64,000 nucleotides of DNA. It comes from Dysgonomonas sp. 25. Lineage in GTDB: Bacteria > Bacteroidota > Bacteroidia > Bacteroidales > Dysgonomonadaceae. The number at the start of each line of letters is the position of its first letter. The stretch's first letter is position 1. Positions 1 through 64,000 of this stretch are shown piece after piece. The translations under genes and the position numbers were made by a program. Location: the NCBI RefSeq assembly GCF_010501075.1, contig NZ_QVMN01000013.1, positions 1 to 64,000 of the forward strand, given 5' to 3'. The notes beneath the pieces were generated by a model, which did not search any database, was not told the origin of the DNA, and saw only the letters and a list, made by a program, of their open reading frames with translations.

Positions 1-24
1 ACACACACACACACACACACACAC
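1..24. repeat. (AC)12 microsatellite, cassette copy 1
   Basis: Twelve AC units at the window edge, possibly longer to the left, 630 bp upstream of the FISUMP start. The two other copies (13542-13565 and 49601-49624) also have exactly twelve GT units on the + strand. Confidence 0.9.
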
Positions 25-654
25 GTAATATAACGTTTTTCGGGCGATTATCCAAATTTTCAACTAATAAAATTCACCTCCCCCCGTCCCCCTCCAGCAG
101 AGGGGGAGTAAAAATATACACTCTTTTCCTATCTCCTCCCCTTGCGGGGGAGGTAGGGAGGGGGTGCCCGAATGCTTGTGTTAATGTCAGGGGTATTCCG
201 GGCTGCGACAGCCGTACCTACCTCCCCCCAGCCCCCTCCACAAGAGGGGGAGCAAGGGGCAATATTTCAGTGAGCAGCAGGCCCCCTCAATCCCCCGAAG
301 GGGGAAGTATATCATCCTCTTCTATCAACAATAGAACTTCTGTAGGGGCACACCTGCGTGTGCGCCCGCAAACCGATATATCGGGCAGACACACAGGTCT
401 GCCCCTACACAGTAACGAGACGAGATCCCTCGTATTCACTTGGGATGACAATAACCGGTCCCCTTTATTCCCCAAAGGAGGAAATGGGTTTACGCCACCA
501 TTCAACAAAAAACGAAAATATATCCTTCTCTTAGCCTCCCCCACGGGGAGGTTTGGTGGGGCTAAAATACAATCAAACATATTATTCACTTCATCTTTTT
601 CTGTTACCCCCTCTTGTGGAGGGGGCAGGGGGAGGTGGCTTATTCTTTTATAAC
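25..654 (+). repeat. Gene-free cassette leader with palindromic repeats
   Basis: No convincing gene. The stretch holds repeated blocks of the type ccccctccacaagaggggg in both orientations (about 60-140, 140-175, 220-260, 285-305, 610-640) and a long imperfect palindrome at 341-409 whose arms start tgtaggggca and end tgcccctaca. Related palindromes occur at about 13121-13217 and 49216-49283. Reading frames through it are composed of repeat sequence and are not credible proteins. Confidence 0.75.
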
Positions 655-1905
655 ATGAAAAGAACAATCTTGACACAGGCTATCGTTATATTAGCCTTAT
701 TTATTACAACAATCGGCTTGCATGGGCAAGTGACGATAGGTAGTGGAGAAAAACCTCGTACAGGAGCATTATTAGACCTGACTGAGGGGGCAATCACTAC
801 ACGCGGATTGAAAATGCCTCGCGTAGAACTAACTAACCTAAAACCCACTACTCCTGCTGAACTATCGGCATCTATCGGCGGGACAGGCAATTGGGTGCTG
901 GCGGACCATACGGCACTGGCTGTTTATAATACCAAAGAAAGTGACCATTGCGCTGTTGAGCCTATCCACGAGGGGCTTTACGTCTTCGATGGTGAACAGT
1001 GGCAATTCCTTGGGAAGAAAGGAAGCACCTCTGCTGCTGTTTACGAAGTTATTGACCCTCGCGACAATCAGGTTTACTTAGCCCGTAACTTCGGAAGTAC
1101 CGCCGGCGACTGGATGCTGGAAAACCTGCGCTATATTCCCAACAACACCGATGCCGGTTTTACGGGGTTTACCCATACGGCAGCCGTCGCACCCAGTCCT
1201 TACACTGCTAAATACTGGTCTTATCCTTGGAAAGGGGATGGCTCTGGGAATACGCCTTACAATGCTACCCAAGCCGAAGCGGACTGGGATCCACGGACCG
1301 GGGTATTATATAACTGGTCTGCTGCAACTAACGGCGAAAACAGCGAGACAATAGACCAGGGTCAGGTAGCGGGCACTGTTCCTGGTGCTAATGAAGTAGA
1401 GGTCAAAAAAGAAACAATTGCAGGAGCCAAAAATGGCAAAATCCGGGGCATTTGCCCACCCAACTGGCATGTACCTACCGACCGTGAATGGAATGCATTG
1501 GAAAAGGAGCTCACCGAGCATGCTTCCGACTATTCAGCTACAGCTAACAGCACGTGGCCTGCGACTTGGGAAACAGGCACATATCCGAATCCGGGATACG
1601 GCTGGCGTGGCACTACTCATGGCGAGGTTATAAAGAGCGAGTGTGAGTTACCGGGCCATACCTACGGTTCTCCCAACGGCAAGAGCTTCTCTACGGCACA
1701 GGGTGGCTTCAACGCAATTCTTACGGGTTTCGCCTACAATGGTGATGTTAGCCATTATGGCTACGGCTTCTACTCTTGGACGGCAAGCACTTACAACAGC
1801 GGCACTGTGTGGCAGCGGGGCGTCCACGGCAGTGGTGCGCGAGTGGCCCGTGACGTCGGCTCTCACATCCATTTGTTTTCCGTCCGCTGCAAGAAAGACG
1901 ACTAA
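655..1905 (+). CDS. Secreted FISUMP-domain protein (paralogue 1)
   Basis: 416-residue protein with a signal peptide (MKRTILTQAI..., cleavage near LHGQ) followed by the VTIG...GALLDLTEG segment common in Bacteroidetes surface proteins and a C-terminal Fibrobacter-succinogenes-major-paralogous (FISUMP/TIGR02145) domain containing GICPPNWHVPTDREWNALE and ending SVRCKKDD. The ATG at 655 was chosen because it starts the signal peptide; upstream in-frame codons lie in repeat DNA. Residues encoded by about 808-1182 are almost identical at nucleotide level to paralogue 2, while the last about 50 residues before SVRC differ strongly. Function is unknown; a secreted or surface-exposed binding role is inference. 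Confidence 0.85.
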   Translation: MKRTILTQAIVILALFITTIGLHGQVTIGSGEKPRTGALLDLTEGAITTRGLKMPRVELTNLKPTTPAELSASIGGTGNWVLADHTALAVYNTKESDHCAVEPIHEGLYVFDGEQWQFLGKKGSTSAAVYEVIDPRDNQVYLARNFGSTAGDWMLENLRYIPNNTDAGFTGFTHTAAVAPSPYTAKYWSYPWKGDGSGNTPYNATQAEADWDPRTGVLYNWSAATNGENSETIDQGQVAGTVPGANEVEVKKETIAGAKNGKIRGICPPNWHVPTDREWNALEKELTEHASDYSATANSTWPATWETGTYPNPGYGWRGTTHGEVIKSECELPGHTYGSPNGKSFSTAQGGFNAILTGFAYNGDVSHYGYGFYSWTASTYNSGTVWQRGVHGSGARVARDVGSHIHLFSVRCKKDD

Positions 1906-2327
1906 TCAGTTACTTCGCCCTTCGGGCAGTTACAAGTTACGAGTTACAAGAAACTTTATCTATACAGGGAGATAGTCCGCGAGGACTGTTTCCCTACGTT
2001 CTTTTACTTTGTGCCCTTCGTGTAGAATCTTTGAGCCCTTCGCGGTTAAATAATAAAGAAAAATGACAAGACAAAAACCAGTGTATCGCGTAATATTTGT
2101 CAAGAGTGTCAAGTTTTAACTAAATTTTGATTGATAATCAGCAAACTAAGGTTTTTGACATAATTTGACAGGGATATCAGTCCTGTAAAGAAATGCTTCG
2201 AGGTTAAAAAAGAAGAAAAAAATGCCAATCCGAAGAAATCTTAAAATTTGAACAATACCAACCTTCAAGGCGTTCGATATAAAAGATTCTTCCAATCATA
2301 CGATCAAATAACTATAAAATATTCAAT
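1906..2327 (+). repeat. Cassette downstream region, no gene
   Basis: No gene seen. It contains the palindromic unit cgcccttcgggc with ttacaagttacgagttac repeats, a block reading cttttactttgtgcccttcg, and a segment with tgtcaagagtgtcaagtttt, all shared inverted with 47447-47793; parts are shared with 11542-11761. From about 2171 onward the DNA is unique and serves as leader of the next gene. Confidence 0.7.
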
Positions 2328-3182
2328 ATGATGAACTTATTACAGATAGAAACCGTATCTCTCTCCAAAATAGAGAGAATATTGGAGACATTATTGGAGC
2401 AAGGAACTCATTTGGGATTGGCTATCCTCAAAGCGCTCATTATCTTTATTATCGGACGATTTGTTATCAACCTAATCAACAAGTTAGTCAAAAAGTTGCT
2501 GAACAAGAAGGATGTAGCTCCTGCCGTGAGGACATTCGTCGCCAGCCTCGTAAATATCATATTAATCGTGATGCTCATCATCTCGATTATCGGGGCATTA
2601 GGTATACAAACAACCTCGTTTGCCGCCCTTATCGCTTCTGCCGGTGTAGCCATCGGTATGGCACTCAGCGGTAACCTGTCCAACTTCGCAGGAGGATTGA
2701 TAATCCTGCTCTTCAAACCATTCAAGATAGGAGACTATATAGGCACCTCGAGTGTAAGCGGAACGGTTCAGGAGATACAGATTTTCCATACCATCCTCAC
2801 CACGTCGGACAATATCACGGTTTATATCCCTAACGGGACGCTCAGCAGTGGCTATATAAACAACTACAACGTGGACAAGAGAAGAATAGAGTGGATATTC
2901 GGCGTCGATTATGGCGAAGACTTCGACAAGGTAAGGAAAACCATTCTGGAGGTACTTGCCGCTGACACGCGCATTATGTCCGATCCCGCTCCGTTTGTAG
3001 AGCTTAACCAGCTCGATGCCAGCAGTGTAAATATTATTGTCCGCGTATGGGCTAAAGGCTCGGACTATTGGGATGTGTACTTCAACATCAACAAGAATGT
3101 GTATCAGAAGTTCAACGAGGTCGGCATCGACTTTCCCTTTCCGCAACTCACTATCCACAAGGTAGATAAAGATTCGGAATAG
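2328..3182 (+). CDS. MscS-family small-conductance mechanosensitive channel
   Basis: 284-residue inner-membrane protein with three predicted hydrophobic segments: about residues 30-50, 70-95 and the glycine/alanine-rich pore helix GVAIGMALSGNLSNFAGG followed by IILLFKPFKIGDYI, the hallmark of the MscS TM3/beta-domain junction. The cytoplasmic beta and alpha/beta domains follow. Length matches the short MscS class. In this family the channel opens under membrane tension and releases solutes during hypo-osmotic shock. Two adjacent ATG codons (2328, 2331) are possible starts. It converges with the macroglobulin gene across a hairpin. Confidence 0.93.
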   Translation: MMNLLQIETVSLSKIERILETLLEQGTHLGLAILKALIIFIIGRFVINLINKLVKKLLNKKDVAPAVRTFVASLVNIILIVMLIISIIGALGIQTTSFAALIASAGVAIGMALSGNLSNFAGGLIILLFKPFKIGDYIGTSSVSGTVQEIQIFHTILTTSDNITVYIPNGTLSSGYINNYNVDKRRIEWIFGVDYGEDFDKVRKTILEVLAADTRIMSDPAPFVELNQLDASSVNIIVRVWAKGSDYWDVYFNINKNVYQKFNEVGIDFPFPQLTIHKVDKDSE

Positions 3183-3205
3183 GCGTTCCAGGCAAAAACA
3201 GGCAA

Positions 3206-3237
3206 GGCTTTACCGACATCGATATGTCCATAAAGCC
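3206..3237. terminator. Bidirectional hairpin between convergent genes
   Basis: GGCTTTA (3207-3212 region) pairs with TAAAGCC (3231-3237), with an inner GACAT/ATGTC stem. It lies in the 84-bp gap between the convergent channel and macroglobulin genes. There is no long T run, so termination is inferred from position and structure. Confidence 0.5.
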
Positions 3238-3266
3238 CTGCTTGTGATTATTATAAGAGGTTGATA

Positions 3267-6200
3267 TTATTCTCGTTCCTCTATACCGATTCTCCTGAGG
3301 TCATTATTGGCATTCACCACAGGGAAGTACATCATCTCGGCCTTAGCTGGATTCAGTATATAACGCCCTGTATAGCGCGGAAGCAGATCTATCTGGAACG
3401 TATAAGTACCCATCGGAAGGCTTTCGCAGAAGATAACGGTCTTATCCTTGAACGACTCGCGGTGTGTCTCACGATTAGACCACCAGTAGTTCTGCCGCTT
3501 GCTGTTGTAGCTACATCCCGCAGGGATAGGCACTTCTATCATCACATGCTCGGCATTCTTCTGTTTCACCTCCAGCGTCACGGTCAATATGGCCGGCACG
3601 CCGGCTGTAAGCGTATCGCCGGCACCGAGGCTTGTCCTTATCTCGAAAGCATCGCCTTTGTTCTCTTCGGTTACCCACTTCATCTTGTAAGCCGAATAGA
3701 TTAGCGGCAGCCCGGTTTGCTTCTCGATAGTCAGGCGTTCGTTCGGAAGCAGGGTGGTTTCGTAAGGGAACTCGGTCAACTGCTTGTTATCCTTACCCGA
3801 CAGCAGGACAGACGAAGGTGTCTTTTTCGATGCCGATTCAGCCATCAGATCGGGCAGGATAGCCATAGTGGCCGTAGAAGCCTGATAGGTATTCCAACCC
3901 GACCCTTTCGTCCCGAGGATATACATCTGCATCGGCTCTTTCAGATGCGCCAGCGTCGAATCGTTGCGGGCAATGCGATAAGCTATGACAGTGGTCATCA
4001 TATCGTCGCTATACCAGTATCGCTGCTTGCCATCGGAGCAATAAACAGCTCCCAATACATCCTTCTTGAGGTACTTGGTCAGGCTGTCGGGCGTATAGCC
4101 TATGTTGTGCTTCTGGCGAAGCTCGAGCAGTTGCAGCTTCTCTTTCAGGTAAGAAGTTGTATTCGGGCGTTTGTAATATCGGGCCAGTGTATCGGCTACG
4201 TATTCGAGGTGCTTAATCTCTTTATCGAACAGGTCTATTATCTGGTCGTACTTTTGCTCCGTTCCTGCATCCGACAAGGCATTGATAATGTCCATATCGT
4301 AGATGGAAGCACGGCGGTATCGCTGCGTATCGGTATAATCCTGCGCCGTGCGGCTCAGGTCTACCGTAACCTGATAACCTGCTTTCTTGGCCTCGTTCAA
4401 GGCGCGGATAACGTGTGCCGACATCCAGAACGATGTGCTGGAAGAACGTCCCCACCACGACCAGAGCTTATTCTCGTTGCGGTTCTCTTCCAGACGTTTG
4501 ATGATTCTGTTGACGTGCTTGTCGTCCTTGAACTTCTTGTCTGCATATTGGCAATACAGCCTGTAGTTGAGGAAGCCGATAAGCTTGGATGCCAGCTGCT
4601 CGTTGCAGTCGTATTTGTAGTTGCGGAGATAGCTTGCTGCCTCCATATACACATCCAGCTGCTTAGCCGAAATGGAGATGTGCATTTCCTCGTCAGGTGC
4701 TGCTACTACCTCTTTCCGGTCGCCATTGCGGAGGAAGTCGAGTGTACCCTCGGCGAGTTCCGTTCCCTGACGAAGAACAGGTATGGTGCGCTTTTCGCCG
4801 TCGTTGTATCCATCGTTGCGGCGGAACATATAAGTGGCCGACAGGCTATCGGCAACCGTAGGCGTCACCAGCACCTTGTCCTGATGCGAGGTTGTAAACT
4901 GAATGCTCTTTGACATAACCGTATCTTCTTCGATGGCGAAGGTCACAAGCCCTTCTATATCCTGTTTGCCATAAGTATAGTTACGGATGTTTCCGGCATA
5001 GTAGCTCGAATCGCCTACTACGAGGAAGTGCGGGTTCTTCAGTTCTGCCATCAGTGGCTTATACGACTTGATGTGCTTGCGGGCAGTTCCCGTTTTCAGC
5101 TTCGGATTCATCGCATACACGATTGTATTCCATTGGGTGATATTGTCGGGGAAGGTAACCGTAAACCGGGCTTTACCTTTCTTGTCCGTTACCAGAGCCG
5201 GTTCCCAGAAACCGACATCCGAGAAGTTGCTGCGTAACCCGTTGAGTTGCAACAGCTCGCTATAGAGGCGATCTTCGGCCGCCTGCACCTCGTTTTCGTT
5301 GTCGCCCTCTTCGTCGTCATCCGGCACTTCCGGCGGGGCAGCAGCTTCTGTGGCTATCGCCTCAGAGACGGATATGGAAGAAACCGAGCCGGTCAATGAA
5401 GACTTTCTCACAGTGCCATAGCCTATTACGACCACCTCGTCCAGTCGCTGCATATCGGCTTTCAGCACTACATCGATTATGCTGCCTTTAGTCACTTTCA
5501 GTTCTTCGGTATTATAGCCTATGTAGCTGAATACAAGGGTTGCTTCGTTGCCGTCGACAGCTATTTCAAATCCTCCGTCGATGTCGCTTACCGTCCCATA
5601 GGTTGTCCCTTTGATGTAGACCGTCACCCCGATAAGCGGTTCGCCTTCATCATCTTTCACAATACCTCTCACGGCATTGGCTGCGGAAGATGGGCGTCGC
5701 ACCATCGGCTGGCTGTAATAGGAACTCTGATAGTTCGATGTCTGCTGTGCCGTATAAGGTTGTACTACCCGTGTGCGCAATGCCAGCCATTTCTGCGAGA
5801 GGGTGTCTTTCGGCTGCAACGGCAAGTTAGTCATATCCACCGCTATATAATGCCCCGAAAGAAGCGGAACACTGTCGAAGCAGATATAGTTGCCGCTGTT
5901 GTAGAGCAATATGGCATCGTAGGTCGCTGCCGGAACGGAACTGTACTTCCGCTGACCGTATTCTATCTGGTCGGGGTACAAGAGCTTTTTCGTTTCCACA
6001 TTGCGGAGCAGGAGGTTCGAAACGCCTGTCGTATCCTGCCGCGTCGGCAACTTGAAGTTGGCATGGAATCCGCTTTGCAGGATCTGGATATTCGTAGGCC
6101 GCCAGTTGTCGGTTTCGTTCTTGCAGGCTTCCACTATCCGGTTGAACTCCTTCGTGGTCAGGGTGAAATCATTCAGCCCATAGAAGTTCGTCGTGGAGCT

Positions 6201-8885
6201 GAAGGTCAGCTTATCTGGGTAAGGCTCTATCGCATATTTATAGACTACATTGTCCTCGTAGTCGTAGCGGAAGCCTCCTTCGTGCTTATAAATGGTGCTG
6301 TCGCAATATTGCATATAGCGCTTTCCTCCCGGGATAGGGCCTATCAATACGCTCGACATCGGACTTTGCAGGCACTTATGGAAGACAGGGTATACAATAT
6401 TGCGTGCCGTGTCTCTGAGGTAGGTGAAGTTATAGTTCCTTTGCACAGGGATGCGCGATATATAATAGCTGTAGACGCGCTTCTCCTCCGAGGTAAGCTT
6501 ATAGTCTTTATCTATAGATGTCCGTGTGTCTATACCTACCGACCACGCATTATATGCAGGCAACGAATCGAGGTCGACACTCAGAATCGTCTTCTTATGC
6601 GGGGTGAAGTATACCGAGTCTATCACAACAGCTCTGTCGTGCAAGCGCATGGTTATCTTTTGCTTCACTGTATCATTCGGTATGACGAACGAGTATCGCT
6701 TGGCCTGCTCCGTCCACGAGAAGTAGATAGGGTTGCTGTTCAGTTCGATGGCATATATCTGAACGGCTTCGCCACCCTTCATCACATAAGGGGCAAACTG
6801 CGTAGTAGAATCGGGCGTCGCCACTTCGTGCCTGAACAGTTTTCCCAACGGATAGGTAAACTGATAGTACTTCATCGTGTCCAATCCTGCCTTATACTTC
6901 CATTCGGGATAGTTGAGCGGGATGGTGAAGTCGCGGGCATTCCGCTGGTTGAGGCCATAGCTCGAACGTTGCTCGCGTGCACGTGGCGAAGGCCCATAAT
7001 AAGGCAGATCTGGCAAATAGTATCCCAATTGGCTGTTGAAGGCGAAAGCCGTAAGGTCTACTCCCTTGACGGGTTTACCCATATTATCCTTCACGGTGAT
7101 GGTAGCATCTAACTTCTGCCCCGGATAGATGCGCTCGGGCAAGTCGATGTCTACATCGAGGAATTCGGTCTTAGGGACAAACGTCCGGCGGAAGGCTTCC
7201 TGCTCCTGTCCGAGGAAGTAGAATACCTCCACATAGTGAGTCAGTTCGAGGTTCGTATTCGGATATTTGAAATCGAACTCCTTGCCTGAGCCTTTCTCTA
7301 ACAAGGTATTACCCTGATAGATATACCACGAAACGTCCAGTTTGAGCGGGTTCTCCAATTTTACGTTGAAGGAGTCCGTCATAATGCCTCCTGCTATATC
7401 CAGCTTTGAATGCATAGCCGAAACGGCAAACGACCGGAAGCAGGATGGCTCTTCCACACGGATATTATAGTCATATAGCGACTGCTTAAACGGCTCTTCG
7501 TAAGGGAGTTCTATCTCCTTCTGATTCTCATAATCATCGTTGTACCAGAGCTTGGCTTTCACGTTCTTCTTATGTCCCAGTTCTTCGAACTCGAAGCGGA
7601 TGGTATCGTTGCGCGTCGACTGGTAGATGTCATACTTCGACTTGTAGAAGGTGGCTCCATTCCGCGAAGTCAAGACCTGATTGTCATAGGTATATGCCTT
7701 TATCTGTACGTTGTATGAGCAATTGGACTCACCAAACAGGGACGGAGGGATATCGATATAGGTCGGCTTATCATTGTCCAGATTGATTGTCTTCTGCATC
7801 AATACATCGGGCAAGACCAAGAGGTCGGTAAAGGATGCTCCAACCGAAGACCTCGTCACCAGCACTTCGGCTTTCATGTCCTGCAAGAATAGCCCGTTCG
7901 TATCGAGCGCCTTAATCTCCAAACGGTTGGTATCGGGGTTGTAGTGGTCGAAGGCTGTCAGCTTGGTTTCGAGACGGCTATCGTATAACTCATAGTCTTC
8001 GTACTTGAACCGGGTATTACCCACAACCCGCCCCTTCTTCTCCCGGAGCTGAATATTGTAGCCGTAGTAGTAGTCTAACTGCAACTTCAGTGAGTCGTGC
8101 AGGAAGACCTCATCGGCATATCCACCCGGATTGTAAGGCGATATCTCTTTTATCAACTTGTTATTCAGCCATACTTGCAATGGCTCTTTCAATGGCTTCC
8201 GCTTAGCGGACAGGGCATACGATTTGAAGCGAACCGTCTCGCCGGGTTTGTACTTATTCTTGTCGGTCAGCATGTAGCTGTAGAAGTCGGGACCGCTATC
8301 CTCGTTGTCATTGTCGTACCAAGACGGATTGACAAGGTATTTCGACAAGTTGAACATAACCATGAATTTGTCCAGCTCTACCGTCAACAAGCGATCGGTC
8401 TTTTCCGACTCGTCGTCTATCGTGTATGTCTGGCTGACCTTGTCGAAGTACACGCCTGTATCGAAGAACTTCCATCGCCCTTTAATCCTTACTTTGGCAT
8501 CGCTGCGGATATTGCCTTCGGCATCCACTACCTGCAATGTCAGCACACCGTACTCTTTGAACAGGAACACCTGAAAGGGCATGATAGGCGCATAGCGGTA
8601 ACTCACCCTGTTCTTATGTATCTCGGAAAAGATGAAGTGCCCTTGCTTCGGGTGGTCTTCCCACTCATTCTTGTACGAAGTAAGCGGAGTATGCAGCATC
8701 TTCAGCATAAGGCTGTCTTGCGGTTTACTGCGGAGCAACTTCTCGGCTTCCTTATTGCTTATCTCGTAAACGAACGTCTTTCCGGGATAACTTTTCCAGT
8801 CTATTGTCTGTCCTTTCAACTGGAAAGCAAGGAAGAACAATACAGCAAGGAAGACGAACCTGTGTGTTTGACCGTTTGTATTCAT
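3267..8885 (-). CDS. Alpha-2-macroglobulin family protein with inserted carboxypeptidase-regulatory/SusC-like segment
   Basis: 1872-residue secreted protein (signal peptide ending near FQLKGQ). It has MG1/MG2-type macroglobulin beta-domains over roughly residues 1-1000, an A2M central domain around residue 1210 (GFWEPALVTDKKGKARFTV), and a thioester motif CNEQ (CxEQ) at residues 1427-1430 in the toroid domain. Family members trap attacking proteases through the activated thioester. Unusually, residues about 1068-1165 carry a carboxypeptidase-D regulatory-like domain followed by VVVIGYGTVRKSSLTGS, the start of a SusC TonB plug. It is not next to a PBP1c gene. Cell location is probably periplasmic or outer-membrane anchored; no lipobox is seen. 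Confidence 0.88.
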   Translation of the reverse strand: MNTNGQTHRFVFLAVLFFLAFQLKGQTIDWKSYPGKTFVYEISNKEAEKLLRSKPQDSLMLKMLHTPLTSYKNEWEDHPKQGHFIFSEIHKNRVSYRYAPIMPFQVFLFKEYGVLTLQVVDAEGNIRSDAKVRIKGRWKFFDTGVYFDKVSQTYTIDDESEKTDRLLTVELDKFMVMFNLSKYLVNPSWYDNDNEDSGPDFYSYMLTDKNKYKPGETVRFKSYALSAKRKPLKEPLQVWLNNKLIKEISPYNPGGYADEVFLHDSLKLQLDYYYGYNIQLREKKGRVVGNTRFKYEDYELYDSRLETKLTAFDHYNPDTNRLEIKALDTNGLFLQDMKAEVLVTRSSVGASFTDLLVLPDVLMQKTINLDNDKPTYIDIPPSLFGESNCSYNVQIKAYTYDNQVLTSRNGATFYKSKYDIYQSTRNDTIRFEFEELGHKKNVKAKLWYNDDYENQKEIELPYEEPFKQSLYDYNIRVEEPSCFRSFAVSAMHSKLDIAGGIMTDSFNVKLENPLKLDVSWYIYQGNTLLEKGSGKEFDFKYPNTNLELTHYVEVFYFLGQEQEAFRRTFVPKTEFLDVDIDLPERIYPGQKLDATITVKDNMGKPVKGVDLTAFAFNSQLGYYLPDLPYYGPSPRAREQRSSYGLNQRNARDFTIPLNYPEWKYKAGLDTMKYYQFTYPLGKLFRHEVATPDSTTQFAPYVMKGGEAVQIYAIELNSNPIYFSWTEQAKRYSFVIPNDTVKQKITMRLHDRAVVIDSVYFTPHKKTILSVDLDSLPAYNAWSVGIDTRTSIDKDYKLTSEEKRVYSYYISRIPVQRNYNFTYLRDTARNIVYPVFHKCLQSPMSSVLIGPIPGGKRYMQYCDSTIYKHEGGFRYDYEDNVVYKYAIEPYPDKLTFSSTTNFYGLNDFTLTTKEFNRIVEACKNETDNWRPTNIQILQSGFHANFKLPTRQDTTGVSNLLLRNVETKKLLYPDQIEYGQRKYSSVPAATYDAILLYNSGNYICFDSVPLLSGHYIAVDMTNLPLQPKDTLSQKWLALRTRVVQPYTAQQTSNYQSSYYSQPMVRRPSSAANAVRGIVKDDEGEPLIGVTVYIKGTTYGTVSDIDGGFEIAVDGNEATLVFSYIGYNTEELKVTKGSIIDVVLKADMQRLDEVVVIGYGTVRKSSLTGSVSSISVSEAIATEAAAPPEVPDDDEEGDNENEVQAAEDRLYSELLQLNGLRSNFSDVGFWEPALVTDKKGKARFTVTFPDNITQWNTIVYAMNPKLKTGTARKHIKSYKPLMAELKNPHFLVVGDSSYYAGNIRNYTYGKQDIEGLVTFAIEEDTVMSKSIQFTTSHQDKVLVTPTVADSLSATYMFRRNDGYNDGEKRTIPVLRQGTELAEGTLDFLRNGDRKEVVAAPDEEMHISISAKQLDVYMEAASYLRNYKYDCNEQLASKLIGFLNYRLYCQYADKKFKDDKHVNRIIKRLEENRNENKLWSWWGRSSSTSFWMSAHVIRALNEAKKAGYQVTVDLSRTAQDYTDTQRYRRASIYDMDIINALSDAGTEQKYDQIIDLFDKEIKHLEYVADTLARYYKRPNTTSYLKEKLQLLELRQKHNIGYTPDSLTKYLKKDVLGAVYCSDGKQRYWYSDDMMTTVIAYRIARNDSTLAHLKEPMQMYILGTKGSGWNTYQASTATMAILPDLMAESASKKTPSSVLLSGKDNKQLTEFPYETTLLPNERLTIEKQTGLPLIYSAYKMKWVTEENKGDAFEIRTSLGAGDTLTAGVPAILTVTLEVKQKNAEHVMIEVPIPAGCSYNSKRQNYWWSNRETHRESFKDKTVIFCESLPMGTYTFQIDLLPRYTGRYILNPAKAEMMYFPVVNANNDLRRIGIEERE

Positions 8886-8911
8886 AGCAGGTGGTTTTTA
8901 TAGATTTTGCT

Positions 8912-8919
8912 CAAATATA
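8912..8919 (-). promoter_or_regulatory. Putative -7 box for the macroglobulin gene
   Basis: TATATTTG matches the Bacteroidetes TAnnTTTG -7 element, about 27 bp upstream of the ATG. A clear -33 element at normal spacing is not visible. Confidence 0.45.
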
Positions 8920-9000
8920 TGTTATTTTTTGTTATAAATCGAGCAAAATGCCATAAAAACGAATCCCAAGACAGAATTATGCCACAAATGTGGCTGCCTG

Positions 9001-11304
9001 CTACAACTTAATCTTCACCGAAGCACCCCAACGGGCAGGCCTGCCTTGTTGCCCGAAGTAGTTACGGCTCGATTCGAATACGAATGCGTTATATTCCCTA
9101 TCAAGGACGTTCTTACCCCAAAGCTCGAGGGCGAAGATGCCTTTCTCGAAACCTATCTGCGCATTGAGTGTACCATAGAAGCCCTGCGACATGGTGTTCG
9201 ATTCTTCCCAATAAACTTTGCCCACACCGGCGTAGTTGACATCCAACGTCACCCTGTCTATTACAGGACAGTTCTTGGTATCGTAAGAAAGGTTCCCTCC
9301 TACACTGAACGTAGAGCGCGGAGCAAACGGTATATAGTTGTGCGAGAAGTCGCCTTCGTCGGTCACGTACTTGCGGAACTTAGCATCGGCAAAGCCATAG
9401 TTACCATACAGGAAGAAGCCTGTACACGGGCGGGCTTTCAGTCCTACCTCGAACCCTTTACTCACTGCCTTCCCTCCGTTGGCAATCATACGCCCGCCAC
9501 CGCTGGCAACGAACTTCGTCAACTGCACATCTTTGACATCCATATAGAAAGCCGAATAGTTGATAGACAAAGCGTTATCGAACAGGCTTTGCTGCCCCCC
9601 AAACTCGTAGCTCCAACTCAATTCGGGCTTGTAAGATATACGCTCGTTGGTCGGCGGCAAGTCCTTCAAGGCATTCAGCATATTCTGCACGGCAGGCGGC
9701 AACATCGGCAGCATAGCCGGAGGCATCTGGTCGAACATGTTCACAATCAGCGCTTCCTGCAACAAATCGGCAAACATCTGTATGTTGTGTCCTCCTGCCT
9801 TATATCCGCGCGAAGCCGAGACATACACATGCGAATTGGGATCTATCTGGTATTTTAAAACTGCCTTGGGCAGGAATTCCAGATAGTCGTCCGAAGCTTC
9901 CCCTTTAATAACAGGCTCTGCCGTAAAAGGTAAGGAGATTGGCGGACGAGGAGCGACCACGAAATTCGCTGTCGTGTATGAGTTGTATTTCAACTTAGTC
10001 TTTTCATAATCGAGCCTTACGCCTAAGGTTGCCGATAACCCTTTTACACCCAAATCGTTGAAGGTAGACTGATGAAAAACAGCTGCTCCGTAGGTGGGAC
10101 GCTTATAATTACCGTCCAAATCTATCTGGCTGTCGGTGAAACTGATAGGCGCACCTACTGCCGTCATCTGGGCATTGAGTATATTGTTTATTCCGTCCTG
10201 CATCATATACACGGGCGGGGTGGTGTGCAGGTAATCGTAGAAGCCGAACACGCCTGCCGACCATTGATACCACGAATCCGAAGCGGATTTGATGGTAACT
10301 TCCTGACTGAGCGAGCTTTCTTTCTGCCGCTGGTTTATCTGAAAGACCGAAAGAGGCGTATAGTCCTGATCCATATTCATTTCGTCGTTCAGGTATTGAT
10401 ATCCGGTAGTAGAGTTAATCTCATAACCTTCGCCCGCATATCTTAGCGCCAACCCGTTGGTAAAGAGCTTACGCTTGTAGTAACCGTCGGAGTTGTAGTC
10501 GATTTCGTCGCTTGCAAGCTCCTTATATGGGAAAGCTCCTTGATCGATATAGTCGAAATTGGTCGACAGGGTTGCCGAGAAACGGGTATTGGGCTGCCAG
10601 ACGAATTTCACACGCCCGCCGGCATCTTTCAGGTCGTCGACTTTCTTACCGTCAAACTTGTTGCGGAAGTACCCGTCATTCTGATTGTAATAGGCTCCCA
10701 CCGAAATCCCGGTCGTCTTACTCAAACGGCGATAATGCGAACCCGATGCCGAAAATTGCCCGTGGCTACCTCCTCCCAAACGAAGCGTTGTTCCCTCATA
10801 AGTAAGAGGCGAATAGGTATAGATATTGATAATACCGCCCATCGCATTGCGCCCGTAAAGCGTAGCCTGCGTTCCGCGAAGCACCTCAACACGCTGTATA
10901 TCATACAGTTCGTTATCGAACGAAGTGGTGTTGAAATATGGGATATTATCGACATACATACTCACTGTCTGAAAGCCCGAACGTGCCCCGATACCCCGTA
11001 TATAGAGCGGTGCCGTCATCTTGGAGCCATAGTCGGCAACAAAATAATTGGGCACAATGGCACTCAGGTCTTTGAACGAGGTCACCTGTAACCCTTCGAG
11101 GTTCTTTTGCGAGAAGATCGAGACCGATGCCGGCAGCGATTTCAAGCTGTTCGTTTCCTTCGTGGTGGAAAGGATAACAATATCGTTCTTCAATTCGGTA
11201 TAGAGTGTATCCGGTTTGGCAGGATCAGGATTTCCATCTCCTTCGTGTGCCCACAATGCTACCGATAAAAATGAGGCAGACAAACAAATAAGTAGCTTCT
11301 TCAT
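9001..11304 (-). CDS. TonB-dependent outer-membrane receptor
   Basis: 767 residues after choosing the start at MKKLLICLSA, which begins a signal peptide ending near LWAHE; a longer frame to 11430 has no start signal support. A plug domain (SLPASVSIFSQKNLEGLQV, IYIRGIG-like LYIRGIGARSG, VEVLRGTQATLYGRNAMGGI) is followed by a 22-strand-type beta-barrel ending in the aromatic-rich RWGASVKIKL. It lacks the SusC-type N-terminal regulatory domain, so it is more like siderophore/cofactor receptors than glycan SusC proteins. Substrate not identifiable; no partner genes adjoin it. Confidence 0.9.
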   Translation of the reverse strand: MKKLLICLSASFLSVALWAHEGDGNPDPAKPDTLYTELKNDIVILSTTKETNSLKSLPASVSIFSQKNLEGLQVTSFKDLSAIVPNYFVADYGSKMTAPLYIRGIGARSGFQTVSMYVDNIPYFNTTSFDNELYDIQRVEVLRGTQATLYGRNAMGGIINIYTYSPLTYEGTTLRLGGGSHGQFSASGSHYRRLSKTTGISVGAYYNQNDGYFRNKFDGKKVDDLKDAGGRVKFVWQPNTRFSATLSTNFDYIDQGAFPYKELASDEIDYNSDGYYKRKLFTNGLALRYAGEGYEINSTTGYQYLNDEMNMDQDYTPLSVFQINQRQKESSLSQEVTIKSASDSWYQWSAGVFGFYDYLHTTPPVYMMQDGINNILNAQMTAVGAPISFTDSQIDLDGNYKRPTYGAAVFHQSTFNDLGVKGLSATLGVRLDYEKTKLKYNSYTTANFVVAPRPPISLPFTAEPVIKGEASDDYLEFLPKAVLKYQIDPNSHVYVSASRGYKAGGHNIQMFADLLQEALIVNMFDQMPPAMLPMLPPAVQNMLNALKDLPPTNERISYKPELSWSYEFGGQQSLFDNALSINYSAFYMDVKDVQLTKFVASGGGRMIANGGKAVSKGFEVGLKARPCTGFFLYGNYGFADAKFRKYVTDEGDFSHNYIPFAPRSTFSVGGNLSYDTKNCPVIDRVTLDVNYAGVGKVYWEESNTMSQGFYGTLNAQIGFEKGIFALELWGKNVLDREYNAFVFESSRNYFGQQGRPARWGASVKIKL

Positions 11305-11761
11305 AGAATTCAAGTTGATCTTTACAAAATTTATGTTGCAAAGAAACTTCAATTTCGCCTGCCTGTCAATCACTACATGTAGTGATTTTGCCCCCCAAAA
11401 AGCCTCTAAAGTGTCGCTTTCTTGTACCACTTTTTATACCAGTAGCTACTTTCTTTTTGTGCTTATTATGAGCACTTTAAGAATAAAAGACATACAAAAA
11501 GTATATCTTTTTTGTGCATTTTTTAGTGTGGTTACTTTTTCATTATTTAACCGCGAAGGACTCAAAGATTCTACACTAAAGGCACAAAGTAAAAGAACGA
11601 TTCTGCCATGCCGAGCGGATGCGAGGCATACCGACCCAACTTTGAACAGCGCAAAGCGTAACGAGCTCCCTCGCATCCGCCCGGGATGACAAAGAACACA
11701 AGGAAACAGCCCTCACGGACTACTTCCTTGTATAGATAATTTATTTGATAACTGATTTACG
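11305..11761. other. Gene-free stretch: receptor leader and cassette 2 tail
   Basis: 11305-11541 is unique AT-rich leader DNA of the receptor with no recognisable box. 11542-11761 is the cassette 2 downstream repeat, with ccgcgaaggactcaaagatt, cttttactttgtgcc (inverted) and an imperfect palindrome around gagcggatgcgagg / catccgcccggg. No gene seen. Confidence 0.6.
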
Positions 11762-12997
11762 CTAATCCTTTTTGCAACGCACACTATAGAAATAGTCACG
11801 ACCGTAGTAGCCCCGGAACACTTGTGCGTAGCCATTGCTGATGGTCCGAGCCCATGCATTGCTGCCGTAGACGGCACTCGTTGACCAGAAGCTCCCATAG
11901 TTGCCGTAAATGGAGACGCTATTGAGGTAGGTGCGGCCCGCAAGCACTGCGTTGAAACCACCCTGTGTCGTAGAGAAGCTCTTGCCGTTGGGAGAGCCGT
12001 AGCTATGGCCCGGTAGCTCACACTCGCTCTTCATTGCCTCACCATGGATAGTGCCACGCCAGCCTGCTGCCGGAGTACTTGTGCCTGTTTCCCATGTAGA
12101 AGACCACGTACTGTTAGCCGTAGCAGAATAGCTGGAAGCATGCTCGGTGAGTTCCTTTTCCAATGCATTCCATTCACGGTCGGTAGGTACATGCCAGTTG
12201 GGTGGACAAATGCCCCGGATCTTGCCATTTTTGGCTCCTGCAATTGTTTCTTTTTTGACCTCTACTTCATCAGCACCGGGAACAATACCCGCTACCTGAC
12301 CCTGGTCTACTATCTCGCTATTTTCGCCGTTAGTTGCAGCAGACCAGTTATAGAATAGTCCAGCCCGTGAATCCCAGTCGGCCTCAGCTTGAGTAGCATT
12401 GTATGTCCCACCTGTACCGGTTGGTCCTTTCCAAGGATAAGACCAGTGTTTGGCAGTATAAGAATTCACTGCCGTATGGGTAAACCCCGTAAAGCCGGCA
12501 TCGGTGTTGTTGGGAATATAGCGCAGGTTCTCCAGCATCCAGTCGCCGGCGGTACTTCCGAAGTTACGGGCTAAGTAAACCTGATTGTCGCGAGGGTCAA
12601 TAACTTCGTAAACAGCAGCAGAGGTGCTTCCTTTCTTCCCAAGGAATTGCCACTGTTCACCATCGAAGACGTAAAGCCCCTCGTGGATAGGCTCAACAGC
12701 GCAATGGTCACTTTCTTTGGTATTATAAACAGCCAGTGCCGTATGGTCCGCCAGCACCCAATTGCCTGTCCCGCCGATAGATGCCGATAGTTCAGCAGGA
12801 GTAGTGGGTTTTAAGTTAGTTAGTTCTACGCGAGGCATTTTCAATCCGCGGGTAGTTGTTGCACCTTCGGTCAGGTCCAATAGTGCCCCCACCCGTGGTG
12901 GTGTATTGCTTCCGATAGTCACCTGCCCATGTAGGCTGATTGTTGTTGTTAAGAAGGCTAATATCAAGATAGCCTGTGTCAAGATTGTTCTTTTCAT
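11762..12997 (-). CDS. Secreted FISUMP-domain protein (paralogue 2)
   Basis: 411 residues with signal peptide (MKRTILTQAILILAF..., cleavage near LHGQ), VTIGSNTPP...GALLDLTEG segment and C-terminal FISUMP domain (GICPPNWHVPTDREWNALE, ending SVRCKKD). Compared with paralogue 1, the first about 45 codons are diverged, the next about 375 bp are almost identical, then a short patch after FTGFTHTA differs. A second conserved block around EVEVKKETIAGAKNGKIRG follows, and the last about 50 residues before SVRCKKD vary sharply. Many variable codons end in C or T. Probably exported; function unknown. Confidence 0.85.
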   Translation of the reverse strand: MKRTILTQAILILAFLTTTISLHGQVTIGSNTPPRVGALLDLTEGATTTRGLKMPRVELTNLKPTTPAELSASIGGTGNWVLADHTALAVYNTKESDHCAVEPIHEGLYVFDGEQWQFLGKKGSTSAAVYEVIDPRDNQVYLARNFGSTAGDWMLENLRYIPNNTDAGFTGFTHTAVNSYTAKHWSYPWKGPTGTGGTYNATQAEADWDSRAGLFYNWSAATNGENSEIVDQGQVAGIVPGADEVEVKKETIAGAKNGKIRGICPPNWHVPTDREWNALEKELTEHASSYSATANSTWSSTWETGTSTPAAGWRGTIHGEAMKSECELPGHSYGSPNGKSFSTTQGGFNAVLAGRTYLNSVSIYGNYGSFWSTSAVYGSNAWARTISNGYAQVFRGYYGRDYFYSVRCKKD

Positions 12998-13705
12998 AAT
13001 AAAAAATAATTAGTTAATATGATAATGAGATAATGTGATGATATGTAGCTTTTAGCCGTTAGCTGATAGCTGTTAGCACTGTCATGCTGAGCGAAAGCGA
13101 GGGTTCTCGTTATAGCTTTGTAGGGGGCAATAAATATTGCCCCGTATATGTCGGATATTGCGGGCGAATATTTATTGGCTCGCCTACGCTTCGCCGAACG
13201 ATGTTTCGCCCCTACATGTATTTCATTGTTGACTGTTGACTGATAACTGTTAACTGAAAGATTGCCCCTCGCTCCCCCTCTTGTGGAGGGGGCTGGGGGG
13301 AGGTAGGTACGGCTGTCACAGCCAGAAATACCCCTGACATTAACACAAGCATATTTTTTAGTAGACGAGTTACAAGTTACAAGTGACGAGTAGGGGCAAA
13401 GCCATGCAGCAGTTCGCAAGTTATCTCTTGTAACTCGTAACTGTGCGAAGCACGAAGTAACTGCCCGTAGGGCGAAGTAACTTTTTTTTCTAAAATTCTT
13501 ATATGAAAATTTGGATAATCGCCCGAAAAACGTTATATTACGTGTGTGTGTGTGTGTGTGTGTGTCTATTATCTCACCAATGAACATATTGATAAGACGA
13601 AAGTTGAATAGAAAAATAAGGCGTTTTTGTTCCATTATCCGTATAGATATTAACCCCGTTACATTTGACAAAGAAAGGGATATTTTTCGTATTAAAAAAG
13701 AAAAA
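12998..13705 (-). repeat. Gene-free cassette 2 leader
   Basis: No credible gene. Includes a palindromic element around 13121-13217 (gtagggggcaataaatattg to cgcccctacat), a cccctcttgtggaggggg block near 13275-13300, and ttacaagttac repeats near 13370-13470. The (GT)12 tract and the conserved outer module follow. A frame reading through it encodes repeat-derived sequence with a poly-Thr-His run and is not accepted as a gene. Confidence 0.7.
13542..13565. repeat. (GT)12 microsatellite, cassette copy 2
   Basis: Twelve GT units, 545 bp upstream of paralogue 2, flanked by the same sequences as the tracts in copies 1 and 3. Confidence 0.9.
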
Positions 13706-14188
13706 TCAGATCTTTTGTTTGATTTCTTCCAGCAATCCGGCACAAGCGTCCTCCAATAGATCGAGTACCAACTCGAAGCCATCCGAACCGCTATAATAAG
13801 GATCGGGAATATGATCGTACTTATATTTGCGTGAAAAATCGACCATTCTGTGCACTTTCTTCTCCGATTCGAGGTCGGGAGCCAGCCGCATAATATTGTC
13901 ATAATTGCTATCGTCCATAGCGATTATCATATCGAACTGATCGAAATCGACCGCCAGAAATTTGCGCGAAATGGAATCGAATTTATATCCCCGTCGCGCT
14001 CCATGCTGGCGCATACGGTAGTCGGGCAGCTCGCCGTTATGATAGCCTGCCGTTCCTGCCGAATCTACTTTTATACGGTTTTGTAGACCTTCTTTCTTCA
14101 CCATATCGGCAAAAATACCTTCCGCCGCAGGAGAACGGCAAATATTTCCAAGGCAAACGAATAACACTTTATATTCTTTTTCTTCCAT
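13706..14188 (-). CDS. Low-molecular-weight protein-tyrosine phosphatase
   Basis: 160 residues from the ATG at 14188, which places the catalytic P-loop CLGNICRS (Cx5R, Cys12 and Arg18) near the N-terminus as usual for the family. The general-acid loop DPYYSG has Asp129. Such enzymes dephosphorylate phosphotyrosine proteins or small aryl phosphates in the cytoplasm. Not linked here to capsule kinases. A TATCTTTG box lies 25 bp upstream of this start, supporting it over the longer frame to 14236. The upstream gene mdh ends in its own terminator, so it is probably monocistronic. Confidence 0.92.
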   Translation of the reverse strand: MEEKEYKVLFVCLGNICRSPAAEGIFADMVKKEGLQNRIKVDSAGTAGYHNGELPDYRMRQHGARRGYKFDSISRKFLAVDFDQFDMIIAMDDSNYDNIMRLAPDLESEKKVHRMVDFSRKYKYDHIPDPYYSGSDGFELVLDLLEDACAGLLEEIKQKI

Positions 14189-14212
14189 AGCTGGTCGGGT
14201 TGTTTTATTCTG

Positions 14213-14220
14213 CAAAGATA
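14213..14220 (-). promoter_or_regulatory. Putative -7 box for the phosphatase
   Basis: TATCTTTG fits TAnnTTTG and lies between the mdh terminator and the phosphatase start. Confidence 0.5.
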
Positions 14221-14232
14221 CTAAAATGCGCG

Positions 14233-14269
14233 TCAAAAAAAGAAAAAGGAACTCGTGGTTGAGTTCCTT
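14233..14269 (-). terminator. Rho-independent terminator of mdh
   Basis: On the - strand AAGGAACTC, a 6-nt loop and GAGTTCCTT form a perfect 9-bp stem followed by TTTTTCTTTTTTT, starting about 16 nt after the mdh stop codon. Confidence 0.85.
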
Positions 14270-14284
14270 CTCTTGTAATTATGA

Positions 14285-15286
14285 TTATTTCAAATGCTCA
14301 TTGATAGCATTCCATTTGTTGACGGGAGGAATAACAGACGACGCAATAAGCTCATCCCTTAGTTTACACAAGTGCATGTAACTCTCCCGTAAAGCTTTGT
14401 TTTCCGCTTCCGTTCCTTTCGCCTCTTTATAATGAACTCCGGTCGTATCCAACGATGTTTCCATCGCCATCATAATATTGGAATACTCATTATTAGACAC
14501 ATATACGCCAACCGGCCAGTCGAATTTGTCGCCTCCCATCACAGCCTGTATCATTTCCAGCGAAAGATATGCCGGGCTTTGGAAAGAAGATCGTCCGCGC
14601 AATTCTATAATCCTTTTACCTCCTTGAATCACCTTTTGCTTTATGTCTTCCCATTGCTCTGTTGTCAGTTCGGGCGTACCGATCAAGGCATTCAATGGTT
14701 TGCCATCGACGGTTGTTGTGGAAGAAAACACAGCCATCTGTTCGCCATGGCCTCCGTAGGTCCGGCAATTGAGCACTTTATCGGGATGAATATTGAAATG
14801 TTTGGCCAGCTCGTTTCTCAACCTTGTACTATCCAATGCTGCAAGCGTCGAAACTTGAGAAGGTTTCAATCCCGAATATAACAACACCAGCAGCCCTGTA
14901 ATATCCGCCGGATTGAAAATGACAACAACATGCTTCACGTCAGGGCAATATTGCTTCACATCTTTCCCGAACTGGATAGCTACTTCGGCATTTCCTTTGA
15001 GCAGATCCTCCCGTGTCATGCCTTCTTTACGTGCCGCTCCGCCCGAAGTTATAATATATTTGCTCCCGCGGAGGGCTTCGGCGATATTATCGGTATAGGT
15101 AATCGTCACGCCTTTGAAGCCGCACTGCAGCAGTTCTTCCGCTACTCCTTCCAGCCCTTTGGCATAGGGGTCGTATAAGCAAATGTTAGAAGACAGGCCC
15201 ATCAGGATAGCCGATTGAGCCATATTGGAACCAATCATTCCGGCAGCTCCGACAATTGTCAGTTTTTCAGATGTAAGAGTTTTCAT
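14285..15286 (-). CDS. mdh: Malate dehydrogenase (LDH/MDH superfamily)
   Basis: 333 residues. N-terminal Rossmann motif GAAGMIGSNMAQ (NAD-binding), substrate-binding Arg in a LDSTRLRNELAKHF segment, and the catalytic histidine in TYGGHGEQM. Sequence style and length match the Bacteroidales malate dehydrogenases, which interconvert malate and oxaloacetate in the cytosol (reductive arm of the TCA pathway toward succinate). A TACATTTG box lies upstream and a strong terminator downstream, so it is likely a single-gene unit. Lactate dehydrogenase activity is a less likely alternative. Confidence 0.88.
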   Translation of the reverse strand: MKTLTSEKLTIVGAAGMIGSNMAQSAILMGLSSNICLYDPYAKGLEGVAEELLQCGFKGVTITYTDNIAEALRGSKYIITSGGAARKEGMTREDLLKGNAEVAIQFGKDVKQYCPDVKHVVVIFNPADITGLLVLLYSGLKPSQVSTLAALDSTRLRNELAKHFNIHPDKVLNCRTYGGHGEQMAVFSSTTTVDGKPLNALIGTPELTTEQWEDIKQKVIQGGKRIIELRGRSSFQSPAYLSLEMIQAVMGGDKFDWPVGVYVSNNEYSNIMMAMETSLDTTGVHYKEAKGTEAENKALRESYMHLCKLRDELIASSVIPPVNKWNAINEHLK

Positions 15287-15309
15287 ATCTTTATTTTTTT
15301 TATTGATTA

Positions 15310-15317
15310 CAAATGTA
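15310..15317 (-). promoter_or_regulatory. Putative -7 box for mdh
   Basis: TACATTTG fits TAnnTTTG, 23 bp upstream of the mdh ATG. Confidence 0.5.
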
Positions 15318-15417
15318 CTTAATTGATGGGCAGGTTATCTTGCTAAAATAGTTATGCCTCATAACAAATAATTATTGCCCATCCGTCAGGATGCTGCCCT
15401 TTTAATGAAACAAAGAA

Positions 15418-16308
15418 TCAACTCTTGTTGTTCAGGCAAAAATCGATAAACATGTCTATCAGTCCGTTTTGTTGCCCTTGAGGGTATATGAAATTGAAGG
15501 TACGGGTAATATCGAGCCCTTCGATGTCTATTATCTGAAATTCATTGTGCACAATCTCTTTACTTATGGCATGGATAGAAACAAAGCCGAGGCAATCGGC
15601 ATTTTTCAGGAAAGCTTTGATACTCTCGGTGCTACCCAGATGCATTTTCACCTGCAAATCTTTCAGCTTTATTTTATGTTTTTGTAATTCGCTTTCGAGG
15701 ACATCCAAACTGCCCGAACCGGTCTCGCGCAGGACAAGCGGAATTGCTTTCAGCTCGTCCAGTGTGATTTGCGCCCGTTGCGCAATGGGTTGGGAGGTAT
15801 GCGCCACAGCCACTATCTCATCTTCCATGAAAGGAATATATTTAAACTCCTTGATGCCGGGATTTCCCTCAACGATTCCCAAGTCGATCTCGTGAAGCGA
15901 TAAATCTTTCTCTACGTTCATCGTGTTATTGTTGAACAGCAGCATTTCGATATCCGGATATTCCCGGTTGAAACGAGCTAATAAAGCAGGCAATACATAT
16001 TGCTCGATAGTTGTGCTCGCACCGATTTTCAATCTCCCGGAGAGCGAATTTCTTAACAGTCCTATTTCATATTCCAATTTCTGGTATTCATCGATAGCGC
16101 GTTCAGCATACTGCAATAATATTTTCCCTGCATCGGTCAGCGATATGCCACTTTGATTCCTATCGAACAGCTTGACACCCAACGAGTTTTCGAGTTCCTT
16201 TATATTGTTGGTTACGGCAGGTTGCGTGATATGCAATGCTTTTGATGCTTTTGTAAAACTCAGATGTACTGCAACCGAATGAAAGACTTCTATCCTGAAA
16301 TTGAACAT
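15418..16308 (-). CDS. LysR-family transcriptional regulator
   Basis: 296 residues from ATG 16308, giving a winged HTH at the N-terminus (FHSVAVHLSFTKASKALHIT...QPAVTNNIKELENSLG) and a C-terminal substrate-binding domain (residues about 90-290). The longer frame to 16446 adds a hydrophobic stretch not expected in LysR proteins. It is divergent from the YeiH-type exporter 150 bp away, the classic layout for a LysR regulator and its target. It may respond to a sulfur compound, but the ligand cannot be read from sequence. Confidence 0.9.
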   Translation of the reverse strand: MFNFRIEVFHSVAVHLSFTKASKALHITQPAVTNNIKELENSLGVKLFDRNQSGISLTDAGKILLQYAERAIDEYQKLEYEIGLLRNSLSGRLKIGASTTIEQYVLPALLARFNREYPDIEMLLFNNNTMNVEKDLSLHEIDLGIVEGNPGIKEFKYIPFMEDEIVAVAHTSQPIAQRAQITLDELKAIPLVLRETGSGSLDVLESELQKHKIKLKDLQVKMHLGSTESIKAFLKNADCLGFVSIHAISKEIVHNEFQIIDIEGLDITRTFNFIYPQGQQNGLIDMFIDFCLNNKS

Positions 16309-16429
16309 GATGAGGTTAAATATGTTTATTAACAATGAGACAGCTAAGGTAACAAAACTCCTTGCTTCCTCATAACTTTTGCTTATGAAGCATAAAAATA
16401 AAAAAGCAACAACAAGCAGAAATACACTG

Positions 16430-16437
16430 TAATTTTG
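16430..16437 (+). promoter_or_regulatory. Putative -7 box for the YeiH-type exporter
   Basis: TAATTTTG fits TAnnTTTG and ends 20 bp before the exporter ATG, inside the divergent intergenic region with the LysR gene. Confidence 0.4.
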
Positions 16438-16457
16438 AACAACCAAATAAAAAGAAT

Positions 16458-17486
16458 ATGACCGAGAAAAAGAATATACACACTATACATGGTGTTTTGT
16501 TTGTCGCTTTGTTTGCCTGTGCAGCATTCTATATATCCGACTTTCAGGCACTGAAGTATCTGTCCTTCAGTCCCCTCATCATCGGAATCATAGTGGGGAT
16601 GATATACGGCAACACCTTGAAAAAGAATATGCCCGAAGAGTGGCTTCCCGGCATAACTTTCTCGTCGAAAAAGCTTCTCCGGCTGGCTATTATCCTATAC
16701 GGATTCCGGCTGACTTTCCAGAATGTGGTATCTGTTGGGCTGTCAGCTATTGTAATAGATATTATCATTATCACGGGTACTTTAGTATTAGGATTGTTAC
16801 TCGGAAAATTATTGAAGATAGATAAAGAAATCGCCCTGCTGACCAGCACGGGTAGTGCTATTTGCGGGGCTGCCGCCATTCTGGGGATGGAGCCGGTATT
16901 GAATAATAAGCCTCACAAAACGGCTGTTGCAGTATCTACCGTTGTCATTTTCGGTACCATAGCGATGTTTCTATACCCGATATTGTTTCGTAATGGAGTA
17001 TTGGATCTCACACCCGATCAATGGGGATTATACACAGGTGCTACGGTACACGAGGTTGCACACGTGGTAGGAGCAGGAAATGCGATGGGAGAAAGCATCT
17101 CGGAAGTGGCTATCATCGTGAAAATGATACGGGTCATCTTTCTGGCTCCTGTGCTGCTTATCTGTGCGCTCATCATCGCACGGCAGGCAAAGCTGGCAGG
17201 AGGAAAGGGTTCGGGTACGGTCAAAATAACCATTCCGTGGTTTGCTTTCGGATTTATTGCCGTCATCGGGTTCAATTCGCTCGATTTGCTTCCTCAAAGT
17301 GTTGTAGACGCCATCAATTATATCGATACATTCTTGCTGACAATGGCGATGACTGCCCTTGGAATGGAAACCCATCTGAAGAAATTTAAGGAAGCAGGAG
17401 CCAAACCTTTCCTGCTGGCTTTTATCCTATTTGTATGGCTGATGGTAGGTGGTTATTTCATCGTTAAATACATCCCTTTGTTTTAA
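16458..17486 (+). CDS. YeiH/UPF0324 family putative exporter
   Basis: 342-residue integral membrane protein with about ten hydrophobic segments. Family signatures seen: SFSPLIIGIIVGMIYGN near residue 40, STGSAICGAAAILGMEPV, GATVHEVAHVVGAGNAMG, and the late ALGMETHLKKFKEAGAKPFLL. YeiH-like proteins are often annotated as putative sulfate exporters, and their genes are often paired with a divergent LysR regulator, as here. Transport activity and substrate are not shown by sequence. Confidence 0.85.
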   Translation: MTEKKNIHTIHGVLFVALFACAAFYISDFQALKYLSFSPLIIGIIVGMIYGNTLKKNMPEEWLPGITFSSKKLLRLAIILYGFRLTFQNVVSVGLSAIVIDIIIITGTLVLGLLLGKLLKIDKEIALLTSTGSAICGAAAILGMEPVLNNKPHKTAVAVSTVVIFGTIAMFLYPILFRNGVLDLTPDQWGLYTGATVHEVAHVVGAGNAMGESISEVAIIVKMIRVIFLAPVLLICALIIARQAKLAGGKGSGTVKITIPWFAFGFIAVIGFNSLDLLPQSVVDAINYIDTFLLTMAMTALGMETHLKKFKEAGAKPFLLAFILFVWLMVGGYFIVKYIPLF

Positions 17487-17495
17487 AATATTCCC

Positions 17496-19346
17496 TTATT
17501 TGAAGCTTGGCAACAGGTGTTTCCATATCAGGTTGATTTCGGCCTGCATATCGTCTATATTAGCCGTAGCCACTATCACTGCATTCTTTTCGGGAAGGAT
17601 GACGATCAACTGTCCTTTTGCTCCGTCGGCACGGAAAGCATTGTGACGGCATTGCCACATCTGATAGCCATAGCCCTGCAACCAATCGCTTTCTTTTATC
17701 TTGTCCTTTAAATCTTCCTTTTTCGCTTCCCTTGGAAGAGTCGAGATCTTCGCACTTGTCATATCGTCGAACCAAGACGCAGGCAGGAGCTGTTTGCCTT
17801 TCCATTCTCCTCTTTGCAGAATAAACTGTCCCATTTTGGCCATATCTTCGGTTTTGACATACAATCCCCATCCGCCATGATTAACACCTTGCGGCGACTC
17901 TGTCCAGTTGATTCCTGCAATGCCCAGCGGACGGAACAAACGCGGGTAGAGATAATCGGTCAGCTTCTCCCCTGTCACCTGCTGCACAATTGCCGACACC
18001 ATATAAGACGCCATGCTATTATATTCAAAAACCGTTCCCGGCTGATAGACAAACGGTGTCGCCAGAAAAGCCGCCACCCAATCGTCGTTGTCGCCTTTTC
18101 TTATCTGATTCGATATAGTTGGGTTTTGCCCCGCCGACATCGTCAGTAAATGCTCGATAGTCAGTTCGCGCAAAAAAGGGCTGACCTCTTGAGGCAATTG
18201 ATCAGGGAAAAAATTGATAACCTTGTCCGTCACTTTCAATCTGCCTTCGGATACAGCAAAACCGAGCGCCGTAGCTGTGAAGGTTTTACTCACAGAGTTC
18301 ATAATATGCGTTTTATTTGCCGCATTCTCCCCAAACCAGTTTTCATACACCACATTCCCATTGCGAAGGATCATCAGGCTATGCAGATCCTGACCGCTTT
18401 TTTCTACGGCAGCCAGATAACTCTTTATACCTTTTTCAGCTACCTTCTCAGCTTTAGGTGTACTGCGCGGGAGGGCTTTTGTCAACTCATTGTAATTGAT
18501 AAGGGTGATATTATTGTCGGCTACAGCCTGTTTTACGCGTTCGCTCGTCATGAAATCGGTTACTCCCTGCCTGTCTTCGGCTACCCACTCATAGCCGATA
18601 TGCCCTATCGTTTCTATTTCGGCATTGTTTATAGCAGGGTGATCAAGGAAGATATAACTTTTTCCTTTCTCCAGTTTCGACAACATATTGATAAAACTTG
18701 CTTCCTTCTCCTGGCTTGTCTTGCTCGGTCCGTCGTACCAAACAGATTGGACGCTATATTTAGCTTTCAGATCATCGCCTTCGACAAAGGTTAGATTATA
18801 TTCCTCCGCCAACCGGTGAACCATCGCCAGCACATCTTGGTCGAAGCGGATAGCGCCCATATGTCCCGTGAGGTGGCTTGCCTGCGGAATGTTCTTCAAT
18901 ACCAGTTCTATTTGTGCCCGGAATTCCTGTTCTATCTCGTTCAATTTCCAGTCATTTTCCGTGATCGATTGATTCGGATATGCTTTGTTGGGATGCATCA
19001 TCGGATAAAAGTAGCCGTTCGCATCCGTCAGGCTGGGACACTGTGTGAGTGGTCGCCATTTGAAGTTTTCCCATTCGCTGGTGATGGCCAGATGTATTCC
19101 TACATCCACTCCCGGATTTTCGCGCAGCATCTTCACTGCCTCAGGAAACCACGGAGTTACGGGCATCACCTCGATGGTGGTTTCTATCCCGTTCTTATAT
19201 GCTTCGATACAAGCAACATTCACCGAATGGAATGCTCCCATATCATCGGATCGGACAACCAAGCGCGGATTCTGCGCCTGCAAGGATATACCGCCTACCA
19301 ATATAAATAAAATAGCAAAAGCGGCCTTCTTCAGATGTGTTTTCAT
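17496..19346 (-). CDS. Secreted fusion: YdjC/ChbG-type deacetylase plus class C beta-lactamase-like serine hydrolase
   Basis: 616 residues with a signal peptide (cleavage near SLQAQ). Residues about 28-290 are a YdjC/ChbG carbohydrate deacetylase domain (LVVRSDDMGAFHSVN metal-site Asp pair, DVGIHLAITSEW, ASHLTGHMGAI histidines). Residues about 310-610 are a penicillin-binding-like serine hydrolase with SVSK (Ser351, Lys354), EYNS as the tyrosine motif and a C-terminal HNAFRADGAKGQ segment corresponding to the KTG region. Family knowledge suggests deacetylation of an amino sugar plus ester or amide hydrolysis, perhaps on peptidoglycan or glycans. The joint substrate is unknown. It converges with the YeiH-type gene. 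Confidence 0.85.
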   Translation of the reverse strand: MKTHLKKAAFAILFILVGGISLQAQNPRLVVRSDDMGAFHSVNVACIEAYKNGIETTIEVMPVTPWFPEAVKMLRENPGVDVGIHLAITSEWENFKWRPLTQCPSLTDANGYFYPMMHPNKAYPNQSITENDWKLNEIEQEFRAQIELVLKNIPQASHLTGHMGAIRFDQDVLAMVHRLAEEYNLTFVEGDDLKAKYSVQSVWYDGPSKTSQEKEASFINMLSKLEKGKSYIFLDHPAINNAEIETIGHIGYEWVAEDRQGVTDFMTSERVKQAVADNNITLINYNELTKALPRSTPKAEKVAEKGIKSYLAAVEKSGQDLHSLMILRNGNVVYENWFGENAANKTHIMNSVSKTFTATALGFAVSEGRLKVTDKVINFFPDQLPQEVSPFLRELTIEHLLTMSAGQNPTISNQIRKGDNDDWVAAFLATPFVYQPGTVFEYNSMASYMVSAIVQQVTGEKLTDYLYPRLFRPLGIAGINWTESPQGVNHGGWGLYVKTEDMAKMGQFILQRGEWKGKQLLPASWFDDMTSAKISTLPREAKKEDLKDKIKESDWLQGYGYQMWQCRHNAFRADGAKGQLIVILPEKNAVIVATANIDDMQAEINLIWKHLLPSFK

Positions 19347-19378
19347 ATGCTTAGAATAAAGTGTTATTTTTCAATTAA

Positions 19379-20587
19379 TTATCTTTCCAAAAATTCAGAT
19401 GCTGGAATCATATTAATGGTCATACCATCTTTTTCAAATACGTCCTGCTGATTGAGTGTGACAATAGTGCCCTCTTTCAGCCCGAGGCTTTGCATAGCTT
19501 CTAACAGGCCATTGTATTCTCTGTCGAAGTTTTCATCATTTACATCCAAACATACCTGTATGGCTTCTTTTACAGTATTTTTTTCCATGGCTATGAAATC
19601 ACATTCACCACGTTCCTTATAGTAAAAGACATGCTTGTATTTCCGGCGTAAATGCAAGAATATCAGGTTCTCTAAGCGTCTGCCTATATTATCGCTCGTC
19701 GATATAGAATTTTCGGTATAAAGACCCATATCCATTACATAAACTTTTTTAGGATTACGGGCTTGTATTTTAAGCGAATAGCTAAACATTGGCACAAATT
19801 CGAGCAAATAGGCATCTTTCAGAAAAGAGAAATATTCTAAAAATGTAGCAGCCGATTTGATACCAAACATGCCTACCAACTTATTTGCAGAAACAAGATT
19901 TCCTATATTGGTTATCAGAAATGCCGTTAATTGGCGCAACGAATTGGCATCACGAACCGCATGCCTCACAGCAATATCTCTCATCAATATATCGTCGACA
20001 AGAGCATTTAAGATAACAGGTATATCAGTCTTTACATATTCGGGTATACCACCTGTTGTCAGATACTTCATTATAGCTTCTTCTCCATTATCCAATTCTT
20101 TGAACCGGATAAACTCGGAATAAGAAAAGGGAAATAACTCCATAGACAGGTGTCTTCCCGTTAAATGTGTTCCCAATTCGATGCTAAGCATTGAAGCGTT
20201 AGAACCCGTTACGAATACCTTATATCCTTCTCGCAAAAGTTGATTAACATATTTCTCCCACCCTTCAACCACTTGTATTTCATCGAAAAACAGCACTTTT
20301 ATTTCCCGTTTTTCTATTTCTCTATGGAGGCGGGCGAAATCGTTAACTTCGAAACCTGACAAACGAATATCGTCAAAATTCAAATATATGGCATCTTGAT
20401 AATCCCGGCGAAGCAATTGTAACAACAACGTGCTTTTGCCACAACGGCGAATGCCTGTTATGATAGTAGCAAATGAATCAGCAACAGGCACATACATTAA
20501 TGCATCACGTACAAATCCTGATTCTCGTTTCAGAAATGTTTCTTTCTGCGAATCTACTACTAATGCTATTTCATCTTGTCTAATCAT
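19379..20587 (-). CDS. AAA ATPase with DUF4143 domain
   Basis: 402 residues. N-terminal P-loop GIRRCGKST (near residue 45), Walker B LFFDEIQ, and sensor TGSNASML. The C-terminal DUF4143 domain has a restriction-enzyme-like tail (KHVFYYKERGECDFIAM). This family is abundant in Bacteroidetes as single-gene units of uncertain function, possibly DNA-related or selfish. A TATATTTG box precedes it, and it stands alone between the hydrolase fusion and the glycan locus. Confidence 0.88.
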   Translation of the reverse strand: MIRQDEIALVVDSQKETFLKRESGFVRDALMYVPVADSFATIITGIRRCGKSTLLLQLLRRDYQDAIYLNFDDIRLSGFEVNDFARLHREIEKREIKVLFFDEIQVVEGWEKYVNQLLREGYKVFVTGSNASMLSIELGTHLTGRHLSMELFPFSYSEFIRFKELDNGEEAIMKYLTTGGIPEYVKTDIPVILNALVDDILMRDIAVRHAVRDANSLRQLTAFLITNIGNLVSANKLVGMFGIKSAATFLEYFSFLKDAYLLEFVPMFSYSLKIQARNPKKVYVMDMGLYTENSISTSDNIGRRLENLIFLHLRRKYKHVFYYKERGECDFIAMEKNTVKEAIQVCLDVNDENFDREYNGLLEAMQSLGLKEGTIVTLNQQDVFEKDGMTINMIPASEFLER

Positions 20588-20609
20588 TACTTCCCGATTT
20601 CTTTCATTA

Positions 20610-20617
20610 CAAATATA
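20610..20617 (-). promoter_or_regulatory. Putative -7 box for the DUF4143 ATPase
   Basis: TATATTTG fits TAnnTTTG, 22 bp upstream of the ATG. Confidence 0.5.
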
Positions 20618-20723
20618 AGATATTTTTTATTATAATAAAAGAAGTGTTTCTGAAATAATTAGATTAGAATAAAATCAAGAGTCTGCTTAAATTTCTGCTA
20701 AAACTTAAACAGACTCTTACTCC

Positions 20724-22946
20724 TTATTTCAATTTAAAAGAAACTTTCGATTTAATATCCGTTGCCGAAGCGCCTATCAACGCTTCGAAATCACCGGATT
20801 CGGCAATCCATTCGTGCTTTTTATCATCAAAGAAACTCAACGCCTCTTTTCCGATAGTAAACGAAACGGTCTTTTCTTCTCCCGCCTTGAGGTAGATTTT
20901 CTCAAATCCTTTCAGCTCCTTAACAGGGCGAGGCAAAGAAGATTTAACGTCGCGGATGTATAGTTGAACGATTTCGGCACCGTCTGTCGCACCTGTATTT
21001 TTCACGCTGACAGTAAACGAAATATTTCCGTCTGCGGCAACTTCTTTCTTGTCGGCAGTTACTTTTCCGTATTGGAATGTCGTATAACTCAATCCGTATC
21101 CAAAAGGGAATAGCGGTTTGATTTTTTCTTTGTCTGTCCAGCGATAGCCGACAAAAATGCTTTCTTTATACTCCTGCACTTTGTCGATACCCGGATAAGA
21201 GGCTTCGCCAAATGAGGAAGACGGATTATCCTGTATTTTGACAGGAAACGTAAACGGCAATTTACCCGATGGATTGACGTCGCCTACCAAAACCGAAGCC
21301 AAGGCAGTGCCCGATTCTGTTCCGTTGTACCATGTTTGCACAATAGCCGGAACCTGATTCACCCAAGGCATAGCCACTGCATTACCCGAAATATTTACCA
21401 CCACCAGATTGCTGTTGGCTTTGTATAATTCGGTAATAACCTTATCTTGGTTATATGGCAGTTCGAGGTGCTTGCGATCGTTTCCTTCGCAATCCTGATT
21501 ATCGCTTTTGTTCAATCCGCCGATGAAGATAACCATATCCGCATCTTTGGCAAGTGTAGTCGCTTCGGCAATAAGTTCTGCAGCCGAGCGGGAATCGTGC
21601 AAGTCCCTTTTCAGCTTTACACCGTTGTATTCGCTTGTAGGATCACCTACATAACCGCGGGCATAAACGATTTCGGCCTGTGCACCCATACGCTCGGTTA
21701 TTCCGTCTAACGGCGAAACTTCATATTTTGCCTTCAACGAGGAACTACCTCCGCCCACCGTCATCGGTTTAATGGCATTCTCGCCTACGACAAGGATTTT
21801 CTTTACCTTATTCAGATCGATAGGCAAGGTGTTGTTTTTGTTTTGCAATAAAACGATTCCTTCCTCTGCGATCTTGCGTCCGGCAGCGGCATGTTCAGGT
21901 GTAACGAACGAACCCCAAGGACGTTTTGTATCCATCGTCGTGCGGAAAGCCAAACGCAGGATATTACGTACCTTTTTGTCTACTTCTTCCTCTTTGACTT
22001 CTCCCGATCGCAGCAATTTCAAGAACGGATTTGCCAGATAGTAATAATCGTAGGCATTGCTCGCCCCTTCGCCCAATCCGTCCGTCCAGGAACCGAATTC
22101 CATGTCGAGACCGTGATATATAGCCTGTTCCGTATTATTCACGCCGCCCCAATCGGACACTACAACGCCGTCGAATCCCCATTCGCCACGAAGAATATCG
22201 TTCAGCAAATACTGGTTCTGGCATGCCCATTGATCCTTATAGCGGTTGTATGCACCCATGATAGCCCATGCTTGTCCTTCCTGTACTGCCGCTTTGAAAG
22301 CAGGGAGGTATATTTCGTACAAAGCGCGGTCGTCTACAACAACATTCACCGTATGGCGATCAACTTCCTGATTGTTCAACGCAAAGTGTTTCACACAGGC
22401 TGCCACTCCGTTCTCTTGTACTCCTTGTATGTATGGTACCACCATTTTAGAGGACAGATACGGATCTTCGCCCATATATTCGAAATTGCGCCCGTTCAAC
22501 GGGGTGCGGTAGATATTGACACCTGGTCCGAGCAGGATATTTTTGTTCCGGTAGCGGGCTTCCTCTCCGATGCTCCTGCCATAGAGCAAAGACATATCTT
22601 TGTTCCACGTAGCGGCAAGGCATGTCAGTGCCGGAAAGGCGATACACGAGTCATTCGTCCATCCCGCCTGATCCCACTCGTCCCACAAAACTTCGGGACG
22701 TATACCGTGAGGGCCGTCTGTCGCCCAGTTCTCAGGGATACCAAGTCGTGGTACGCCGGGCGAACTGAATTTAGACTGCGCATGGCACATCGCTACTTTT
22801 TCTTCCAATGTCATTCTTTTCAACGCATCTTCTACCCGTTCTTCTATGGGGCGGGTTTCGTCCTGATAAACAGGCTTCTGCGCTTGAGTATTTACGCTTA
22901 TGCTACCTATCAGCAGCAAAGAGGCTACAATTTTCACACACTTCAT
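20724..22946 (-). CDS. Glycoside hydrolase family 3 beta-glucosidase
   Basis: 740 residues from ATG 22946, preceded by an AAGG-type ribosome site; a start at 22973 would overlap the GH30 gene. Signal peptide cleaves near VNTQAQ. The (alpha/beta)8 domain has the nucleophile in VVSDWGG (Asp265), and GPGVNIYRTPLNGRNFEYMGEDP is the typical substrate-site loop. The alpha/beta sandwich follows, then a C-terminal Fn3-like domain (VKNTGATDGAEIVQLYI). It likely releases glucose from beta-linked gluco-oligosaccharides in the periplasm, as the last enzyme of the glycan locus. Confidence 0.92.
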   Translation of the reverse strand: MKCVKIVASLLLIGSISVNTQAQKPVYQDETRPIEERVEDALKRMTLEEKVAMCHAQSKFSSPGVPRLGIPENWATDGPHGIRPEVLWDEWDQAGWTNDSCIAFPALTCLAATWNKDMSLLYGRSIGEEARYRNKNILLGPGVNIYRTPLNGRNFEYMGEDPYLSSKMVVPYIQGVQENGVAACVKHFALNNQEVDRHTVNVVVDDRALYEIYLPAFKAAVQEGQAWAIMGAYNRYKDQWACQNQYLLNDILRGEWGFDGVVVSDWGGVNNTEQAIYHGLDMEFGSWTDGLGEGASNAYDYYYLANPFLKLLRSGEVKEEEVDKKVRNILRLAFRTTMDTKRPWGSFVTPEHAAAGRKIAEEGIVLLQNKNNTLPIDLNKVKKILVVGENAIKPMTVGGGSSSLKAKYEVSPLDGITERMGAQAEIVYARGYVGDPTSEYNGVKLKRDLHDSRSAAELIAEATTLAKDADMVIFIGGLNKSDNQDCEGNDRKHLELPYNQDKVITELYKANSNLVVVNISGNAVAMPWVNQVPAIVQTWYNGTESGTALASVLVGDVNPSGKLPFTFPVKIQDNPSSSFGEASYPGIDKVQEYKESIFVGYRWTDKEKIKPLFPFGYGLSYTTFQYGKVTADKKEVAADGNISFTVSVKNTGATDGAEIVQLYIRDVKSSLPRPVKELKGFEKIYLKAGEEKTVSFTIGKEALSFFDDKKHEWIAESGDFEALIGASATDIKSKVSFKLK

Positions 22947-22960
22947 ATTTACCTTATTTA

Positions 22961-24415
22961 TTATTTTCTCCAAAGATACGAGTTTACAGACTGCGGCTGA
23001 ACTGTATGGCTGAATTCTTCCTCACCCACTCTCACAATTACCGTTTTGCTTTCATCGTTTTCATTCATCAATACCACGCCATATGATTTATCCGGATTTT
23101 CAACTACTGTGTAATATATTCCGGCAGCAAGATTATCTTCCGATTTTATGCGGTGGCTTCCCGGCTTGATTACCTTGGATAGATGCGCCATCGTATAATA
23201 ATGGCTGTTCTTGGTCATCGTTTTATAATCCTTCGAATCAATATCGATAGCCCCCAGACAAATATTACATCCTCCGGGACGATCCGGCCCGTGCTTATCA
23301 TCGAGCATATAGTTCCACATGATAACGGCTTTGTTGTAGTTGTTGATCGTTCCTATGCAGACTTCTTTCATATTCCACATCAGGTCGCCGGCAAAAGAAT
23401 AGCCTTCGCCCCACAAACCGATAGACATTTCGGTGAAATAGATATTCTTGTCAGGGCGGGTTTCGTGCACGAGGATAAGCTCGGATTTATCGCCGCCGTA
23501 GGCGTGATAGGCTGCTCCGTCGATATATTTCGCAGCATCGGCATCTTCGTATATCTTTAGCGGATACTGCCCTTGATCGTAATTTTCGGGCTTGTTGCTA
23601 TCGTAGTTATAATTGTGGTCATACACTACGATTTTTGTTTTGATACCAGCCTTTTCGAATGCCGGTCCGAGAGCGCTCTTCACAAAATCGCGTTGCTCTT
23701 GCCAAGTCATATACAGCGACATCGAATTGCCCCTGTTCAACGGTTCATTCTGGATAGTGACCGTATGGATGCTAAATCCTTCGGCTTCCATCGCCTGAAT
23801 GTATTTGACAAAGTAAGCGGCATAATCCTGATAGTATTTAGGATTCAATTGCCCGCTTGTCCACGAATCATAGGGTTTCAGGTCTTTCAGGTTGTCCACT
23901 TTCATCCATTTGGGACAAGACCACGGCGAAGCCATAATCTTTATTTCGGGATTGATAGCCAGTATTTCTTTCAGGATAGGGAATAAATCGCGCTTATCGT
24001 CTGCATGTATCGCAAAATTCTCCAATCCCGGCTTATCGCAATAGGTATATTCATCGAGCGAGAAATCCGATGCCCCGAGCGAAATACGGATATAGCTATA
24101 TCCATACCCATTGACAGGATCGAACGTCTCTTTCAACAGAGCTGCTCTGTCTTCGGGTGTCATCTTCAATAGATTGTAACAACTCGATCCGGTCATGGCC
24201 GCACCGAAACCGTCCATTTCCTGATAGGTGGTTTCGGGATGCAATGTAATAATGTTGTCCGTAGCTTCTCCGGCAGAAGCCATAGAGATCTGTTCGTTGT
24301 GCATCGTCTTTGCCTTGTCGCCGGTGGTTGTATAGACGTCTACAGTAGCCGATTCAGAACACGAAGTGAGCATAAAACCTATCAGCAAACAGGCTGCAAT
24401 ATATATTTTTTTCAT
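22961..24415 (-). CDS. GH30 glycosidase lipoprotein 1
   Basis: 484 residues with lipobox FMLTSC (Cys19), so probably on the outer membrane. The GH30 TIM barrel has acid/base Glu224 in QNEPLN and nucleophile Glu329 in FTEMS, plus a C-terminal beta-domain (NNLAAGIYYTVVENPDKSYGVVLMN-type segment). The sequence, including DGFGAAMTGSSCYNLLKM, resembles the GH30_3 group of endo-beta-1,6-glucanases. It is paralogous to the GH30 two genes upstream. Start at the second ATG, which begins the signal peptide. Confidence 0.9.
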   Translation of the reverse strand: MKKIYIAACLLIGFMLTSCSESATVDVYTTTGDKAKTMHNEQISMASAGEATDNIITLHPETTYQEMDGFGAAMTGSSCYNLLKMTPEDRAALLKETFDPVNGYGYSYIRISLGASDFSLDEYTYCDKPGLENFAIHADDKRDLFPILKEILAINPEIKIMASPWSCPKWMKVDNLKDLKPYDSWTSGQLNPKYYQDYAAYFVKYIQAMEAEGFSIHTVTIQNEPLNRGNSMSLYMTWQEQRDFVKSALGPAFEKAGIKTKIVVYDHNYNYDSNKPENYDQGQYPLKIYEDADAAKYIDGAAYHAYGGDKSELILVHETRPDKNIYFTEMSIGLWGEGYSFAGDLMWNMKEVCIGTINNYNKAVIMWNYMLDDKHGPDRPGGCNICLGAIDIDSKDYKTMTKNSHYYTMAHLSKVIKPGSHRIKSEDNLAAGIYYTVVENPDKSYGVVLMNENDESKTVIVRVGEEEFSHTVQPQSVNSYLWRK

Positions 24416-24481
24416 AATCATATTTTTAATCGGTGAAGAGAGGGTGAACCCCTCCCTTCACGACATATTTAGAGATATTCT

Positions 24482-25810
24482 TTATCTTTTTTCAACGGTC
24501 AGTACAGCATTGCTGTTTCCTGCACTGAGGTCGAGAACGAATGCATACGTCGCGCCGTCTTCGAGCGTTTGTCCGTCGACTATACCCAGATTACCGCTGT
24601 CGCGGCCATTGGTTGTATCTCCCACGAATACGAGTGTGCTGGTCGTCGTGAGCGCTGTATGACTAAATTCTCCTCCCCACCCTTTTTGATGGAAGAACTT
24701 AAAGTTGATGTCATCCAGCTTTATTGTTTTTCCGGCAATAAATAAGATCTCGAACTTCTTATTACCAATCGGCACCATACATAGCGCCTTGGCGGTATTC
24801 CAGCCCACAGCATTAGTTGCAAACGAAGGGAATCCTACGCCGTCGCCTATCACCCATACAGCACCCGTTCCATCGGCTTGCAGGCTTGCAGGGTTGTTGC
24901 TCGCGTCCAATACTTCGGCAGTCATATACTCGTGTTGCAGATTCGCTTTGATGCGATATTTACCGTCTGATGGAACGAATGTAATCCGGCCGCCGGCATC
25001 CTTTTTGAAGAAGTTCGGATCGAGCCACCAGTTTTCGAAATCGTCGAAGCCTTCTACAGCAATCTCGTCATCTTGCAGGAGCGCTAAATCGATCTTATAA
25101 TTGTCATCGTCCACCCTATCCATTTTTTCGTCATTCACCGCATAAGAAATGATAAATGGAGCAGCCTCGTAGTTGAATGTATTGAACGTTATCGAATACA
25201 CGCCGGCATCGGAATTGGAGAACGGGATTCCTTCGGTCGAATGTTCCTTGATAGCATTATCTACCCATCCGAAATCGATTTCGTTGCCCGAAGTACCCAT
25301 TGCAGGGGCTTTGATATATCCTTTGATTTTTCGCGGCAGATTATCGGTGAGGGCATACTCGTACAAGCCTGTCCGCGGCATGTTATAGTCACCATTTTCC
25401 GTCACGAATGTCAGGTAAGGAAAATCAGGACGCGTCAACGGCAAATCGTGTTCCTCTTCGGTAATCGTGAAACGGATATTTTGCAGCACGAGTTTGAGCG
25501 TCGCCGTTCCATTCGGAATATTGGCATAATACGGGATATATATTTTCCCTGTATAATCGTCGTTCGTTTTCGTGCGGATAACGGTTTCCGATACCATATC
25601 TTCGCCATAGAAGAGTTGCGCTTTCAGGGTAGACAGAGGAACATCGTCCATTACATTCACCGTGAATTGCAGGCTATCGCCGAACATGGCACTGGTGAAT
25701 TCTGTTTTGGAATCCATAACCGGATTTCCGGGCGATTTATCATCGTCATCGCAAGAAGTGAATGCGATGAGTATAGTAATAAATAACAGTATTAATTTAT
25801 TCGTTTTCAT
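24482..25810 (-). CDS. Surface glycan-binding lipoprotein of the locus
   Basis: 442 residues with lipobox IAFTSC (Cys20) followed by an acidic linker DDDDKSPG, which favours surface export in Bacteroidetes. All-beta composition with several immunoglobulin-like stretches; the last about 200 residues carry regular aromatic positions (DFENWWLDPNFFKKDAGGR, FFHQKGWGGEF). The position between two GH30 genes downstream of SusD is that of a SusE/F-like surface glycan-binding protein. No catalytic residues recognised. Binding specificity cannot be read. Confidence 0.75.
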   Translation of the reverse strand: MKTNKLILLFITILIAFTSCDDDDKSPGNPVMDSKTEFTSAMFGDSLQFTVNVMDDVPLSTLKAQLFYGEDMVSETVIRTKTNDDYTGKIYIPYYANIPNGTATLKLVLQNIRFTITEEEHDLPLTRPDFPYLTFVTENGDYNMPRTGLYEYALTDNLPRKIKGYIKAPAMGTSGNEIDFGWVDNAIKEHSTEGIPFSNSDAGVYSITFNTFNYEAAPFIISYAVNDEKMDRVDDDNYKIDLALLQDDEIAVEGFDDFENWWLDPNFFKKDAGGRITFVPSDGKYRIKANLQHEYMTAEVLDASNNPASLQADGTGAVWVIGDGVGFPSFATNAVGWNTAKALCMVPIGNKKFEILFIAGKTIKLDDINFKFFHQKGWGGEFSHTALTTTSTLVFVGDTTNGRDSGNLGIVDGQTLEDGATYAFVLDLSAGNSNAVLTVEKR

Positions 25811-25849
25811 GCTATTATCTTTTATTGTTTTCTGATATTATTTGTGTTT

Positions 25850-27334
25850 TTATTGCTCCCATAGATAGGAAACCATCGAGTTAGCCGGCACGGAATAGGT
25901 AAACGACTTATTATCCAGTGCTACCGTCACATTCCTTGCATCCTGCGATTCGTTTTGCAATACCACTCCGTATGTCCCGTCCGTATTCTTGAATCCGGCA
26001 TAGTACAATCCGGTTGCCGTATAGCCGCTCGTTTTTATCCGTTGCGCCCCCGGTTTGATCACTTTAGCCAGATGTCCGATAGTATAGAAATGGCTGTTGC
26101 GCTTAACATCCGTATTGGATGCGTTGAGCGTCACTGCGCCCAGACATTGGTTGCATCCTCCCGGGCGATAAGGCCCATGATCGGCATCGAGCATAAAGTT
26201 CCACACCAACACGGCCTTGCAATAGTTATTGATTGTACCGATGCACACTTCGCGTGCATTCCACATCAGGTCGCTGGCGAATGTATATCCCCAGTCGCCG
26301 ATAGATATTTCGGTAAAATACAAGCCTTTGTCGGGATAGGCGTTGTGAATATTCATCAACTCGCTCTTATCGCCCCCATAGGCATGGAAAGCCGATCCGT
26401 GGATGAATTGCGCCGCATCGCTATCGGCATATATCTTTGCCGGATACGATTGCTGATCGCTTATGTTGTCATAATTATAATTGTGATCATACACGATAAT
26501 CTTCGTTTCGATTCCTGCCGTATAGAAAGCAGGCCCGAGGTTGTTCTTGATAAAGTCGCGTTGCTCCTGCCAGGTCATATACAGCGATGCGGAATTGCCT
26601 CCATTCAACGGTTCGTTTTGTACCGTGATAGATTCTATGTCGATTCCTGCGTTTTTCATTGCCTGTATATACTTCACGAAGTATGTCGCATAATCGGCAT
26701 AATAAGCAGGATTCAACTGTCCGCCTGTCCACGAATTGTAAGGAGCCATGTTGGTCAGATTATCCACTTTCATCCAGCGCGGGCATGTCCACGGAGATGC
26801 CATAATCTTAACCGCAGGGTTGATAGCTAATATCTCTTTCAATACAGGGATTACATCTCTTTTGTCGTATTCGTGCAAAGCGAAATTTTCTATCCCTGCA
26901 TTGTCGCAATAGGTATATTCGCCCAGCGAAAAGTCCGACGCTCCTATCGAGATACGGATATAGCTATAGCCCATTCCTGTTTCGGGATCGAACGTTTCTT
27001 TCAATAGTTTCGCCCTGTTTTCAGCACTCATCTTCAATAGATTGTAGCAGGTCGAACCTGTAAAAGCCGCACCAAAGCCTTCCATCTCCTGATATACTGT
27101 GTTTGGCGAAAGCGTAACGGTATAAGGCGACATATTATCTTTCTTATTGAAGGATACAGGCACATGCTGAAACAGCATTGATTCGTCGCCGGTTGTGACA
27201 TATACATCCACATCGGCAGTTTCTACCGGAGGATTGGGATCGGGATCAGGATCGTTATTGTCGTCGCTGCTGCATGCCTGCCACAGCAAAGGGATAGCGA
27301 TCAGGAATAATATTTTTATAACATTCTTTTTCAT
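25850..27334 (-). CDS. GH30 glycosidase lipoprotein 2
   Basis: 494 residues from ATG 27334, giving lipobox WQACS (Cys21) and an acidic SSDDNNDPDPDPNPP linker, so probably surface exposed. Acid/base Glu241 in QNEPLN and nucleophile Glu342 in FTEIS. It shares long stretches with GH30 lipoprotein 1 (WTCPRWMKVDNL, LYMTWQEQRDF, YDHNYNYD), so the two arose by duplication. Expected role is endo-cleavage of beta-glucan at the cell surface before SusCD import. The two copies may differ in chain-length preference or location. Confidence 0.9.
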   Translation of the reverse strand: MKKNVIKILFLIAIPLLWQACSSDDNNDPDPDPNPPVETADVDVYVTTGDESMLFQHVPVSFNKKDNMSPYTVTLSPNTVYQEMEGFGAAFTGSTCYNLLKMSAENRAKLLKETFDPETGMGYSYIRISIGASDFSLGEYTYCDNAGIENFALHEYDKRDVIPVLKEILAINPAVKIMASPWTCPRWMKVDNLTNMAPYNSWTGGQLNPAYYADYATYFVKYIQAMKNAGIDIESITVQNEPLNGGNSASLYMTWQEQRDFIKNNLGPAFYTAGIETKIIVYDHNYNYDNISDQQSYPAKIYADSDAAQFIHGSAFHAYGGDKSELMNIHNAYPDKGLYFTEISIGDWGYTFASDLMWNAREVCIGTINNYCKAVLVWNFMLDADHGPYRPGGCNQCLGAVTLNASNTDVKRNSHFYTIGHLAKVIKPGAQRIKTSGYTATGLYYAGFKNTDGTYGVVLQNESQDARNVTVALDNKSFTYSVPANSMVSYLWEQ

Positions 27335-27416
27335 AGAAATTTTCTTTTTTACCGAAAGGAGCGCCACATTACAAGGAATGCAGCACTCCTCATTAACTTG
27401 AAATAACCTTTATAAC

Positions 27417-28928
27417 CTAATATCCGGGGTTTTGAGTCAGGTTCGGATTCTTATCCATTTCTTCCTGAGGAATCGGTAACAGGATCGTTTCCTCTGTCAA
27501 TGGATATTTTATCGTCAACCTGCCCGAATCTCTTGACGGCAATGTATTGACTACGTTTATCACTTTATCGTTGCGCACGAGGTCGAACCAGCGTTGACCT
27601 TCGTAAGCCAGCTCCAAGCGGCGCTCTTTCAATACGGCATCTTTCATCCTGTCTTGCGAACCGGTCACACTACTCGGCAGTCCGGACAATCCCGCTCTGG
27701 TGCGTACCTGATTGACTAAGGCAACAGCTGCCGGTAAATTATTTGTCGCAACATAGGCTTCTGCCTTGAGCAGGAGAATATCTGCCAAGCGCAGTTTGAT
27801 GATACTGTTGAATCGTGAACGGGTTTTATACATAAACGGATAGTGATTGGACGGATAGTAGATACTCCACGATGGTTGTCCCCATACGATAGCTTCGTTC
27901 ATGCGAACCATATCACCTTCGTCTTCGTAAGCTTTTACCAAATCGCGGGATGGTGTCACCCATTTGGCCCAGTTGTATGTACTGCTCGGATCGCACAGGT
28001 CGATACCAAACATCCATGTTACCCAGTTGCCGCTACCTTGCGGATAAACGACTTCGAATATCGATTCGGGCGTGTTACGGTAATTCACATCTGTTTTCGC
28101 AGCATTCACCGAGAACAGATCCGAATAGTTGGGCATAAGTGTAAATCCATCGGCTTCTACAGCTGTGCAGTATTGTATCACCTTGCTATAATCGCGTACC
28201 GGCTTTTCGGCATACACTTTCGCAAGGAGGGCATTTGCCACAGCTTTGGTCAGTTTGAACTTATTTGTATTATCGACCGCAGGCGCATCGAGCGAAGCAT
28301 CCGTAAGGTCTTCGATTATCTGGGCATATACTTCGTCCACAGGGCGGCGTTCAGGGAAGAGGAGCGGATAGATCTCTTCGATATTATCGGCCGTGATTTG
28401 TGGAGTTTCTTCTATCAATACAGGTACTTCTCCCCACAGGCGAACCATTTCAAACATCATCCATGCACGCAGGATTTTGGCTTCTGCCTTCCAATGCTGA
28501 CGTTCGGTTTGGGTGAGTGCCAAATCGGGCACTAAATCCACATTACAGATGATGATATTGGCTGCATTGATATTCTCCAGAAACATTTTCCAGTTACGCA
28601 AAACAATCGTATTGTCCCCATCCTGCGAATGTTGCTCGAGCGAAACAATTCCGTTGCTTGTTCCTCCGGCATAGGCATTGTCTGCCCGCACCTCGGCAAA
28701 TTCCAGATAATCCATATACCACTTTTCCTGTGTATTGTTACCTTGCAGGATGCTGTACATGCCCTCGTACTGCGTCAGCATCTCGGCTCTGGTCGCATAT
28801 TTTATCGAGTCGGAACCTTCTTCGCCTATTATCACTTCGCTGTAATCGGAAATAGGATCTTTGTCTAAGCTGCACGATGCCAGTAGTAAACATCCTGCGG
28901 ATATGCCGTATAATAATATCTTTTTCAT
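27417..28928 (-). CDS. SusD-like starch/glycan-binding lipoprotein
   Basis: 503 residues from ATG 28928 (lipobox LLLASC, Cys19). Contains the RagB/SusD TPR-like helical N-terminal half and the C-terminal signature LAYEGQRWFDLVRNDKVI, ending near LLPIPQEEMDKNPNLTQNPGY, which is typical of SusD. It caps the adjacent SusC channel and binds oligosaccharide at the outer membrane. The stop of SusC abuts its leader directly, so the two are cotranscribed. Confidence 0.95.
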   Translation of the reverse strand: MKKILLYGISAGCLLLASCSLDKDPISDYSEVIIGEEGSDSIKYATRAEMLTQYEGMYSILQGNNTQEKWYMDYLEFAEVRADNAYAGGTSNGIVSLEQHSQDGDNTIVLRNWKMFLENINAANIIICNVDLVPDLALTQTERQHWKAEAKILRAWMMFEMVRLWGEVPVLIEETPQITADNIEEIYPLLFPERRPVDEVYAQIIEDLTDASLDAPAVDNTNKFKLTKAVANALLAKVYAEKPVRDYSKVIQYCTAVEADGFTLMPNYSDLFSVNAAKTDVNYRNTPESIFEVVYPQGSGNWVTWMFGIDLCDPSSTYNWAKWVTPSRDLVKAYEDEGDMVRMNEAIVWGQPSWSIYYPSNHYPFMYKTRSRFNSIIKLRLADILLLKAEAYVATNNLPAAVALVNQVRTRAGLSGLPSSVTGSQDRMKDAVLKERRLELAYEGQRWFDLVRNDKVINVVNTLPSRDSGRLTIKYPLTEETILLPIPQEEMDKNPNLTQNPGY

Positions 28929-28940
28929 AATGTGATTCAA

Positions 28941-31931
28941 TTAAAATTCAACGTTTAACCCGAATATGAATGTCTTAACCTGTGGATACGTTCCCCAGTC
29001 GATACCTTGCACGCGGGCATCACCGCCCCATTGGTTTACTTCGGGATCGAAACCTGAATAATCGGTAATTGTATATAAGTTTTGTGCTGTGATGTATGGC
29101 TGTATTCTGCCGATACCTAATTTTTTCAGCTTGTTATTCTGGATGTTGTAAGAGAGTGTCACGGTTTTCAGGCGAACATACGAACCGTCTTCTACCCATC
29201 TGGTAGATGCTTTGATGTTGTCCGTACCGCTTGTTGCGCGTGGCATATTGGTGATTTGTCCCGGGATTTTCCAGCGATCTCTTACCTTAGTCGATTGGTT
29301 GCGTGTATGATACATACCTTCCGTTTCGATACGGGATGCATTGTAAATATCGTTTCCGTACGAACCTGTGATGAAGATTCCCAAATTGAAATTCTTATAA
29401 GAGAAATTATTTGTCAGACCGAATGTGAAATCAGGATTCGGATCGCCGATATAGGTTTTATCGCTCGATGTAATCTTCCCATTTCCGTCTAAATCTCTAT
29501 AAATAATATCTCCTGTTTCGGGATCAACTCCTTCGCTGATGAATCCCCAGAATTTGCCCAACGGCTGACCTTCTGCCATGCGAACGACTTTCTCGTTTGT
29601 ACCTTCGGATGTAGAAGCGTAATAGTAAACCTTTTGCAGGCTGAGTTTGGTTACCTTATTGCGGTTGAATGAGATATTGAACTGCGTATCCCAAGAGAAC
29701 AATCCTGTCAGGTTTTTGCTATCTACGGAGAACTCGAACCCTTTATTTTCCATTTTTCCCTCATTGCGATAGATATTCCCGATAGACGATGTTGCCGGAA
29801 GTGGCACATCCATCAACAGGTCGGTTGTCTTTTTGTAGTAAGCATCCGCAGCAAATGTCAGGCGTCCGTTGAGGACAGTCAGGTCGAGACCGATATTTGT
29901 CTGAGTTGTTGTTTCCCATGTCAAATCAGGGTTGGAAAAGCTCGACGGTTTCAGCGTAATCATTGCATTTGCCTTACCATCTTCCCACCAATTCTGGCGG
30001 GTTATGCTGTATTTCTGCAAATAACCATAGTCCGATATACCGGCCTGATTACCTGTTTGTCCCCATCCTCCGCGAAGCTTGAGATCGTCCAGCCAAGTAG
30101 ATGTTCCACTCATAAATTCCTCTGCCGAGATTCTCCATCCGGCTGAAAGAGAAGGGAAATATCCCCAACGTTTGCCGGGTGCAAGCTTGGACGAACCGTC
30201 GGCACGGAAGTTGGCCGTGAACAGGTATTTGCTATCGTAGTTGTAAGAAACTCTACCCAGATAAGACATGATAGCCCAATCGGAAGCGGTAGTTCCATTG
30301 CCTTGCGAAACCTTGTTACCGGCATTCAGTGTTTTAATATCTGATCCCAAGAAGTGTGTCGCTGTCTGGTAGCTTTGATTCCATGTAGATCTGGTACTGG
30401 ATGTACCTCCCAACAAGGAAAGGTTATGTTTCCCGATTTTCTTGTCGTAAGTAAGTATATTGTCGAATATGAGGATAGTACTCAACGATCGTGTATCTGT
30501 TGCCTGTCCGTATTGCTCGCGGCCATAGTCTGTCTTGATAGGATCTAACCATGTGGTTGAGTTATAATAAACCCGGTCGATTGTGAAACTCGATTTGAAT
30601 TTCAACTCGGGTGTGAAAGTGAACAAAGCCGAACCGCTACCCATGAAACGGTTGTTTTTGCTTTTGTTATCAGCCGTACGCGACATATTCGCCACCGGAT
30701 GCGTGAGGTTAGCACCGTAGAAATTGTTGTAGTACCAGCCTTCGTGTCCCGGGGTTTCGTCCCAGATAGGAGCATATTTAGGCGTACCTATCACCGAGAG
30801 TACTACCCCTGCCCGGTTGGCTCCTTGTCCCGAGATAATACCGTTCGACGAGTAATCGGAATAGGAGAGGTTAGCATTCACTGTCAGCCATTTTTTTACC
30901 TGGTTTTCCAGATTGGCTCTGAAGTTATAGCGTTTGAAGTAAGAAACTTTTATCACACCTGCATCTCTTGTATAACCTCCCGAGACATGATATTTCATTT
31001 TGTCGGTCGAACTCGAAATAGATAACTGGTAATTCTGGTTAGTTCCTGTGCGGAATGTTTCGTCGAACCAGTCGGTCCGATCTGTCAGGCCGTCAGGCAC
31101 TTTTATCATTCCTATTTCGTCCATCAATTCTTTGTATTCGGCCGTGTTCAGCGAGTTCATTCTCTTTGCTACTTTGGATATACCCAGATAAGAAGTGAAA
31201 GAGATTTTGGCTTCGCCTGTCGCTCCCCCTTTTGTGGTGATGATTACCACCCCGTTTGCCGCTCTCGAACCGTAGATAGCAGCAGAAGAGGCATCCTTCA
31301 ATATCTGCATGGTTTCGATATCGGTAGGTGCAAGCGAACCGATGTCTGTTGTAGGTACTCCGTCTACCACATACAAAGGGTCATTACTTGCGCTGATCGA
31401 GGTATTACCACGGATTCTCACGACCATTTCGGCACCGGGTACACCACTCGGCTGTATTACCGATACTCCGGCAGCCTTTCCTTGTATAGCAGCGGCGGCG
31501 CTTGTCACCGGACGCTCGTATATATCTTTGGTATCTACCGAAGATACGGCAGTCGTTACGTCGGCGCGACGCTGTGTCCCGTAGCCGATTACCACAACTT
31601 CGTCGAGTTGCTTATCCGCTTCTTTCATTCTTATGTCTATGCGATTGCTGTTGACGCGGACTTCCTGTGTTTCGAATCCGACATAGCTGAATGTCAACGT
31701 TGTCCCTTGCGGAACAGAGATAGAATATTTTCCATCCAAATCTGTCGATGTACCGTTCGAAGTGCCTTTTTGTGCAACGGTAACACCAATCAGCGTTTCT
31801 CCCGATACTGCATCTATAACAGTACCCTCAACCTGCATATTATCTTGTGCGTATATGGGTATAGACACCATAAACGCAAATAACATGCACAAACTTAGAA
31901 AGAGTTGTTTTTTCAGAACGTAGTGCTTCAT
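28941..31931 (-). CDS. SusC-like TonB-dependent glycan transporter
   Basis: 996 residues with a signal peptide (cleavage near IPIYAQ), a carboxypeptidase-regulatory-like domain (about residues 33-110), the SusC plug signature VVVIGYGTQRRADVTTAVSS, a plug with VRIRGNTSISASNDPLYVVDGVPT, and a C-terminal barrel ending TFIFGLNVEF. Imports oligosaccharides with SusD across the outer membrane using TonB energy. First gene of the leftward glycan locus, downstream of the DUF6377-type regulator. No obvious TAnnTTTG box was found in its leader. Confidence 0.95.
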   Translation of the reverse strand: MKHYVLKKQLFLSLCMLFAFMVSIPIYAQDNMQVEGTVIDAVSGETLIGVTVAQKGTSNGTSTDLDGKYSISVPQGTTLTFSYVGFETQEVRVNSNRIDIRMKEADKQLDEVVVIGYGTQRRADVTTAVSSVDTKDIYERPVTSAAAAIQGKAAGVSVIQPSGVPGAEMVVRIRGNTSISASNDPLYVVDGVPTTDIGSLAPTDIETMQILKDASSAAIYGSRAANGVVIITTKGGATGEAKISFTSYLGISKVAKRMNSLNTAEYKELMDEIGMIKVPDGLTDRTDWFDETFRTGTNQNYQLSISSSTDKMKYHVSGGYTRDAGVIKVSYFKRYNFRANLENQVKKWLTVNANLSYSDYSSNGIISGQGANRAGVVLSVIGTPKYAPIWDETPGHEGWYYNNFYGANLTHPVANMSRTADNKSKNNRFMGSGSALFTFTPELKFKSSFTIDRVYYNSTTWLDPIKTDYGREQYGQATDTRSLSTILIFDNILTYDKKIGKHNLSLLGGTSSTRSTWNQSYQTATHFLGSDIKTLNAGNKVSQGNGTTASDWAIMSYLGRVSYNYDSKYLFTANFRADGSSKLAPGKRWGYFPSLSAGWRISAEEFMSGTSTWLDDLKLRGGWGQTGNQAGISDYGYLQKYSITRQNWWEDGKANAMITLKPSSFSNPDLTWETTTQTNIGLDLTVLNGRLTFAADAYYKKTTDLLMDVPLPATSSIGNIYRNEGKMENKGFEFSVDSKNLTGLFSWDTQFNISFNRNKVTKLSLQKVYYYASTSEGTNEKVVRMAEGQPLGKFWGFISEGVDPETGDIIYRDLDGNGKITSSDKTYIGDPNPDFTFGLTNNFSYKNFNLGIFITGSYGNDIYNASRIETEGMYHTRNQSTKVRDRWKIPGQITNMPRATSGTDNIKASTRWVEDGSYVRLKTVTLSYNIQNNKLKKLGIGRIQPYITAQNLYTITDYSGFDPEVNQWGGDARVQGIDWGTYPQVKTFIFGLNVEF

Positions 31932-32151
31932 AGTTTTCTGATCTTAGTTAGTTAATATTTTTTGAGGTCAAACCTGGAATTGGTTAAGTAAGAAAGATTA
32001 ACGAATCCCCCAGCAATTTCAAAATTAATTTCATGCGTCTCCCGTTTTTTTATATTCCAAAAAAAAGTACCAAATAAAAAACGCAAATATCACATAAACA
32101 GATATTTGCGTTTTCGATTGGGAGAAAAAAAGTACTAAATCATGTATATTT

Positions 32152-33783
32152 TCAGTCGTTCTTTCGCTGGATTGTTCCTATCTTTTTTACCATTTCTTCG
32201 AAATCATCTCTCGAAACAGATGCTTTATTCCGCACCTTCGTCCGGTAATTATAGACAGTGCGCAATGAGTAGCGCAAGAAGTGCGCTATCTTGACACTAT
32301 CGGTAATGCCTAAACGAATCAATGCGAAAATGCGTAGCTCCGTATTCAGCAACTCACCCTTTTTGGGGAATATCTGTTCCTCTTTTTCCAGTAAAGCATT
32401 GAAATCGGCGACAAAGGTAGGATACAGGTTGAGGAAGATAGCATCGAAATTTTTATATAATTCCTCCAATTCATTTTCGACGATAGTAGTCGATTTTAAG
32501 CTTTTGAATAGTTCGTCGAGCTGGTTATTGGCCGCTTTCTTATTCAGCGTTTTCCGGTAATCTTCCAGCTTGTCGATATAGGCTGAACACAAGTCAAAGA
32601 AATGGGCGATATATTCCTCCTTGATCGTATTGGTTTCCTGTAAGTCATTGTTTACCTTCAGCAGATCGTTGTTCAACTCGTTCAATTTCAGATTAGTATG
32701 ATACAATTCCTTCCGGATACGTGCTACCCGCTTCATCTGCTTATACACATATGTGATACCGACGATGAGAAGCGCCGACAAGATGCTGATGAGTATCAAA
32801 TACTTTTGCAATTCCGATTTCTGTTTTTTCTCTTTTGCCTGATAAGAAGCATTTATTATCGGGTAAAACGCCGATGCTTCCACCGCACGATACCTTACAT
32901 TACAGAAGACTGCATCGTCGACTGCCGATTGAATGAATTTATAGGCCTGATCGATATCGCCCATTTCGTAATAAAGCAGAGCCAGGCTTTGAAGTGAAGC
33001 ATTGTCTTTCAGGCAATTCTTAATATCGGCAATGGCGGAAATGGTAAAATACGTTCTCTGCAATTCGGTGTTCTTATCATTCTTATACATATATCCCAGA
33101 AGATAAGCGATTGTACCTCTTTCCTCATTCTTATCCGTTGTTTCGTTTAGCAAGTCCAAGAGTACAGCCTCGGCTTCTTCCCGCTTTCCTTCATACAGGA
33201 TTTTTGTTGCATACGAAACCTGATACTTCATCGAACCTTTATCCAACAACAGCAACATAGAATCTCTGTAATATTCACTCTTTTTGTAATAGGTATAGCT
33301 ATTGTTGCTTTGGCCGTAATGGCTGCAGAAAGCCCCGTAGGTTTCGTAATAATCCGCCATAAGAGAATCGGGTAAATTCTTCCTTTCGATATTCTCCAGA
33401 ATATCCTTTGATTCTATATACAGCCCCGAGGTAGAATATAGCCAAGCCAGTTGTACATCGGCTTTGAACTTCAATTCTTTATTATTTATTTGAACCGCCA
33501 GTTTCTGATTTTCCAACATATAATATACCGCCGAGTCGGACCGGTATTTTTTATATTCGTTGTATAGCTTCTCATTCAAATCATAAGTCTGGAGCGGCGA
33601 AAGGCTTCCTATTGTCAATAATTGCCTGAGGTTGTTTATGCTTTGTCTTTTCTCTTCTATGTAAAGGTCTTTATTCTCCATCACTTTATCCAAGTATATT
33701 GTCAGGGAGTCTTTTTTATTGTATGAATACGAAAAGGTGGTACATAATGAAGAGAATATGATCAACAGTAAGTATTTTTTCAT
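32152..33783 (-). CDS. Membrane-bound TPR/HTH regulator (DUF6377 type)
   Basis: 543 residues from ATG 33783; the longer frame to 33984 lacks a signal peptide. N-terminal signal sequence, tetratricopeptide-like helices (residues about 60-340), one transmembrane segment (ILISILSALLIVGITYVYK, about residues 345-365), a coiled coil (KLNELNNDLLKVNNDLQ), then a C-terminal helical region with a LuxR-like HTH (LIRLGITDSVKIAHFLRYSLRTVYNYRTKVRNK). This architecture couples an extracytoplasmic sensor directly to DNA binding. It lies just upstream of and codirectional with the SusC operon, so it probably regulates it (inference). Confidence 0.85.
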   Translation of the reverse strand: MKKYLLLIIFSSLCTTFSYSYNKKDSLTIYLDKVMENKDLYIEEKRQSINNLRQLLTIGSLSPLQTYDLNEKLYNEYKKYRSDSAVYYMLENQKLAVQINNKELKFKADVQLAWLYSTSGLYIESKDILENIERKNLPDSLMADYYETYGAFCSHYGQSNNSYTYYKKSEYYRDSMLLLLDKGSMKYQVSYATKILYEGKREEAEAVLLDLLNETTDKNEERGTIAYLLGYMYKNDKNTELQRTYFTISAIADIKNCLKDNASLQSLALLYYEMGDIDQAYKFIQSAVDDAVFCNVRYRAVEASAFYPIINASYQAKEKKQKSELQKYLILISILSALLIVGITYVYKQMKRVARIRKELYHTNLKLNELNNDLLKVNNDLQETNTIKEEYIAHFFDLCSAYIDKLEDYRKTLNKKAANNQLDELFKSLKSTTIVENELEELYKNFDAIFLNLYPTFVADFNALLEKEEQIFPKKGELLNTELRIFALIRLGITDSVKIAHFLRYSLRTVYNYRTKVRNKASVSRDDFEEMVKKIGTIQRKND

Positions 33784-33829
33784 ATCATTTAGGGTTAACG
33801 AATGGTAGTAAGACAAATTTGTTGTAATA

Positions 33830-33837
33830 CAAATATA
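33830..33837 (-). promoter_or_regulatory. Putative -7 box for the DUF6377-type regulator
   Basis: TATATTTG fits TAnnTTTG, 46 bp upstream of the chosen start, and supports the start at 33783. Confidence 0.5.
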
Positions 33838-34753
33838 AGACTTGATTGCAAAAATATTACTATTGGAGCAAAGTTTAACTAAGAATCGGATTTTATCTAC
33901 CCTGTTTTTAGTCAATTCACATCTTAAATTTTTCATTAAAGGATGGTGTAGCCAAATATTGGGAAAAGGGTTTACATGAACCATTGATAGATGAAGCTAC
34001 TTTTTACCGGGTGCAGAATGTTCTTGATGGTAGAGTAATAAAAACTAATCCTAAGTATAGTAAGAAAAGGGAAGATTTATACCTCAGAGACTTTCTTAAA
34101 TGCCCTATCTGTGGGCGCAAACTAACAGGTAGCCCCTCTAAAGGAAATGGGGGTGTTTACAGCTATTATCATTGTGGTAACTCAGGTCATACTTCATTTA
34201 GAGCAGATGAAGCACATAACGAGTTTATAAAGCTATTGTACACATTCAAACCAAAGCAAGAGGTCGCAGATTTGTATGTAGAGATATTGAAAGATGTATC
34301 GAGGGAGCGTAAAGGTGGTTTTAAGGACACGGCAAAGTCCATAACTCCACAAAAGAAACCCTTGAAGCCAAACTTATCACTCTACAAGACAAATGGCTTG
34401 ACGGTAAAACAAATGATAGTGATTACCATTCTATGAAAGAACGCATAGAGAAACAAATATGTGAACTAAAGCATGAAAGGGAACAAGTATTGTCCATTGA
34501 TACCAATTTTGACAGTAAATTAGATTTTGGATTGAATCTGTTATCAAACCTTGATAAGTTCTTTGATTTAATGGATGTTGAGACGAAATATTATCTAATA
34601 GGTTTGATATTTCCCGAAAAACTGCAATTTCAGAAAAATCAATATCAAACCACGAAAATCAATGAGTTCGTAAATACGATTCTTAGTGACAATGCGGGAT
34701 ACAGAACAAAAATAAAACGACTGACTTCTATTTCTGAAAGTCAGTCGCATCAA

Positions 34754-34767
34754 GTGATCCCGCTGGG
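34754..34767. repeat. Probable attachment site: 14-bp copy of the tRNA-Lys 3' end
   Basis: GTGATCCCGCTGGG is identical to 45043-45056, the 3' end of tRNA-Lys plus one base. It lies inside the tail of the recombinase frame. The pair brackets a 10.3-kb AT-rich segment rich in accessory genes. Confidence 0.7.
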
Positions 34768-34807
34768 TTCACAACTTTTATCTCGTAATTGTAGAATAAC
34801 CAATCAT

Positions 34808-35509
34808 TTAGATTATTCGAAAAGGTTCAAACCTAGTTAAGTTTGTTTTCCGTAGTTCTTTGAGTAAAATTAGGTAAATATTTTGGTTTCGATAATTGTA
34901 CCTAAATTCGCACTCTTTTATATGTAAACAGAATGTGTGTTTGTGTACACCTCTGAACTTCGCCAAGCGAACTTTGCAAAGCCCCCAGAAGTTCTCGATT
35001 CCATTAATATGGTTTTGTCCATCGGCAAATTCGTTCTCGCCATGCTTGACCCGATAATGCTTTTTGTACCCATAATTCACAAGCCCGTCGTAGGTCTTGA
35101 AACCATCGGAATATATGACCGCATCAGTGTCGGCTTTGCCTTTAATAATAGGCAATAGCTCACTCACAGAGCAGTTTTTGACGATTTGGGTGTAAACCTT
35201 ATCACCTCGTTTGAGCATTCCGAAAACCGGGATCTTGCCTTTGGCTCCTCGTCCTCGGACTCCGCGTACACGACGCGCTCCGAAATAACTCTCATCGAGT
35301 TCGACCTCGCCGTTTGTGAAAGGACTTTCAGCTTCACAAAGAGAGGCGATGCGAACACGTAACTTATTGTAAATATTGTTTATTGTGTCCTGATTTAATC
35401 CCGTAAATTCAGCGACTTTTTTTGCCTCAATATCAAGGCAAAAAAGTCGTAAAATCAATCGAAATTTACGATCAGAAATCTGCGACCGAAAATAATACTT
35501 GTTACTCAT
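34808..35509 (-). CDS. IS1595-family (ISXO2-like) transposase
   Basis: 233 residues. Contains the ISXO2-like DDE/DDN catalytic core: VELDESYFGARR (first Asp), AVIYSDGFKTYDGLV (second Asp) and HINGIENFWGLCKVRLAKFRG (third acidic/Asn position). N-terminal helices (LFCLDIEAKKVAEFTGLNQDT) resemble an HTH. Oddly, the frame crosses the left inverted repeat and ends 16 bp outside the element, so its last residues (PFRII) and stop codon come from target DNA. The start lies 34 bp inside the right end. Confidence 0.93.
   Translation of the reverse strand: MSNKYYFRSQISDRKFRLILRLFCLDIEAKKVAEFTGLNQDTINNIYNKLRVRIASLCEAESPFTNGEVELDESYFGARRVRGVRGRGAKGKIPVFGMLKRGDKVYTQIVKNCSVSELLPIIKGKADTDAVIYSDGFKTYDGLVNYGYKKHYRVKHGENEFADGQNHINGIENFWGLCKVRLAKFRGVHKHTFCLHIKECEFRYNYRNQNIYLILLKELRKTNLTRFEPFRII
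34816..34823. repeat. Left 8-bp target duplication of the IS1595 element
   Basis: TTCGAAAA directly precedes the left inverted repeat; the same 8 bases follow the right inverted repeat at 35562-35569. Confidence 0.95.
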
Positions 35510-35561
35510 TAAGCCAAAGATAGTTAAATAACTTTTATCGTTACTTAACTAGGTTTGAACC
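34824..35561 (-). mobile_element. IS1595-family insertion sequence, intact
   Basis: 738 bp bounded by perfect 18-bp inverted repeats, GGTTCAAACCTAGTTAAG at 34824-34841 and its complement at 35544-35561, with an 8-bp target duplication TTCGAAAA, as typical for IS1595. It carries one transposase gene. It interrupts the last codons of the recombinase remnant. Confidence 0.95.
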
Positions 35562-35569
35562 TTCGAAAA
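35562..35569. repeat. Right 8-bp target duplication of the IS1595 element
   Basis: TTCGAAAA, the partner of 34816-34823. Confidence 0.95.
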
Positions 35570-35713
35570 AATAGACGGTAACGAATTGGTAACGATTTAT
35601 TTTTTATCCTTTTTGTCCATTCTGACTTCATATTGTCCGCTAAACAATACAGGTTCAAAACTACATATAATCGACCAATTTTCCAAATATCTGATTATGA
35701 ATATTCTAATTTT

Positions 35714-35765
35714 TTAGTGTAAAGTGCAAGCTTATCTATATATAGATACTTGCACTTTACACTAA
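35714..35765. promoter_or_regulatory. Large perfect palindrome upstream of the Fic gene
   Basis: TTAGTGTAAAGTGCAAG at 35714-35730 is repeated inverted and perfect at 35749-35765, with an inner palindrome TATCTATATATAGATA. It lies about 80 bp before the Fic gene. It could be an operator or a remnant inverted repeat; function inferred only from position. Confidence 0.55.
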
Positions 35766-35793
35766 TTATCTCCGCATTTTTTGCGGAGATAAT
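35765..35793. promoter_or_regulatory. 12-bp inverted repeat upstream of the Fic gene
   Basis: ATTATCTCCGCA at 35765-35776 and TGCGGAGATAAT at 35782-35793 form a perfect dyad followed by a further half-like TGCCGCA. It is a good candidate operator for the winged-helix tail of the Fic protein (autoregulation, inference). Confidence 0.55.
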
Positions 35794-35846
35794 TGCCGCA
35801 TTTAAAAAATTAATGATTATTTTTACAATAACAAAAAACAAAAGAA

Positions 35847-36929
35847 ATGTTTATTCATCGACATACAGATTGGAATAATTTCACATGGGATAATGCTCGA
35901 TTAACATCTTTACTGGGAAATGTTCGTTATCTTCAAGGAAAGATATTAGGCCGAATGGAGAGTCTTGGATTCTCTTTGAGAGAAGAAGCTATGTTGACGA
36001 CTTTAACATTAGATGTACTTAAGTCCACAGAAATAGAAGGTGAAATTCTTAACAGGGAGCAAGTCCGTTCTTCTATTGCCCGTCGCTTAGGTATGGAAAT
36101 CGGAGGAGTAGTGGCTTCCTCTCGCAATGTGGACGGAGTAGTGGAAATGATGCTTGACGCAACTCAAAACTACCAGTCTCCTTTGACTGAAGAACGGTTA
36201 TTTGGATGGCATGCTGCATTATTTCCTACTGGTTATAGTGGAATGTACAAAATAGAAGTCGCTCAATATCGAACTGGTGATATGCAGGTTGTTTCTGGAG
36301 CAATGGGAAAAGAAAAAATACACTACCAAGCTCCTGATGCAAAATCCGTTCAAAAAGAGATGAGTATTTTTTTGAATTGGTTGAATAACAATAAATCAAC
36401 CGATCCTGTAATCAAGGCTGCTATCGCTCACTTTTGGTTTGTTACGATCCACCCGTTTGATGATGGAAACGGAAGAATTACACGAGCTATAACTGATATG
36501 CTTTTGGCTCGTAGTGACAGAACCTCGCAACGTTTTTATAGTATGTCCAATCAGATTCTATCTGAGCGTAAAATATATTATAAAATTCTTGAGAGATCTC
36601 AACGAGGAAATAAAGATATTACCGAATGGTTGAATTGGTTTCTCTCGTGTCTGGAAAGAGCATTGACCAATACTGAAGAACTATTGAATTCTATCTTGAT
36701 AAAAGCTCGATTTTGGGAGAGCCATACCCTTACTATATTAAATGAGCGTCAGAAAATAATGTTGAATAAATTGCTTGACGGTTTTGATGGAAAACTTACA
36801 TCTTCTAAATGGGCTAAAATCACAAAAACATCTTCAGATACAGCTTTAAGAGATATACAGGATTTGGTGTTAAAAGGTATTCTTCGAAAAGAATCGCAAG
36901 GTGCTAATACTAATTATGTGATTAACTGA
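35847..36929 (+). CDS. Fic family protein with DUF4172 and winged-helix tail
   Basis: 360 residues. N-terminal DUF4172-like region (WNNFTWDNARLTSLLGNVRYLQGKILG), inhibitory motif STEIEG at residues 60-65 matching (S/T)xxxE(G/N), Fic core HPFDDGNGR at residues 202-210, and a C-terminal winged helix (SSKWAKITKTSSDTALRDIQDLVLKGIL). Fic enzymes transfer AMP or related groups from nucleotides to protein targets; the N-terminal inhibitory helix keeps it autoinhibited. The wHTH tail and upstream dyads suggest self-regulation. It is likely a stress or selfish accessory gene of the island. Confidence 0.9.
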   Translation: MFIHRHTDWNNFTWDNARLTSLLGNVRYLQGKILGRMESLGFSLREEAMLTTLTLDVLKSTEIEGEILNREQVRSSIARRLGMEIGGVVASSRNVDGVVEMMLDATQNYQSPLTEERLFGWHAALFPTGYSGMYKIEVAQYRTGDMQVVSGAMGKEKIHYQAPDAKSVQKEMSIFLNWLNNNKSTDPVIKAAIAHFWFVTIHPFDDGNGRITRAITDMLLARSDRTSQRFYSMSNQILSERKIYYKILERSQRGNKDITEWLNWFLSCLERALTNTEELLNSILIKARFWESHTLTILNERQKIMLNKLLDGFDGKLTSSKWAKITKTSSDTALRDIQDLVLKGILRKESQGANTNYVIN

Positions 36930-37126
36930 TTATTGCAACAGGACAGATCTCCTTTGAAGATTGTTGAAAGTAGAGTTTTTAAGCATTGATTTATAATAAA
37001 GATAAAGTTTCATTATTGTATTGGTTTTGTTTGCATTATAAATAATAAATAAAATATGGTAACTATATACAAGTTTACATAAACAAATATAAAATATAAG
37101 CCCTGATTGTCGCAGGGCTTTGTTGT

Positions 37127-38143
37127 TTAGTTGGGTTTTTCGTCTTTTAGATTATAATCTAGGGCTTGTTTTAATGATTTATCAAAATTTGATTGCTCTT
37201 CTACAAATAATATACCTTGAATTGGTTTTGGGCTTGTTGTTTTTTCTATCTTTTCAACCTCTTCTTCTATTTCTTCAAAGTTAAGCTCTTGTTGTCCGTT
37301 GTTTCGGTCAACCATTTTATTAAAGTTTCTCTTAAATTCAGCCCAATTACCCGAAATATTCATTATACCAATAACTTTATATATTTGAGCTGTAAGTGCA
37401 GGGTGTCCAATATCAGGTGTTAGGCTTTGAAAAAATCTTGCTGTATAATTACCTTGCTCACTTTTTGGTGTTCTAGATTCCAACTCTTCAAGAACATTTT
37501 TTGGTAGTTGCATATATAAGCTCTTTTGTCCATGTGCCGATTACACCTGGTCTTTTTTTAATACCGCTTACTGTATAATCCCATCCTTTCAATCTAAAAA
37601 TTTCATAATAAAATGTGTCAGGAAACATTTTTTGCCATTTTTGAAGCTCCTCACTTATATAAGCCTGCATTATAACTTGTAATGCATCCTTTTCTCTATC
37701 GTATTGATAACCTGTGGCTTCATCTATTAAAGCAGTGATACCAACACGAGCGAATCCCCTTACAAGTATTTCACATTGATCAGCTATTATTTGTTGTCTT
37801 GGAGATAAATGAATATGCTTTCTTGCATCTAAAAAAGCTTCACATATATCGGCTAACACAGTAGCTTCGTATCCATTTATTCTTTGAACTCCTCTATAAC
37901 AAATAATTGGGTCAAAATGGCCATCCTCTTTGTCTTTGTAAATAAATGGTTTAAGTGTTTTTAGTTCATATATCTGGCCAATCTTGTGCCTGATTTACTA
38001 TCGGACTCTTCTTGCAATTTTAGAGCACTTTGCATCGCATTCCCAGATAATACCCTAGTCCCATCTTCTAAAACATAACAAGGAATAACAACATTACCTA
38101 GCGTTATTTCTCCTTCATGTGAAATTTGCCTTTTTTCAGCCAT
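37127..38143 (-). pseudogene. P63C-domain protein gene broken by two frameshifts
   Basis: Three consecutive frames together give one P63C protein. 38143-37961 begins MAEKRQISHEGEITLGN and ends RYMN; a one-base loss near 37963 shifts into LKTLKPFIYKDKEDGHFD...ADICEAFLDARKHIHLS; a shift near 37505 moves to MQLPKNVLEELESRTPKSE, ending at 37127. P63C proteins are phage- or mobile-element-associated with unknown role. Either a decayed gene or sequence errors. It begins immediately after an IS1595 transposase remnant whose stop overlaps this ATG. Confidence 0.8.
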
Positions 38144-38345
38144 AAATTAATTCTTTATATGTTATTCTATTTTCTAAATTGCGTAGTAGTGTGTTAAAGC
38201 GGTTTCGAGTTGAATCATCACGAGTATTATATTTGAATACAAATTCATCTACATATTTTTGTAAATGTTTGCGAGTAGTAAAATGATAAATACCAATTAT
38301 ACCACGTTTAAGCAAAGACCTGAAACCCTCAATAGTATTTGTAAA
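38136..38345 (-). pseudogene. C-terminal remnant of an IS1595-type transposase
   Basis: The - strand frame reads TNTIEGFRSLLKRGIIGIYH, then KHLQKYVDEFVFKYNTRDD and RFNTLLRNL, typical of the end of ISXO2-like transposases of another subgroup than the intact element nearby. The catalytic N-terminal part is missing, cut off by the unrelated HTH gene's promoter region. Stop at 38136-38138 overlaps the P63C start. Confidence 0.8.
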
Positions 38346-38393
38346 AATAAATAATTTTTCTAAAATGGTAAATCAAAAGTAAACATATTTGTT

Positions 38394-38401
38394 TATATTT
38401 G
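38394..38401 (+). promoter_or_regulatory. Putative -7 box for the HTH/AbiEii operon
   Basis: TATATTTG fits TAnnTTTG and ends 16 bp before ATG 38417, leaving a very short leader. Confidence 0.5.
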
Positions 38402-38416
38402 TGGAAAGAATTATTT

Positions 38417-38854
38417 ATGGATAATCTCATTGACATAATAAAAGGCATTCATCCCGGAAAATTTATCGAAAGGGAGTTGAAAAAAAAGAGACTCAGTCAA
38501 CGTATATTGGCTGAGGAAACGGCTATTCCATATCAGACAATTAATGCTATAATAGCGGGCAGACGCAACCTCACAACTGAACAAGCTCTTAAGATAGACG
38601 AGGCATTAGGTTATGATGAAGGATTTTTCGCGATTCTTCAAACCCATTATGATATAAAACAATACAAAGAAAAAAAACTTGCAGACATATATTCTACAGC
38701 CCCTCGCATTCGGAAGTCTTTATTTTGGGATGCAGATTTCAATAAAATAAATTGGGCTAAATATAAAAATGCTGTAATAAAACGAGTTTTTGAGAGAGGG
38801 AGTAAGGAGGAAATAGAAGAAATTACTCAATATTATAATCTATCTACAAAATAA
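38417..38854 (+). CDS. HigA-like XRE-family HTH antitoxin/regulator
   Basis: 145 residues from ATG 38417; an upstream TTG start would fall on the promoter box. Residues about 10-75 form an XRE helix-turn-helix (IHPGKFIERELKKKRLSQRILAEETAIPYQTINAIIAGRR). The C-terminal part is helical with KSLFWDADFNKINWAKYKNAVIKRVFERG. It is followed after 11 bp by an AbiEii-type nucleotidyltransferase gene, so it is most likely the antitoxin and repressor of that pair. Confidence 0.85.
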   Translation: MDNLIDIIKGIHPGKFIERELKKKRLSQRILAEETAIPYQTINAIIAGRRNLTTEQALKIDEALGYDEGFFAILQTHYDIKQYKEKKLADIYSTAPRIRKSLFWDADFNKINWAKYKNAVIKRVFERGSKEEIEEITQYYNLSTK

Positions 38855-38865
38855 AATATCAGACA

Positions 38866-39519
38866 ATGGCTACCAAACTTCATTATGAAACAGTTACGCC
38901 TCTGTTGAGAAAGGTTCTAAACGATATAATGGCTAATCCTATATTTGAGCCGTTCTATTTGGTAGGTGGTACTTCTCTAAGTTTACGATTAGGACATCGA
39001 ATCTCGGTTGATATAGATTTATTCACCAATGCTCCTTATGGTAGTTTAGATTTTTCCATTTATGAGAAATTCTTTCAAGATAATTACCAATATTATTATT
39101 CTACGGATAAAACTGATTTTGTTGGTTTTGGTCGTTCATATTATATTGGCGAATCAGAAGACGATAATATAAAAGTCGATTTATATTATCATGATGAAAT
39201 AATCGATTCTTGTGATGTAATAGATAATATTCGGATAGCTAGTCTTGATGATGTTGTCGCTATGAAAGTCGATGTTATTTCTCGTGGGGGGCGAAAAAAG
39301 GATTTCTGGGATTTACACGAACTTTTGAATACTTACAGCATCTCTCAAATGTTAGAACTACATAAACAACGGCATGAATATACTCATGAACGAGATCAGA
39401 TTATTGCTAATTTTACAGACTTTGCTTCTGCTGATGAAGATATTGATCCTATCTGTCTAAAAGGTAAAGAATGGGAATTGATAAAGTTGGATTTTGTGGA
39501 GATGACAGGTATATTATGA
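38866..39519 (+). CDS. AbiEii/MenT-type nucleotidyltransferase toxin
   Basis: 217 residues. Nucleotidyltransferase fold motif GGTSLSLRLGHR (Gly34 onward) followed by SVDIDLF with the metal-binding Asp pair, and a later NIRIASLDDVVAMKVDVISRGGRKKDFWDL, characteristic of the AbiEii/AbiGii family. Family members modify tRNA or other targets with nucleotides and act as toxins in abortive-infection or addiction modules. Coupled to the HTH gene directly upstream. AT-rich like the rest of the island. Confidence 0.88.
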   Translation: MATKLHYETVTPLLRKVLNDIMANPIFEPFYLVGGTSLSLRLGHRISVDIDLFTNAPYGSLDFSIYEKFFQDNYQYYYSTDKTDFVGFGRSYYIGESEDDNIKVDLYYHDEIIDSCDVIDNIRIASLDDVVAMKVDVISRGGRKKDFWDLHELLNTYSISQMLELHKQRHEYTHERDQIIANFTDFASADEDIDPICLKGKEWELIKLDFVEMTGIL

Positions 39520-39586
39520 CTAGAATAAGAAAAGCGAATTGTTTTAAATTCGCTTTTAATATATACATGTTATATGTAACATAACC

Positions 39587-39799
39587 TTAGCTTGTATGGC
39601 ATGGATTACAGCAATAGTGGCAACCGTTTATCTTGCGATATGGATATAAACTTTTAGCTTTAGCTACAGCATCTCTACAATTACTAAACATGCCTAGATA
39701 AGTTCTGTTATGCTCATAAGGTAAATAACTGCAACCTTCGCAATGAACTTCATAATCACCATTTGACTGTTGATTGTTGTTTAAATAATACTTTTTCAT
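39587..39799 (-). CDS. Small Cys-rich protein, end of the ubiquitin-like operon
   Basis: 70 residues starting MKKYYLNNNQQSNGDYEVHCEGCSYLP, with NRTYLGMFSNCRDAVAKAK in the middle and CHYCCNPCHTS at the end. Seven cysteines and paired histidines suggest a small zinc-binding fold. No catalytic family recognised. It is codirectional with, and 142 bp downstream of, the 57-aa gene, so membership in the operon is probable but not certain. Confidence 0.6.
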   Translation of the reverse strand: MKKYYLNNNQQSNGDYEVHCEGCSYLPYEHNRTYLGMFSNCRDAVAKAKSLYPYRKINGCHYCCNPCHTS

Positions 39800-39941
39800 A
39801 TTAAATTATTTCTAAAAATTTTATTTACTAATTAGATTTATATTGCTATAATAAACAATATTTGTTTTCTTATGTAATTATTATACCATAGGCTTTTATC
39901 AATTTTAATAGTTTAACACCAAAGGCTCATTTATTACGAGT

Positions 39942-40115
39942 CTATTTCTCTTTTCGAACACCTTTGAATTTTCCGCCACTAGTCTTCACATCCATAAACC
40001 TGCCTGTATTTGAGTCACGCTTCACATACAAACCTGTTTTAGGATTAAGAACTTGACTTCTTTCTTTTACTGCTCCTTTACGAGCATTATCGCCATAAGG
40101 CTTATTTACTGCCAT
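39942..40115 (-). CDS. 57-residue basic protein in the ubiquitin-like operon
   Basis: ATG at 40115, stop at 39942-39944. Begins MAVNKPYGDNARKGAVKERS, contains NPKTGLYVKRDSNTGRFMDVK and ends KGVRKEK: strongly basic, Gly/Asn-rich and probably flexible. Its ATG overlaps the last 14 bp of the DUF6527 gene, which indicates translational coupling. The pattern resembles small proteins common in Bacteroidetes accessory regions, of unknown function. It could be a substrate, adaptor or regulator of the system (inference). Confidence 0.7.
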   Translation of the reverse strand: MAVNKPYGDNARKGAVKERSQVLNPKTGLYVKRDSNTGRFMDVKTSGGKFKGVRKEK

Positions 40116-40497
40116 AATTTATTTTTTTCTTTTTTGTTATAAATTCTTTTATCAGAGGAATTAGTTTCTTCTTCCGTTTCTTCTTTTTCCTCTCGTTTTT
40201 TAATTCGATCTTGATATTCTTGCGATTATCATCAATAAACACAAAATGGTTATCTCTAATCCAATAATGAGAACGACATGGAAAGTTCCAGTTTCCTATC
40301 GATGGGTTTAGTGATACCTTTTCGCCATCAAATTTCAAATGCCAACCAGAAGGAGCTAATGGTGTTATCGTTTTACTACCACAACCACATGCACATAAAT
40401 GAATTGCTACCACACACTCTATGGAGATGTACAGCACATTTTCTTCTAAGCTAGGCGGCATGAGCTCTACAAACTTATGTGTGAATTGTTTCTTCAT
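40102..40497 (-). CDS. DUF6527 family protein of the ubiquitin-like system
   Basis: 131 residues. Family pattern FVELMPPSLEENVLYIS, HLCACGCGSKTITPLAPSGW, SLNPSIGNWNFPCRSHYWI. The CxCGC cluster plus the later Cys-Arg-Ser-His suggests a metal site. The C-terminus is an unusual Lys/Arg-rich tail (KNERKKKKRKKK). In other genomes such proteins are encoded with ThiF/E1-like and multi-ubiquitin proteins (family knowledge). It could act as a transfer or recognition factor; its biochemical role is not established. It overlaps the E1-like gene by 23 bp and the 57-aa gene by 14 bp. Confidence 0.8.
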   Translation of the reverse strand: MKKQFTHKFVELMPPSLEENVLYISIECVVAIHLCACGCGSKTITPLAPSGWHLKFDGEKVSLNPSIGNWNFPCRSHYWIRDNHFVFIDDNRKNIKIELKNERKKKKRKKKLIPLIKEFITKKKKINYGSK

Positions 40498-41656
40498 TTA
40501 ATAAATCTGAATCATTTATTGAATAGGTTGAATGAAACTCTTGTATCAAGTCTTGATAAAAGCCATTCATCTTTTTCCATTTAATAACAGCGAATACAGC
40601 ATTTAAAGCATTAAGATCAGCAATTTGAATATTTGTAGAATATTCATTCTCAGGCTCATTGTTTTCTGATAAGGGTAATCTTTTGATGATATGATCGTTC
40701 TTTACTAAGTTAGCAGACGTTGTTCTGACTATTCCAATCAGCTTATCACCAACTATGTTTACTCCCATTCCAACATCAATAAAGCTTATCCCTTGTTTCA
40801 AAAGATATTCTACTATAGTTTTCCGAGAACTGTCGTTATCAATGCATATAAAGACGTGCGACATCGACGATAACTCATCGATATTCTCCTTAGTAACATA
40901 TTTAGCATGTGGTATTACCCCTTTGTGCATATTCAGGTATAAACTGGCAAAATAATCAGCTTTATATTTTTGACTACTTAGCATCTCTTTGTTAGGAGCA
41001 CCAGGTGCTCTGAATGCATTGTGTTGTAAAAATTTATCTCCATCATAAAGGTGGATTTCAGATACAGGTGTCTTTGCCACTAAATCCAAGATATATGAGC
41101 CGGTACCGCCGAGTCCAATAATAGCAATTTTTTGTCCTCTAAACTTGTTGTTCAGATAGTAAGTATTTGCACGACTGGAGCATGTATCAGCATACTGGAA
41201 AACATCATTATCTGTGCTATCAATAACCTTATAAGTCCGAACTTCAACAGAAGGATCAAGTGATATCGCCGGAGATGATATTATTTCAATATACCTTGTA
41301 ATCTGCTCATAATGATCCGCATATCCTTTTGGCGGTTTATTAGAGAAGGAATAATTCATTATTATATCATCCGTTAGTTTCTGATTAGGATTCGCATGCC
41401 TAATAGCTGATATAGGAGAACCATCTTTATGGCATGGAAAATCACCCATAAACTGGATAACATGATTACCAGAATACTTTGCAATATTATTATTTAAAGT
41501 AAGCGCAACAATCAGTTTCCCATACTTAATACACCTATCTTTATCTACGTAGGGTATGTGGTGGGTAATTAGATACCCACCTTTGATTTCAACTTCATAC
41601 CCTTCATTTTGCAGCCTTTTAAGGTCTGGACTATGATCTATTAGTTTCTGTGACAT
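40475..41656 (-). CDS. E1-like ThiF adenylyltransferase with N-terminal E2-like/DUF6791 region
   Basis: 393 residues. Residues about 1-165 form an N-terminal domain (GYLITHHIPYVDKDRCIKYG, VIQFMGDFPCHKDGSPI) that may be E2/UBC-like, with Cys75 in PCHKDG. Residues about 172-390 are a ThiF/E1 domain: GLGGTG at 181-186, Asp205, Asn213 and Arg216 (YDGDKFLQHNAFR), CIDND around Asp273. No cysteine follows Cys271, so the classical E1 thioester Cys is missing. Expected reaction is ATP-dependent adenylation of a ubiquitin-like C-terminus. It overlaps the ubiquitin gene by 26 bp. Confidence 0.85.
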   Translation of the reverse strand: MSQKLIDHSPDLKRLQNEGYEVEIKGGYLITHHIPYVDKDRCIKYGKLIVALTLNNNIAKYSGNHVIQFMGDFPCHKDGSPISAIRHANPNQKLTDDIIMNYSFSNKPPKGYADHYEQITRYIEIISSPAISLDPSVEVRTYKVIDSTDNDVFQYADTCSSRANTYYLNNKFRGQKIAIIGLGGTGSYILDLVAKTPVSEIHLYDGDKFLQHNAFRAPGAPNKEMLSSQKYKADYFASLYLNMHKGVIPHAKYVTKENIDELSSMSHVFICIDNDSSRKTIVEYLLKQGISFIDVGMGVNIVGDKLIGIVRTTSANLVKNDHIIKRLPLSENNEPENEYSTNIQIADLNALNAVFAVIKWKKMNGFYQDLIQEFHSTYSINDSDLLNEETIHT

Positions 41657-42290
41657 TGAAAATCATTTTATTTTTGATGTAAATAATATCGCCTTTATCC
41701 ATAGAGCCGTTAGGATTCTGACGAGGTCCGTTGCTATACTTCATCGTATACGCTATCTGGTCATGATTTATAGCCGGAAAAGCTAAAGAAAGTACTTCTT
41801 CAAAAGAAATTACATTCTTTTTCCATTCCTTTTCATCTCCATTAACACGAATAGTGTAGCAAGTCGGTTTTGCAACAGTTACGAATCTTTCTTTTCCTGG
41901 TCTAGCCAAGTCGACAAGTTCATCGTCCTCTATGAAATCATCCTGCCATCCTTCATCCACTTTGAGGTAGATATCCATATCTGTGGGAACATTCCCTTTC
42001 TCACGCAATTCAACACCAGAAATCCATTGTTTATATGAAGTATATTCTACTTCATTTATAAAATAATATAATTTTCGTTGCTTTGTAAAGAACTGTTCGA
42101 TATCGGGTCTTGCCAGATTTACACGAGTTTCGTTTTCTATAAGCTCGTCCTCGAAGGGCCTTTTTATTGCAAGATACAACTCTACATCAAGTGGAATACC
42201 TGCTTGTTTTTTTAGTTCAGTACCAGTTATATACTGTTGAGTTATTTGGAAGGTTTTCCCTTCAATTGTATAATTCAAAATATTATTCAT
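41631..42290 (-). CDS. Multi-ubiquitin domain protein
   Basis: 219 residues with three beta-grasp repeats: about 6-71 (VELYLAIKRPFEDELIENETRVNLARP), about 74-141 (MDIYLKVDEGWQDDFIEDDELVDLARPGKERF) and about 144-219 (CYTIRVNGDEKEW ... NGSMDKGDIIYIKNKMIFNV). The first two are closely related; the third is different and ends TETNRS. This matches the multiubiquitin family (PF14452 type). No diglycine terminates the protein or the repeats. It leads a leftward operon with an E1-like and a DUF6527 gene, so it is the likely modifier. Confidence 0.87.
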   Translation of the reverse strand: MNNILNYTIEGKTFQITQQYITGTELKKQAGIPLDVELYLAIKRPFEDELIENETRVNLARPDIEQFFTKQRKLYYFINEVEYTSYKQWISGVELREKGNVPTDMDIYLKVDEGWQDDFIEDDELVDLARPGKERFVTVAKPTCYTIRVNGDEKEWKKNVISFEEVLSLAFPAINHDQIAYTMKYSNGPRQNPNGSMDKGDIIYIKNKMIFNVTETNRS

Positions 42291-42519
42291 TATTAAAAAA
42301 ATTAAAGATTTTCGTAATTAAATTATCTATATACAAAGCTTGAATCTCTAAATTGAGAAAAAGCAATGTGCGTAACTCATACAAGAGTTTTCGTGTTTTA
42401 ATTATAAGTGCCTAATAATCTTTTTAATAATTAGTAATTAACCGAATAGTCAAAGTGTTTTTTAGGCTTCGACTATGTTAAAAATAACCCAAAACTTGAA
42501 AAGTACTCAAAAGTTTTAC

Positions 42520-42527
42520 TATATTTG
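42520..42527 (+). promoter_or_regulatory. Putative promoter of a small RNA
   Basis: TATATTTG fits TAnnTTTG; TTG at 42496-42498 could be the -33 element (21-nt spacer). Confidence 0.45.
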
Positions 42528-42533
42528 AACTAC

Positions 42534-42625
42534 CACATTCATATAGTTGAGTGTGCCTGGCAAGGGCCAACTCTCCTTAAGAATACATTCAAAGCCTGGG
42601 TTTTTCAACCTGGGCTTTTGTATTT
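42534..42625 (+). ncRNA. Candidate small RNA upstream of the XRE/ImmA genes
   Basis: From just after the -7 box the sequence can fold AGTTG...CAACT around an inner GCC...GGC stem (about 42544-42572) and ends in a terminator hairpin at 42591-42625. No long reading frame. It does not match an RNA family I recognise. It lies between the divergent ubiquitin-like operon and XRE gene and could instead be a structured leader for the XRE gene. Confidence 0.4.
42591..42625 (+). terminator. Terminator-like hairpin
   Basis: AAGCCTGGGTT and AACCTGGGCTT pair with two G-U wobbles around a short loop and are followed by TTTGTATTTTT. Confidence 0.6.
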
Positions 42626-42751
42626 TTCACAAAGGTAACACAAAATCTAAATATATCAAGCAAATCTAAAAAAAGTTATCAAGTATTTAGCAATGCTTGT
42701 TCTTTTGAATATAATTCATACATTTGTAGAGTAAACTAAAAAGGAGCAATC

Positions 42752-43081
42752 ATGAAATCAATTGGAAGTATCTTGAAAAATTCACGAGACTTAATGCAAT
42801 TGACATTACGACAGGTTGAAGAGGCTACTGGAATCTCAAATGCTTATCTAAGTCAATTAGAAAATGACAAAATAAAGAAGCCTTCTGCGAACGTACTATA
42901 TAAGTTGTCAAACATATATGGGATCAGTATAAATGATTTGCTAGCAGCAGCAGGCATCATAGAAAAACAAGCATCAGAAAGACATAAGCTATTAAGTTCA
43001 GTTGCTTTTTCTACAGAATCACTAACAGAGAAGGAAGAGGAAGAGTTGCTTAAATATCTGAAATTCATCAGACAGAAATAA
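42752..43081 (+). CDS. XRE-family HTH regulator
   Basis: 109 residues. Residues 6-60 are a classic XRE/Cro helix-turn-helix (LKNSRDLMQLTLRQVEEATGISNAYLSQLENDKIKKPS), with an acidic C-terminal tail (LTEKEEEELLKYLKFIRQK). A purine-rich site (aaaaaggagcaatc) precedes the ATG. The stop is 7 bp before an ImmA/IrrE protease gene, the standard repressor/anti-repressor-protease arrangement. Its promoter region faces the ubiquitin-like operon, so it may repress that operon too (inference). Confidence 0.9.
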   Translation: MKSIGSILKNSRDLMQLTLRQVEEATGISNAYLSQLENDKIKKPSANVLYKLSNIYGISINDLLAAAGIIEKQASERHKLLSSVAFSTESLTEKEEEELLKYLKFIRQK

Positions 43082-43088
43082 TTATGAA

Positions 43089-43976
43089 ATGGATCTTTAT
43101 ACGAAGAAAGACATAGAAAAAATCTCATATGAGATTTTAAAAAGCAGTAAAAGTTTAGATATTTTCCCTACTCCTGTTGATCGTATTGTTTCATATACAG
43201 AATTAGCTATAAATAAAGGAATAGACCTATCAAAAATTCACCCCAATTATTTATCAAAAGGGACAGATATTTTGAAGAGAGCTCTAGGTAAAGTAAAAGG
43301 TGTATTTGATCGAAAAGAAAAAATAATTCATCTTGACTTATCATTGATTGGTGCTAAACAGAATTTTGTTAAACTTCATGAGGTTGGTCATGGGGTTCTT
43401 CCTTGGCAACAAAGTACGTATGAAATATGTGAGGACGATGAAGATTCTTTAAGCCCTGAGACTCGGGATGATTTTGAAATTGAAGCAAATACTTTCGCTT
43501 CAATTACTCTATTCCAGTGTGACCGTTTTCATCATGAAATGGAGAAATTAGGGTTAAGTATTGATTCTGCGATATATCTGTCAAAACAATTTGGAGCATC
43601 AATTCATGCTGCTCTTAGAAAATATGTAGAAGATTCAAATAATAGATGTGCTCTCCTTGTTTTGAAAGACAGAACTCCTGTCGGTGCACTATTGAGGAAT
43701 CTCTTTCAGTCCGAAAGGTTTACTAAAACATATGGAATGTTGTCTATTCCAGATACCCTTGATTATTTTTCATGGCCTTTTATTCAAGACTATTGCCATA
43801 GGCGTAAGCGGAGAGATGATGGACTAGTAACTATTATGACTGAAAATGGAAGTGTTGATTTTAAATATCATTTTTTCGATAATAGCTATAATGCCTTTGT
43901 CTTTATTTTCCCGATAGGAGAGAAGAAAAGTACAAGGACAAAATTTATTATTTCAGATAACAATATCCAATTATAA
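43089..43976 (+). CDS. ImmA/IrrE-family zinc metallopeptidase
   Basis: 295 residues. Zinc motif HEVGHG at residues 97-102 (HExxH) and a downstream ETRDDFEIEANTFAS, which supplies the third ligand region typical of ImmA/IrrE. The C-terminal about 130 residues are mixed alpha/beta with no recognised domain. In known systems such proteases cut a cognate XRE repressor after DNA damage or another signal and so induce mobile-element or stress genes. Here the partner is the gene 7 bp upstream. Confidence 0.9.
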   Translation: MDLYTKKDIEKISYEILKSSKSLDIFPTPVDRIVSYTELAINKGIDLSKIHPNYLSKGTDILKRALGKVKGVFDRKEKIIHLDLSLIGAKQNFVKLHEVGHGVLPWQQSTYEICEDDEDSLSPETRDDFEIEANTFASITLFQCDRFHHEMEKLGLSIDSAIYLSKQFGASIHAALRKYVEDSNNRCALLVLKDRTPVGALLRNLFQSERFTKTYGMLSIPDTLDYFSWPFIQDYCHRRKRRDDGLVTIMTENGSVDFKYHFFDNSYNAFVFIFPIGEKKSTRTKFIISDNNIQL

Positions 43977-44208
43977 TTTTTTTCAACTTTATTCTATTTA
44001 TTTTCCTAATTCTTTATTTCGCTGCTTCTTTTTCTTTGGTAAAATTGATTGTGGCTCTTTACTATTTTTGGTATCATGAGTTAATATCCCCAAAGCCGAG
44101 GATAACTTTTGACTATTTTGAAGGGATAACTTCACGTGGTCATTTTATCCGTTTTTTCCATTGGGGATATGCAGTTATTACAGTTGATAATTTAGTAATT
44201 GGCAAAAT

Positions 44209-44862
44209 TTACCCCCAAAAGTAAATCCTCAAAATAGCTGAAAGTATTTCTGAACTTCTGCTAAAACATATTGATCTCCTTGTTAATCTTTTAAGATGAG
44301 TTCTCAGAGTCAGATTGTGTCTTTCAATGTGATTTGTAGCACGATTAAATGTACTATGAATTTTCTTATCTATCAAGGTTTTATAACCTATCCATTTATC
44401 TGTATATATTTTCTTCGCATTTGATAGATTAAGGGTTTTAATGACTACCTTTAATGTAGTGTTAGTTCTATTACCCACATTATAACTTACAACTTCTTTG
44501 GTTTTTCGATCTAAGGCATAGACGATCCAGATACGATTATTCTTGCGCTTTACGAAACTTTTAATTTCATCAACTTCATAAACTTGCTTAGACATGACAG
44601 GTGGCTGTTTAATGTTTTTAGCTATTGAGAGTATTCGACAAAGTAAAGTTGTTGTTGATATTTTTAGAAGTCTGGCTGTGCCTCTAATCCCAACTCCTTC
44701 TTTAGTGTAAGTTATAATAGAGTGATTTACACTTGGATTATAAGCATGGTATTTATATCCTTTCTGCTGTTTCTTTTTACAACTTTTGCATTTATACCGT
44801 TGACAACCATTTTTTTGAAATCCATCTTTGATGCATTTCTCTTTACAAAATTTACAAATCAT
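44209..44862 (-). CDS. IS1-family transposase
   Basis: 217 residues in one frame. N-terminal zinc ribbon (CKFCKEKCIKDG ... YKCKSCKKKQQKG), HTH (VGIRGTARLLKISTTTLLCRI), and the IS1-type DDE core (YEVDEIKSFVKRKNNR, KKIYTDKWIGYKTL) with a NHIERHNLTLRTHLKRLTRRS end. Both domains are in a single frame, as in many Bacteroidetes IS1 elements, without the programmed frameshift of classical IS1. A 20-bp sequence directly before its ATG is repeated at 45019-45038. Confidence 0.9.
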   Translation of the reverse strand: MICKFCKEKCIKDGFQKNGCQRYKCKSCKKKQQKGYKYHAYNPSVNHSIITYTKEGVGIRGTARLLKISTTTLLCRILSIAKNIKQPPVMSKQVYEVDEIKSFVKRKNNRIWIVYALDRKTKEVVSYNVGNRTNTTLKVVIKTLNLSNAKKIYTDKWIGYKTLIDKKIHSTFNRATNHIERHNLTLRTHLKRLTRRSICFSRSSEILSAILRIYFWG

Positions 44863-44867
44863 TTATC

Positions 44868-44885
44868 CCCTAATCTGATACATGA
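44868..44885. repeat. Direct repeat copy 1 in the IS1 leader
   Basis: tatcccctaatctgatacat here and at 45019-45038 are identical, 151 bp apart, both in the leader of the IS1 transposase. Confidence 0.8.
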
Positions 44886-44940
44886 AGGTCAAAATCGAAG
44901 ACCTACAAACTGTTTTTATCAATTTTAAGGGCACAAAAAT

Positions 44941-44971
44941 AAAAAAGATAACTAATTTAGCTATCTTTTTT
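44941..44971. terminator. Symmetric AT hairpin between the IS1 transposase and tRNA-Lys
   Basis: AAAAAAGATA (44941-44950) and TATCTTTTTT (44962-44971) form a perfect 10-bp stem with an inner CTAA/TTAG. It could terminate transcription from either side, including the leftward tRNA transcript. Confidence 0.55.
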
Positions 44972-45042
44972 ATTTATTTTCCGTAAGTCTTGTAATGATT
45001 TTCAAGTATTTAGAGTTTTATCCCCTAATCTGATACATTACC

Positions 45043-45056
45043 GTGATCCCGCTGGG
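45043..45056. repeat. Probable attachment site at the tRNA-Lys 3' end
   Basis: GTGATCCCGCTGGG, identical to 34754-34767. tRNA 3' ends are common integration targets. Confidence 0.7.
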
Positions 45057-45116
45057 GCTCGAACCCAGGACCCCATCATTAAAAGTGATGTGCTCTACCA
45101 ACTGAGCTACGGAATC
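45044..45116 (-). tRNA. tRNA-Lys (anticodon TTT)
   Basis: 73-nt cloverleaf. Acceptor GATTCCG pairs with CGGGATC, D-arm AGCTCAGTTGGTAGAGC, anticodon loop CTTTTAA with TTT, T-arm with GGTTCGAGCC, discriminator A; CCA is not encoded. Its 3' end is the boundary of the accessory island, and its last 13 nt plus one base recur at 34754-34767. Confidence 0.97.
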
Positions 45117-45314
45117 TCCTGTTTTGCTTTACAAAAGCGTGTGCAAAGGTAAGTCATTTTCTTTATTTTCCAAATAATTAGTATAAGAAAAATAAAAAAA
45201 TATTCATCTTTAAACGCCATAAGAAATTTAAATATCTGTTTTTCAACTTTTTAAATATTACACATACATCTTCTATACTTTCCTATTTTTTTAGGATAAC
45301 AGAAAAAATACAAT

Positions 45315-45322
45315 TATCTTTG
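45315..45322 (+). promoter_or_regulatory. Putative -7 box for purF
   Basis: TATCTTTG fits TAnnTTTG, 49 bp upstream of the purF ATG. No purine riboswitch-like fold recognised in the leader. Confidence 0.5.
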
Positions 45323-45371
45323 TACTCTCTTTTTATTAGAGATAAACGTTGCTAAAAAAGATAACACTTCT

Positions 45372-47273
45372 ATGACTGAGCCTTTGAAGCATGAATGCGG
45401 TATCGCAATGGTACGCCTACTTAAACCACTCGAATATTATCACCAGAAATATGGTAGCTGGCAATATGGCCTGAACAAGCTGTACCTCCTGATGGAGAAA
45501 CAACACAATCGCGGACAAGAAGGTGCCGGATTAGCTGTTGTGAAGTTGGCATCACCTCCCGGAAATGAATTTATATTCCGCGAGAGAGCTACCGGTTCGA
45601 GTGCCATCTCCGAGATATTCGGAAACGTATACAAGAACTACGAGAAAGTTCCCGAAGAACTCCTCAACGATCCCATTTATGCCAGCCAACACCTGCCATT
45701 TGCAGGCGAACTATTTATCGGACACCTCCGATACAGCACCACAGGCAAAGACGGATTGTCATACGTACATCCATTCCTCAGACGAAACAACTGGCGATCG
45801 CGCAGCATTGCACTCGCCGGAAACTTCAATATGACCAATGTCGACGAACTTTTCCAAGATCTCGTTGCCGAAGGTCAGCACCCACGCTTCTATGCCGACA
45901 CATTCGTCTTGCTCGAAACGCTTGGGCACGCCCTCGACCGCGAAGTACAATACCAGTTCGACAAATATGGTAAAGATACGGGCATAAAAGGCGAAGAGCT
46001 CAACAACCTCATCGAACAGAACCTCGATATACACTTTATGCTCAACAAAGCCAGCCAGAAATGGGACGGAGGTTTTGTCGTAAGCGGTGTTATCGGCTGC
46101 GGAGACGGATTCGTCTATCGCGATCCATGGGGAATACGTCCGGCTTTCTATTACAAGGACGACGAAATCCTTGTTGTAGCCTCCGAACGTCCGGTCATCC
46201 AAACGGCCATGAATCTGGATGTCGATCAAATCAAAGAACTCGAGCCGGGACAAGCGATCATTGTCAAAAAAGACGGGACAGTCTACTTCTCGCAGATACA
46301 AGAGAAGAAACCCGAGCTTGCACCATGCTCTTTCGAGCGGATTTACTTCTCACGCGGTTCGGATGCCGATATCTACGAAGAGCGCAAAAAGCTCGGAGAA
46401 CTACTCCTGCCTCCTATATTGAAGGCCATCGACAATGATATACAACACACTGTATTCTCATTTATCCCAAACACCGCCGAAGTCGCTTTCTTCGGAATGG
46501 CAGACGCTTTCAATAAGCATATGAATCAGGTCAAACTCCGTAAGATTATGGAGAAAGGCCCCGAAATCTCCACCGAAGACCTGAACAGGATATTATCAAT
46601 GCGCGTGCGCACCGAAAAGGTCGTTATCAAGGACATCAAGCTCCGCACCTTTATCGCTCAGGACAAGAGCCGGAACGATCTGGCAGCACACGTATACGAT
46701 GTCACTTACAACTCGCTTCGCCCTTACGAGGACAACCTCGTGGTGATAGACGACAGCATCGTACGCGGTACAACCCTCAAACAGAGTATTATCAAGATGC
46801 TCGACCGTCTCCATCCCAAAAAGATTGTCGTTGTTTCCTCGTCGCCACAAATCCGCTACCCCGATTGCTACGGTATCGATATGTCGCGGATGAGCGAATT
46901 TGCGGCTTTCCGTGCGGCTATGGAGCTGCTCGAAGAGCGCGGTATGCAACACGTCATCGACGAAGTATATCAAAAGTCCATTGCCCAACGCGATAAGCCG
47001 AAAGAAGAGATTGTCAACTATGTGAAAGGCATATACGCACCATTCACCGACGAAGAAATCTCCGCCAAGATGGCTCAGATGCTGACTCCTCCGGGAACGC
47101 AGGCAGAAGTCGAATTGGTATTCCAGACCATCGAAGACTTACACAAGGCTTGCCCGGACAACCACGGCGACTGGTATTTCTCCGGCGACTACCCTACCCC
47201 GGGCGGAAACCGCATGGTAAATACAGCCTTTATCAACTATGTCGAGGGCATAGACAAACGATCGTATAACTAA
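45372..47273 (+). CDS. purF: Amidophosphoribosyltransferase
   Basis: 633 residues, longer than the about 500-residue E. coli enzyme but usual for one Bacteroidales type. Class II glutamine amidotransferase domain with Cys9 (HECGIAMV; needs removal of an N-terminal extension or propeptide to expose it), and GELFIGHLRYSTTG. The C-terminal phosphoribosyltransferase domain has the PRPP loop VVIDDSIVRGTTLK. It catalyses the first step of purine synthesis, PRPP plus glutamine to phosphoribosylamine. Ends in its own terminator; single gene. Confidence 0.9.
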   Translation: MTEPLKHECGIAMVRLLKPLEYYHQKYGSWQYGLNKLYLLMEKQHNRGQEGAGLAVVKLASPPGNEFIFRERATGSSAISEIFGNVYKNYEKVPEELLNDPIYASQHLPFAGELFIGHLRYSTTGKDGLSYVHPFLRRNNWRSRSIALAGNFNMTNVDELFQDLVAEGQHPRFYADTFVLLETLGHALDREVQYQFDKYGKDTGIKGEELNNLIEQNLDIHFMLNKASQKWDGGFVVSGVIGCGDGFVYRDPWGIRPAFYYKDDEILVVASERPVIQTAMNLDVDQIKELEPGQAIIVKKDGTVYFSQIQEKKPELAPCSFERIYFSRGSDADIYEERKKLGELLLPPILKAIDNDIQHTVFSFIPNTAEVAFFGMADAFNKHMNQVKLRKIMEKGPEISTEDLNRILSMRVRTEKVVIKDIKLRTFIAQDKSRNDLAAHVYDVTYNSLRPYEDNLVVIDDSIVRGTTLKQSIIKMLDRLHPKKIVVVSSSPQIRYPDCYGIDMSRMSEFAAFRAAMELLEERGMQHVIDEVYQKSIAQRDKPKEEIVNYVKGIYAPFTDEEISAKMAQMLTPPGTQAEVELVFQTIEDLHKACPDNHGDWYFSGDYPTPGGNRMVNTAFINYVEGIDKRSYN

Positions 47274-47294
47274 TTACATCCAATCTTATGATAT

Positions 47295-47321
47295 AACCGG
47301 GCTTTCACAGTCCGGTTTTTT
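47295..47321 (+). terminator. Terminator of purF
   Basis: AACCGG and CCGGTT pair around an 11-nt loop with an inner CT/AG, followed by TTTTTTT. Confidence 0.85.
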
Positions 47322-47793
47322 TATGTAATAAATAGACAATCGCGTCACTTTTTTGTCACCCTGTTTTTTGAGGTTTATCCGCTCTTTATCAGCCTGATAT
47401 CGCCTAAAAAACTTGACAAAACAGGATATGTTTTATAAAAAACAGTTGTCAAATTATGTCAAAAACCTTAGTTCGCTGATAATCAGTCGAAATTTAGTTA
47501 AAACTTGACACTCTTGACAGATTTGACGCGATACAGTGTTTTTTGTCTTGTCATATTTTTATTATTAAACCACGAATCTACACCAAGGGCACAAAGTAAA
47601 AGAACGGTTCTGTCATGCCGAGCAGATGCGAGGCATCCCAACCCGACTGTGAACAACGAGCTCCCTCACATCCGCTCGGGATGACAATCCATATGTCAAC
47701 TTGTTTTCTCGTCAACTTTTCTTATATAGATAAAGTTTCTTGTAACTCGTAACTTGTAACTGCCCGAAGGGCGAAGTAACTGTGCGAAGCACA
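47322..47793 (-). repeat. Gene-free stretch: cassette 3 downstream repeats
   Basis: No gene. 47322-47446 is unique; 47447-47793 repeats the downstream block of cassette 1, with an added imperfect palindrome (gccgagcagatgcgaggcat ... catccgctcgggatg) also seen in cassette 2. Confidence 0.65.
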
Positions 47794-48975
47794 TCAGTCC
47801 TTTTTGCAGCGGACAGAGTATAGCGACTGCCTCCCATCCCGATAGCGGGAAACATCTCCAGTCATACGAAAATAACGGCACCAAGCACTGCCGAAACCGT
47901 AAACACTACTCGTCCAGAACAAACCCCATTGACCATAAAATGAAGTGGAAGTTTGCTCAATTATGAATCTTCCCGCAAGAAGAATACTAAAGCCTCCTTC
48001 ATGAGCAAACCTACTTTTCCCTCCGGGAGCTCCATTGGAATGACCGGGAACTTCGCATTCACTTTTCATCGCTGTACCATGCTCTCCCCGGGAACCATCC
48101 GATGTAGACCATGCTGGTTGCCATGCCCCCCAAGTAGAGATATCAGCAGCAGTCAAGCTACTATATGGCAAAGGCGTGGCTTGCATCACTTGTTCCAATT
48201 GGTTCCATTCAGTATCGCTGGGAATATGCCAATTAGTAGGACATATACCTTGAATATGAGTAGAAGGACCAGGGTTAGCATCTCCTTCTCCTTGCTGCTC
48301 GGTCACCAAATCTTGTGCGCCCAAAGTTACAGCTGCATAACTATAGAGAAGTCCGTATTTTTTATTCCACTCAGGGATGTTTGCAGGATTTGTTTCAGTT
48401 CCCCCATCAGGCTGTGGATAGAAGTACCGTTTCAAAATACGGGCATTAGGATCGGAGCTATCTCCTGGCTGAGATAAAGTAATAGACCCATCCGACGGCA
48501 AATAACGAATATTTTCGAGCAACCAATCTCCTGCTGTACCGAAATTACTTGCAAGGTATAATTCACCGTCACGGTCATCTATCACTTGATATACTCCATT
48601 TGCGCCCGAGCCTTCTCCCAATATTTGCCATTTTGTTCCATCCCAGACATAGAGCCCTTTATAAATAGGCTCCATAGGAGGGCATCCTCCTGTTGTTGTT
48701 TGATTATAAACAACCAATCCAATATGATCGCTCAAATCGTAACTTCCGGTCGTGTTACCAATCGATTTTGCCAACTCCAAAGGAGTGCTTGGTTCTAAAT
48801 CAGTCAATGCTACCCGTGGCAATCCCAGTCCTTTTTTAGTTGTTGCACCTTCTGTCAAATCCAGCAATGCCCCTGCAACAGGTGGATGGTTACTCCCGAT
48901 AGTCACCTGCCCATGCAAGCTAATTGTCGTAAATAAGGCTAATATGATGATAGCCTGTGTCAAAGTTCTTTTCAT
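47794..48975 (-). CDS. Secreted FISUMP-domain protein (paralogue 3)
   Basis: 393 residues. Signal peptide MKRTLTQAIIILALFTTISLHGQ, then VTIGSNHPPVAGALLDLTEG and a FISUMP domain (GICPTNWHIPSDTEWNQLE, ending SVRCKKD). It has diverged more than paralogues 1 and 2 from each other in the middle (for example QVIDDRDGELYLASNFGTAGDWLLENIRYLP). It keeps the same ends and the same final pattern FWTSSVYGFGSAWCR followed by a variable stretch. Secreted; function unknown. Confidence 0.85.
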   Translation of the reverse strand: MKRTLTQAIIILALFTTISLHGQVTIGSNHPPVAGALLDLTEGATTKKGLGLPRVALTDLEPSTPLELAKSIGNTTGSYDLSDHIGLVVYNQTTTGGCPPMEPIYKGLYVWDGTKWQILGEGSGANGVYQVIDDRDGELYLASNFGTAGDWLLENIRYLPSDGSITLSQPGDSSDPNARILKRYFYPQPDGGTETNPANIPEWNKKYGLLYSYAAVTLGAQDLVTEQQGEGDANPGPSTHIQGICPTNWHIPSDTEWNQLEQVMQATPLPYSSLTAADISTWGAWQPAWSTSDGSRGEHGTAMKSECEVPGHSNGAPGGKSRFAHEGGFSILLAGRFIIEQTSTSFYGQWGLFWTSSVYGFGSAWCRYFRMTGDVSRYRDGRQSLYSVRCKKD

Positions 48976-49795
48976 GTTATAAAAAAATTAACCACCTCCC
49001 CCTGTCCCCCTCCACAAGAGGGGGTAGCAGAAAAAGATGAAGTGAATAATATGTTTGTTTGAGCCCCACCAAACCTCCCCGTGGGGGAGGCTAAGGGAAA
49101 GATATATTTTCGTTTTTTATTGAATAGTGGTACAAAACCATTTCCCCCTCTGGGGGATAAAGGGGGCCGGTTATTGTCATCTCGAGTGGATACGAGGGAG
49201 CTCGTTCGGTTTTTTTGTAGGGGCAGACCTATGTGTCTGCCCGATATGTCGATTTGCGGGCGCACACGCAGGTGCGCCCTTACATGGCTTCTATTGTTGA
49301 TAGAAGAGGATGATATACTTCCCCCTTCGGGGGATTGAGGGGGCCTGCTGTTAACTGAAAAACAGCCCCTCGCCCCCCCTCTTGTGGAGGGGGCTGGGGG
49401 GAGGTGTCCTCGGCTGTCGCAGCCCGGAATACCCCTGACATTAACACAAGCATTCGGGCACCCCCTCCCTGCCTCCCCCACAAGGGGAGGAGATAGGAAA
49501 AGAGTGTATATTTTTACTCCCCCTCTGCTGGAGGGGGACGGGGGGAGGTGAATTTTATTAGTTGAAAATTTGGATAATCGCCCGAAAAACGTTATATTAC
49601 GTGTGTGTGTGTGTGTGTGTGTGTACCTATTATCTCACCAATGAACATATTGATAAGACGGAAGTTGAATGAAAAAATAAGGTGTTTTTGTTCCATTATA
49701 CGTATAGATATTAACCCCGTTACATTTGACAAAGAAAGGGATATTTTGCTGTTTCTCCAAAAATATCCCTTCTATTTTACTGTTTTAATCTTTTT
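48976..49795 (-). repeat. Gene-free cassette 3 leader
   Basis: 820 bp without a credible gene. Contains repeated cccctccacaagagggggta-type blocks, a palindrome at 49216-49283 (tgtaggggcagacc ... ggtgcgcccttaca), the (GT)12 tract, the conserved outer module and a hairpin GGGATATTTT / AAAATATCCC (about 49737-49768) that can terminate transcription next to the glmS stop. Confidence 0.7.
49601..49624. repeat. (GT)12 microsatellite, cassette copy 3
   Basis: Twelve GT units, about 625 bp upstream of paralogue 3. Confidence 0.9.
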
Positions 49796-51640
49796 TTACT
49801 CTACCGTTACCGATTTAGCGAGGTTGCGTGGCATATCCACATCCCGGTTCTTATTCACGGCAATATGATAGGCCAGCAATTGCATCGGGATGCAGGAAAG
49901 AAGCGGATCGAGGCACTCCTCGGTATGAGGCACTTCGATATAATGGTCGGCAAGCGCCTTAATGGTTTCGTCTCCCTCGTTGATAACCGCTATCACCCGC
50001 CCGTTACGCGCTTTTATCTCCTGAATATTGCTGACGACCTTTTCGTAGATAGCCGTATTCGTCCCGATAATTACTATAGGCATTTCGTTGTCTATCAACG
50101 CTATCGGGCCATGCTTCATTTCGGCGGCAGGGTATCCCTCCGCATGGATATAGGAGATTTCCTTTAGCTTCAACGCCCCTTCCAAGGCAATGGGGTAGTT
50201 GTAGCCACGCCCCAAGTAGATGAAATTCTGCGCATAAGTGAATATCAGCGAAAGCTTTTTGATTTCATCATTCAGTTTCAGGATTTGCTCTATTTTGGAC
50301 GGAATATGCTGCAATTCTTTTATTAGTTTGACATAAGTAACTTCGTCGATGCTTTTCTTCTCCTTAGCAATAGCCAATGCCATCATTGTCAACACTGTAA
50401 CCTGTGCCGTAAAAGCTTTGGTAGAAGCCACTCCTATTTCGTGTCCGCAATGGGTATACGAACCCGAATCCGTATTGCGCGGAATGGATGAGCCAACCAC
50501 GTTGCATACCCCGTAGACGAATGCTCCCGCTTTGCGCGCCAGCTCGATAGCTGCCAGCGAATCGGCCGTTTCGCCCGATTGCGATATGGCAATCACAATA
50601 TCATCAGGATTGATAACCGGATTACGGTAGCGGAATTCGGAAGCATATTCCACTTCGACAGGTATACGGCAAAATTCTTCGAACAGGTATTCGCCTATCA
50701 GTCCCGCATGCCACGACGTTCCACAGGCAATAATGAGAATACGGCGGGCATTGACAAATTTATCTTTATGGTCGATAATTCCCGAAAGTGTTACGTTTGT
50801 CCCTTCGACATTGATGCGGCCGCTCATGCAGTTCAGCAAGGTTTGCGGTTGCTCAAAAATCTCTTTCAACATGAAATGCGGATAGCCTCCACGCTCCAGT
50901 TCACTGAGGTTCATCTCGAGTTCTTTGATTTCCGGCGTTTTCTGGATATTGGAAATCGTAACCACTTTCGGCTCTTTATCACGCGAAATAATGGCTATCT
51001 CTTCATCATCCAGATAGATTACCTTATTCGTATACTCGATAATAGGCGAAGCGTCCGAACCCAGAAAAAATTCGCCTTCGCCCAACCCGATAACGAGCGG
51101 GCTACTTTTGCGGGCTGCAATAATATTGTTAGGATTACCCTTCTCTATAACGGCAATAGCATATGCTCCGACCACCTGATTGAGTGCCAATTGCACGGCC
51201 GTGAACAGGTCGCAATTGTTGAGCTTTTTGATGTATTCTATCAATTGTACCAGCACTTCCGTGTCGGTGCTGCTCTGGAAGGTATATCCTTCGGCAACCA
51301 ATTGGGCTTTCAGTACCGAATAGTTTTCTATAATCCCGTTGTGGATAAGCGCCAGCGATTCGGTTTGCGAATAATGCGGATGGGCATTTGCATTGCTCGG
51401 CTCGCCATGCGTAGCCCAGCGCGTATGCGCGATACCGATTGTTCCCGTGGTATTCTTGTCGCGGGCATATTCTTCCAAATCTTGTACACGCCCTTTGGTT
51501 TTGAGAACGGAGAGTTTATTACTGTCGTCGATGAGGGCAACACCTGCACTGTCATATCCACGATACTCGAGTCTGTGTAAGCCTTTTACAAGTATCGGAT
51601 AGGCTTCGCGGAAGCCTATATATCCTACAATTCCACACAT
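49796..51640 (-). CDS. glmS: Glutamine--fructose-6-phosphate aminotransferase (isomerizing)
   Basis: 614 residues. N-terminal glutamine amidotransferase with nucleophile Cys2 (MCGIVGYIG) and HTRWATHG. Two C-terminal SIS sugar-isomerase domains contain ACGTSWHAG and SQSGETADSLAA, then the conserved HAEGYPAAEMKHGPIALI and end NLAKSVTVE. It makes glucosamine-6-phosphate for peptidoglycan and LPS. Preceded by a TATCTTTG box; no glmS ribozyme seen. Length is normal for the family. Confidence 0.97.
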   Translation of the reverse strand: MCGIVGYIGFREAYPILVKGLHRLEYRGYDSAGVALIDDSNKLSVLKTKGRVQDLEEYARDKNTTGTIGIAHTRWATHGEPSNANAHPHYSQTESLALIHNGIIENYSVLKAQLVAEGYTFQSSTDTEVLVQLIEYIKKLNNCDLFTAVQLALNQVVGAYAIAVIEKGNPNNIIAARKSSPLVIGLGEGEFFLGSDASPIIEYTNKVIYLDDEEIAIISRDKEPKVVTISNIQKTPEIKELEMNLSELERGGYPHFMLKEIFEQPQTLLNCMSGRINVEGTNVTLSGIIDHKDKFVNARRILIIACGTSWHAGLIGEYLFEEFCRIPVEVEYASEFRYRNPVINPDDIVIAISQSGETADSLAAIELARKAGAFVYGVCNVVGSSIPRNTDSGSYTHCGHEIGVASTKAFTAQVTVLTMMALAIAKEKKSIDEVTYVKLIKELQHIPSKIEQILKLNDEIKKLSLIFTYAQNFIYLGRGYNYPIALEGALKLKEISYIHAEGYPAAEMKHGPIALIDNEMPIVIIGTNTAIYEKVVSNIQEIKARNGRVIAVINEGDETIKALADHYIEVPHTEECLDPLLSCIPMQLLAYHIAVNKNRDVDMPRNLAKSVTVE

Positions 51641-51680
51641 ATTTTTTCGTTTGAGGTTGGTTTTAGTTTAAAAGAGAGTA

Positions 51681-51688
51681 CAAAGATA
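51681..51688 (-). promoter_or_regulatory. Putative -7 box for glmS
   Basis: TATCTTTG fits TAnnTTTG, 40 bp upstream of the ATG. Confidence 0.5.
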
Positions 51689-51840
51689 TTTTTTTTAGCG
51701 CGCTACATCAAACGAATATATACTTTTTTGCTTTTTTATAAACCAATTAATAATATTAAGGGTTATTCACTAACATTCTGACAAAAGACAGCCTTTGGTC
51801 TTTCCAAAAGCTGTTTTTATATCAAGGTTCAATAAAACGA

Positions 51841-54199
51841 TCAGAATGAAAGCTTGGCACTTGCAAAATAGCTTCGTGGAAAAGATGGTCCGTAGATATA
51901 GGAAGATATGCGGTCGCGCCCTTTATCGAAGTCCTTCTGAAAGGCGTCCGTCATATTCTGCACGCCGCCGCTGATTTCTAATCTACTGCCTTTGTAGAAA
52001 GGAATCTGATAAGATACCTTTGTGTTGAAAGTCATAAATGTCCGTGTCTTTTTCGTGAAACGGTTTTGTGCTTTTTCCGCCTCATAAGGGACGAGCATCG
52101 AACCTGTATAATTCCCCGAAAAAGATATTTCGAGCCGCTGTATAGGGGTAACCGTAGTGACAAAGTAGCCATACGTCCGGCGTACGCATCATTTTTTTGG
52201 TCGATTGGATATGATCGGCAGGATCGTCCGACCATTTGCGCGAATCGTCGTAGCGGCTTTTCTGGATGGTTATCCCCATTTGCAGTTCCACCAGACTTTT
52301 ATATCCTCCGCGCAATTCGAGGTTGACACCATATACTTTCGCCCCCGACTCGTTGACTGTGGTGCGGATAATGGTACCGTCGGGCTGTTCCTCCGAGACA
52401 GACGTAAAAGGATTGAGCAAACGGGTAAAGAATCCTTCGGCAAGGAAGTTCACTTCCACAACGCCGAATTGATGATACCAGTCGGCCGAAGCGCTGAAAC
52501 TGTGCGACTTTTCCTCTTCCAAATCGGGTGATAGCTGCGAAATAATATGCTGCCCGCCTGCAATATCCACATGGAGATCCTCATCGAACAATTGCGGTGC
52601 GCGGAAACCCTGTCCGTAACTCAACCGGATATTCATATCCGGCGAAGGGTTATAACGAATATTGGCGCGGGGGCTTACAATTGCATGATCTATGAGGCTA
52701 TGTTTATCCAGCCGTCCGCCGAAGAGGAATCCCCATCTATCGTTCTTCCATTCGTTTTGGACAAAGAGGCTTTTGGTACTTGTCGATTGCTCGATCTTGT
52801 TGCGGAAACCACTTTGATCTTCGAGGTCGTCGTGCGTATATTCTATCCCTGTCGTGAGGTCGGAAGGCATAAACAGCAACTTGTCGAAACTGTAATTGTA
52901 TTGCCCTCCCAAGGAGTAGGTTACATCTTTTGTTTTGCCATACGAATTGAGGCGGTTGTTGTAATTATCTATTTCGTCTTGTGTCTCACCTCCTGTTATT
53001 TCGCCTGCCGGCTCGCCTCCGCCGTAGTAGCTGTCGCGGTTAGCCAATTGCCCCGAAGCGAAGAGGGAGATCTTCTGTTTGCCATCGGGTGAAAAAATAT
53101 CGTATTTGAGACTTCCCACATCCACTTTCGAATCTATCTGTTCGGCAATTTCCGCCTGAAAAGGAGGTAAGTCCAAGCGATCCCCACCACGGCGAAATTC
53201 CTGAATATTATGATATTCGGCAGTCAGACGGGTATATGTGCTCGTTTTGGCAAAAGCGCGGAAGCCCATCGTCCGGCTATCCAGTTTCGGCAACTCCGAG
53301 AATCCGTCTCCGTCCTGATCGTAAGCGGCACGATGGCGCTTCTGCCCGAAAAGCATAACGCCTAAGCGCTGATTGTCGGCAACGATGGAGGCGTTGAGTG
53401 CTGTAGAATTGTCAAATACCCCTTTGCCCCCTATCGACATGATGTTGTGCGATAATTCGCCCGAATTACGGACAGGCTCTTTGGTGATAACATTGATTGT
53501 TCCGGCGATAGCCGAAGCCCCGAAAAGGGCAGAACCGCCGCCACGCACAACCTCTACGCGCTCGACCATATTTGCCGGAATCTGCTCCAGCCCATATACG
53601 CCTGCCAGTGCGCTGAATATAGGGCGCGAATCGATCAGTATCTGCGAGTACGCTCCGCCCAGACCGTTCATCCGCACCTGTGGAAGCCCGCAATTCTGGC
53701 AGTTATCCTCTACCCGCAATCCCGGTTGATAGTTCAACCCTTCGGATAGCGAAACAGCATTTGTGCGGTCGAATGTCCGTGTGTCGAGGATGCTCACTAA
53801 GGTAGGGGCTGTGCGCCGCGAAGTTTCGTTGCGGTTGGCCGATACCACGACTTCGTTGAGCGAAACATTGTCTTCTTCTATCTCGAAATTGATTTCGTAG
53901 GTTTTGCCTTTCTCCAGATTCATCTCGAACTCCTGTGTTTTGTATCCCACAAAACGGGCTTGGATGATGAATTTGCCGACAGGCAGGTTTTTCAGGAAAT
54001 AGTGTCCTGTGGCATCGGTCGTTGTGCCGATGGTTGTACCTTTCAAGGCAATGGTGATATAGGCAAGGTGTTCGCCTGTCTTTTTATCCACCGCATGCCC
54101 CATTATATTGATGTCGTTCTTCTTGTCTTCGGTGTTGTCCGCCTTCGCACAGAAGGTTGCTGCCAATAAGGCTATCAGCAGCAGTATTTTTTTTATCAT
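51841..54199 (-). pseudogene. TonB-dependent receptor broken by one frameshift near its C-terminus
   Basis: From ATG 54199: signal peptide (AATFCAKA), carboxypeptidase-regulatory-like domain (NIMGHAVDKKTGEHLAYITIALKG), plug (VRMNGLGGAYSQILIDSRP, VEVVRGGGSALFGASAIAGTINVITKEP) and barrel. The frame shifts at about 52171-52175 after KKMMRTPD. The native continuation YGYFVTTVTPIQRLEISFSG and SMLVPYEAEKAQNRFTKKT runs in another frame to 51841, ending YFASAKLSF. One extra base (or two lost) explains it. The last about 110 residues of the barrel are lost unless this is a sequence error. The neighbour's His-rich protein suggests metal uptake. Confidence 0.85.
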
Positions 54200-54295
54200 A
54201 TTCTTTTTTCTTTGTTTTATGAATAAATAATACACCATGTCATACAAATCCCTTTACGACAAAAGGATTCGGCATGAACTACAAGCTATTATGAA

Positions 54296-54658
54296 TCATA
54301 AAACAGGAGGTGGGCGAAGAAACGAAAAGTAGTGGTGTTCCTGCCGGAAAGCAGGTGATGAAAAGTTGGATATAAGAATTTCGCCCCTTTCTATCGGGCG
54401 GATAATGTCTATAACCGTTACAACGGTAGATGGCGCATGAAATGCCGAAAGCTGGCTTATCAGCTGTATCTCGGCACCTGAATGTTCGTGATGGGGATAC
54501 CCGTCGTTATCGGGCGCATAAGGGTGCGAATGCACAATCGTTATGCCATTTACGATATGCGTGTGGGTAAAAAAACTGATGCAGGCAAAATAGTTGATGA
54601 AAATAACCGGCAAGATTATTTTTATCAGTCTGTTTATTTGTTTTCCTCTCAGTTTCAT
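54296..54658 (-). CDS. Small His-rich membrane/exported protein near the TonB receptor
   Basis: 120 residues from ATG 54658. One N-terminal hydrophobic segment (LIKIILPVIFINYFACISFF) followed by a histidine cluster (THTHIVNGITIVHSHPYAPD ... YPHHEHSGAEIQ). No enzyme family recognised. It is encoded just upstream of a TonB receptor, a common Bacteroidetes layout for metal-related transport, so a metal-binding or sensing role is inferred. The stop is 97 bp before the receptor start. Confidence 0.65.
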   Translation of the reverse strand: MKLRGKQINRLIKIILPVIFINYFACISFFTHTHIVNGITIVHSHPYAPDNDGYPHHEHSGAEIQLISQLSAFHAPSTVVTVIDIIRPIERGEILISNFSSPAFRQEHHYFSFLRPPPVL

Positions 54659-54730
54659 GCTGCAAAGGTACAACAATCCTTTTCCGTGGGCAATACCTAT
54701 TTAAGGGGATTTTATTTGGAGGTTGGTATA

Positions 54731-55516
54731 TTAGGTCTTTAACAATGTATCGAGCCAAGCCTGCCATTCCTCTGCCGAAGCGTTGGTATCGGGGATATTG
54801 AAGTTCCAGTATATCGGGCGAAAAATCTCTTTAAGCCTATTTCTCGCGAAATCGGACATACGAATGCTTTCGTAATACACACTTGAATATCCTACATTTT
54901 TCTTTTTTATTACAATACCTAAAAATCTTTTATATCGTACCCCGTCACCATGCATTATCTGCTCTATGTAAACCTCATTGTCATTTGACAAGTTCTTTAT
55001 TAATTGCTTGGTATATCTGCTATCGACTGAGTTTTTGGGTTGTTTAAGCGTATCGCCCGCAATGGCATGTTCGAGAAAACCGGCAATGTCATTTTCCATG
55101 TTATCATACATCTGCTTTGCTTTAATTCCTGTTGCATCTTGCGGAAGATAATCCTTACAATAGAATATTCCGTTTTTGAGCGGATAAACAGTAAGTGTAA
55201 GAGGCTCTTCGCTGTATAGAGCTGGTTCAACAACTGCAACATTGTTTACAAAAACCACTCCAACCACATCTCTCCCTGCTCGTTGTGCAGACTCATCATC
55301 CAGCTGTAGCGTATATACCGAGCGTTGAGTATAGCCGGGTAGAGCGACGGCGGCTTGCTCTTGTATGAATAGCTCACTGGCCATCCGTTTCGAGAGTTGT
55401 TCTATATTGCGGGTATAACGCCCTGTAATGGTTATCGGTTCTTGTGCCCGGATGGTGAAGATACTTATGTTTATTACAGCTACCAGTGCTATGGCTATTT
55501 TATGTGCTCTTCTCAT
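54731..55516 (-). CDS. Exported protein of unknown function
   Basis: 261 residues from ATG 55516 (signal peptide MRRAHKIAIALVAVINISIFTIRAQ). No family recognised. Contains SVYTLQLDDESAQRAGRDVVGVVFVNNVAVVEP, mixed alpha/beta, and a C-terminal WNFNIPDTNASAEEWQAWLDTLL. Probably periplasmic. It lies 72 bp upstream of the His-rich gene in the same direction, so it may belong to the same unit. Confidence 0.6.
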   Translation of the reverse strand: MRRAHKIAIALVAVINISIFTIRAQEPITITGRYTRNIEQLSKRMASELFIQEQAAVALPGYTQRSVYTLQLDDESAQRAGRDVVGVVFVNNVAVVEPALYSEEPLTLTVYPLKNGIFYCKDYLPQDATGIKAKQMYDNMENDIAGFLEHAIAGDTLKQPKNSVDSRYTKQLIKNLSNDNEVYIEQIMHGDGVRYKRFLGIVIKKKNVGYSSVYYESIRMSDFARNRLKEIFRPIYWNFNIPDTNASAEEWQAWLDTLLKT

Positions 55517-55697
55517 TGTGTTTGTTGTATGTTTGTATGTTACGTTGATACCTTTTAATCCGCCAAAAAACGGCGCAGGCATCTTTATATTTTTTCAAAA
55601 ATACTAAATATTTGGGATATAATGAACAGGTCTTTTACGAGCTCTCCGTAATATGTTAGTTTTTGTTATTGCACAAGGTAATCTGGGATTTATTGTG

Positions 55698-55705
55698 TAA
55701 TTTTG
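55698..55705 (+). promoter_or_regulatory. Putative -7 box for uvrA
   Basis: TAATTTTG fits TAnnTTTG and lies 20 bp before ATG 55726; it falls inside the longer alternative frame and so argues for the shorter start. Confidence 0.45.
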
Positions 55706-55725
55706 TAGCCATTTTTCTGAAATAT

Positions 55726-58530
55726 ATGGCTGAATCGAAAAGTATATTTATAAAGGGGGCTCGTGTCAACAATCTCAAAAATGTAGACCTCGAAATCCCA
55801 CGTGGCAAGTTCGTTGTGATAACCGGTGTGTCCGGCTCGGGAAAATCATCCCTTGCCTTCGATACGCTTTATGCCGAAGGGCAGCGCCGCTATGTGGAAA
55901 GCTTGTCGTCTTATGCGCGCCAGTTCTTGGGACGTATGCACAAACCCGAATGTGACTACATCAAAGGCATCCCGCCGGCCATTGCTATCCGCCAACGGGT
56001 AGGAGGACGCAATCCGCGTTCGACTGTCGGCACAACTACCGAGGTGTATGAATACCTGCGTTTGCTTTTTGCACGGATAGGAAAAACGATTTCCCCCATT
56101 TCGGGCAAAGAGGTGAAAAGGCATTACGTAGCCGATGTGGTAGACCAGATGCTGACTTATCCGCCGCAGACACGCATCATGTTGCTGACAAAAATCATCC
56201 TGCGCGACGGAAGGAATGTCGCTCAGCAACTCGATATGCTTTTCAAGGAAGGTTTTTCGCGTATAGAAGTTGACGGGCAAACCGAGCATATAGAAGATAT
56301 ACTGAAAGACAAAAAACGCACGTTAGACCTCGATAAGGCTTTATTGGTTATCGACCGCCTGACCTGCGACAACGATACAGCCAACATCAACCGTTTTGCC
56401 GAATCGCTCGAAACTGCTTTCTTCGAAGGGAATGGCGAATGTATTGTCCGTTTCTATCCCGAGGGGAAAGAGCCGGAAGTATTCGACTATTCCAACCGCT
56501 TCGAGATGGACGGCATGAAGTTCGAAGAACCGAGCGACCTGATGTTCAGCTTCAACAGCCCTGTGGGTGCATGCCCTCAGTGCGAAGGCTACGGAAAAGT
56601 GTTGGGTATAGACGAAGATTTAGTCATCCCCAATAAAAGCCTTTCCATCTACGACGATGCGGTGCTTTGCTGGCGCGGCGAAAAAATGGGAGAATGGAAA
56701 AAGGCCTTTATCCAGAATGCCGGCAAATTCAAGTTTCCTATCCACCGCCCTTATAACGACCTGACGGAAGAGCAGAAAGACCTGCTTTGGCGCGGTGCAG
56801 AGGGAGTTCCGTGTATCGACGACTTCTTCAAAATGGTGGAGGAAAACCAGTACAAAATACAATACCGCGTGATGCTTGCACGCTATCGGGGCAAAACAAC
56901 CTGCCCGAAGTGTAAAGGCTCGCGCCTGAAACCGGAAGCGCTTTATGTGAAAGTGGGAGATAAGTCCATTGCCGATTTGGTATTGATGCCTATCGCCGAA
57001 TTGCAGCGCTTTTTCGACCAATTGGAACTGAACGAAACTGAAAATAAAATTGCTCGCCGCCTGCTTTTAGAAATCAGGATGCGTGTGAAATACCTGATGA
57101 ATGTAGGGCTAAGCTACCTTACGCTCAACCGTTTATCGAATACCCTTTCGGGTGGCGAAACGCAGCGCATCAGCCTCTCTACTGCACTCAGCAGCAGCTT
57201 GGTGGGTTCGTTGTATATTCTGGACGAACCGAGTATAGGGCTTCACTCGCGCGATACGGATTTGCTTATCAACGTCCTTCGCGACCTGACGGAGTTGGGA
57301 AATACGGTTGTTGTGGTAGAGCATGATGAGGAGATTATCCGCGCTGCCGACTACATTATCGATATAGGCCCCGACGCCGGTACGCATGGCGGAGAAGTTA
57401 TCTATCAGGGGGATATGGCAGGATTGGAAAAAGGAACCGACAGCTATACGGTTCGCTATCTGAATGGTGAAGATATTATTCCTGTCCCGAAACATCGCCG
57501 CAAATGGAATAATTACATCGAAATACACGGCGCCCGCCAAAACAACCTGAAAAACATCGACGTCAAATTCCCGCTGAATGTGATGACGGTGGTGACGGGT
57601 GTCAGCGGTTCGGGTAAGTCGTCGCTCGTATGCGATGTCTTGTACACGGCTATGCAGCATTACTACCTGGACAAGGGCGACCAGATTGTACAATTCGATT
57701 CGATGGATGGCGACCTGCGTCTGATAAAGAATATCGAGATGGTCGACCAGAATCCGATAGGGCGCTCGTCGCGTTCGAATCCTGTAACGTATATCAAAGC
57801 ATACGACGAAATACGCAAGCTCTTTGCCGAACAGCAACTCTCCAAGCAGATGCATTATACGCCGGCATTTTTCTCCTTCAATATGGAAGGCGGACGATGC
57901 GAGGAGTGTACGGGAGAAGGTTTTATCACGGTCGAGATGCAGTTTATGGCGGATGTTACCCTCGAATGCGAGGCTTGTAAAGGCAAGCGCTTCAAACAGG
58001 ATATTCTCGAGGTGAAATATCAGGATGCCAGCATCTACGACGTATTGGAAATGACCATTGACGAGGCTATCGCATTCTTCGGGAAAGGCAAGGGGAGCTT
58101 CGAAAAGAAAATCACCAAACGCCTGAAACCGTTGCAGGATGTAGGGTTAGGCTACGTCAAACTCGGACAGTCTTCTTCATCGCTTTCGGGTGGTGAAAAT
58201 CAACGGGTGAAGTTGGCATACCACTTAGCGGACGAGAAGCCGGAGCCTACGTTCTTTATCTTCGACGAGCCGACCACAGGATTGCACTTCCACGATATAA
58301 AAACTTTATTAAAGGCTTTCGATGCTCTTGTGGAAAGAGGGCATACGATTGTCATTATCGAGCACAACATGGAGGTTATCAAGTGTGCCGACCATGTGAT
58401 AGATATAGGTCCGGAAGGCGGAAAAGCCGGAGGAAACATCGTATGCGAAGGTAAGCCCGAGAAGATAGCCAAATGCAAAGAATCGCACACGGGTAGATTT
58501 TTAAGAGAGAAGTTGGGAATGAAAGGATAA
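55726..58530 (+). CDS. uvrA: Excinuclease ABC subunit A
   Basis: 934 residues from ATG 55726 (MAESKSIFIKGARVNNLKN). Two ABC ATPase modules with P-loops GVSGSGKSSLAFDTLYAEG and GVSGSGKSSLVCDVLYTA, signature motifs LSGGETQRI and LSGGENQRV, and UvrA zinc modules (CPQCEGYGK, CPKCKGSRLK; CEECTGEGF, CEACKGKRF). UvrA scans DNA for bulky damage and loads UvrB in nucleotide-excision repair. Length is normal. Followed in the same frame by a toxin-like remnant. Confidence 0.96.
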   Translation: MAESKSIFIKGARVNNLKNVDLEIPRGKFVVITGVSGSGKSSLAFDTLYAEGQRRYVESLSSYARQFLGRMHKPECDYIKGIPPAIAIRQRVGGRNPRSTVGTTTEVYEYLRLLFARIGKTISPISGKEVKRHYVADVVDQMLTYPPQTRIMLLTKIILRDGRNVAQQLDMLFKEGFSRIEVDGQTEHIEDILKDKKRTLDLDKALLVIDRLTCDNDTANINRFAESLETAFFEGNGECIVRFYPEGKEPEVFDYSNRFEMDGMKFEEPSDLMFSFNSPVGACPQCEGYGKVLGIDEDLVIPNKSLSIYDDAVLCWRGEKMGEWKKAFIQNAGKFKFPIHRPYNDLTEEQKDLLWRGAEGVPCIDDFFKMVEENQYKIQYRVMLARYRGKTTCPKCKGSRLKPEALYVKVGDKSIADLVLMPIAELQRFFDQLELNETENKIARRLLLEIRMRVKYLMNVGLSYLTLNRLSNTLSGGETQRISLSTALSSSLVGSLYILDEPSIGLHSRDTDLLINVLRDLTELGNTVVVVEHDEEIIRAADYIIDIGPDAGTHGGEVIYQGDMAGLEKGTDSYTVRYLNGEDIIPVPKHRRKWNNYIEIHGARQNNLKNIDVKFPLNVMTVVTGVSGSGKSSLVCDVLYTAMQHYYLDKGDQIVQFDSMDGDLRLIKNIEMVDQNPIGRSSRSNPVTYIKAYDEIRKLFAEQQLSKQMHYTPAFFSFNMEGGRCEECTGEGFITVEMQFMADVTLECEACKGKRFKQDILEVKYQDASIYDVLEMTIDEAIAFFGKGKGSFEKKITKRLKPLQDVGLGYVKLGQSSSSLSGGENQRVKLAYHLADEKPEPTFFIFDEPTTGLHFHDIKTLLKAFDALVERGHTIVIIEHNMEVIKCADHVIDIGPEGGKAGGNIVCEGKPEKIAKCKESHTGRFLREKLGMKG

Positions 58531-58668
58531 AGTGTTCCGGTGGTTGCAATTCAGACAGTATTTTGCAATAATGAATATACAAAACGATTTATTATTTCTG
58601 AACTGAATAATTTTTCAAATATAGAAGTAGAAGTAAATCCAAATTTATATTTTCGAAATATTGATTAA
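58531..58668 (+). pseudogene. Probable DarT-like toxin C-terminal remnant
   Basis: Directly after the uvrA stop, in the same frame, 45 codons encode VPVVAIQTVFCNNEYTKRFI and IEVEVNPNLYFRNID. The end resembles the tail of DarT/DUF4433 DNA ADP-ribosyltransferases, which finish with a V-x-V/I ... W/Y-Y/F pattern. The next gene is a DarG-like macro-domain protein, the natural partner. There is no start codon of its own and no catalytic region. Assignment is inferred from this short match plus context. Confidence 0.5.
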
Positions 58669-58716
58669 GCAATATAAATGATAACTATAGATTTGAAGAT
58701 TTTCTATATTTAGCTT

Positions 58717-59382
58717 ATGATAAAGATTATAAAAGGTAATATTTTCACTACAAAATGCCAAACAATAGTTAATACAATTAATTGTGTAGGTATTATGGGA
58801 GCAGGAATTGCATATGAATGCAGATTGCGTTATCCTATTATGTACAAACGTTATGTTGATCTTTGTAAAGATAAAAAGATAAATATTGGAATGCTTTGGC
58901 TTTATAAATCTGAAGATAAATGGATTATGAATTTTCCAACCAAATATCATTGGAAGTATGAAAGTAAATGTGAATACTTAGAAAAAGGATTGCAGAATTT
59001 TTTAGAAACTTATAAAGAAAGAGGAATTACTTCAATTGCTTTTCCGTTATTAGGAGCAAGTAATGGCGGTATTCCTGAAAATATATCTTTGGATATAATG
59101 AAAAAATATCTAACGCAATGTGATATCAACATTGAAATTTATCATTATGATCCACTGGCTTATGATGATTTGTTCATTCGCTTTAAAGCTTTATGGAATA
59201 AGATTCCTGAAAAAGAGCTTGCTCAAAAGTCTGCTTTACGAATAGACTTTGTCCGAAAAATAAAATTAGCGTTGGAAGATGATAGAATCAGGAGTTTAAG
59301 TAGGCTTTTAACTGTTAAAGGAATAGGGGGCTCTACTTTAGAAAAATCGTTTCAATTCATACATAACTACAAAGAGAATTAA
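58717..59382 (+). CDS. DarG-like macro-domain protein
   Basis: 221 residues. N-terminal macro domain with the DarG-type motifs IIKGNIFTTKCQTIVNTINCVGIMGAG, NFPTKYHW and FPLLGASNGGI. The C-terminal about 80 residues are helical, with no known fold recognised. DarG removes ADP-ribose from DNA and counteracts the DarT toxin; here the toxin is represented only by a remnant just upstream, so this may be an orphan antitoxin or anti-toxin decoy. AT-rich relative to uvrA, suggesting acquisition. Confidence 0.85.
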   Translation: MIKIIKGNIFTTKCQTIVNTINCVGIMGAGIAYECRLRYPIMYKRYVDLCKDKKINIGMLWLYKSEDKWIMNFPTKYHWKYESKCEYLEKGLQNFLETYKERGITSIAFPLLGASNGGIPENISLDIMKKYLTQCDINIEIYHYDPLAYDDLFIRFKALWNKIPEKELAQKSALRIDFVRKIKLALEDDRIRSLSRLLTVKGIGGSTLEKSFQFIHNYKEN

Positions 59383-59421
59383 CGGAATATATTAAACGTT
59401 GATTCTCCAAAAGAATAACCT

Positions 59422-59991
59422 TCAATCCTTCAACAAATCATCATACAATTCCGCCAGCCGTTTGCGCAGATGCAGGACGGCATAATGCTTCCGCGAAATC
59501 AAGGTGCCGATGGAGACGCCTGTGGCTTCGGAAATTTCTTTGAACGAAAAACCTTCCAGTTCATTCAGCCGAAAAACTTCGCTCTGGTTATCAGGCAGTT
59601 CCGACAGGGCACTTTCTATCTCTTCCCAAATAGCGGCCTTGATATATTCGTCTTCGGGTGAATCGGACTCGAGAATCATTTCGGTCAGCGAGCGGATAAA
59701 GCCTTCCCCGTCGCTATCCTGCGTGTGCGGCAGCTCTACCTCGCGTCGTTTCCGGCTGCGGTCGATTATCTGGTTGCGCGCGACAGCATATAACCAGGCC
59801 GAGATTTTCTCGACCGGATTCTCTTCGAAGTCTATCTTACTCAACTGATAGAATACGTTCTGCAATATATCTTCGCTATCCTCCTTAGACGAAACGCGCT
59901 TCGAGATGAAGCCTTTCAGCGGCGAATGATATTTATCGTATATCTCCGAAATTTTCTGGTTATGAAGAGACGCTTTATTCTCCGCTGTCAT
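59422..59991 (-). CDS. ECF-type RNA polymerase sigma factor
   Basis: 189 residues from ATG 59991. Sigma region 2 (EDILQNVFYQLSKIDFEENPVEKISAWLYAVARNQIID) and region 4 HTH (LSELPDNQSEVFRLNELEGFSFKEISEATGVSIGTLISRKHYA). Its start overlaps the end of the upstream membrane-protein gene by 17 bp, so it is translationally coupled. No typical anti-sigma gene is next to it; the small membrane protein could serve that role. Target genes unknown. Confidence 0.92.
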   Translation of the reverse strand: MTAENKASLHNQKISEIYDKYHSPLKGFISKRVSSKEDSEDILQNVFYQLSKIDFEENPVEKISAWLYAVARNQIIDRSRKRREVELPHTQDSDGEGFIRSLTEMILESDSPEDEYIKAAIWEEIESALSELPDNQSEVFRLNELEGFSFKEISEATGVSIGTLISRKHYAVLHLRKRLAELYDDLLKD

Positions 59992-60361
59992 GCTGCTCTT
60001 CTTTGTGCTGAGAAGGTCTTTCCCGCTTTTCGCAGGACGCATATTTCATCCGTTCGCGGATAAATTCGCGGCGCTCGTCACGAGACATGCCTTTCATCGC
60101 TTCGCGCAATTCATGGAAATGTTCGTGCCTGTCATGACGATGGTGGTGATCCCTACATCCCCAACCATGATGTTTACGTCCCAGCCCGCCGAATAACAGG
60201 CGGCAAAGAACCATCAATCCGGCAGCCTGCAAATAGGTGATACTTCCCCATCCGATAATGGCAGGCACAAGGGCGTTCCACAATAACATCACTACGGCTA
60301 CCGCGGCAGCAAAGACAGCAATAAATATAAGGATATGTAAAAATTTTCTTTTCTTGTTCAT
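59975..60361 (-). CDS. Small membrane protein with His-rich cytoplasmic segment
   Basis: 128 residues from ATG 60361. Two hydrophobic segments (ILIFIAVFAAAVAVVMLLWN; ITYLQAAGLMVLCRLLFGGL) then a HHGWGCRDHHHRHDRHEHFHE cluster and a charged helix (MSRDERREFIRERMKYASCEKRERP). The His/Cys-rich segment suggests metal binding. Position between a ferredoxin and an ECF sigma gene suggests a sensor or anti-sigma role, which is inference. No named family recognised. Confidence 0.75.
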   Translation of the reverse strand: MNKKRKFLHILIFIAVFAAAVAVVMLLWNALVPAIIGWGSITYLQAAGLMVLCRLLFGGLGRKHHGWGCRDHHHRHDRHEHFHELREAMKGMSRDERREFIRERMKYASCEKRERPSQHKEEQHDSGE

Positions 60362-60387
60362 TTCTATTTCGTTTTTAGTTGTTGATA

Positions 60388-60609
60388 CTATTTTCGTAAT
60401 ATTTCGATTGCTTTCACCGGGCAAATCTGCGCGCACATCCGGCAACCGCTGCACTGAGACGGATATTCGATCGTAGCATAGCTGTCGTATTCCGTATACG
60501 TCAGCCCGAGTACCTTAGTCGGGCACACTTCGACACAATATTCACAACCGATACATACATTCTGTGCGATATATAAAGGTATAAGCTTTCGGCTTTGTTT
60601 TCTAAACAT
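60388..60609 (-). CDS. Ferredoxin with two [4Fe-4S] motifs
   Basis: 73 residues. Two CxxCxxCxxxCP motifs: CIGCEYCVEVCP and CSGCRMCAQICP, the pattern of 2[4Fe-4S] ferredoxins. Short basic N-terminus (MFRKQSRKLIP). Cytoplasmic electron carrier. First gene of a leftward unit with the membrane protein (26-bp gap) and ECF sigma factor, so it may be a redox-sensing or electron-supply component. Confidence 0.9.
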   Translation of the reverse strand: MFRKQSRKLIPLYIAQNVCIGCEYCVEVCPTKVLGLTYTEYDSYATIEYPSQCSGCRMCAQICPVKAIEILRK

Positions 60610-60862
60610 TTTAAATTCATATTATTTGGTCATAACTCATTTTTCTGTGACATACCTTCTGTTATTGTAGACGAAGCCAGCGAAATTATATTTTAAAGGC
60701 AACTTATTTTTATTGTGGAAAAATGTTAGTCTCTTGATTTTGAACAGCTAATAAGCGATAAAGTTTCCGCTTGCCGATATAATTTATTATTTTTACTGAC
60801 AATATTGTAACACCTCAAAAATTTGACCGTCATATAATATGGAGCAATGAAAAAAACAGTAG

Positions 60863-61393
60863 ATGATCGAGATAGAGAAAGATATTATAAACCGGTGCAG
60901 GCAGAAAGAGCGAAAAGCTCAGATGCATTTATATGCAACGCTCAGCCGGCGGGTCTATAATAGCTGTTACCGGATACTGAACGATTCATTCGATGCAGAA
61001 GATGCGATGCAGGAGAGCTTCTTGAAAGTCTTTTCGGGACTCGACCACTACGACGACAATATACCTTTTGTGGCATGGGTGACGCGCATTGCCATCAATG
61101 CATCCATCGACAAGCTTCGGACTAAAAAGCTCGATTTTGTTCAGTTGGATAATAATATGGGAGGAATTGAAGAGGACGACGACGATTGGGAGGACACGAT
61201 GGAAAAAGTAGAAAAGATAAAAAAAGCCATATCCGAACTCCCCGATGCCGCACGGGTGATTGTTACCCTTTACCTGATAGAAGGATATGATCATGAAGAG
61301 ATATCCGAAATACTGCATGTAAAAGCCGGAACGGTACGCATACAATATATGAGGGCTAAGCAAAGACTGTTGGAAATTTTAAAGACTGCATGA
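60863..61393 (+). CDS. ECF-type RNA polymerase sigma factor
   Basis: 176 residues. Region 2 (DAEDAMQESFLKVFSGLDHYDDNIPFVAWVTRIAINASIDKLR), an acidic linker (EEDDDDWED) and region 4 HTH (LPDAARVIVTLYLIEGYDHEEISEILHVKAGTVRIQYMRAKQRL). Its stop overlaps the next gene's ATG (ATGATG), so it is coupled to an anti-sigma-like protein. Likely responds to envelope conditions and controls the downstream GIN-domain genes; target promoter not identified. Confidence 0.93.
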   Translation: MIEIEKDIINRCRQKERKAQMHLYATLSRRVYNSCYRILNDSFDAEDAMQESFLKVFSGLDHYDDNIPFVAWVTRIAINASIDKLRTKKLDFVQLDNNMGGIEEDDDDWEDTMEKVEKIKKAISELPDAARVIVTLYLIEGYDHEEISEILHVKAGTVRIQYMRAKQRLLEILKTA

Positions 61394-61932
61394 TGAAAAA
61401 GTTAGATAAATATATCCGCGACCACCGCGAAGAATTCGACGACCAGGAGATGCCTGCCGGGCACATGGAGCGTTTCGGGGCGTTGCTCGACAAGCAAGAG
61501 GAGACGAATCCGGAGAAAAAATCGAAGCGTTTCCATCTGCTGACGATAGCTGCTGTGGCTGCATCGCTGGCAATAGTAACTATGCTGGGGATACATTTTC
61601 TTTCGCCGGAAAATACTATCACTGGCGCTGCAGGTGACGGAACGGTAACTGTTTATTCCGAATTCCTGCAAACGAATGCTTTCTACAAGGGGCAGATGGA
61701 AAGCCAGATAGAAGACATCATGTGCAAAATAGAGAATGCTGATCCCGAAACTAAAATACAATTACAGAAGGATTTGGAGAAGATACTGGCAGAAAATAAG
61801 GAGTTCGTAGAACAGATAGAACAGACTGATAATGAAGAGCTCGCAATCTTCTATCTGGTGCAACACTACAAGAGAAATATTCAAGCGCTGGAATTTATAA
61901 ATGAAAAATTAGGAACACATTTAAATTGTTAA
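61390..61932 (+). CDS. Single-pass membrane anti-sigma-like protein
   Basis: 180 residues. Cytoplasmic N-terminus (LDKYIRDHREEFDDQEMPAGHMERFGALLD), one transmembrane segment (LLTIAAVAASLAIVTMLGIHF, about residues 50-70), then a periplasmic helical domain. The start overlaps the sigma stop (ATG 61390 or 61393). Layout and size fit a Bacteroidetes anti-sigma factor that holds the ECF sigma at the membrane. No zinc anti-sigma motif is seen, so the assignment is mainly by context. Confidence 0.75.
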   Translation: MMKKLDKYIRDHREEFDDQEMPAGHMERFGALLDKQEETNPEKKSKRFHLLTIAAVAASLAIVTMLGIHFLSPENTITGAAGDGTVTVYSEFLQTNAFYKGQMESQIEDIMCKIENADPETKIQLQKDLEKILAENKEFVEQIEQTDNEELAIFYLVQHYKRNIQALEFINEKLGTHLNC

Positions 61933-61945
61933 AAACAAAAAGCTT

Positions 61946-63010
61946 ATGAAAAGATATATATTATTTGCCATTGTGGCAACTGTGCTCTCGGCAGGCATGC
62001 AACTGAAAGCCGAGAATGTGGAAAAGGAGGAACGGAATCCCGACCGCACAGAGAAGAAATCGTTTTCGGATATCGGGGATGTCGAAATAGACCATAAATA
62101 TGGAAACATCGTTGTGCGCGAATCGAATACAAAGAATGTAGAACTCGAAGTGCAGTATTTCGATAACAACAACGCAAAGGCGACATGCGAAATAAAAATG
62201 AATGGTAGTACGCTCGAAATCAGAACACTTAATTCTACTACCTCCGGAATGGGCATAGCAGGCATAAAAGTGAAAACATCGAATTCGGGAAAAGATTTGA
62301 AAATCAATTACATCCTATCCTTGCCTAAAAATGTCTCGCTGATAACTACGCTGAAGTATGGCAATATGAACATTTCGAAAGTCAGAGGTGAATTCGAGGC
62401 CGATCTATCATACGGAAACTTAGATGTAGAAGATTTTGGCAATATCACGCCCAAGCTGAATCTGCGCTATGGTAACCTGACTATCGGCGAAGTGCAGGAG
62501 TTAGATTTATCGGTGTCATACTCGAATGTAACGATCCGCAAAGCCAAGATATTCGATTTCGAAGGGGCATATAATAATTTCATCTTAGGCAAGATAGGTT
62601 CGATGGATATATCTTCGGAATCGAGGTACAACAAATTCGAAATCAGCGAAGTAGGAACAATCAACTGCGAAATAAAATACGGGAACCTGACTATTGGTAA
62701 CTTAGCATCTTCGATAGATTTGGTCGCCGCCTATAGCAATGTGTCGATTGCTACTTCGGCCAAAGCAAAATCCGTCGAAATAGAAGGTGCGTATTCCGAT
62801 ATCACGATCCAACTGCCTTCGGGCATATCGGCTTCCTTCGAATCGGAGATAAAGCACGGAGATTTAATCATTTCCAACACGCATAAGGCGACTTATACCG
62901 AACATTCCGTCAAAAATTTCACATCTTCCAAATCAGGAAAAATAGGAACGAAAAGCCCTGCCCTGAATATGAATTTAAGTAACAGATACTCAGACATAAA
63001 AATAAAATAA
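61946..63010 (+). CDS. Secreted beta-helical GIN/DUF4097-like envelope protein
   Basis: 354 residues with signal peptide (cleavage near QLKAE). The body is a regular right-handed beta-helix-like repeat with YGN steps (LKYGNMNISKV, LSYGNLDVEDF, LRYGNLTIGEV, IKYGNLTIGNL). Such proteins are common downstream of Bacteroidetes ECF sigma/anti-sigma pairs and are annotated as GIN-domain or DUF4097 proteins of unknown function. Probably periplasmic or surface. It lies 13 bp after the anti-sigma gene. Confidence 0.8.
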   Translation: MKRYILFAIVATVLSAGMQLKAENVEKEERNPDRTEKKSFSDIGDVEIDHKYGNIVVRESNTKNVELEVQYFDNNNAKATCEIKMNGSTLEIRTLNSTTSGMGIAGIKVKTSNSGKDLKINYILSLPKNVSLITTLKYGNMNISKVRGEFEADLSYGNLDVEDFGNITPKLNLRYGNLTIGEVQELDLSVSYSNVTIRKAKIFDFEGAYNNFILGKIGSMDISSESRYNKFEISEVGTINCEIKYGNLTIGNLASSIDLVAAYSNVSIATSAKAKSVEIEGAYSDITIQLPSGISASFESEIKHGDLIISNTHKATYTEHSVKNFTSSKSGKIGTKSPALNMNLSNRYSDIKIK

Positions 63011-63016
63011 AAGACT

Positions 63017-63853
63017 ATGAATAAAGTAAAAGCATCATTTATCGCCCTCGTTTGCCTGCTATCTGTCGGGGTAGCCAACGGACAGGTGAAGAAGGAAGAA
63101 CGGAAAGTAGAGTCGTTCAGTAAAATATCGGTTTCGAATGCTATCGACGTGGAGTATACACAAGATAAAAAGATTTCGGTTACTGTAGAAGCCGACGAAA
63201 GTATAATAGGGCTTCTTTCGACGGAAGTAAAAAATGGGACACTCTATGTGAAAATGAAAGAAGAGTTGAGGAATAACTCGGGACGTAATAAAAAGCGGAA
63301 AGTATATCTGTCGGCTCCTCTTTTGGACAAAGTTCAGATTTCGGGTGCAAGTGACTTCTATGCTGCCAAAATGGAAATGGACACCGATTTCCAATTGAAT
63401 GCTTCGGGTGCAAGTGATACGAAGATCAGTCACCTATCAGCCCGCTCTGTTAACATCAATATTTCGGGGGCAAGCGATTTTGACGGAAAAGAGATCACCC
63501 TGAAGGATAAAATTAACTTGAACGCTTCGGGTGCGAGTGATACAAAAATCGATAATCTGGAAGCAAGCAATTCTGCTGCTATAACAATATCAGGCGGTTC
63601 GGATTGTATAATAAAGAAAATAAAGACAAAAAACGGAGAGCTATCCGCCTCAGGTGGGTCTGATGCAACACTGAATTTTGTTGATTCGGGGAAAGTGAGT
63701 GCCAATGCGACTGGTGGAAGCGATGTTGTCCTGAGCGGAAAAGTCGATGGAGTGAACCTTGCATGTAGCGGGGCTTCGGATGCCAATATCAAAAATCTGT
63801 CTTACAATACTATCGAGATCAATACTTCTAAAGGATCAGATGTAAAGAAATAA
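63017..63853 (+). CDS. Secreted GIN-domain (DUF2807) putative auto-transporter head protein
   Basis: 278 residues, signal peptide ending near GVANGQ. Repeated SGASD/SGGSD units (ISGASDF, ASGASDTKI, SGGSDC, TGGSDVVL) form the DUF2807 GIN head, a beta-helix. Annotated as putative adhesin heads in the family; function unproven. Start is 6 bp after the previous stop. Last gene of the operon, before a terminator. Confidence 0.9.
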   Translation: MNKVKASFIALVCLLSVGVANGQVKKEERKVESFSKISVSNAIDVEYTQDKKISVTVEADESIIGLLSTEVKNGTLYVKMKEELRNNSGRNKKRKVYLSAPLLDKVQISGASDFYAAKMEMDTDFQLNASGASDTKISHLSARSVNINISGASDFDGKEITLKDKINLNASGASDTKIDNLEASNSAAITISGGSDCIIKKIKTKNGELSASGGSDATLNFVDSGKVSANATGGSDVVLSGKVDGVNLACSGASDANIKNLSYNTIEINTSKGSDVKK

Positions 63854-63875
63854 AATTTTCTGGTTATTTTTATAT

Positions 63876-63922
63876 CACTGCAGGTTGTTACCGTAACAAG
63901 TAATAATCTGCGGTGTTTTTTT
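63876..63922 (+). terminator. Terminator of the ECF/GIN operon
   Basis: CACTGCAG pairs with CTGCGGTG (one G-U), with an inner GTTAC/GTAAC, followed by a run of seven T. Confidence 0.8.
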
Positions 63923-63952
63923 ATCTCTTTCTTTCGAAAAAGAAAAAATAGG

Positions 63953-64000
63953 ATATATATTTTTGGATAAACAGCAAAATATCCCTTTCTTTGTCAAATG
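63953..64000 (+). repeat. Edge of a fourth FISUMP cassette
   Basis: The last about 40 bases (tggataaacagcaaaatatc and ccctttctttgtcaaatg) are the reverse complement of 49727-49764 in cassette 3, differing at few bases. A further cassette in + orientation probably follows outside the window. Confidence 0.75.

Follow-up and report, generated by a model that had tools for sequence, protein, structure and literature searches.

A putative three-gene ubiquitin-like conjugation operon without a JAB peptidase in Dysgonomonas sp. 25

How could an operon that encodes a multi-ubiquitin protein (mUb) and an E1-like enzyme, with no recognizable JAB peptidase, carry out protein tagging, and what would switch it on? 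The question is raised by a gene cluster in a 64,000-nucleotide stretch of DNA from Dysgonomonas sp. 25 (contig NZ_QVMN01000013.1, positions 1 to 64,000), hereafter the window. The reading that we favor, at slightly less than even probability, is of a putative DNA-damage-controlled, JAB-less conjugation cassette for a ubiquitin-like protein (Ubl) that is related to the Bub pathways but minimal in its parts. The locus appears to lack the usual tag ending, cysteine enzyme step, and tag-removing protease, and so is well suited to testing how simple ubiquitin-like chemistry can become.

Features of the locus are collected in Table 1. A preliminary description of the window had proposed five open reading frames (ORFs), the first four overlapping end to end, and all are present: the four-gene run occupies the minus strand (42290-39942) and has overlaps of 26 bp (mUb/E1), 23 bp (E1/DUF6527), and 14 bp (DUF6527/57-aa gene). 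The family assignments made there were borne out, the Multi_ubiq, DUF6791, ThiF, and DUF6527 profiles all scoring over Pfam cut-offs and the three main genes falling in the named families, as was the absence of JAB, for which Pfam gave no match to the five proteins even when E values as high as 1 were allowed.

Table 1. Coordinates of the operon, its domains and selected codons, and the adjoining genes in the window
Feature	Position	Strand	Details
Multi-ubiquitin protein (mUb)	41631..42290	-	219 aa; 3 beta-grasp Multi_ubiq repeats; ends ...FNVTETNRS
E1-like enzyme	40475..41656	-	393 aa; DUF6791 + ThiF
DUF6791 domain, E1 N-terminal	41183-41629	-	PF20590 4.7e-54
ThiF adenylation domain of E1	about 40766-41149	-	PF00899 7.7e-12
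Cys75 codon of E1 (near-invariant)	41432-41434	-	
Tyr339 codon of E1 (near-invariant)	40640-40642	-	
DUF6527 protein	40102..40497	-	131 aa; PF20137 9.6e-24
57-aa basic protein, PDC-S38 family	39942..40115	-	PADLOC PDLC05010 1.1e-33
70-aa Cys-rich protein	39587..39799	-	142 bp downstream of 57-aa gene
XRE repressor, CapH-like	42752..43081	+	PADLOC capH 4.7e-10; HTH_19 4e-13
ImmA/IrrE (M78) metallopeptidase, CapP-like	43089..43976	+	PADLOC capP 3.1e-17; PF06114 1.3e-7
Divergent intergenic region, 461 bp	42291..42751	.	between operon and XRE gene

The operon sits on what looks like a mobile, low-GC DNA island, in agreement with the setting first proposed for it. GC content is 0.44-0.47 up to 32 kb, drops to 0.30-0.37 at 33-45 kb, and is 0.42-0.50 beyond 45 kb, and none of the island genes tested lies beside the purF-like gene in the same-genus loci compared (5/5).

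Of 32 related loci, 29 keep the order mUb-E1-DUF6527, and the remaining three (L027, L032, and L056) are truncated by contig ends. Because of this co-occurrence, which had been predicted, we take the operon core to be three genes. The nearest relative is D. hofstadii, where a DNA match of 92-97% identity spans 40112-42291 and so takes in the three genes only. We give almost no weight to the notion that the ORFs overlap by chance or are decaying and share no function: although the E1 gene of D. hofstadii is broken at contig ends, this reading is refuted by the fixed gene order, by a 26-bp mUb/E1 overlap found in 33/35 loci from phyla that include Bacteroidota and Pseudomonadota, and by the conservation of the E1 active-site residues.

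The two small genes, initially regarded as operon partners, were rejected as operon parts, the 57-aa gene being found in 3/32 related loci and the 70-aa gene in none of the 32. Judged from sequence comparisons, the former is accessory island cargo. Its product matches the whole PADLOC PDC-S38 model (positions 1-57 of 57), the family occurs in 9/295 class genomes, own included, and in D. hofstadii (L032) the slot is filled by a DUF2188 protein. Among five plasmid contexts of the family, a WYL regulator adjoins two; one member lies between TIR/SIR2 and retron genes, another beside ImmA/IrrE, and one, in Hymenobacter, beside arsenic genes with no adjoining WYL or ImmA/IrrE-type regulator. In the one Streptococcus prophage examined, a further member has a CI-like repressor nearby. 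No paper was found under the name PDC-S38. The 70-aa gene, matched in 14 plasmid and 13 phage records, is probably an independent island gene outside the operon. A unit formed by the two genes was considered and set aside: in the one E. coli plasmid checked, the gene upstream of the 70-aa relative is not like the 57-aa gene by eye. The small neighbors would thus be interchangeable island cargo.

An operon class of this kind was already described in 2006 and, by sequence, is related to the Bub pathways. Iyer, Burroughs and Aravind 2006 (PMC1779556) list polyUbl operons (row 6e of their Table 1), in a footnoted form of which a "domain X" replaces JAB. The Dysgonomonas locus shares with these a tandem Ubl protein (three PF14452 stretches, where the class has two to three tandem Ubl domains), an E1 with a distinct non-JAB N-terminal domain (DUF6791+ThiF), a small, putatively metal-binding protein, and a mobile distribution. 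It differs in having no separate inactive E2 gene and in its metal signature, which is C-x3-C-x34-C-x2-H here and C-x3-C-x(35-38)-H-x2-C there, the residues being similarly spaced but the last two swapped; the description of row 6e mentions neither a serine end nor an E2-like domain X. The cassette of the Synechocystis plasmid pSYSX (L147; PMC4963859) likewise has multiubiquitin, E1, and metal-binding protein in order, the last encoded by a fourth gene annotated DUF6527, together with an XRE/COG2856 pair, but its E1 is of the JAB type and its E2 is encoded separately, and the Dysgonomonas operon has neither feature. The E1 is of the BubCD kind; in Citrobacter BubCD-BubB-BubA (PDB 9ea4, 9eae, 9eav), however, a JAB is present, as judged by motif from the BubCD relative L149, and, unlike Bub, the Dysgonomonas genome gave no PF14462 match to a separate or Ubl-fused Prok-E2_E.

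The C-terminus of mUb departs from the usual Gly-Gly. The protein matches PF14452 at 1.1e-26 and PDB 9cd2 ("ZDHYS365 multi-ubiquitin domain protein") at 1.9e-15, or 2e-33 with a profile aligned through the last residue; this related Ubl, considered here from its PDB sequence, has the same Ser ending. Bil (bacterial ISG15-like) systems are defined by a Ubl with a Gly terminus, a JAB deconjugase, and a separate E2. The Dysgonomonas Ubl is related to BilA (structure 8u38, 3.8e-6), but its operon lacks both a JAB and a separate gene for E2, and the C-terminal residue is Ser, not Gly-Gly, in 35/35 loci, compared with 0/8 of the free-ended JAB-type Ubls inspected. Codon analysis ruled out the idea that the serine end results from dual coding where the E1 gene begins: Ser is not imposed by the second reading frame, because five different Ser codons are used across loci and the E1 residue encoded beneath varies (H13, L12, R8, A1, P1). 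The serine ending in place of Gly-Gly is apparently new.

The E1-like protein scores over the cut-off of NCBIfam NF004805, and its ThiF half retains the residues of an adenylating enzyme. G183, G184, G186, D205, D207, N213, R216, and K232 are present in 36/36 E1 sequences, G181 in 35/36, and D273 in all 35 with a letter at that position. The nearest solved relative is Citrobacter BubCD. The E1 structure model is of middling quality (pLDDT 73, pTM 0.53), and its Foldseek overlap with BubCD covers 313-342 columns at an rmsd near 19, with nothing firm for the N-terminal domain. The commonest Cys column of this half among window positions is 271, beside D273, with Cys in 23/35. Tyr339 is found in 34/35 sequences and, in a comparison of the ThiF-half profile with 13 JAB-type E1s (1.3e-20), falls on the Tyr370 column; BubCD D104A/Y370F mutants are named in PDB titles, from which alone we take the role of Tyr370. 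A ThiF half with no conserved cysteine and with a tyrosine aligned to BubCD Tyr370 is apparently new.

The N-terminal domain may contribute an E2-like part. Compared with 12 Prok-E2_E sequences, DUF6791 scores 25.3 (P 0.0021), with an hhalign probability of only 13% and confident alignment over 31 columns; 0/200 column shuffles reached this score, a lenient control, and an earlier comparison with four sequences was weaker (P 0.008). Five of the 12 were chosen by PF14462 match (L132-L135, L152), three by annotation (L144, L145, L147), and four as manually cut parts of fused proteins (L146, L148, L149, L151); Prok-E2_B loci, in 6/198 genomes, were left out. The modeled order is helix-strands-helix. 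No E2 family matched the E1-like protein in Pfam at E up to 1, PADLOC E1-E2 matches span residues 132-290 only, and E2-like families are absent from the VIA list, which is full of E1s and barely probes residues 1-145. The resemblance of DUF6791 to the E2/RWD-like Prok-E2_E is weak; it is apparently new and suggests that the protein is an E2-E1 fusion. We infer that DUF6791 is the domain X of PMC1779556, which would give domain X a likely E2/RWD-like identity. In L049 and L053, DUF6791 and ThiF are encoded by two ORFs, a split that could be due to frameshifts. DUF6791 as a degenerate JAB was also considered, and the profile comparison (score 19.8 over 13 columns) gave nothing useful. No paper was found under the names DUF6791, PF20590, or "multiubiquitin domain-containing". 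Type II CBASS Cap2 is an E2-E1 fusion, which a protein uniting an E2-like part with E1 would resemble in its layout, but the DUF6791/E2 relation is weak and no cyclase was seen beside the operon. The preliminary description had not remarked on the serine end, the absence of a conserved ThiF cysteine, the possibly E2-like N-terminal domain, or the accounts of 2006 and 2016.

E2 active sites lie after a strand meander, and so, in the E1 model, does Cys75 (34/36 sequences); no other cysteine at window positions of the E1 is strongly conserved. This would suit a Cap2-like thioester chemistry, in which the Ubl moves from the adenylate onto Cys75 of the fused E2-like domain, as a thioester, and then to target lysines, with Tyr339 structural only, so that the chemistry would be ordinary despite the unusual ending; a fused E1-E2 protein of antiviral signaling is cited in PMC12687455. 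We consider this route unlikely: Cys75 cannot be universally catalytic, because it is replaced in 2/36 sequences (Arg in L030, Tyr in L039), and the related E2/RWD-like domain of the 2006 description lacks the cysteine (PMC1779556).

The third core protein carries a cluster, seen in alignments and the model, of His33/Cys35/Cys37/Cys39/Cys74/His77 (spacing C35-x3-C39-x34-C74-x2-H77) followed by a basic C-terminal helix. The DUF6527 model (mean pLDDT 88.9) is apparently a new all-beta domain: no solved relative of it was found, the model lends no support to a RING or treble-clef fold, and its two BFVD matches at 0.001 or better are both without a name. No paper was found that uses the name DUF6527. 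The family is, by its distribution, not specific to this operon: it occurs in JAB-type operons (8/8 plasmid loci compared), and among 43 viral contigs that carry it, 39 gave no match to E1 or mUb over the stretch examined, which weighs against the favored reading. Its presence in JAB-type operons bears on the proposal that activation occurs without protein conjugation. The product would then be a modified Ubl, either linked to AMP, as in the case of MccB, or serving as a sulfur carrier, and the effector would be the three-domain Ubl itself, for example as a filament. Such an outcome would fit a tail that is not Gly-Gly, the presence of MccB and ThiF among the structural and sequence neighbors of the E1, and the calcium-linked filaments that three-domain bacterial Ubls reportedly form, but transfer is favored by the constant presence of DUF6527, shared with the JAB-type operons, and by a domain that may be E2-like, and we regard activation alone as quite unlikely.

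The preliminary description was right that an XRE/ImmA pair adjoins the operon, but the pair is not a mere neighbor: it is a divergent CapH/CapP-like pair often found with such operons. An M78 protease scores over the Pfam cut-off upstream in 17/27 related loci and is unconfirmed in 10/27; the XRE protein matches HTH_VI (1e-10) slightly better than capH in PADLOC. The arrangement recalls CapH+CapP, with an XRE and M78 pair, known here from sequence, divergent from a putative immune operon. Within the intergenic region, positions 42591-42618 form a terminator-like hairpin, and TAnnTTTG boxes, which we take to be the Bacteroidota -7 motif, lie on the plus strand at 42520 and 42719; eight such boxes occur in the 3.2-kb locus against 4.3 expected, a count reached by 8/200 shuffles and hardly above chance. 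Rfam gave nothing over its gathering score in this region. In 2016, XRE/COG2856 pairs were reported to adjoin 70% of PF14452 proteins and a stabilizing, toxin-antitoxin role was proposed (PMC4963859). That the present pair is such a toxin-antitoxin module, stabilizing the cassette, rather than a transcriptional switch of the operon seems improbable in view of its divergent placement, its PADLOC capH and capP matches, and the later publication of a DNA-damage switch in which ssDNA-activated CapP cleaves the repressor CapH (PMC13373217).

We present the following scheme for the damage-controlled cassette. By analogy with published CapH/CapP work, ssDNA would activate the CapP-like protease, the CapH-like repressor would be cut, and the overlapping genes would be co-expressed. 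The ThiF domain, because its adenylation residues are conserved, is proposed to adenylate the serine at the end of the three-domain Ubl; because the ThiF half has no conserved cysteine, the Ubl may then be received or positioned by Tyr339, by Cys75 in the fused DUF6791 domain (possibly E2/RWD-like), or by both, with DUF6527 as a putative substrate-recruiting or ligase-like subunit. With no JAB in the operon, the Ubl would need no maturation, the operon itself would not reverse the tagging, and host or phage targets would be modified during DNA damage or infection. A more specific version, possible rather than probable, is a pathway that does without Gly-Gly, a catalytic-cysteine E1, and a deconjugating protease, and in which Ser is adenylated, hand-over by the fused E2/RWD-like-E1 depends on tyrosine, a new all-beta, zinc-binding DUF6527 acts as substrate or ligase module, and tagging is damage-triggered and beyond reversal by the operon. 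The cassette would be a very small set of Ubl-tagging parts (three genes, about 2.2 kb) that separates the needs for Gly-Gly, a cysteine relay, and reversal, which are tied together in eukaryotic systems. Each step is open to point mutants, because the proteins are small and only individual residues are at issue: the serine end, Tyr339, Cys75, and the cysteines of DUF6527.

A defense role is plausible. Compatible with any of these chemistries, and in our view somewhat unlikely, is service to the mobile element or to general stress rather than to phage defense, with host proteins modified upon DNA damage, for example, around excision or transfer. E1 matches occur in 116 plasmid records and in none of 50,697 phage records (in a viral scan, the single-E1 query found none and an E1 alignment query four loci), control is of the CapH/CapP type, the 57-aa cargo family reaches a prophage repressor region, and for related Bub operons no phage protection was demonstrated and defense or stress was left open (PMC13373217). 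Against this stand the defense-like island neighbors identified by PADLOC, a SoFic-like Fic and AbiEii, and the naming of the JAB-containing relatives as putative immune pathways by their discoverers (PMC13373217).

Seven candidate loci were also scanned with Pfam for a sigma factor near the operon. There was no match in L028, L033, L036, or L047, and matches in L040 and L042 fell below the cut-off; that in L037 exceeded it, and sigma-factor control in other loci is only a lead.

The genes for the multi-ubiquitin protein (mUb, with three ubiquitin-like, or Ubl, domains), an E1-like protein, a DUF6527 protein, and a 57-aa protein lie on the minus strand with successive overlaps of 26, 23, and 14 bp, as claimed in the preliminary description, and a 70-aa gene starts 142 bp beyond the 57-aa gene. 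Pfam profiles clearly place the three main products in the multi-ubiquitin, ThiF-type E1, and DUF6527 families proposed for them. The E1 also scores above the cut-off for NCBI family NF004805, a family without a name, and its closest named relative is in Dysgonomonas hofstadii DSM 104969 (95% identity across residues 1-248).

Features of the operon and its surroundings, in window coordinates
Feature	Position	Strand	Evidence
mUb (219 aa)	41631-42290	minus	Multi_ubiq 1.1e-26, three stretches (Pfam)
E1 (393 aa)	40475-41656	minus	DUF6791 4.7e-54, ThiF 7.7e-12 (Pfam)
DUF6527 protein (131 aa)	40102-40497	minus	DUF6527 9.6e-24 (Pfam)
57-aa protein	39942-40115	minus	PADLOC candidate PDC-S38, full length
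70-aa protein	39587-39799		
XRE and M78 genes	42752-43976	plus	capH 4.7e-10, capP 3.1e-17 (PADLOC)
TAnnTTTG box, then hairpin and T run	42520-42620	plus	
XRE/DUF6922 gene, then AbiEii-like nucleotidyltransferase	38417-39519		Pfam/PADLOC matches
Fic protein	35847-36929		PADLOC SoFic 3.8e-46
Broken-looking short ORFs	33984-35509, 37127-38143		Recombinase-like fragments, one transposase-like gene, and fragments of another gene; named by eye

A search for DUF6791, which precedes ThiF in the E1, picked out 8 of 393 genomes at the level of the order and 14 of 395 at the level of the phylum, with the source genome (an assembly of 3.74 Mb) counted in both, and none of 14 control genomes. Matches to the E1 number 116 among plasmid records, with 108 covering at least 80% of the protein, and none turned up in 50,697 phage records. 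Co-occurrence of the three families, also expected beforehand, was borne out: 29 of 32 DUF6791-type loci (L027-L058) have the full mUb-E1-DUF6527 series in this order, and contig ends cut the trio in the others (L027, L032, and L056). The 32 loci are not all independent, since L028 and L029 resemble each other closely and both L027 and L032 are contig ends from the D. hofstadii genome. D. hofstadii shares 92-97% DNA identity with the window across positions 40112-42291, which correspond to the three genes, and the regulators differ. The core of the operon is these three genes. The D. hofstadii E1 gene is interrupted at the contig ends (L027 8001-8747; L032 154-546), so the enzyme may not work there; both sides share 13 bp of window sequence, as would be expected of an insertion.

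The small genes had been described as partners in the operon; their positions and the overlap of the 57-aa gene stand, and their membership does not. The 70-aa family is absent from all 32 loci and occurs in 14 plasmid and 13 phage records. The 57-aa family lies directly upstream of mUb in L034, L043, and L044, and recurs in other settings: divergent from WYL-domain regulators on Klebsiella and Serratia plasmids (L106, L108), flanked by TIR/SIR2 and retron genes on a Phocaeicola plasmid, next to ImmA/IrrE in a Streptococcus record, near a CI-like repressor in a Streptococcus prophage (one of 15 phage records overall), and beside arsenic genes, with no such regulator, in Hymenobacter. By this distribution both genes are apparently cargo. 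A DUF2188 protein fills the slot of the 57-aa gene in D. hofstadii (L032 905-1129), and DUF2188 proteins occupy both places seen for the 57-aa family (also L047 9150-9395), one of them in a JAB-type operon as well (L145 1594-1821). Given these placements and the 57 cases in which PMC13373217 reports YegP-like genes behind capK/capS, it may be a recurrent arrangement for small proteins to follow damage regulators.

Serine is the last residue of the Ubl at 35 of 35 loci, usually within ...FNVTxT(N/D)(K/R)S, and none of these Ubls ends in Gly-Gly. In 33 of the 35 the E1 gene starts inside the Ubl tail, with an overlap of 26 bp, so dual coding had to be ruled out as the source of this ending. The terminal codon is TCA (13), TCT (12), TCG (8), AGC (1), or TCC (1), and in the E1 frame these bases contribute to H (13), L (12), R (8), A (1), or P (1). 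Such variation rules out a by-product of the E1 start, and the serine is most likely maintained on account of the Ubl itself. In 9cd2, a relative with a solved structure, the last residue is also Ser. None of eight free-ended Ubls inspected from JAB-type operons (assigned by annotation, profile, or position) ends in this way; these end in TEG, TEGGAA, STPG, QFG, GYGG, or HGTY.

Adenylation residues are conserved in the E1 alignment. Within the ThiF half, Cys reaches at most 23 of 35 sequences at any window position, and the position with that count adjoins D273. The closest solved protein is BubCD, the E1 of the Citrobacter Bub pathway, whose close relative in L149 (844 bits over 454 residues) carries a JAB-type SHPG motif (by eye) along with Asp104 and Tyr370; the BubCD PDB chain counts two residues more. 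According to PDB titles, the depositors of BubCD made D104A and Y370F mutants. When the ThiF-half profile is compared with 13 JAB-type E1s (1.3e-20), Tyr339 aligns with Tyr370; this column holds Tyr in 12 of the 13 and in 34 of 35 DUF6791-type sequences, and the exception among the latter (L058) has a Tyr one residue off. We infer that Tyr339 would do work done by a cysteine in canonical E1s.

In DUF6791 itself, column 75 is Cys in 34 of 36 sequences (Arg in L030, Tyr in L039). Its profile scores 25.3 (P 0.0021) against 12 Prok-E2_E sequences, compared with P 0.096 or worse for three other window profiles; none of 200 column-shuffled E2 alignments, a lenient control, reached this score (maximum 18.6). 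The full-length alignment roughly lines up the DG element and the final helix, and its confident part spans 31 columns with an hhalign probability of 13%. Pfam gave no E2-family hit for the region. The AlphaFold model runs from two helices through a strand meander, with Cys75 following the meander, to a long helix, an order that we would expect in E2/RWD folds. Two overlapping ORFs encode DUF6791 and ThiF separately in L049 and L053, unless frameshifts account for this. We lean toward an E2/RWD-like DUF6791. PMC1779556 (2006) describes polyUbl operons (row 6e) with a polyUbl, an inactive E2/RWD-like domain, a JAB-E1, and a metal-binding protein, some of whose E1s carry a "domain X" in place of JAB; the window would fit this form if DUF6791 is domain X.

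DUF6527 is the last gene of the operon in each of the 29 complete loci of the DUF6791 type and is annotated in eight of eight JAB-type plasmid loci, chosen from the 40 matches listed of 257; in one, on a Bradyrhizobium plasmid (L150), a further gene (3723-5312) separates it from the E1. It is present by profile in two of four Prok-E2_E genome loci, and the gene after the E1 in the pSYSX cassette is annotated as DUF6527, the fourth gene of that cassette being called a metal-binding protein in PMC4963859. Among viral contigs with DUF6527, 39 of 43 lack an E1 or mUb match in the stretch examined; many viral contigs carry stand-alone forms (L066-L105 except L067), most of them near 90 aa in length. 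The model (pLDDT 88.9) is all-beta with a C-terminal helix, for which most viral forms are too short, and no PDB entry matched it at E 0.001 or better. Across the 34 rows of the alignment, H33, C35, C37, and C39 never vary, suggesting a zinc site. This would not extend to every member, since JAB-type forms do not keep His33, Cys37 is replaced in L144, L146, L147, and L148, L145 has lost Cys39 and Cys74 too, and some viral forms lack Cys74.

As a kind, the system is ordinary: its class was published in 2006 and the regulator link in 2016, and the Ubl fold is in the PDB. Its unusual details are the lack of JAB, the serine-ended Ubl, an E1 whose ThiF half keeps no conserved cysteine, and an E2-like domain that may be built into this enzyme. 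In the literature searched, we found no description of the serine end or the E2 relation; since our searches were mostly aimed elsewhere, either may already be in print.

An M78 protease lies above the Pfam cut-off among the six upstream genes in 17 of 27 related loci (28 with an upstream gene, minus the near copy L029); 18 candidates were scanned and L048 failed. PMC4963859 (2016) reports that an XRE/COG2856 (DUF955) pair adjoins 70% of PF14452 proteins and reads these pairs as toxin-antitoxin loci stabilizing the cassette. In L046 the protease is an XRE-M78 fusion, on the operon strand, that may be part of a toxin-antitoxin pair. According to PMC13373217, CapP is activated by ssDNA and cleaves CapH, CapW or CapH+CapP accompany 219 of 544 Bub operons, and protection against phage has yet to be shown for these operons. 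We prefer to regard the divergent XRE and M78 genes of the window as a probable switch rather than a toxin-antitoxin stabilizer. Nine loci (L035, L036, L037, L040, L042, L047, L049, L132, and L135) have a divergent candidate sigma70-like gene, often with a gene of 110-145 aa, an arrangement that replaces XRE plus M78, and most also have an M78 protease. Sigma regions exceeded the Pfam cut-off only in L037 among seven candidates scanned, and the arrangement is possibly a second kind of switch.

GC content is 0.30-0.37 at 33-45 kb and 0.39 at 32-33 kb, against 0.44-0.47 upstream of 32 kb and 0.42-0.50 from 45 kb onward. None of the island genes tested was found around the flanking purF-like gene (which scores below the NCBIfam purF cut-off) in five same-genus loci, where the only other match was a distant SusC (L167). 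The mobile-island neighbors described earlier are all present as SoFic-like, capH/capP, IS1 transposase, and AbiEii-like matches. The XRE/DUF6922 and AbiEii-like genes are a possible toxin-antitoxin pair. An Rfam scan of the divergent region gave no family above the gathering score; its box, hairpin, and T run could mark a small transcript between the divergent operons. The broken ORFs suggest a decayed mobile element. A search of 20 other genomes from the genus found relatives of the Fic protein, at 61-72%, in 4 of them.
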